Below are positions 1 through 22,073 of a stretch of DNA of 22,073 nt, in pieces. Numbering within the stretch: position 1 is the first letter of the stretch; each line of letters starts with the position of its first letter. Where the stretch lies: the IMG/VR virus record IMGVR_UViG_3300032293_000735, positions 1 to 22,073 of that record; one strand, written 5' to 3'. The DNA comes from a virus. The notes under the pieces were generated by a model. It saw only the letters and a program-made list of their open reading frames with translations. It made no database searches and was not told the DNA's origin. Made by a program: the position numbers and the translations under genes.

Positions 1-134
1 AGTGCTAAGACCAAACCAATCGGCTCACCGACTCCGATGAGATTCGAGGGAAGGTCAATCGTCTGAGCGAGAGACAGAAGCCCTGCACTTGACGCGAAAC
101 TGGCATTTGCTACTGCATTTGTTTTATCGGACAT
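1..134 (-). CDS. Start of an unrecognised gene downstream of endolysin, truncated by window edge
   Basis: An open frame starts with ATG at 134-132 and stays open for 44 codons to base 1, so only the N-terminus is seen. The protein starts MSDKTNAVANAS and becomes more hydrophobic towards the edge (IGVGEPIGLVLA). The start overlaps the end of the endolysin gene by 11 bases. A GGGGG run at 138-142 could serve as a ribosome-binding site, though it is only 3 bases from the ATG. Its place in the lysis cluster and its hydrophobic trend would fit a small membrane or lysis protein, but too little is visible to name it. Confidence 0.55.
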   Translation of the reverse strand, partial: MSDKTNAVANASFASSAGLLSLAQTIDLPSNLIGVGEPIGLVLA

Positions 135-567
135 ATACCCCCGTTCTCATCATTTCAGCCAATCTTCGGGCTCGCTTCCCTGTTTGCTTTGCCCACCTTG
201 AGTTTAACATATGGTCGGCGGCCTCTGCCCATTTTTTTTCTCTGACGGCGGCGAGGGTATCGGTGAACTTCGCAAAGCCTCCTGCGCCCATCTGAAACAC
301 CATCGAGGTCAAAACATCTTGCCGAACCTCGTCCATCTCGCCCCAAACTGGACCAACCACCTTTTCGGCAGAGCCTTGGGATTTTGCGATATCGTGTCTT
401 AGCTGGACAAAGATAGCTTGATCACAAAGGCCGTTTGCTTCTAAATTGAAGCCCACGCCGATGGTAAGCTTCCCCCGCGGACAGGTGTACATACGATTGT
501 GGAACCCCTCATCTCGAATGAGCATCTTCATCAACGGCGTGTTCTCTAACGATTTCAAATCGGCCAT
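124..567 (-). CDS. T4-type endolysin (lysozyme, GH24 family)
   Basis: Muramidase that would cut the glycan of host peptidoglycan at the end of infection. The 147 residues match the T4 lysozyme pattern throughout. Glu20 is the catalytic acid in RDEGF. Thr35 lies in the LTIGVGF strand. The C-terminal half carries MVFQMGAGGFAKFTDTL and SRWAKQTGKRARRLAEMMRTG, closely parallel to T4 lysozyme. The position equivalent to T4 Asp20 is Cys29, with the same 9- and 6-residue spacings, giving a Glu-Cys-Thr triad. There is no signal peptide, so release should need a holin. AGGG about 8 bases before the ATG supports this start even though it overlaps the upstream gene by 59 bases. The family is certain; activity with Cys is likely by analogy with T4 mutants. 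Confidence 0.93.
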   Translation of the reverse strand: MADLKSLENTPLMKMLIRDEGFHNRMYTCPRGKLTIGVGFNLEANGLCDQAIFVQLRHDIAKSQGSAEKVVGPVWGEMDEVRQDVLTSMVFQMGAGGFAKFTDTLAAVREKKWAEAADHMLNSRWAKQTGKRARRLAEMMRTGVYVR

Positions 568-895
568 TTTTCATCCCTGCGCTATAGCCTAAAAGGTTAA
601 GAATTAAGAGCGTCACGGCAAGCGTAAACCCCCCGACTTGTATCAAGTGTGCTGGTCGATGGCTCTGAATCGCTTGTGTTGTGAGTGACGTTATCTGCGA
701 TATTAACGCGCTCTGGCGAGTCTCGATAGCGGCTAAATCCGAGCGAATCTCAGCAACGCTTTGAGCTTGTAGGGTCAGGCTCGTTGGCAAGGTGGAAAGA
801 GCGGTCACATTCCGCGTTAGCTCTACAATGGCTTCGGTCTGAGTCCGAAGGTGCTCGACAACATCGCAAAGGTTTACCCGCTCTTCCTCGGTCAT
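509..895 (-). CDS. Coiled-coil membrane protein, possible holin or lysis accessory
   Basis: 128 residues. Residues 1-80 are helical and heptad-like with many Leu, Ile, Gln and Glu. A single hydrophobic segment follows at about 84-106 (core FTLAVTLLILNLLGYSAG), then a charged tail of about 20 residues. Its start abuts the tail-fibre stop (TAAATG), preceded by a GAGGGGG ribosome-binding site. Its end overlaps the endolysin start by 59 bases, in a different frame. One transmembrane helix next to an endolysin without a signal suggests a holin or another lysis membrane protein, and T7 carries its holin gene 17.5 at the same place after the tail fibre. The long N-terminal coiled coil is unusual for a simple holin, so an i-spanin-like or unrelated role is possible. 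I do not recognise a specific family. Confidence 0.75.
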   Translation of the reverse strand: MTEEERVNLCDVVEHLRTQTEAIVELTRNVTALSTLPTSLTLQAQSVAEIRSDLAAIETRQSALISQITSLTTQAIQSHRPAHLIQVGGFTLAVTLLILNLLGYSAGMKNGRFEIVREHAVDEDAHSR

Positions 896-2149
896 TTACG
901 CCCCCTCTAAAACTGCGATTCTAGCCTCCAGTGATTCGACAGTTAAGCTAAGCTCCTTTACGGCTTTCACAAGCACCGGAATTAAACGGCTGTAATCCAT
1001 CGCTAGTTTTGTGAGGTTGGGGTTTTCGCCTTGGATGCGTTCCTTCGTGTCATAGACCGCCTCGGGAATCACGTCAATTACTTCTTGAGCAATGAACCCA
1101 AGTTGCGGTGTGGCTGCATCGGCTTTATATTTGAACGAGCAAGGTTCTAGTTGCTTTATTTCATTTAAGCCATAAGGAAGTGGGGATACATCTTCTTTTA
1201 ACCGAATATCCGAAGTTTGGGTTCCAACAATCGTCCCTCCCGTTGTTCCGATATTGGATTCAGAAGTTGATGTCCTCAAAACATCAGTATTGTCGTGCCA
1301 TAAACTATTGAATTGCCCATCTTCGGCTTGAAGTCTTACCGCTCCACATGCATCGGTAATTCCTGAGTGCTTGTAAGCAAGGATCTGAGCCCATCGCGTA
1401 TTCGAGCCGACTTTGCCTTGGGCAACCACATCCGCAAACTCTGTATCTGCAATGCTGTCACTTGCTACTTTTAAGCGATGAGATCCGCTCGGCTTAAAAA
1501 AGTATTCTTGGGTAATGGCAGGGAAGCCATCATCAGTATTTGTCCCGACGAGAAGATTGCCACCGGATGTCACGCGAGCCCGTTCTATTGCAGAAGTAAA
1601 AAGGGTGATTGCACTTGCATCTGACCCATAAAGGCTAAGGTTTCCTGTGCCCCTATGGACCAATTCGGAGTTAGCATTGGCACCGCCACCACGAATGAAG
1701 CGACATCCATAATCTGAGTAGGTGGTATCTCCGATAAGATCGACGTAAGCATTACCGGAGCCTGTTCGCCCTTCCCCGATGTTTATAGAGCAATCTTGCG
1801 TAGTCGTCGCCGCAGATCCGACGGTAATCCCCGCTGCGGCATTGGTTACGTTTAATGATCCAGTTGAAAGCGAAGTGTTTATCTGTCCGAGCGTTGCATA
1901 CTGGTCCGATGCTGTGGCACTCCCTACGCCCGTGTGCTTAAACCCCGCCATAGGCTGATTGCCCGTTGCCGCCTTCGAGCCGTTTGCTTTCACACAATCG
2001 GTCAGAGCTGTGGCCACATCATTCATCTCGGCATCGTGCTCTGTCGCGGAGATAATGGGGTTGGCTTGCGCCGCTCTTTGAGTCCAGAGGGTGCTTCCGC
2101 TCAAAGTGCCGTTAGTTCGTGTGTAGTTTCCGCTGCCGTCAAAGCCCAT
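896..2149 (-). CDS. Tail fibre/spike with C-terminal intramolecular chaperone (peptidase S74)
   Basis: 417-residue receptor-contacting fibre. The N-terminal 90 residues carry the phage tail-fibre pattern GNYTRTNGTLSGSTLW and a TEHDAEMNDVATALTDCV helix. The middle (about 90-310) is Gly/Ser/Thr-rich and probably a beta-structured trimeric shaft. Residues 313-417 form an S74 self-cleaving chaperone: Ser313-Asp314 in SDIRLKEDV, then GLNEIKQLEPCSFKYK, LGFIAQEVIDVIPEAV and a final coiled coil (VKELSLTVESLEARIAVLEGA). In this family the domain trimerises the fibre and is then cut off before the Ser. A ribosome-binding site AGAGGAA lies 6 bases before the ATG, inside the end of the preceding gene. 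Host receptor and any enzymatic activity of the shaft are unknown. Confidence 0.9.
   Translation of the reverse strand: MGFDGSGNYTRTNGTLSGSTLWTQRAAQANPIISATEHDAEMNDVATALTDCVKANGSKAATGNQPMAGFKHTGVGSATASDQYATLGQINTSLSTGSLNVTNAAAGITVGSAATTTQDCSINIGEGRTGSGNAYVDLIGDTTYSDYGCRFIRGGGANANSELVHRGTGNLSLYGSDASAITLFTSAIERARVTSGGNLLVGTNTDDGFPAITQEYFFKPSGSHRLKVASDSIADTEFADVVAQGKVGSNTRWAQILAYKHSGITDACGAVRLQAEDGQFNSLWHDNTDVLRTSTSESNIGTTGGTIVGTQTSDIRLKEDVSPLPYGLNEIKQLEPCSFKYKADAATPQLGFIAQEVIDVIPEAVYDTKERIQGENPNLTKLAMDYSRLIPVLVKAVKELSLTVESLEARIAVLEGA
899..1213 (-). other. S74 autoprocessing chaperone domain of the tail fibre
   Basis: This stretch codes residues 313-417 of the fibre. Predicted self-cleavage is between Thr312 and Ser313 (QTS followed by DIRLK). 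The Ser-Asp pair at the domain start and the downstream GFIAQEV and IPEAV segments match the endosialidase-type intramolecular chaperone family. The mature fibre would be about 312 residues. Confidence 0.85.
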
Positions 2150-2151
2150 TG

Positions 2152-4515
2152 TTATTCCTCTATGTTATTTTTTTGCGTTAAATATCGGGCTCCAGATGTC
2201 CCCGCTTTTGCTCCGATACGCGCTCCCAGTTCCATCCATTTATCAGTCAATTCGCCTGTTTTCTCGAGCTTTTGTATAACCGGAGCTAATTGCTGCATTT
2301 TTTCTAAAGCTGTAACTCCCTGTAGACCGTAGATTCGGAATATCTCGTTTTTAACCTGCTTATCTCTAAATTGTGGAGCAAGGTTAATTAGCGCATCCAA
2401 AGCCGCGAATGGTTGCCTAAACATATTTACAGCTCTTTGCGTTACGTTCTGAGGCAGCGGTTGATCCGTCATACGCATTAGGTCTTTCAATGCAGTTGTA
2501 ACAGGGGCAGTTTGAGATCCGCCTTTTACCTGCGCCTCAACTCGGCCCAATCTTTCTTCCTTGGCTAACCGCGATAGAATCTTATCGGATTGTTCTTTTC
2601 CGGCGAGAAGTTCAAGTATCTGCCGCTGATTTGAGCTGCTATCAAAATATCTAATGACCTTAGAAGGAGGTTGTCGCGCTACATCTTTTTTTAGCATGGC
2701 AACATAACCTTTCTTCATAGCGTCTAGCATCTCAGGTTTGCCAATATTCTCGGCTCCTACAATAATTTCTTGGACCTGAGAGGGGTCAAGATCGGAGATA
2801 ATTCTTCCAATGCGATTTACCTGCCTTGGGTCGTCCACAGCAAACTTCGTCATTTGCCGAAGAGCTCTTCGAGATGTCGCGCCCATGCCTCCAAATGCTT
2901 CCGGTATTGTTTTTGTTGCATAGGTATAATCAGCTTCTTTAATTTGCGGGAAAATCTTATTAAAGCCTTCATCAAGATTTCGTTCTAACTTATTAAGAGC
3001 TTCGACACTAATTCCTTTCCATGCGCCAATATCTTTTTGTGCATTCTCCGCATTTATCTTTTTTAACCGACCCAATACTCTCGTTTTTAATTCAGTCAGA
3101 GATATATTTTGTAACGTCGGGATTTCTTTTTCCCCCATATAAATATCTGACAGAAGTTTTCGCCATTTCTGCGGGCTTAATTCGCTTGTTAGGTTGTTGA
3201 CCTCTTTTCTTAACCTGTTTTTAGCAACAATTTCCCACTGCGCTCGATCCACCTTACCAAACTCATCCATTAGGAGGTCGGCGTTTTCATAGCCACGTTG
3301 CCCGATGTTCTTTATGCGCTTTGTACGTTCTGCTGTAGAGATACCTGGCTCAAGTACGCTGTTTGCAACGTCATCCCCTAAATCGTCGGCAACGTCATCA
3401 AGAATATTTTGAATACGCTCCTCGCCTTTTCCGACTATTTTCCCAAGTTTTAATTCTTCTTTTGCAAGTTTTGTCCCGCTGACCGCTTCTCCCATCGTTA
3501 CCTTTTTCCCTGATGTCAATTCAGGGGCAACCTCTAATGGGCTATACAATTCGCTACCTGCTTTATATTGCCGTTGTAGTGCAGTTTGACGAACGTCTTT
3601 AGTTGTCTGTAAAGCCTCTTGAGCAAGCTCTGTAGGTATTTTACCTTCTCCTCCAAGACCTTGTTCAAACGTAGATTGCAAACGTTCTGGTCTGGTTCGT
3701 CCTCGTCCTTCGAGTATTGCCACAAGATCACTCCCTTCCGGCATCCGAGCAATCCCCTGCACTGTTGGTGTATACCCCGCCATTTCCCCAAATGTTTCAA
3801 CGGGCGACATCTCTTGTTGCGCTTGCGTCATTCTCTTCGCAAAATCCTCTCCTCGCCCCTGTTGTGCTATTTCTAGGGCAATGCGTTTTTCTGCATCTGT
3901 TAATGGCTCTGAGGCCATTTGGAGCACTTGTTGTGCCGTTCCTTTAGCTTTCCCGGCTTGTCCTCCGATAATACCACCAAGACCACCCGCCGTGGCCCCC
4001 ATTGCTCCTGGTAATAAACGCTCTTCAATTGGACCTTCCGCAGATGCAATACCAGATATCCCACCTTTAAAAACCTGTGGAATAAAGTTCTGTGACCCCG
4101 CCGCTTTTATTGCCTCTGCCACTAATGGCATACCGTAACGCGCCGCAGTCTTAGCAACATATTTACCGGCTCCCATTGGACCAACTATTTCTAATCCAGT
4201 TGAGGAGATTGGATATTCTTGTTGGAATTGTTTATACAACCCCTTCATCTGCTGACCTGCTTCAGGATTAACGAACCCTACTATGTCGTCCAAAGTATTT
4301 AATGTCATCCCTTGAGCTGGTGCCATCAAAGCTGCTATAGCAAGATCGCCCCATGACATTTTAGCTTCAGACGGGACCGCTGATGTCCTTACTCCCTGAT
4401 CGGCAAGGGATGGTACTGGCATAACAACCGGAGGTGGTCGGACCTGTTCTCCAGTCGATTCATCTAAATAAACTATTTGCCCCGTTTCTGGATCTTCGAT
4501 TTCAATTGTCGCCAT
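2152..4515 (-). CDS. Large helical virion protein, probable internal/ejection protein
   Basis: 787 residues, largely alpha-helical and charged, with no catalytic motif I can identify. The N-terminus (about 1-50) is acidic and proline-rich. Residues 69-111 carry a pattern I associate with large phage structural proteins: GMTLNTLDDIVGF, then an amphipathic helix ending FQQEYPISSTGLEIVG. A Gly/Ala-rich hydrophobic stretch follows near 165-190. The rest is long helices with Lys, Glu and Gln. It is the third of three long helical proteins between the nozzle and the tail fibre, matching the place of T7 gp16. The inferred role is a protein packed in the head and ejected with the DNA to form a conduit through the envelope. 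I see no transglycosylase motif. The start has GGAG about 10 bases upstream. Confidence 0.6.
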   Translation of the reverse strand: MATIEIEDPETGQIVYLDESTGEQVRPPPVVMPVPSLADQGVRTSAVPSEAKMSWGDLAIAALMAPAQGMTLNTLDDIVGFVNPEAGQQMKGLYKQFQQEYPISSTGLEIVGPMGAGKYVAKTAARYGMPLVAEAIKAAGSQNFIPQVFKGGISGIASAEGPIEERLLPGAMGATAGGLGGIIGGQAGKAKGTAQQVLQMASEPLTDAEKRIALEIAQQGRGEDFAKRMTQAQQEMSPVETFGEMAGYTPTVQGIARMPEGSDLVAILEGRGRTRPERLQSTFEQGLGGEGKIPTELAQEALQTTKDVRQTALQRQYKAGSELYSPLEVAPELTSGKKVTMGEAVSGTKLAKEELKLGKIVGKGEERIQNILDDVADDLGDDVANSVLEPGISTAERTKRIKNIGQRGYENADLLMDEFGKVDRAQWEIVAKNRLRKEVNNLTSELSPQKWRKLLSDIYMGEKEIPTLQNISLTELKTRVLGRLKKINAENAQKDIGAWKGISVEALNKLERNLDEGFNKIFPQIKEADYTYATKTIPEAFGGMGATSRRALRQMTKFAVDDPRQVNRIGRIISDLDPSQVQEIIVGAENIGKPEMLDAMKKGYVAMLKKDVARQPPSKVIRYFDSSSNQRQILELLAGKEQSDKILSRLAKEERLGRVEAQVKGGSQTAPVTTALKDLMRMTDQPLPQNVTQRAVNMFRQPFAALDALINLAPQFRDKQVKNEIFRIYGLQGVTALEKMQQLAPVIQKLEKTGELTDKWMELGARIGAKAGTSGARYLTQKNNIEE

Positions 4516-4517
4516 TC

Positions 4518-6185
4518 TTAAAATCTCCGTCTAACGATGTAGGATTTCCCGTTGTACTGGTAAGTTTCTGGGGCTGTTGTCCCTGTAGTTGGAACAGGAG
4601 GAACGATTGGAGTACGGACAGCGGGAGCAACGGGAGTACTCGCTTGCTTTGGTTTTGGCATTACTCCTTGGAGTTCTTGAAGCAAAGCAGTATTTAAGCT
4701 GTCAGCACTTGCTAAAAGATTCTCAAGATCCTCGGCGTTTTGGCTTTCAAATTGTGCGTAAAAATTCTCATATAAACTTTGTGGATCAACCTGCTGATTA
4801 GGCTTTGATGCAATTATAACCGCTTCGTTGATAGCTGCTCTTGCGGCTTTTGCTGCATCACTATTTACTTTTGCTGCAACTTTTGCGGTTTGTAATAAAG
4901 CATTTCTTGCCGATTCTCCTAAATCTTGTTTTTGACCTGTAACCCCCTCTTTAATAAGCCTTTTGTATTTTTCTAAGGTTGATTCAAGAGATTCTAACAT
5001 GACTTTTTGTTCGCTCGGTTGAACCACACTTTTATCTAAGGCTCCTTTTACAAGCGTAGCGGCTTGAACCGTAGCTGCGTATGTTTTTTGTCCTAAAAGG
5101 TTTTTAATTTTTGTAAAGTTTGGAACACTTACTGCTCCTGCATCTAAAACTTCCTTAAAAGGAGCTTGAATATCTGTTTTAATTTCACGTTGAAACCTAA
5201 CTTGTTCGCGATTTTTTTCATCCTCAGTTTGTTGCCTTTCTTGCCGTCTTAACTCTGCACTTTTCGGATATGGCTCATTTGTCCCCGGAGCTAAAAACGG
5301 CTGGCCTTGTTCTTCTTTTGGAGCTTGGAACCCTTCTCTAAAGCTATTTATTGCATCCTCTTCAGACATCGCGCCGCTTGGGATCCTCACATCATCAATA
5401 AATTTGCCTTCTGCCGTAGCTTGGCCTGCGCCGCGTAAAATACCTGCGTAATCCGGCTGAGTCGCTGAGGGAGCAGCAATTGGGCTTAATGGCTTACCAC
5501 GTTCGGCAAAGGCACTTTGCACTTTTGCGGCACGTTCTTGTGGGTCGAGAATCCCCTGACTGAGGAAATAACTATCAGCTGCTTGCATTTCAGAGAATGA
5601 AGGGGGCTGCATTGCCTTAATTCGCGCTGCCTCAAGTTTGGTATTCCGGTCTTGTTCAGCCTTGACTGCAGCGGCCTCAGCATCCTGCATCTTCGTCCCC
5701 AATTCGAGGATCTGGCTTGCTTGGTTCGGATACTTGTTCATCAATCCAAACAATGCCGCCGATTTCGATTGTGGCGCTGGGGGAGGGACGATTCCATCTT
5801 CTAATGTTTTGCCAAGTAAACTTTCTGGGTATTCCCCTTTCTTTATTGGCTTTCCTGTATACGTGCCTTTTCCGCCTAAAATAGCCGCCAAGTCTTGCCC
5901 TAGACCTCGCTTCTCAGAGGCTTGTATTTGAGAACCAGCAATCTGACCTGCGCCACCAAGAAGCCCTGCAAGTAGGTTAAAACGGTTTGCCTTGCGGATA
6001 TCCTCATCAAGAGCCCCTGCGCCTGGGACCATCTCTACCCGAGAGGCAAGTTGACCGACTCCTTGGAGGATAGAGCCCCAATCGAGGCCACTACTGGACG
6101 GTGCTGACGGGGCAGAAGAGCCACCGCCGCCAAACAAAGATGAGCCTACGTTGATGATAGTTGGAATCCAATCTGCAAATGCCAT
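4518..6185 (-). CDS. Helical virion protein with hydrophobic Gly-rich N-terminus, probable internal protein
   Basis: 555 residues. The N-terminus is hydrophobic and Gly/Ser-rich (IPTIINVGSSLFGGGGSS). A second Gly/Ala stretch, FNLLAGLLGGAGQIAG, lies near residues 70-85. The centre is Lys/Glu/Gln-rich helix, and the last 50 residues are a Pro/Thr/Val linker ending in a short basic beta segment (YNGKSYIVRRRF). No enzyme motif is visible. It lies between two other helical proteins with gaps of 2-3 bases and a clear AGGAG site 8 bases before the ATG. By position it corresponds to T7 gp15, so an internal core or ejection role is inferred. The hydrophobic patches could insert into host membrane. It could instead be an unrelated structural protein. 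Confidence 0.55.
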   Translation of the reverse strand: MAFADWIPTIINVGSSLFGGGGSSAPSAPSSSGLDWGSILQGVGQLASRVEMVPGAGALDEDIRKANRFNLLAGLLGGAGQIAGSQIQASEKRGLGQDLAAILGGKGTYTGKPIKKGEYPESLLGKTLEDGIVPPPAPQSKSAALFGLMNKYPNQASQILELGTKMQDAEAAAVKAEQDRNTKLEAARIKAMQPPSFSEMQAADSYFLSQGILDPQERAAKVQSAFAERGKPLSPIAAPSATQPDYAGILRGAGQATAEGKFIDDVRIPSGAMSEEDAINSFREGFQAPKEEQGQPFLAPGTNEPYPKSAELRRQERQQTEDEKNREQVRFQREIKTDIQAPFKEVLDAGAVSVPNFTKIKNLLGQKTYAATVQAATLVKGALDKSVVQPSEQKVMLESLESTLEKYKRLIKEGVTGQKQDLGESARNALLQTAKVAAKVNSDAAKAARAAINEAVIIASKPNQQVDPQSLYENFYAQFESQNAEDLENLLASADSLNTALLQELQGVMPKPKQASTPVAPAVRTPIVPPVPTTGTTAPETYQYNGKSYIVRRRF

Positions 6186-6188
6186 TGC

Positions 6189-7259
6189 TTAGCTCCTCAT
6201 CCTGATTTGTGATTCTCTGCTGCCGCCGCGCTCTTCTTTTTCCATAATTTTGTTGGCTTCCTCAGGGCTTAACCCGAGTCCCGCAATACCCCTTGAAGCG
6301 TCGGGTTGACGAGTTAAGAAAGAGAACCGCTCGTTCCTAAGCAACGCCACACGATCTGCATATTGTTGAGCCTCTTCCCCTTGTCCTGCTCTTTGCATCG
6401 CCGCAATAGCCAATCGGTTTGCCCTGTCTAGGTCTCCCTGTCTTTCGGCTGACTTTATTTTTTCTTTTTCAAGTTTCGTCAAAAGTCTGTTGTTTTGGAT
6501 ATCTGCCAATATTCGCTTTTGCTCAAGGTTGTAGGTTTTCTGCCACTGCCTTTCAGCCGTTCCAATCTTGCGCTCTTCCTGAGCCGCACCAACGGCCTGT
6601 AGGACACGATTAAACTCGGCGGTAGTAGCACCCTCGGCGAATTGTCGCGCTTGCTGGCGGGCCTGTGCTGCCTCTAAGGCGCGTGATTCTGCAAGGGCTT
6701 GCTGTTCGCCTCGATATGCTTGTGAGTCTGGTGAGATACCTCTATCGGCAAGGTACTGTTCCCGCTGCTGTTGTTCTCGCGCTTGCCGCTCTGCTGCACC
6801 AACGGTAATGTCGGCTAGCTCTTGCTCGTATCGCTGTTGAAACATTTGAGCTAACTCTTGTTGCGTCGGGAGGCGATAGCCACCTGTAAGAGCTTGTTGA
6901 GTCTGCTCAGGAGTTGGAGTTTGTGTGTATGGAGCCGGAGCGGTAATAGGTTTTCGCGTTTGCTGCGGTGCCGTCGCAGCAGGAGGCGGCTGTAACGGTT
7001 CTGCCATTTTGCCCGATATTTGAGCCTGTGGAACGAGGTTGCCGGAGGTGTCTCGATATAGCCCAGGTGAGACTCTTGTGTACCCCGATGGAGCTTTAAA
7101 CGTAGATTGAGCGGGTGCCGCTTGGGGTACAGTCGTTGTTGCCGGAGGGTTAAACGCTTCCTGTGCTTGTTGGTTAGGTTTCCCCATCCGGTTGCCTGGA
7201 TAATTCGGGTCGCGCACGGGCTGTGTTGGGGTTCCTGGCATTGTTTTTTTAACGGCCAT
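6189..7259 (-). CDS. Gln-rich coiled-coil virion protein, probable internal protein
   Basis: 356 residues. Residues 1-125 are Pro/Gln/Thr-rich and probably disordered. From about 130 to 310 the sequence is a long charged helix rich in Gln, Glu, Ala and Arg, including ERQAREQQQREQYLADRGIS and KIGTAERQWQKTYNLEQKRI. The ATG directly follows the stop of the nozzle gene (TAAATG), and a GGAGG lies about 10 bases upstream, inside that gene. It is the first of three long helical genes, the place of T7 gp14. Function is not recognised; membership of the injected internal-protein set is inferred from order and composition. Confidence 0.55.
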   Translation of the reverse strand: MAVKKTMPGTPTQPVRDPNYPGNRMGKPNQQAQEAFNPPATTTVPQAAPAQSTFKAPSGYTRVSPGLYRDTSGNLVPQAQISGKMAEPLQPPPAATAPQQTRKPITAPAPYTQTPTPEQTQQALTGGYRLPTQQELAQMFQQRYEQELADITVGAAERQAREQQQREQYLADRGISPDSQAYRGEQQALAESRALEAAQARQQARQFAEGATTAEFNRVLQAVGAAQEERKIGTAERQWQKTYNLEQKRILADIQNNRLLTKLEKEKIKSAERQGDLDRANRLAIAAMQRAGQGEEAQQYADRVALLRNERFSFLTRQPDASRGIAGLGLSPEEANKIMEKEERGGSRESQIRMRS

Positions 7260-8762
7260 TTAGAGTAATCCTCCAGTCTCAAAAGTGATTGCTGCTGCGT
7301 AAAATTCGTAAGGGCCTGTGGTGCTTTGAAAGGCAAAACTTACACTGGCGCAACGTCCAAAGGCTGTAAGGGAATAAACATCTTCCCCCCGAATCTTAGG
7401 GGCACTCCAAAGAGCTTGATTCCAAAGTCCAGCATTCCAGTTGTAACCCGTCTCAGTGTTTTGAGTCGTATAAGTAAAAGGAGCTTCCTTAAAATCAACA
7501 TCAGTCCCGATGGAAAACGTTTCGCCTGGTGCGCTTTTCACATGCGGGCGAATCATTGTGAACCGCTTGATTCGAGCCCTATCTTTGAAATAGTTATAGG
7601 CTAGATGGACCTCGCTTTTGATCGGCGCACCGTTATCGAGAGTCCCTGTTTCTGCTTTGAATACCCGCCCGTTTTTGCCTCCAAAATAGATATCATTTTG
7701 GAAAGAGGACCAAACTTTTGCTTGCATCCCAGTATATTGCGCCCATGCCCCTCGGTCGGGATTAAGAACAAATTGTTGCGCAATGTCGGGAACAGGAATG
7801 TTAAAATAAACAGCTTTACCTCCGCTGTGATACGCCGCACACCATCCATCAGCCCCGCCGTAATCTTGAGCTGCTGCGAGAAAAGCTTGGTTAATATTTG
7901 CCGTAATGCTGGCATAAGTGGAGTTATTGCCTCCTGCTAAAAGCGAGGAAAGGGGAGTAATTCCGGCTTTGTGAATGATTAGAAGATCCGAACCTAACCC
8001 TAGATATCCTCTTCGTCCAGCAACAGGTTCAGGAAGAAAGAACCGTCCAGCTAAAGCCCAGTTAGTTGCATCTTCTGGATTACTTCCAGAATAGAGAAGC
8101 ACCTCGCCTTCACTTGATACGATGACAAAGTAATCGGTCAATCCAACGCCCGTATCTCTCGACCATGAAGCAACAAATTGAACAGTACCACCACGCTGTA
8201 ATAAGTAACTGTAATCAATCCGATGCATCTGCCCTTGGAACGCTGCCGTGTTGCTGTTCCATACGTAACTGGTGTTTTTTTCAACAACAAAAAGGCGGCT
8301 TTTGTACTGGCACGCTTGTATTAAGTTTGACGGCGTAAGCGTATGCACCTGCCCGTTAAAACTTGGCTGACTCCACGTTGTGCCGTCATACATTTGAGGG
8401 GTATCGCTGCCGTTAAAGAACAGCACCCGATTACCGATTAAAACATGCTGCCACGTGCTGTTGGTGATAGTTGGGCCTAATGCGACTGAGCTTGAAGAGG
8501 TTACGTCGTAAAATTGAGTACCCGCACATGCAATAAGCTTTTGGCTTCCATTTGCTAATGGCAATTCAACAAGGGTATTTACATCGCTGGTATTAGCGGT
8601 AATGGCACAATGCTGCATAAACCCCTTACGAGTCCGCACAAACCCGTCATCTGGAAACGCATTGATCATTTTTACGGCATACTCTGGTCCCATCTGGTCA
8701 AGCGGGGCTCTAGTGTTCCACCCGCCCGTTGGTGCCGATATGGTTGCGGTGGTGCTTCTCAT
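7260..8762 (-). CDS. Probable tail nozzle/stabilisation protein (P22 gp10 or T7 gp12 type)
   Basis: 500 residues, rich in beta-strand and aromatic residues. The N-terminus has the pattern GGWNTRAPLDQMGPEYAVKM, then NAFPDDGFVRTRKGF, which I associate with podovirus head-completion/tail-hub proteins built as beta-propellers. Repeated strands follow, such as VLIGNRVLFFNGSDTPQMYD and NDIYFGGKNGRVFKAETG, consistent with propeller blades. It should form the lower tail tube below the adaptor. It overlaps the upstream gene by 4 bases (ATGA), indicating coupled translation. The family assignment comes from the N-terminal pattern and gene order; the precise homologue is not certain. Confidence 0.6.
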   Translation of the reverse strand: MRSTTATISAPTGGWNTRAPLDQMGPEYAVKMINAFPDDGFVRTRKGFMQHCAITANTSDVNTLVELPLANGSQKLIACAGTQFYDVTSSSSVALGPTITNSTWQHVLIGNRVLFFNGSDTPQMYDGTTWSQPSFNGQVHTLTPSNLIQACQYKSRLFVVEKNTSYVWNSNTAAFQGQMHRIDYSYLLQRGGTVQFVASWSRDTGVGLTDYFVIVSSEGEVLLYSGSNPEDATNWALAGRFFLPEPVAGRRGYLGLGSDLLIIHKAGITPLSSLLAGGNNSTYASITANINQAFLAAAQDYGGADGWCAAYHSGGKAVYFNIPVPDIAQQFVLNPDRGAWAQYTGMQAKVWSSFQNDIYFGGKNGRVFKAETGTLDNGAPIKSEVHLAYNYFKDRARIKRFTMIRPHVKSAPGETFSIGTDVDFKEAPFTYTTQNTETGYNWNAGLWNQALWSAPKIRGEDVYSLTAFGRCASVSFAFQSTTGPYEFYAAAITFETGGLL

Positions 8763-9733
8763 TTACGCTCCCATGGTGGTACATAGACTGGGGCTTCGTA
8801 AACTTTAGGTTGTTCTGTTTGCCACTTCTGAACATTCGGGTCGTTGTACAGAATATTCGCCGCTTCTTGGTAGGTTTCAGGAGTCCAGTTAATATTGACC
8901 GTTCCAGCGCGTTCTTTTACTAGATTATTCCGTAGCGCGATATCCATCATTTGCAGCTTTTTTTCTTGAGGAAGAGCTAAATATTCCTTCCCAAAGTTTT
9001 CCACATTGGTGGCAAACTCAAAGATATCTTGACTTTGTAAATCTTGGTTTTTACCGCTATTTACAAACTTATTGTTTACCCACTGGCCTTTGTCGTTATA
9101 ACCAACAAAGTCTTTTGGCAAAGTCTTGTCTTGAGCTTTTAACGCTGCGTCTTTTGTATCCACCCATTCAGGTTTTAAGCCAGTAAACCCGTAATATTTT
9201 TCGAGGCGTTTCCATCGCTCTTTTTCGTAGTTTTTTGGTCTTGGTGGCCGAATAGTTCCAATTACCGCTCCCACAAGAGCCCCAATCCCGCCACCTATTG
9301 CTGTTCCTTTTGGTCCAAAAAAGCTTCCAATTGAAGCACCCGTTTGAGCTCCAGAAACCGCCGAGCGGGTTGCTCCCCCCCGTTCTACAATATCTCTCGA
9401 TAAATTGTATCCGCCTAACGCTGTGCCGACTACTGGCGCGACATAGCCGCCCGCCGAACCTGCTGTTTGTGCACCCGCTTGCCCCGCTCCTTGAGTTCCA
9501 GCTTGCGTTGCGACTTGAGTTCCGCTTTGAGCAAGAGCCTCCCCTGCGCGTCTCTTTACCTCTCCAAGTACAATCTCACCGCCAATGTTTGCCGCTTCTT
9601 TCCCAATAATTTCAGCAGATGTAGGCGTATTCGTCTGAGTAATAACCTGCGGTGCCCCTGATGGACTAGTGGTTGCCTGTTCCCTCCTCTTTTGTTCGCG
9701 CCTAAACCACTCGGCGTAATCAACATACGGCAT
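8759..9733 (-). CDS. Virion-module protein with glycine-zipper hydrophobic domain
   Basis: 324 residues. Residues 1-60 are charged and helical. Residues 68-95 are a Gly/Ala/Gln/Thr repeat (TQVATQAGTQGAGQAGAQTAG). Residues 95-161 form a long uncharged glycine-zipper region ending GTAIGGGIGALVGAVIGTI. The remaining 160 residues are soluble and helical with several aromatics, ending in YVPPWERK. Glycine zippers pack membrane helices closely and occur in pore- or channel-forming proteins. The gene lies between adaptor and nozzle, where T7 has none. The start has AGGG 6 bases upstream. A role as an ejected membrane-channel component is a guess from composition; it may instead be a tail protein. 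Confidence 0.6.
   Translation of the reverse strand: MPYVDYAEWFRREQKRREQATTSPSGAPQVITQTNTPTSAEIIGKEAANIGGEIVLGEVKRRAGEALAQSGTQVATQAGTQGAGQAGAQTAGSAGGYVAPVVGTALGGYNLSRDIVERGGATRSAVSGAQTGASIGSFFGPKGTAIGGGIGALVGAVIGTIRPPRPKNYEKERWKRLEKYYGFTGLKPEWVDTKDAALKAQDKTLPKDFVGYNDKGQWVNNKFVNSGKNQDLQSQDIFEFATNVENFGKEYLALPQEKKLQMMDIALRNNLVKERAGTVNINWTPETYQEAANILYNDPNVQKWQTEQPKVYEAPVYVPPWERK
9251..9451 (-). other. Glycine-zipper segment within the 324-residue virion protein
   Basis: Codes residues 95-161. Glycines recur every 3-4 residues in GASIGSFFG and GGGIGALVGAVIG. The region is long enough for two membrane helices with a charged turn near residues 113-123 (RDIVERGGATR). Confidence 0.6.
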
Positions 9734-9736
9734 CGG

Positions 9737-11728
9737 TTACCCTTGAATAAACATGGCATGAGTACTGCCTGTCGATACTTTGCGAATGTTTGGCAAGCTA
9801 CTTATTAAGACTGGAGAGTTTGCGCTTTGTGTTCCATCCCCAATGTAACCCATTGTCGAACCCCATCCCCAAAGTTCTCCATTAGTTTTTAAGGCGTGTC
9901 TCATTTCAGTATAAGCACCCACTTTACTAAAGGATGCCCAATTTGTTGCGGATCCTACTTGGAGAGGGGTTGTGCTTGAGGTTGTTCCCCCGAGCCCTAA
10001 TGCGGCTGCGCTAATTGCGCCGATTGTGTTCCCCCAACTCCACAGCGTTCCATCCGTTTTAATCGCATGACTAATATGGGTACTACATGCAACCTTTGCC
10101 CAATTATTTGCCGTCCCAATTTGGGTTGGGCTGTAAAAAACTCCCCCTGGGCTGCCTGTTGTAATCTGTCCTGCCGAAGCGTCTCCCCATCCCCATAACG
10201 TACCATCAGCTTTTATGCCAAGAGCGTGACCTCCGTAAGAGCCCCCATTCGTTGCAGCTACGCTTAACCATGTTCCCGGTATTTGAATTGGGGTCGCAGA
10301 ACTTGTTTGATTGCCTTGGCCAAGCCATCCATAGGAGTTTCCGCCCCATCCCCATAAGGTGTCATCTGTTTTTAATGCCAATGTAAAAAAGTTAGTACAA
10401 AATACCTCTTTCCAATTTGTATCGGTTCCAACCTGCAAAGGGATTAAACTTTGGGCACCGCCTGGAATCATAAAAACGTTATTGTTTTCTCCTCCCCATA
10501 TCCACATAGTGCCATTGCTTTTTATTCCTGCTGAGTAATAAAGCCCCGAACTAACTTTTGCCCAATCTGTAGCTGTTCCAGCTTGTGTTGGCTGCGATCT
10601 TTGAGTCGTGGTGCCATCGCCAAGTTGACCGTAATAATTGCTACCCCAACCCCAAAGCGTACCATCACTTTTTATTGCAAGAGTGCTGTGCAAATTAGGA
10701 TACCCTTCGCACTCAATATCAATCCAATTACTTCCACTAATTGTATTTGTTGGGTAAAGAAAATCTGTGCTACCAGCTAATTGGTTTACACTATTGCTTC
10801 CAAACCCAAACAAAACACCAGGATAAACTGGCACAGTAGGCACAACCGGAGTTACAGGGGTACTACTTACACCACCGATAAACCCAACGTCTCGGCATCC
10901 GGTATCAAGAAACCCACAGTTATAGCGGAATATATTACTAGTCCTACCGCCGTTGCGTTCGGCTAGATCGTTCCTTAACCCGATGTTAAACTCGGCTTCT
11001 AAATCCTGATACTCAAGCCCCTTCATCCGGTAGAATCGGGCTAAAATTCCCTTCATCAGGATTGAGGGTTCAATTAAAGGCTCGTCCGTATCAGCGATAA
11101 AACGCTCATAAAGGACGTTCGCCTTCCGTGTCCACGTAATCGTCCCATCGGCTCCATTGTTGGCGATTGTAGGGGCAGAAGTGCCCGCTGTGCCGCTTGT
11201 ATTTGCAGTCCAATACTCACCATCGGAGAACACCCACATGCCCGCTGTAACGCTCATAGAGGCCGCCCATTCTCGGGGCTTTATCCATGTCTTCGAGCGG
11301 TAAAAGAGGCTGATTGTTTCATTACCCACCGGAGTAGGGTGCATCGCAACGGCTCTTGCGCCTTTGCTGTTTTGCGATACGCGAAATGCAAACTTAATTC
11401 CGGCGTTACCCGTTTGTGTAAGTGCCTGCCATTCCCGAGGCGTTATTGGGCCTCGTATCGGAGTCATGTCGCCCGTGTACCATGCGGTCGAATCGAGTAG
11501 TTCAGCGCAATCAGCGGGAAGCGTCTGGTTAGTTCCAGCAACAAGGGAGAGGGAAGAGAGCTTAGTAAGCTGTGGCCAATCGAACATCCGAACGGCTTCA
11601 ATGCCTCGTTCGTTGGCAATCGCTAGCAACTGTCTAGTTGTCGCGTCCGTATTGTTGATTATGGATGTCGGGCGAGGAAAGCCACCAAAATCACAAGCAT
11701 CTTGGAGAACAGATAGAAGAGTCGCCAC
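9737..11728 (-). CDS. Tail adaptor (gatekeeper) fused to a seven-repeat RCC1-like beta-propeller
   Basis: 663 residues in two parts. Residues 1-285 resemble podovirus head-to-tail adaptors (T7 gp11 or P22 gp4 type): helical N-terminus with MFDWPQLTK, then [21 protein letters not shown] and a C-terminal helix near 205-260 ([28 protein letters not shown]). A small carbohydrate-binding-like insert sits at 154-204. After a Pro/Val/Thr linker (286-304), residues 305-663 hold seven repeats with the RCC1-like core LWGWG, followed in several by G-QLGDG. The start is GTG, with AGGA 9 bases upstream; it is the first gene after the head-tail terminator. The adaptor half should sit under the portal. The propeller would project from the neck or tail and may bind a host or capsid surface. 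The fusion reads through in one frame, without frameshift. Confidence 0.8.
9740..10816 (-). repeat. RCC1-like propeller repeats (seven blades) in the adaptor
   Basis: Codes residues 305-663. Repeat cores are at 305 (VLFGFGSN), 358 ([15 protein letters not shown]), 408 (MWIWGGEN), 458 ([15 protein letters not shown]), 511 (LWGWGDAS), 562 (LWSWGNTIG) and 619 ([14 protein letters not shown]). Each is preceded by (A/G)IK(S/T/A)(D/N)GT or a close variant. The spacing is about 50-57 residues. The last strand HAMFIQG would pair with the first core to close the ring. DNA repeats are visible too, for example matching stretches around 10190-10225 and 10655-10690. Confidence 0.85.
11117..11269 (-). other. 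Carbohydrate-binding-like insert in the adaptor core
   Basis: Codes residues 154-204. The pattern [18 protein letters not shown], then SAPT and GADGTITWT, matches the small beta module (CBM5/12-like) often found in phage tail proteins. It splits the adaptor between the strand [10 protein letters not shown] and the helix [12 protein letters not shown]. Confidence 0.55.
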
Positions 11729-11804
11729 GTTTCAAAATCCTGTAAGACTTCAAAACGGAGAGGCTCTAAGTAGGGCCGCCGTCGGTAACGCTCTTTACGG
11801 GTAC

Positions 11805-11834
11805 AAAAGGGGGGTCGAGCGGTGTCCCCCCTTT
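11805..11834 (-). terminator. Rho-independent-type terminator between head and tail modules
   Basis: On the minus strand the transcript reads AAAGGGGGG, an 11-base loop, then CCCCCCTTTT. This gives a perfect 9-bp stem (11826-11834 with 11806-11814) followed by a four-T run at 11808-11805. It lies in the only sizeable gap of the window (11729-11866), right after the last head-module gene. The T-run is short, so termination may be partial. In T7 the T-phi terminator holds the same place, between capsid gene 10 and tail gene 11. Confidence 0.7.
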
Positions 11835-11866
11835 ATCTTATGTTAATTGCAGCTATTTTGCCACAA

Positions 11867-12430
11867 CTACTTTTTGCCTTTTACAAGCTCTTTCAACATA
11901 TCTTGTAACTCTGCATTTTGCTTCTGCATCGCCGCCATCTGCTCTTTTAGGGCTTCGACTTCAGCATTCGGAGTAGGACGAGCGTTTAAGTAATCCTGAG
12001 AACGTCGCCGCATGTTCATTGCTCCGATTCCAATAGCGGAAAGAGCGTGGTCGCCTATTTTTGACAACTGTTCAACCGAAAAAACATGGGCTCTTGTGCA
12101 CATATCTTTTTGCACTTCGGTAAACCCAAGAACATCAAGAGGGGTGCCCAAGTCTTGACCTTCGTCAAGTTTCCATCGTCGGTAGATTTCGGAGAATCTT
12201 TTAATGTCATCTGAGGTTGCAATCCTCACGATGGTATCGCCACCTGGTACTTTAATCTCGATATATTCAATCTGCACTTCAGGGTCGTACACGTCGCGGC
12301 CTTCTATACGGCTCTCCTCGCTCTTGAATTTTGGCCCCGTATAAAACCTCACCCGCAGTGCGGAGTCGTCACCGTGGCGCATCCTCTGGCCTGGAAGGGG
12401 CATTCTATCTTCTTGTATCTGCGGAAACAT
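11867..12430 (-). CDS. Unrecognised phage protein with C-terminal coiled coil
   Basis: 187 residues, not recognised by name. The first half is soluble and charged (RVRFYTGPKFKSEESRIEG). The middle has the segments KRFSEIYRRWKLDEGQDLGT and FSVEQLSKIGDHALSAIG, a pattern seen in conserved proteins beside phage capsid genes. Residues 155-187 are a heptad-like coiled coil (VEALKEQMAAMQKQNAELQD) with a basic end KGKK. It is the last gene before the terminator. The start has AGGA close to the ATG. A head-associated or assembly role is inferred only from position. Confidence 0.7.
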   Translation of the reverse strand: MFPQIQEDRMPLPGQRMRHGDDSALRVRFYTGPKFKSEESRIEGRDVYDPEVQIEYIEIKVPGGDTIVRIATSDDIKRFSEIYRRWKLDEGQDLGTPLDVLGFTEVQKDMCTRAHVFSVEQLSKIGDHALSAIGIGAMNMRRRSQDYLNARPTPNAEVEALKEQMAAMQKQNAELQDMLKELVKGKK

Positions 12431-12449
12431 AAATCCTCATTGGTTAATA

Positions 12450-12469
12450 GGGGAGAGCCGCCCCTCCCC
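12450..12469 (-). other. Small GC-rich hairpin between decoration gene and next gene
   Basis: On the minus strand GGGGAG and CTCCCC can pair around an 8-base loop in the 51-base gap. No T-run follows, so it is unlikely to be a full terminator. It may slow ribosomes or protect the upstream mRNA end. Confidence 0.35.
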
Positions 12470-12481
12470 GTTAGTTATGCC

Positions 12482-12985
12482 TTAGTTGCTCGCCTGATAA
12501 ACAAGCTCGCCAGGGCAGAAAATACGGATGTTAGCATCCGCCGCAGACACCGCCGCTGAATCACTGTGGAACGCATTAAGCGTCTTACCTGTGATAGCCG
12601 CATCGTCCAGTTTCCCGTCAGTAGTGCTAAGGGATATCTGAGCGTTAGCCGCAATCGCCGCCGCTGAAGTAGCGTTGAGCAGTCCACCAGTTCCAACCCA
12701 TGCGTAATTACCGTTTGGGATGTTATCAAACTGAGGAATACAAACAGCCCCTGCGCTTGCATCATCACCCGCAGCTTTTAACTCAAGTTCACCGCTTGTG
12801 CTATTTACTCTCAAGAAATACGCCAACCGAAGCGTGGCAGCACTTCCAAGAGCATTTTTCACAAGGCGGTAAATTTTGCTATCTTTACCAATAACAACGT
12901 GACCAGTGTTAAATCCCACTGGAAGCGTTGGCGCGTTCCATTCCAATTCAACCCCACCAAGGGGCTCATATATTCCAATACCCAT
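12482..12985 (-). CDS. Probable capsid decoration (cement) protein
   Basis: 167 residues, beta-rich, directly after the capsid gene. The N-terminal half (TGHVVIGKDSKIYRLVKNA) and the segment GAVCIPQFDNIPNGNYAWVG resemble small phage capsid-cement proteins with a compact beta fold. The C-terminal half is Ala/Ser/Asp-rich. It has the strongest ribosome-binding site of the window: AGGAGG at 12994-12999, 8 bases before the ATG. Strong initiation just after the capsid gene fits a protein needed in hundreds of copies. The family assignment is tentative; a head-fibre protein is an alternative. Confidence 0.6.
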   Translation of the reverse strand: MGIGIYEPLGGVELEWNAPTLPVGFNTGHVVIGKDSKIYRLVKNALGSAATLRLAYFLRVNSTSGELELKAAGDDASAGAVCIPQFDNIPNGNYAWVGTGGLLNATSAAAIAANAQISLSTTDGKLDDAAITGKTLNAFHSDSAAVSAADANIRIFCPGELVYQASN

Positions 12986-12993
12986 TTTATAAG

Positions 12994-12999
12994 CCTCCT
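12994..12999 (-). promoter_or_regulatory. Consensus Shine-Dalgarno for the decoration gene
   Basis: Minus-strand AGGAGG, 8 bases before the ATG at 12985, in the 18-base gap after the capsid stop. It is the best match to the 16S tail seen in this window. Confidence 0.75.
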
Positions 13000-13003
13000 A
13001 GCA

Positions 13004-13981
13004 TTAAGGTTTAGCATGTCCCTGAAGGAACAAGTTGCGAGCAGTCATATTACCAGCCCACGCAAGGTAACGGACAGTTGCATCTTGGTTGAACGAGTCA
13101 CGAGCTTTCAAAGGCACGAAGTTACGCTTCGATGCAGTTTTGAAGAACAAGTGGTTCATGTTTAGGAAGTGAGTTGTGGTTGCATTCGCAATACCCTGAT
13201 ACCCACCGCCGTTAACAACTGGAACGCCCATGAACTCAAGGCCAGTGCCAATCGTATCAACGGTGCCTTCACCCACTTTCATGATGCGCTGGATGGTCTG
13301 CAAGGACTCTCTATAAAGTCTAAAATGCGTTCCACCTGCGTATATAAGGGTAGGTTTTTCAGCGTTACGGGTTAGTCCGTCGAAACAGATTCCGTAAAAC
13401 TGCTGAATATTGGCATTGGTGAGGGAAGCAAACCCAAGATCGGAAGCATCAAATATCTGATTCCGCGCCCAAGTATAGGTTCCTCGATCAATTCCACCAA
13501 CCGAACCAGAAGTGTTTGCAGAAGGGTTAAGGAGTCCCAAACCACCAATCTGCTTTCCACCGTCGGCTGTCCCATCGGATTCAACGTCCGTTGCCATCGA
13601 GTTCATCATGGTGTACTCAGCGGCTTCGATTCTCTTTTCAAGGAGGTCGAATACCTGCTCAGGTCCAGTATTCTGAACGTCGCTTTCAAGTCCGTTAATT
13701 ACAACGGCAACCGCTACCTGCTTCCAGTTAAACCGAAAAGCCGTGAACTGTTCGGTCTGAGAAGTGTTAAGAACCTCAGAACCAGCATAACGCTGATAAG
13801 AGGGGTTTTCTGCAAACAGCTGCTCTTCGAGGATGGATTCTCCACCCGCAACTAGCTTCTGGTTGTCTTTCATAAAACGAAGCAAAGGGATGTTTTTCGA
13901 TATCCCATCTGCCATCTTTTTCGATCTCTTGTACATCGTTACGGTGAGCATTTCACCGATAGATGCGTTAGGCGTTGCCAT
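13004..13981 (-). CDS. Major capsid protein (HK97-fold type)
   Basis: 325 residues. The gene follows the scaffold by 10 bases, with AGGG 8 bases before the ATG. The segment NQKLVAGGESILEEQLFAEN, then YQRYAGSEVL and FRFNWKQVAVAVVINGLE, is characteristic of a phage capsid family with an N-arm and E-loop. Residues 110-135 form the long spine-like helix (EKRIEAAEYTMMNSMATDV). The C-terminal part has beta strands ending in VRYLAWAGNMTARNLF. There is no separate protease gene or propeptide in view, so assembly probably relies on the upstream scaffold alone. Placement between scaffold and decoration supports the call. Confidence 0.88.
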   Translation of the reverse strand: MATPNASIGEMLTVTMYKRSKKMADGISKNIPLLRFMKDNQKLVAGGESILEEQLFAENPSYQRYAGSEVLNTSQTEQFTAFRFNWKQVAVAVVINGLESDVQNTGPEQVFDLLEKRIEAAEYTMMNSMATDVESDGTADGGKQIGGLGLLNPSANTSGSVGGIDRGTYTWARNQIFDASDLGFASLTNANIQQFYGICFDGLTRNAEKPTLIYAGGTHFRLYRESLQTIQRIMKVGEGTVDTIGTGLEFMGVPVVNGGGYQGIANATTTHFLNMNHLFFKTASKRNFVPLKARDSFNQDATVRYLAWAGNMTARNLFLQGHAKP

Positions 13982-13991
13982 TATTTATCCC

Positions 13992-14963
13992 TTAAAAATA
14001 TCCAGTTTCTTTTGCCGCCTGCATTAAGGCTTCGCGGATATTGGCAGGTTCCTTTGTCCTAGTAGGCGCACCGCTAATGCCACTAACTCCGCTAGCTGCT
14101 CGCCTTACGGATTGCGGTACCGGCTGTGGCCTCCTTAATGAAGCAAAAGAAGGGTGGCGCAGTGCAGCTCCGTAGGCCGTTTCCAGTTGTTCTTCAAACG
14201 AGAGGTAGGGATAGCTTTGCTGAATCTCTGGAATAATCTGGGCCATTGCTTGCCGGACCTCGGCAAAATGCGGCTTTGCAGCCCCCCAGTTATTAACGTA
14301 ATCAGTTAGTTGCCCTAACTCAATTTGCCTCTGCTGTTCTGCGATACCTTGTCTTTGCGCTTCAATTTGACTCTGCTGGTCCCTTAACTGCCATCGCGCT
14401 TGCCTTACTTCAGGCGGTTCGTTCAGCTCTGGGTCGCTTGCAAGGTCGTGCAGGGAGATACGATTCATATCGGCAAAACGCTTAATAAACCCCGAAGGGT
14501 CTTTCATCATCTCACCCCGTTCAGCCAAAAGACGTTCAACGATTTGGCCTCTGGATACGTTATGCTTCTGTAACTCTGCGTCATACGGTTTAAGAGCCTT
14601 ATCGACTTCCTCAAAGGTCTTTCGCATGTTTGCAAACTGCCCTCCGATCTTGCTGATGTATGAGTGCATTTGGGCTTCGCGCTGATTGATGTACTTTCGC
14701 ACATCTTTCGGAACGCTTGCCCAACGCTGGCGCATCTCAGCAACCCACTGTTCAGGCTCAGGGATGTCCTCTTCCGTTTCACCTAAGACTGGCTCCTCTT
14801 CAGGAGTTTCTTCGGCTTCTTCTTCAAAGGTGGCTTCCTCGTCGTCGCCTGCTTCATCGGTCTGTGGTAAATCTTGTTCTTCGGCCTCCTCAACTTCTGA
14901 GCCTTCGTTAAGCTCGTTGAGATCCTCAGCCGCTTCCATTAAATCATTTCGCACGTCGCTCAT
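13992..14963 (-). CDS. Scaffold protein for procapsid assembly
   Basis: 323 residues. Residues 1-68 are extremely acidic (runs such as EEAEEQ and FEEEAEETPEEEP). The rest is helical and Gln/Arg/Glu-rich, with a coiled coil near 190-215 (QSQIEAQRQGIAEQQRQIEL) and a basic region near 275-290 (LRRPQPVPQSVRRAASG). The acidic-start, helical-rod and basic-end design, right before the capsid gene, is typical of scaffold proteins that bind the inside of the capsid shell through the C-terminal part. It overlaps the preceding gene by 4 bases (ATGA), so translation is coupled. No protease motif is seen. Confidence 0.82.
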   Translation of the reverse strand: MSDVRNDLMEAAEDLNELNEGSEVEEAEEQDLPQTDEAGDDEEATFEEEAEETPEEEPVLGETEEDIPEPEQWVAEMRQRWASVPKDVRKYINQREAQMHSYISKIGGQFANMRKTFEEVDKALKPYDAELQKHNVSRGQIVERLLAERGEMMKDPSGFIKRFADMNRISLHDLASDPELNEPPEVRQARWQLRDQQSQIEAQRQGIAEQQRQIELGQLTDYVNNWGAAKPHFAEVRQAMAQIIPEIQQSYPYLSFEEQLETAYGAALRHPSFASLRRPQPVPQSVRRAASGVSGISGAPTRTKEPANIREALMQAAKETGYF

Positions 14964-15367
14964 CGGCGTAATCCTTCGGTTATATCGTTAGGGTCTACTT
15001 CTTCGCAGTCTCTTAACTCTTGAGGGACGTTTGCATTAATGTAATCTTTGTCACCTCTCATCGCTGCGGCATACCACGCCTTTACTTGTTCGATATCCTC
15101 CCGTAGTCCTTCAATTTGTTTATTTTGATGCATCCCAACCGATGCCCATGTTCGATCATCATCGATCTCAACATATCCTCTTTCTTTAGTTACACGACGA
15201 AACGCACTCTTACTGTCGAACGTTTCCCCAGTTGCAGGGTGAAAGGTTGCTTTTATCGTGTCTTGGTGCACAGCGTGAACAGGGTAGGGGATTCGTTCAT
15301 CTCCACATGAAACAAGTTTCCCAACTGCGGGGTCATATCGCCACTTGCCTCTTATTCCTTCGCTCAT
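14960..15367 (-). CDS. Conserved phage protein of unknown function before scaffold
   Basis: 135 residues. The N-terminal 75 residues follow a pattern common in small phage head-module proteins: KWRYDPAVGKLV, then HPATGETFDSKSAFRRVTKE and RGYVEIDDDR. The second half is helical and acidic. No catalytic or metal-binding motif is complete; only two cysteines are present, far apart. It shares an ATGA overlap with the scaffold gene, so it is probably made at similar times. Function is not known to me. Confidence 0.7.
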   Translation of the reverse strand: MSEGIRGKWRYDPAVGKLVSCGDERIPYPVHAVHQDTIKATFHPATGETFDSKSAFRRVTKERGYVEIDDDRTWASVGMHQNKQIEGLREDIEQVKAWYAAAMRGDKDYINANVPQELRDCEEVDPNDITEGLRR

Positions 15368-15371
15368 CGTA

Positions 15372-16160
15372 TCAATCCATTGCCATTAAATACTCAAGGA
15401 GAAAGTCTAAATCGCGCAACTCTTCTTCCTCTTTTCTAGCTTTTTCAGCCGCTCTAAGTTCTTCCTCCGCCCGCTGTCTTGCTAAGACTTGTTCGAGTTC
15501 AAATAGGCGTCGTTCTGCATCCCTCCGCGCTTGTGCTTTCCCTTCTTCAATCAACGATAATAATCGTGATTGAATATCAAGGAATTTCGCTTCGGCATCA
15601 AGAATCTTATAATTTGATTCTAACAGAGAAAGTTGGTTGTCAATAGATATCTTTGCAGCGGCAAAAGTCCCGTTTGTCAAGGCTTTACTGCTTTGCTCTA
15701 TTGTTTCCGCTATTTTCTGAGTAGCTTCCCTTATTTTCCGTTGCGCTCGCTTTACGCGCTTTTTTGGCTTTTTTTCTGCAATTATCCAGATTTCTTGATA
15801 AATCTTTGTAGGCGCTAAATCGCTTGCGGTAAGAGTGCAGTCTCCAAGCGTTTTTATTACCGTCCCAGTCACCGAGGTGAGTAGGGTGCCCGTGGCAATT
15901 AAGCTAGCAGGTTGCAAAGTGGCGGTAATGGTCCCTGTAATCCCCGCACTTGCGATAGTGCCACTGCTCGATAGTGTGGCATTATTAAGCGTTTTTTCGA
16001 CAGTACCAGTGATGGGCGCACCAGTAACATTGCCGACACTGGATAATGTGGCGGCCCCGAGCGTTTTTGTAACAGTTGCGGTTATAGGCGTGGCAGGAGC
16101 TACTAGGGGCAATAACCCCACTTCACTAGCTGCCCCGTCATATAGTAAACGCCGCGACAC
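15372..16160 (-). CDS. Repeat-plus-coiled-coil structural protein
   Basis: 262 residues. Residues 26-116 hold four tandem repeats of about 24 residues with the core TGTVxKTLGxATLSSxG; residues 118-128 form a hydrophobic bridge (TKIYQEIWIIA). Residues 129-255 are a long basic then acidic coiled coil (KKPKKRVKRAQRKIREATQK ... AEEELRAAEKARKEEEEL). The start is GTG, with AGGA 10 bases upstream. Repeats of this type are common in phage structural proteins and probably form beta-structure. A head-fibre or tail-fibre-like oligomer held together by the coiled coil is inferred. Not recognised by name. Confidence 0.65.
   Translation of the reverse strand: MSRRLLYDGAASEVGLLPLVAPATPITATVTKTLGAATLSSVGNVTGAPITGTVEKTLNNATLSSSGTIASAGITGTITATLQPASLIATGTLLTSVTGTVIKTLGDCTLTASDLAPTKIYQEIWIIAEKKPKKRVKRAQRKIREATQKIAETIEQSSKALTNGTFAAAKISIDNQLSLLESNYKILDAEAKFLDIQSRLLSLIEEGKAQARRDAERRLFELEQVLARQRAEEELRAAEKARKEEEELRDLDFLLEYLMAMD
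15813..16085 (-). repeat. Four 24-residue Thr/Gly-rich tandem repeats
   Basis: Codes residues 26-116 of the gene. Repeats start at residues 26 (ITATVTKTLGAATLSS), 50 (ITGTVEKTLNNATLSS), 74 (ITGTITATLQPASLIA) and 97 (VTGTVIKTLGDCTLTA). The period is 24, 24 and 23 residues. The fourth is the shortest and ends the array. Confidence 0.85.
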
Positions 16161-16163
16161 TTT

Positions 16164-16976
16164 TTAATTTTCCTGTAAAATTAATGATCCCGTTATTGAT
16201 GTAGTGGTGGTTTGAGAAATATTGGCAAAGAATAAACACGCATCGTCTTCAATCTTAGCAACCCCGCCTGCGCTTTGACCGGAAATAAATCCCGCTGAAC
16301 TAAGAACGTTGTTGGCTTGGTCGTTGCATAACACATACAGCGGCTTAAACAATGTGACTCCAAAATTCCCCGCTGTTCCCGTCGTCCCTGCAACTGTCAC
16401 AGATTGAACGCTTTGAACGCCTGAATCTCCCGATTGCAGAGGTAACAACAAAAGCCTATTGGCTTCTCTAAACCCAGTTCCCCCAAACACGACTACTGGC
16501 GTGACTCTCGAACCGACCCCACTTTGATTAGTGTAAGTCGCCGTAATAGTCGTGGCCGTGGTCCCTATTTGGGTATAAATCGTGATACCGAGCATCACAC
16601 CATTGCCCGATGTATAACGGGTTAGTGCTGCGGTTGGAAGATTGGTTGTTTGAGCGGTCGTTACAACTCCACTTAATCCCCCTTGATGCGATAACCGATC
16701 ACAAACGATATAATTACCCTGAGTATTGCTCGAAAAATGTCCCCCTAAAATGCTTAATTGCTTTCCCGACGCAGCGTTGATTTGCCCAATAGCTCCCACG
16801 GTTGCTCTTGTAGGCGCAACCGCAGTAGTAGGAGCCGTACCTGGGATAGCTTGGGATACCCAAAAATCACTCAACCGTCCCGCAATAGCGGTTATTAGCC
16901 CTCCCGAACTATAAGTTACAATTTCACGAGGACTAGTTAGGGCGGTTTTATAATCGGCCAAGGTTGCAATCGCCAT
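16164..16976 (-). CDS. Beta-rich structural protein, paralogue of the upstream gene
   Basis: 270 residues, rich in Thr, Gly, Ser and Val, with no charged core. Shared segments with the adjacent 278-residue protein are DRLSHQGGLSG (93-103), YTQIGTTATT (134-143), VFGGTGFREA (163-172), GDSGVQSVQSVTV (183-195) and TAGNFGV (201-207). This places both in one virion-protein family commonly found in phage head modules. The ATG follows the preceding stop by one base, with GGAG 7 bases upstream. It may be a capsid-surface or head-fibre protein; no enzyme motif is visible. The exact location in the virion is not known. Confidence 0.7.
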   Translation of the reverse strand: MAIATLADYKTALTSPREIVTYSSGGLITAIAGRLSDFWVSQAIPGTAPTTAVAPTRATVGAIGQINAASGKQLSILGGHFSSNTQGNYIVCDRLSHQGGLSGVVTTAQTTNLPTAALTRYTSGNGVMLGITIYTQIGTTATTITATYTNQSGVGSRVTPVVVFGGTGFREANRLLLLPLQSGDSGVQSVQSVTVAGTTGTAGNFGVTLFKPLYVLCNDQANNVLSSAGFISGQSAGGVAKIEDDACLFFANISQTTTTSITGSLILQEN

Positions 16977-16977
16977 C

Positions 16978-17814
16978 TTACTTCTCCACGATGGAGAACC
17001 CGCTTAAAATCTCGGGCGCAGTTGTGCCACCAGGCACCCATAACAACGATAGGCAAGTCCCATCATCTATTTTTGGAATGGATGGTAATCCGGTGATATA
17101 ATCGCGCCAACCAGCGGCCCCAGCTACCCCAACCCCGATATAAGCAAGGATTCGGCCCATAACTATCCCGAAATTTCCGGCTGTAGCAGTGGAAGCTGTC
17201 AATGTAACGCTTTGAATACTTTGAATCCCAGAATCATTCGCAGCTAAAGGAAGAAAGATTGCTCTTGTCGCTTCTCTGAAGTTTGTACCTCCAAAGGCTA
17301 CTCCCGTCGAAGTGTTTCCTGAGTTCCCGTCTTGGTCGGTGTAACTCATAGTGAGGGTGGTCGCAGTAGTTCCAATCTGGGTGTAAATTTCTGCAAACGC
17401 AAAGTTACCTTTTCCGCCAGTGTTGCGGGTAATCGTGCCCCCGACTGTTTGAGCTGTGGTAACGGTTCCGCTTAATCCTCCAATATGCAAAAGTCGGTCA
17501 TAGAGGATTAAAGTACCCGGCACAAGCGCAGTCGCCCATGCTTGCGTCATCCAACTTTCGCGCCCATTTCCAGCACTTGTAAAAGGCAATGCCCCCGTAG
17601 TTGCATTAGTTGGAGCTGCTACTGTCGTTGGTGCCGCCCCAGCCGAGGGCTGCCCATCGTACTGCCATAAGCTAGCTAGCCTACCTGTAATTAGTGAGGG
17701 TGCTGCTGCACCAGCAATACGAGGCTGTTTATGATAAAATACGTTTTGAGGAGTCCCGTTATTGCCGCCTGTTGAACGGTTGATCAAATCGGAAATATCC
17801 GTAAGAGCTGTCAT
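16978..17814 (-). CDS. Beta-rich structural protein, paralogue of the downstream gene
   Basis: 278 residues with the same order of segments as the 270-residue neighbour: YDRLLHIGGLSG (105-116), YTQIGTTATT (144-153), AFGGTNFREA (173-182), NDSGIQSIQSVTL (193-205) and TAGNFGI (211-217). The N-terminal 60 residues and the C-terminal 60 differ, as expected if the exposed ends evolve fastest. It overlaps the upstream 70-residue gene by 4 bases (ATGA), with GGTGA 4 bases before the ATG. The predicted role is a virion surface component. It is possible that the pair forms a hetero-oligomer. Confidence 0.7.
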   Translation of the reverse strand: MTALTDISDLINRSTGGNNGTPQNVFYHKQPRIAGAAAPSLITGRLASLWQYDGQPSAGAAPTTVAAPTNATTGALPFTSAGNGRESWMTQAWATALVPGTLILYDRLLHIGGLSGTVTTAQTVGGTITRNTGGKGNFAFAEIYTQIGTTATTLTMSYTDQDGNSGNTSTGVAFGGTNFREATRAIFLPLAANDSGIQSIQSVTLTASTATAGNFGIVMGRILAYIGVGVAGAAGWRDYITGLPSIPKIDDGTCLSLLWVPGGTTAPEILSGFSIVEK

Positions 17815-18023
17815 AATTCACCGCTCCAATCTATCCCACGTTCTAGTGCGTCGGCCTTTGCCGCAACGATTAAGGTCGCTAGGTTGTCAAGGTTTAGGCC
17901 GCTCTCATAAATTAGTTGGCCAACTTGGGGCTGGATTTCAAATACTCCTCGGTCAATCACAATACGCCAATCACCCGTTGCCGCAATATATGTAGCTCGA
18001 CCTGGTTCGATGATTATATCCAT
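17811..18023 (-). CDS. Small unrecognised protein of the portal-scaffold interval
   Basis: 70 residues, starting MDIIIEPGRATYIAATGDWR and ending in an amphipathic helix (LATLIVAAKADALERGIDWS). It is joined to both neighbours by overlapping stop and start codons (TAATG upstream, ATGA downstream), which supports it being a real translated gene. No motif or family is recognised. Confidence 0.7.
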   Translation of the reverse strand: MDIIIEPGRATYIAATGDWRIVIDRGVFEIQPQVGQLIYESGLNLDNLATLIVAAKADALERGIDWSGEL

Positions 18024-18430
18024 TAGGCGTTACCATCGGTTAGGGTAAAAGTTGTAATTTCAAACGAACCACCCGAAGTAAATGAAACTGAGCTAACTTC
18101 CATATCCCCACCGCCGCCCGTAGCTGTCACGGTGCCCTGTAGGTGGCAAGTCGTAGCCCCAGAGTCAAATAACCTAAAATGTGCGGCTGTGCCGGTGGCA
18201 TCTGCACTGGTATCGCTCCATGTGCCACTTTTAGCTTTAGTGCCACCTGATGCCGCTGCCATATAGTCACTTGGGCAGTTAATGGTAGCTAAAACGGTTC
18301 CAGTATTTGCTGCCGCGCAATTAGCAGGGGCACTTCCGCTTCGAATTTGCAAAACAGCACTAGTCCCTATGGTTGTTTCAATCGCGTCTAAACGCGCATT
18401 TCTGACCGACTCGCTTAACTGTATTGCCAT
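18023..18430 (-). CDS. Small beta-rich structural protein following the portal
   Basis: 135 residues. The pattern is one seen widely in phage and prophage head modules: a short N-terminal helix (NARLDAIETTIG), then AVLQIRSGSAP, a TGTVLATINCPS strand, TGTAAHFRLFDSG and a C-terminal strand FEITTFTLTDGN. It contains 4 cysteines without a CxxC pair. Its ATG overlaps the portal stop (TAATG), with GAGGG just upstream. A virion structural role is likely by context; the precise function is unknown. Confidence 0.7.
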   Translation of the reverse strand: MAIQLSESVRNARLDAIETTIGTSAVLQIRSGSAPANCAAANTGTVLATINCPSDYMAAASGGTKAKSGTWSDTSADATGTAAHFRLFDSGATTCHLQGTVTATGGGGDMEVSSVSFTSGGSFEITTFTLTDGNA

Positions 18431-20811
18431 TATTCCCTCTTAGAAAGTCCACGAATCCCCACAAAAGCGTCTTTTATCTCAGGCGCTACGTCATCTGATT
18501 CGTCAATAATTATCATCTTATTGCCAAACTCGTCGGTCGTTATTCGGCCTTTCCGAGTTCGCTGCCTTGGCATCATGTTAAACTCTGCGGCTTTTTCAAC
18601 GCTCATTTTAAGCATCTCGCGCCCGTGTTTTAGCTCTTCAATCTTACGTTCGCGTTCATCTTCGAGATATATCTTCTCACGCTCAAGAGCTTGTTTTTCT
18701 CGCTCTAAAGTAACTTTGAGCGCAAGTTCGGCCTCATCCTTCATCTTCTGCTGCTGCTGTTTCATCATTTCAGCTTGCAGTTTTTGAGCTTCGACTTGTG
18801 CTGCTACCTCGTTCTCGGCGGAAGCCTGTTGTTGGCCCTGTTGAGTGGCCTGCTCTTGTTGCATCCGCTGTTGCTCTTCAATGGCGCGTTGCTCCTGTCG
18901 AGCCTTTTCCATTTCGCCTTCTACTTCGGTGAGAGCTTTTTCAAGTTTCCCCCTTACCTCACGGCCCGCCTCAAACTGGCTTGTCGTGTACAGGGTTATC
19001 TCGTTAATGACTGGCATCAACTGAGGGATTGCTTGAGCGTGTGGAAGCAATACGTTGAATAAATTACCTAGTGCGTTAGTTAGGTCAATTGCGGATTGTT
19101 TTGCGGCTTCTTGGTCAGCGAAAGTAGTCGAATCTGTCTCAATATCAATGCGATAATCGCTCTGAGTATCATTGCGAAGTAGGTCAATTACACCGCCTAA
19201 ATACTCTTCTATTTCAGGGTCATTAGTAACGCCTGCCATCTTAATCATGGTCTGAGGCTGGAAGTGGTTCTTTACGATTTGCGCCATCAGTGCGACAACA
19301 TCGCGGCAGAACTTAGCAACCTTTCTTTGCCTTTCACTAATTCGACTCATCGCGTACTGAGTCTTGATTTGTTGCGCCCCTAAAGTCTCAGAAGCGCGAG
19401 AAGTACCACGCACAATGTCAGAGATACCAGTGATATCGTATATCTGCTGCTTTTCTTGCTCCATCGCTTCATGCAGTACGCGCAAAATCGCTGCATGGTC
19501 GGCCATCGAGAGTACTTCCAGTGCGCTTTTTACGCCGCCCTGTTGTAGGTACATCTGGAAGTTAGAAAGCTGAATATGAGTGCCGTTTGGCTTCTTTAAG
19601 ATGTTGTCTAGTTCTGGGTTCTCGCTTCCCGAGATAGAAACAACCTTAATATATCTCGCAATATCTTGGGCTTTCTGGCAGAGCTGATTTAAGGTCTCTT
19701 GCTGGTCTTGGTAGAAACAGATATCGGGTCTTGGGATAAGTCCCGTGGTCAAAGTAGCAAAAAGAGGCTCAGGGCAGGGGAAAAACTCATCAAAGGTAAG
19801 ATACGGCTCGTCCTCTTTTAGGATTTCATTATGCCCTTCAGCTAGCCAATAGACCTTATTAGAGTCTTTGCACCAAACCTCGTACACGCAGATACGGTTC
19901 TTGTTTATTTCCTTCTCGCCTTCTTCCTGCGACGCTTCCTGCGAGTTGCGATAAGTAATGTAAGCATCTTCGCCGAATTTCTCCTTAAACTCTTTCTTAG
20001 TTATATGGGTTTTTCGGGCTACTTTGCGAACTTCGGCCCATGTTCTTGCTGGTTCAAACAGCAGATCCGACCAATGGATGTAATCAACTACGCATTTCTC
20101 ATCTAAGAGCGTTTCAACGGGCTCCCCGTCAACGTAGTACCCTTCATCGTCTTGTTTAACGAGACTAGGGTCTACAGGTTGGCCCATCTCATCAACGTAC
20201 TGCTCAGGGGCTTCTGGTGCTTCTGGATAGCCTTCAGGAGCTTCACCCATTTCGGGAGCTTCTTGGGCTTCCATCTCGCCGCCCATCTCCATGCCCATCT
20301 CAGGCATAGGAGGCATCCCTTCCATCGGGGGCATACCAGGCATTTGGCCCATCATAGGGGCAGGTGCTACCTCTTGGACTCGAATCTTAGGAGTTTGTAC
20401 GCCTATTTTTGGCTCGTAACGTACCCATAGGGCACCTTGGCCTACAACGAGGTAATCATCAACGGCGCGTGACACGGCAGCATCGAACCCCGACACTTCC
20501 ACTTGGAACCGTGTGCAACGCTCTAGGATCTGGCTTCCTAAACGCGCTGTAACGTCCCGAGTAGGGTACCGCCTGAATATCTCTGGTTTGGGAGGTTGCG
20601 CGTAAAGAGCGGGTTTGAGGGTATTAACAATCGACCAGAATACGTTCAATTGTGCAGGTCTTTCGCAGTATTGACTGAAATCTTCACCGGCATACAGCTG
20701 CTCACTGCGCCTTGCCATCTCGTAGTAACGGTCACGCGCCTTTTTCCACCGTCTAATCTCGGTGTGCAGGGGATGCTCTTTGTCTTTGTCGTCGCTTTCG
20801 TACTCAGCCAT
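18430..20811 (-). CDS. Portal protein
   Basis: 793 residues, the dodecameric channel at the packaging vertex that binds terminase and adaptor. The N-terminal region shows portal features: EIRRWKKARDRYYEMARRSE, QLNVFWSIVNTLKPALYAQP and DYLVVGQGALWVRYEP. The segment DITGISDIVRGTSRASETLG and the following helix are the typical portal stem and crown region. Residues 148-208 are a Met/Pro/Glu-rich insert. The C-terminal 190 residues are a Gln/Glu/Lys-rich coiled coil. It follows the terminase gene by 83 bases. It is large for a podovirus portal, in the size range of P22 gp1. The Shine-Dalgarno is weak. Confidence 0.88.
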   Translation of the reverse strand: MAEYESDDKDKEHPLHTEIRRWKKARDRYYEMARRSEQLYAGEDFSQYCERPAQLNVFWSIVNTLKPALYAQPPKPEIFRRYPTRDVTARLGSQILERCTRFQVEVSGFDAAVSRAVDDYLVVGQGALWVRYEPKIGVQTPKIRVQEVAPAPMMGQMPGMPPMEGMPPMPEMGMEMGGEMEAQEAPEMGEAPEGYPEAPEAPEQYVDEMGQPVDPSLVKQDDEGYYVDGEPVETLLDEKCVVDYIHWSDLLFEPARTWAEVRKVARKTHITKKEFKEKFGEDAYITYRNSQEASQEEGEKEINKNRICVYEVWCKDSNKVYWLAEGHNEILKEDEPYLTFDEFFPCPEPLFATLTTGLIPRPDICFYQDQQETLNQLCQKAQDIARYIKVVSISGSENPELDNILKKPNGTHIQLSNFQMYLQQGGVKSALEVLSMADHAAILRVLHEAMEQEKQQIYDITGISDIVRGTSRASETLGAQQIKTQYAMSRISERQRKVAKFCRDVVALMAQIVKNHFQPQTMIKMAGVTNDPEIEEYLGGVIDLLRNDTQSDYRIDIETDSTTFADQEAAKQSAIDLTNALGNLFNVLLPHAQAIPQLMPVINEITLYTTSQFEAGREVRGKLEKALTEVEGEMEKARQEQRAIEEQQRMQQEQATQQGQQQASAENEVAAQVEAQKLQAEMMKQQQQKMKDEAELALKVTLEREKQALEREKIYLEDERERKIEELKHGREMLKMSVEKAAEFNMMPRQRTRKGRITTDEFGNKMIIIDESDDVAPEIKDAFVGIRGLSKRE
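20188..20370 (-). other. Met/Pro/Glu-rich low-complexity insert in the portal
   Basis: Codes residues 148-208. The first half is Met/Pro/Gly (PAPMMGQMPGMPPMEGMPPM), the second Glu/Ala/Pro (APEMGEAPEGYPEAPEAPEQ). About twelve methionines occur in 61 residues. It lies between the strand PKIRVQEV and the acidic YVDEMGQPVDP that leads to CVVDYIHWSD, so it is probably a disordered loop outside the channel core. Confidence 0.7.
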
Positions 20812-20894
20812 CCCGCTTTAACCCCTACATAGAGAATCTCTCACTAAACCACATGCGATAAGGGTATCTGATATTGCCTTAAATTGAAAAGAGC

Positions 20895-22073
20895 TTAAAT
20901 CCGCCACCGATTGCTCACATCGTCCACCGCTTCCACCAAGTCCGAATAGGTCATCGCGTTCGGGTCTCGGCGCTTCTTCTTGTCAAACCGTGGAATAACT
21001 GGCCATTGCATTGCTATGTAGCGGACAACATCAGCGCAATTATGGACAATAATTCCGCCTAAAATGGAGAAGTTTTCAACGTCGGGGACGTGCAAACAGT
21101 AAACGTCAGCTTGCCCTACTTGGTTTACGCTGAGGCATACCACGTCGCTTGTCTGAACTAACTTTAGCGGCGCACTCTTTTGAGCAGGTGATTTTTCGCG
21201 CGTATCTGTTGCAGATAAAGGTTGTCCCACACTCTGAACATTCCCTTGATTCGTCGTCAAATCCCTGTAGTCGTCGCCATTTGCTCTTACAGTTATTGTG
21301 GCAAAATTCGGCTTTTTGATGCCCAAGGAAAGATTTGCTGCAATGTTTGCATATTTTTTTATGGTCTTTTGCATTCTGCTTAGCGTAGCAGTGATTCCAA
21401 TAGTGCTCCCTGTGCCACGCACGACCTTCTTCAGATTTATGCCATTCTGTGGCCTTATCTCTTGCATGTGTTGCAAGGTACTCTCTACTTTTTGCTTTGC
21501 GCTCTTCTTCTCGCATGTGTAACGACATGTGAGCTGCTCTTTCAAGCAGTTCGAGGTTGTCCAACCTGTTATTTGACTTATCCTTGTCCTTATGGTGGAC
21601 ATGCCACCCCTTTGGAATAGGCCCATGAACAGATTCCCAAACCGCCCTATGGAGTCGTAGCCCATCTCTTTGAAAGTAATGCCCGCAAAGATAGAACTTA
21701 ATTCCGTTGAACTCTTGGGTTGTGTTGTTGATGATTGTTGGTTCCATATGCCAACATGGTAGCATATCTCACCCGTAAAATCACTAGCATTTATCCACTT
21801 TGCATCTTTATTTAAGAAGCCATGGTCTGGTGTGCATCGAACTTTTTGTCCATTGCTGAAAATCAATTCAACAATCGGCACATTCTTTTGCTTTAACCCG
21901 CAATTTATGTAGTCGCGAACCCCTTGAGCTGTAAAGACCTGTCCAGCTTTTGGCATTTCATCAATACGCATCGGCCCATTTGCCGTGTCAACCAAAGTAT
22001 CGCCCGTAAAGCAGTGGTCAGCTCCTTGCGTATCCACGTCCTCTGGCCTTCTATCATCGTGCTGAAGCATCGG
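20895..22073 (-). CDS. terL: Large terminase subunit, C-terminal fragment with intein
   Basis: Packaging motor and nuclease; only its end is in the window, the 5' part lies beyond base 22073. The frame is open to the edge, so the ATG at 22070 is internal. The N-extein end RRPEDVDTQGADH and the C-extein start CADVVRYIAMQWP join into the conserved tail motif of phage terminases, in which D-T-x-x-x-D-H is followed by ADxxRY. The remaining C-extein is 47 residues, ending in a basic and acidic helix (LVEAVDDVSNRWRI). The ATPase and most nuclease motifs are not visible. It precedes the portal, the usual order. Splicing is needed to give the intact protein. Confidence 0.9.
   Translation of the reverse strand, partial: PMLQHDDRRPEDVDTQGADHCFTGDTLVDTANGPMRIDEMPKAGQVFTAQGVRDYINCGLKQKNVPIVELIFSNGQKVRCTPDHGFLNKDAKWINASDFTGEICYHVGIWNQQSSTTQPKSSTELSSIFAGITFKEMGYDSIGRFGNLFMGLFQRGGMSTIRTRISQITGWTTSNCLKEQLTCRYTCEKKSAKQKVESTLQHMQEIRPQNGINLKKVVRGTGSTIGITATLSRMQKTIKKYANIAANLSLGIKKPNFATITVRANGDDYRDLTTNQGNVQSVGQPLSATDTREKSPAQKSAPLKLVQTSDVVCLSVNQVGQADVYCLHVPDVENFSILGGIIVHNCADVVRYIAMQWPVIPRFDKKKRRDPNAMTYSDLVEAVDDVSNRWRI
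21106..21765 (-). CDS. HNH homing endonuclease nested in the intein in another frame
   Basis: 219 residues. Residues 18-83 are an HNH domain: FNGIKFYLCGHYFQRDGLRL, GPIPKGWHVHHKDKDKSNN (His57, His58, Asn65/66) and LDNLELLERAAHMSLH. Two zinc-ribbon-like pairs follow: Cys139/Cys142 with Cys155/Cys159, and Cys176/Cys179 with Cys194/Cys198. It is in the -1 frame relative to terminase and intein. A TGA at 21769-21771 in its own frame lies two codons before its ATG, so it is not fused to the intein N-part. The TGA stop at 21106-21108 falls exactly before intein block F. It should cut an intein-less terminase gene to drive homing. ATG at 21747 is an alternative start. Confidence 0.88.
   Translation of the reverse strand: MLPCWHMEPTIINNTTQEFNGIKFYLCGHYFQRDGLRLHRAVWESVHGPIPKGWHVHHKDKDKSNNRLDNLELLERAAHMSLHMREEERKAKSREYLATHARDKATEWHKSEEGRAWHREHYWNHCYAKQNAKDHKKICKHCSKSFLGHQKAEFCHNNCKSKWRRLQGFDDESRECSECGTTFICNRYARKITCSKECAAKVSSDKRRGMPQRKPSRAS
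21768..21774 (-). promoter_or_regulatory. Possible ribosome-binding site for the nested HNH gene
   Basis: Minus-strand GGGTGAG, of which GGTGA is complementary to the 16S tail region. It is only 2-3 bases from the ATG at 21765, closer than usual. No better site precedes the alternative ATG at 21747. Low translation would suit an endonuclease. Confidence 0.4.

Follow-up and report, generated by a model that had tools for sequence, protein, structure and literature searches.

An accessory phage protein with a repeat array of variable length and a helical C-terminal part, encoded in an exchanged cassette: a candidate stalk of the particle

According to the available excerpts of two papers (PMC6542822, PMC7602432), gp8.5 of phage phi29 binds the capsid by a beta N-terminal base, its helical C-terminal part protrudes as a spike, and these head fibers have no effect on capsid stability or infectivity. 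T4 Hoc, T5 pb10, and SPP1 gp12 are described, in the accessible part of one of these papers (PMC7602432), as accessory capsid-surface proteins linked to host adhesion. In this study, we analyzed a virus record of 22,073 bases (hereafter the window) and focused on the product of 15372-16160 on its minus strand, which we call the repeat-helix protein and for which phi29 gp8.5 is the closest structural analogue.

On the minus strand, the gene order runs from the terminase end, which contains an intein, through the portal gene, a 135-aa gene of PHROG 3758, a 70-aa gene, the paralogous 278-aa and 270-aa genes, the repeat-helix gene, a second 135-aa gene, and a 323-aa gene to the major capsid protein gene (Table 1). 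The 323-aa gene is taken as the scaffold gene from its position. An AGGAAAA motif lies upstream of the GTG of the repeat-helix gene. No useful match to the repeat-helix protein was obtained in PHROGs (best E 0.14), Pfam (best E 0.22), or PDB sequences. A plus-strand ORF at 15835-16167 (110 codons) was considered as a gene and rejected, as it is the complement and by-product of the repeat array.

Elsewhere in the window, the terminase end (20895-22073, minus strand) matches Pfam Intein_splicing (E 2.5e-12) and fully encloses, in another reading frame, a 219-aa HNH_3 endonuclease (21106-21765, minus strand; E 4.1e-18). Approximately 1 kb of this terminase-intein stretch is missing in 7 of the 11 relatives compared (L004-L007, L010, L011, and L013). 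Additionally, the product of 9737-11728 (minus strand) is a fusion of a tail protein (PHROG 6013) with an RCC1-like propeller (Pfam WD40_RLD, E 5.5e-45), and the RCC1 part is mostly unaligned in L004 and L005 and aligned in L001 and L003.

Table 1. Coordinates of the repeat-helix gene, its parts, and the surrounding features of the window
Feature	Position	Strand	Basis or remark
Repeat-helix CDS	15372..16160	-	ORF listing; 262 aa, GTG start
Four tandem repeats, 23-24 residues	15804..16085	-	Residues 26-119; core TGTVxKTLxxATLS
Bridge IYQEIWI	15783..15803	-	Residues 120-126; I, Q, E, W, and I invariant in alignments A1 and A2
Basic segment at the start of the helical part	15729..15773	-	Residues 130-144; net +6 over the first 20 residues of the C-terminal part
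Long alpha-helical part with acidic end and LLxYLM tail	15378..15761	-	Residues 134-261; AlphaFold2 helices, charge profile, tail conserved in relatives
Exchange block containing the repeat-helix gene	15275..18865	.	blastn against 11 capsid-matched loci
135-aa cassette gene	18023..18430	-	PHROG 3758 'virion structural protein', E 1.1e-34; 74.8% identical to the copy in L049 (second group)
278-aa cassette gene	16978..17814	-	Paralogue of the 270-aa gene, 44% identity over 223 aa
270-aa cassette gene	16164..16976	-	Paralogue of the 278-aa gene
135-aa gene downstream of the repeat-helix gene	14960..15367	-	Right-hand exchange junction in its 5' end
Portal	18430-20811	-	PHROG 156 match to the window portal, E 2.6e-14
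Major capsid protein	13004-13981	-	PHROG 9953, E 5.8e-77

A sequence-only reading of this DNA had proposed four regular repeats with a TGTVxKTL core, and the self-similarity of the protein bears this out. The units comprise residues 26-49, 50-73, 74-96, and 97-119, with lengths of 24, 24, 23, and 23 residues, respectively. Over the first 115 residues, the self-similarity peaks at a lag of 24 with a mean BLOSUM62 score of 0.73, which is reached by none of 2000 shuffles (best-lag maximum 0.07 +/- 0.12). At the DNA level, the units agree with one another at 25/69 to 43/72 positions, i.e., 36-60%, and Tandem Repeats Finder detected no array at the repeat region; because of this low identity and this missed detection, the window array is considered to be old. 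AlphaFold2 predicts two beta strands per repeat at low confidence (pLDDT of about 50-61).

The repeats are joined to the helical part by the hydrophobic bridge that the same reading had described, and its basic start and acidic end agree with the charge profile; in 20-residue steps along the C-terminal part, the net charge is +6, +1, +1, -2, +2, -2, -4, and -1. Among the capsid-matched relatives, conservation covers the bridge as well as the acidic end and its leucine-rich tail. In the AlphaFold2 model of the window protein, for which a 7-sequence alignment was the input, helices extend over residues 134-162 and 166-261, and the longer one mostly has a pLDDT of 82-93; the overall pTM of the monomer is 0.30. 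The proposed coiled coil of about 125 residues stands in part: one long helix is predicted and approximately 128 residues are helical, but the heptad-type hydrophobic periodicity (3.3-3.85) is not significant, being reached by 473 of 2000 shuffles. Such periodicity falls below 0.05, uncorrected, in only one of seven proteins tested (L001, 52 of 2000 shuffles). Similarly, a sister-group model (pLDDT 58, pTM 0.35) has strands in the array and helices after it, and neither of these low-confidence monomer models gives a monomeric globular fold.

Relatives were found via the capsid protein, the portal, the repeat DNA pattern, and further searches; the window protein alone as a query retrieved no relative in the viral contigs. 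Thirteen viral contigs have a capsid protein 81-100% identical to that of the window, and a homologous gene occurs at the same position in 10 of them. The syntenic protein has no repeats in eight contigs (153-158 aa), two repeats in L012 (187 aa), and five weak repeats in L006 (252 aa). L007, L011, and L013 lack the gene, their portal gene being directly followed by the 135-aa gene, and the whole records of these three (35.5-36.0 kb), which may be incomplete, gave no match to the family alignment. Furthermore, nine capsid relatives from the phage collection (Mx8, Mx9, BUCT555, RHph_I3_18, ppBjS10J-1, ctMlz233, 45A6, Mwe-JY13, and scaffold_779) were inspected by eye, and none showed a repeat-helix protein between portal and capsid. 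The repeat number is not constant across the 13 capsid-matched contigs (0, 2, or 5 repeats, or no gene), and the repeat-helix gene is accessory. Because relatives carry zero to five repeats or lack the gene, the protein fits an optional particle part of adjustable length rather than a core one, and because 8 of the 13 have no repeats, the array is not needed for the role of the helical part. A core head-assembly role was considered separately and rejected, as L007, L011, and L013 share the portal, scaffold, and capsid genes without a match to the family in their possibly incomplete records.

Two near-identical pairs of contigs differ by whole units within their arrays. Between L080 and L073, a 138-nt in-frame gap inside the array corresponds to two 23-aa repeats, and the flanks are 99.94% identical before the gap and 99.8% identical after it. 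L083 and L082 are 98.5-99.9% identical, and L083 has one 35-aa (105-nt) proline-rich unit fewer; both carry a different array type on the same C-terminal domain as the second phage group described below. Differences of exact unit multiples in such pairs fit recombination between units. Because these contigs were assembled from metagenomes and repeats can collapse in short-read assembly, an assembly error might lie behind the unit differences. Neither pair represents the array of the window, and this diverged array contains no recombination evidence of its own. Nevertheless, the earlier expectation that the repeats could lengthen or shorten is supported by the two pairs and by HMM counts of 4, 5, 2, 3, 2, 2, and 0 units in relatives.

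A DNA pattern for TGTxxKTLGxxTL occurs in 17 stretches of the viral contigs. In 15 of them (L042-L056), the encoded protein has 222-225 aa, or is truncated by the end of the contig in one case. This protein has an MTLLTLL start, four repeats, the motif GG[WF]DPYAYKRR, helices, and an acidic end. Single repeat copies lie in other proteins of L040 and L041. The gene of this second group lies between the portal and scaffold candidates where the contig reaches (gene order at three loci). The portal of the group matches Pfam P22_portal (E 4.5e-97), and its capsid protein matches Pfam Phage_capsid_3 (E 4.2e-59). BLASTP against the window gave a chance-level match for the capsid protein (E 1.1) and a low-complexity match for the portal (E 0.024); at the profile level, the portals of both groups show weak kinship, PHROG 156 matching the window portal too (E 2.6e-14). 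A wider search yielded 20 loci, 16 of which were read as four-repeat forms (nearly identical, one cut off by the contig end). Among the others, L080 has two repeats, L081 has three, and L082 and L083 have an unrelated array of proline-rich units of about 35 residues. L086, from the last search, has two repeats. All four rows of alignment A4 retain GG[WF]DPYAYKRR at the start of the C-terminal domain.

Homology of the IYQEIWI and WDPYAYKRR C-terminal families was examined with hhalign and rejected (probability 0.4%, alignment only at the acidic end). Because hhalign finds no homology between these families, what the two groups share is the repeat, the layout, and the slot. A profile built from the four window units only detects 5 units in L006, 2 in L012, 3 in L081, 4 each in L067, L070, L047, and L048, and 2 each in L080 and L086, and it detects no units in 10 of the 19 non-window proteins tested. 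For six of these proteins, none of 1000 shuffles of the N-terminal part scores as high. Directly before the proline-rich-array gene, both L082 (4602-5186) and L083 (1090-1674) encode a 194-aa protein that by eye is methyltransferase-like.

The surroundings of the repeat-helix gene were compared with 11 capsid-matched loci by blastn. The left break falls inside the portal gene, at window positions 18866-18859, in nine loci (L001, L003-L008, L011, and L013), and homology resumes at position 15274, inside the 135-aa gene, in seven (L001, L003, L004, L005, L007, L008, and L011). In L006, L010, L012, and L013, it resumes at other positions, and L006 retains a 73% stretch of the PHROG 3758 gene within the block. 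For L001, the flanks are 94% and 96% identical, and the block between them has no match. These alignments indicate that the block is replaced as a whole between close relatives.

Cassette genes are common to unrelated heads. The 537-aa protein of L042, in the second group, is 83% identical to that of L012, whose capsid is of the window type. The same protein is also found in three Synechococcus phages (four records), namely, MinM1 (70.9%), B23 (65.4%), and S-CRM01 (40.6%, two records; homologue SCRM01_022), and the B23 copy lies between the portal and scaffolding genes of a T4-like phage. Both Rctr197k and ctCJ8213 have relatives of the 270-aa and 278-aa genes in tandem; the pair lies downstream of a baseplate-J-like gene in the former and adjoins an alginate lyase in the latter. 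PHROG 3758 relatives are found in Pan4, Mae-JY02, Mel-JY03, Mwe-JY26, and Seuss. The 137-, 147-, and 268-aa cassette proteins of L006 have counterparts in Mwe-JY26 at 59, 30, and 26% identity, respectively, and the 268-aa protein matches PHROG 10356 'virion structural protein'. The cyanobacterial labels of some of these cassette relatives are taken from the records.

Other repetitive proteins are encoded beside related cassettes. In the corresponding position of a related cassette, Microcystis phage Mwe-JY26 (L063:8807-11311) encodes an 834-aa protein; the start of this protein, MSLRIRTPQ, resembles the MPLRIRQPQ of L006 and is followed by another repeat type, GIQDGDTFGS. The 630-aa proteins encoded at L060:7337-9229 and L061:7487-9379 have long GTASGTLDLTGSATG-type arrays and adjoin PHROG 3758 genes. 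The one in L061 is labelled glycerophosphodiester phosphodiesterase, and its visible sequence is glycine-rich and repetitive.

Searches beyond these contigs were largely negative. With tblastn against 50,697 phage records, no match was obtained for the repeat-helix protein, its array, the 0-repeat form, the L042 form, or the C-terminal part of L082, and the L006 array gave one chance-level match (E 6). In the genome contigs, the repeat DNA pattern occurred in 0 stretches, and the capsid alignment gave 271 pattern matches, 0 of which were confirmed. A fold search of BFVD and PDB (Foldseek for PDB) gave no match at E<=0.001, which says little given the low-confidence query model. A literature search conducted without the repeat sequence showed, among the papers listed, none on the repeat-helix protein or its repeat.

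Taken together, we tentatively propose, with a confidence just short of even, that the repeat-helix protein is an accessory, length-adjustable stalk or linker of the particle, most likely at the head or neck surface. The conserved C-terminal part, i.e., the bridge, basic start, long helix, and acidic end, would attach the protein to the particle or associate with itself, possibly as a bundle, and the variable N-terminal array would serve as a spacer that sets the reach of the N-terminus. Unequal recombination between the repeats would add or remove whole units. The gene itself travels in a cassette of candidate adhesion or decoration genes, and block exchange of this cassette takes place between the portal and scaffold genes. 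We count in favor of the stalk the repeat number of 0-5 together with gene loss, the whole-unit differences of the pairs L080/L073 and L082/L083, the block exchange at recurrent breakpoints, the same slot and layout with an unrelated portal and capsid, the matches of cassette proteins to PHROGs named virion structural protein, the cassette genes in common with Synechococcus phages, and, in other phages, the proximity of 270/278-aa relatives to an alginate lyase and a baseplate-J-like gene. Against it, we count the eight repeat-free forms among the 13 relatives, the two C-terminal families without detectable homology, the non-significant heptad periodicity, and the opposite orientation of gp8.5. 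The status of the protein as a fiber is plausible but unproven. We infer that the N- and C-terminal roles are reversed, as the sequence-only reading had held in comparison with the tail fiber; this fits a C-terminal part that is conserved and an N-terminal array that is variable, swapped, or absent.

The main rival explanation, which we regard as unlikely, places the protein the other way round: as in a gp8.5-like head fiber, the N-terminal beta repeats would form the capsid base, and the C-terminal helix would protrude as a spike. The parts do come in the same order, a beta N-terminus followed by a helical C-terminus, and the excerpts on gp8.5 describe a beta base and a helical spike (PMC6542822, PMC7602432). 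However, a capsid-binding base is expected to be the conserved piece, whereas the 0-repeat forms retain the helical part, and in L082 and L083, the array is replaced by an unrelated proline-rich one while the C-terminal domain stays. Alternatively, the protein might be an assembly factor or adaptor (a chaperone or linker) for the other cassette proteins and not itself a surface fiber. Its gene moves together with the cassette and disappears when the cassette does, and the first residues are alike within one cassette type (M[FL]LTLL for the 537-aa cassette, M[PS]LRIR for the LamG-like one), although an MTLLTLL start also accompanies another cassette in L049. We hold this to be rather unlikely, since MinM1, B23, and S-CRM01 have the 537-aa gene with no repeat-helix gene seen among its listed, translated neighbors, and the protein is thus not strictly required.

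A location on the tail or neck, as a fiber component instead of a head decoration, seems improbable: cassette-related genes do lie beside fiber or baseplate genes in B23, S-CRM01, and Rctr197k, but the slot of the repeat-helix gene is among head genes, between portal and scaffold, in both the window and the second group. Finally, the array might be a neutral, disordered spacer without fiber structure, the copy number of which drifts without consequence. That the array can be absent, beta-like, or proline-rich, and that model confidence within it is low, would suit such a spacer; positions such as TL and TLS, however, are kept despite the 36-60% DNA identity of the units, and we consider this explanation highly improbable.

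The stalk that we favor might be one case of a general 'array on a helix' surface device, an extension that we consider possible but doubtful. Here, a fixed helical C-terminal anchor would carry interchangeable N-terminal arrays (beta, proline-rich, or none) and would be traded with adhesion cassettes via the portal-scaffold slot among unrelated heads, with repeat number governing reach and cassette exchange governing binding. If the protein does serve as a surface stalk, an otherwise constant phage head could be re-fitted with new surface parts via one exchange slot, and the length of one part could be tuned by unit-wise recombination. Moreover, the natural 0-, 2-, 3-, 4-, and 5-repeat forms would then allow a direct test of the effect of stalk length on adsorption or particle behavior.

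Compared with phi29 gp8.5, the repeat-helix protein has a similar arrangement, with a beta N-terminal part followed by a long helical C-terminal part (predicted for the window protein), and it is likewise encoded among head genes, in the portal-scaffold slot, and accessory, the gene being absent in 3 of 13 relatives. In contrast, gp8.5 is not among the phmmer PDB-chain matches, and Foldseek with the low-confidence model gave no PDB match at E<=0.001. Furthermore, gp8.5 binds by its N-terminal base, whereas the conserved piece of the window family is the C-terminal part, and variation in tandem-repeat copies is not described for gp8.5 in the available excerpts (PMC6542822, PMC7602432). With T4 Hoc, T5 pb10, and SPP1 gp12, the likeness concerns the proposed role, that of accessory capsid-surface proteins in host adhesion; as far as the excerpted source describes them, those proteins are Ig-like or predicted to be collagen-like, whereas the window protein has no useful Pfam or PHROGs match. 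The 834-aa protein of Mwe-JY26 and the 630-aa proteins of Pan4 and Mae-JY02 similarly have units of approximately 22-25 residues (counted by eye) and genes beside cassette relatives, but they differ in repeat sequence and, by eye, have no basic-to-acidic helical C-terminal part. The repeat of the adenovirus shaft differs from the window repeat in length and sequence. Fiber shafts of the adenovirus type, built of short repeats and variable in length, serve as a working analogy (shaft in the available part of PMC12796354). Collectively, exchangeable phage surface modules are an already known kind, of which the repeat-helix cassette is a new version.
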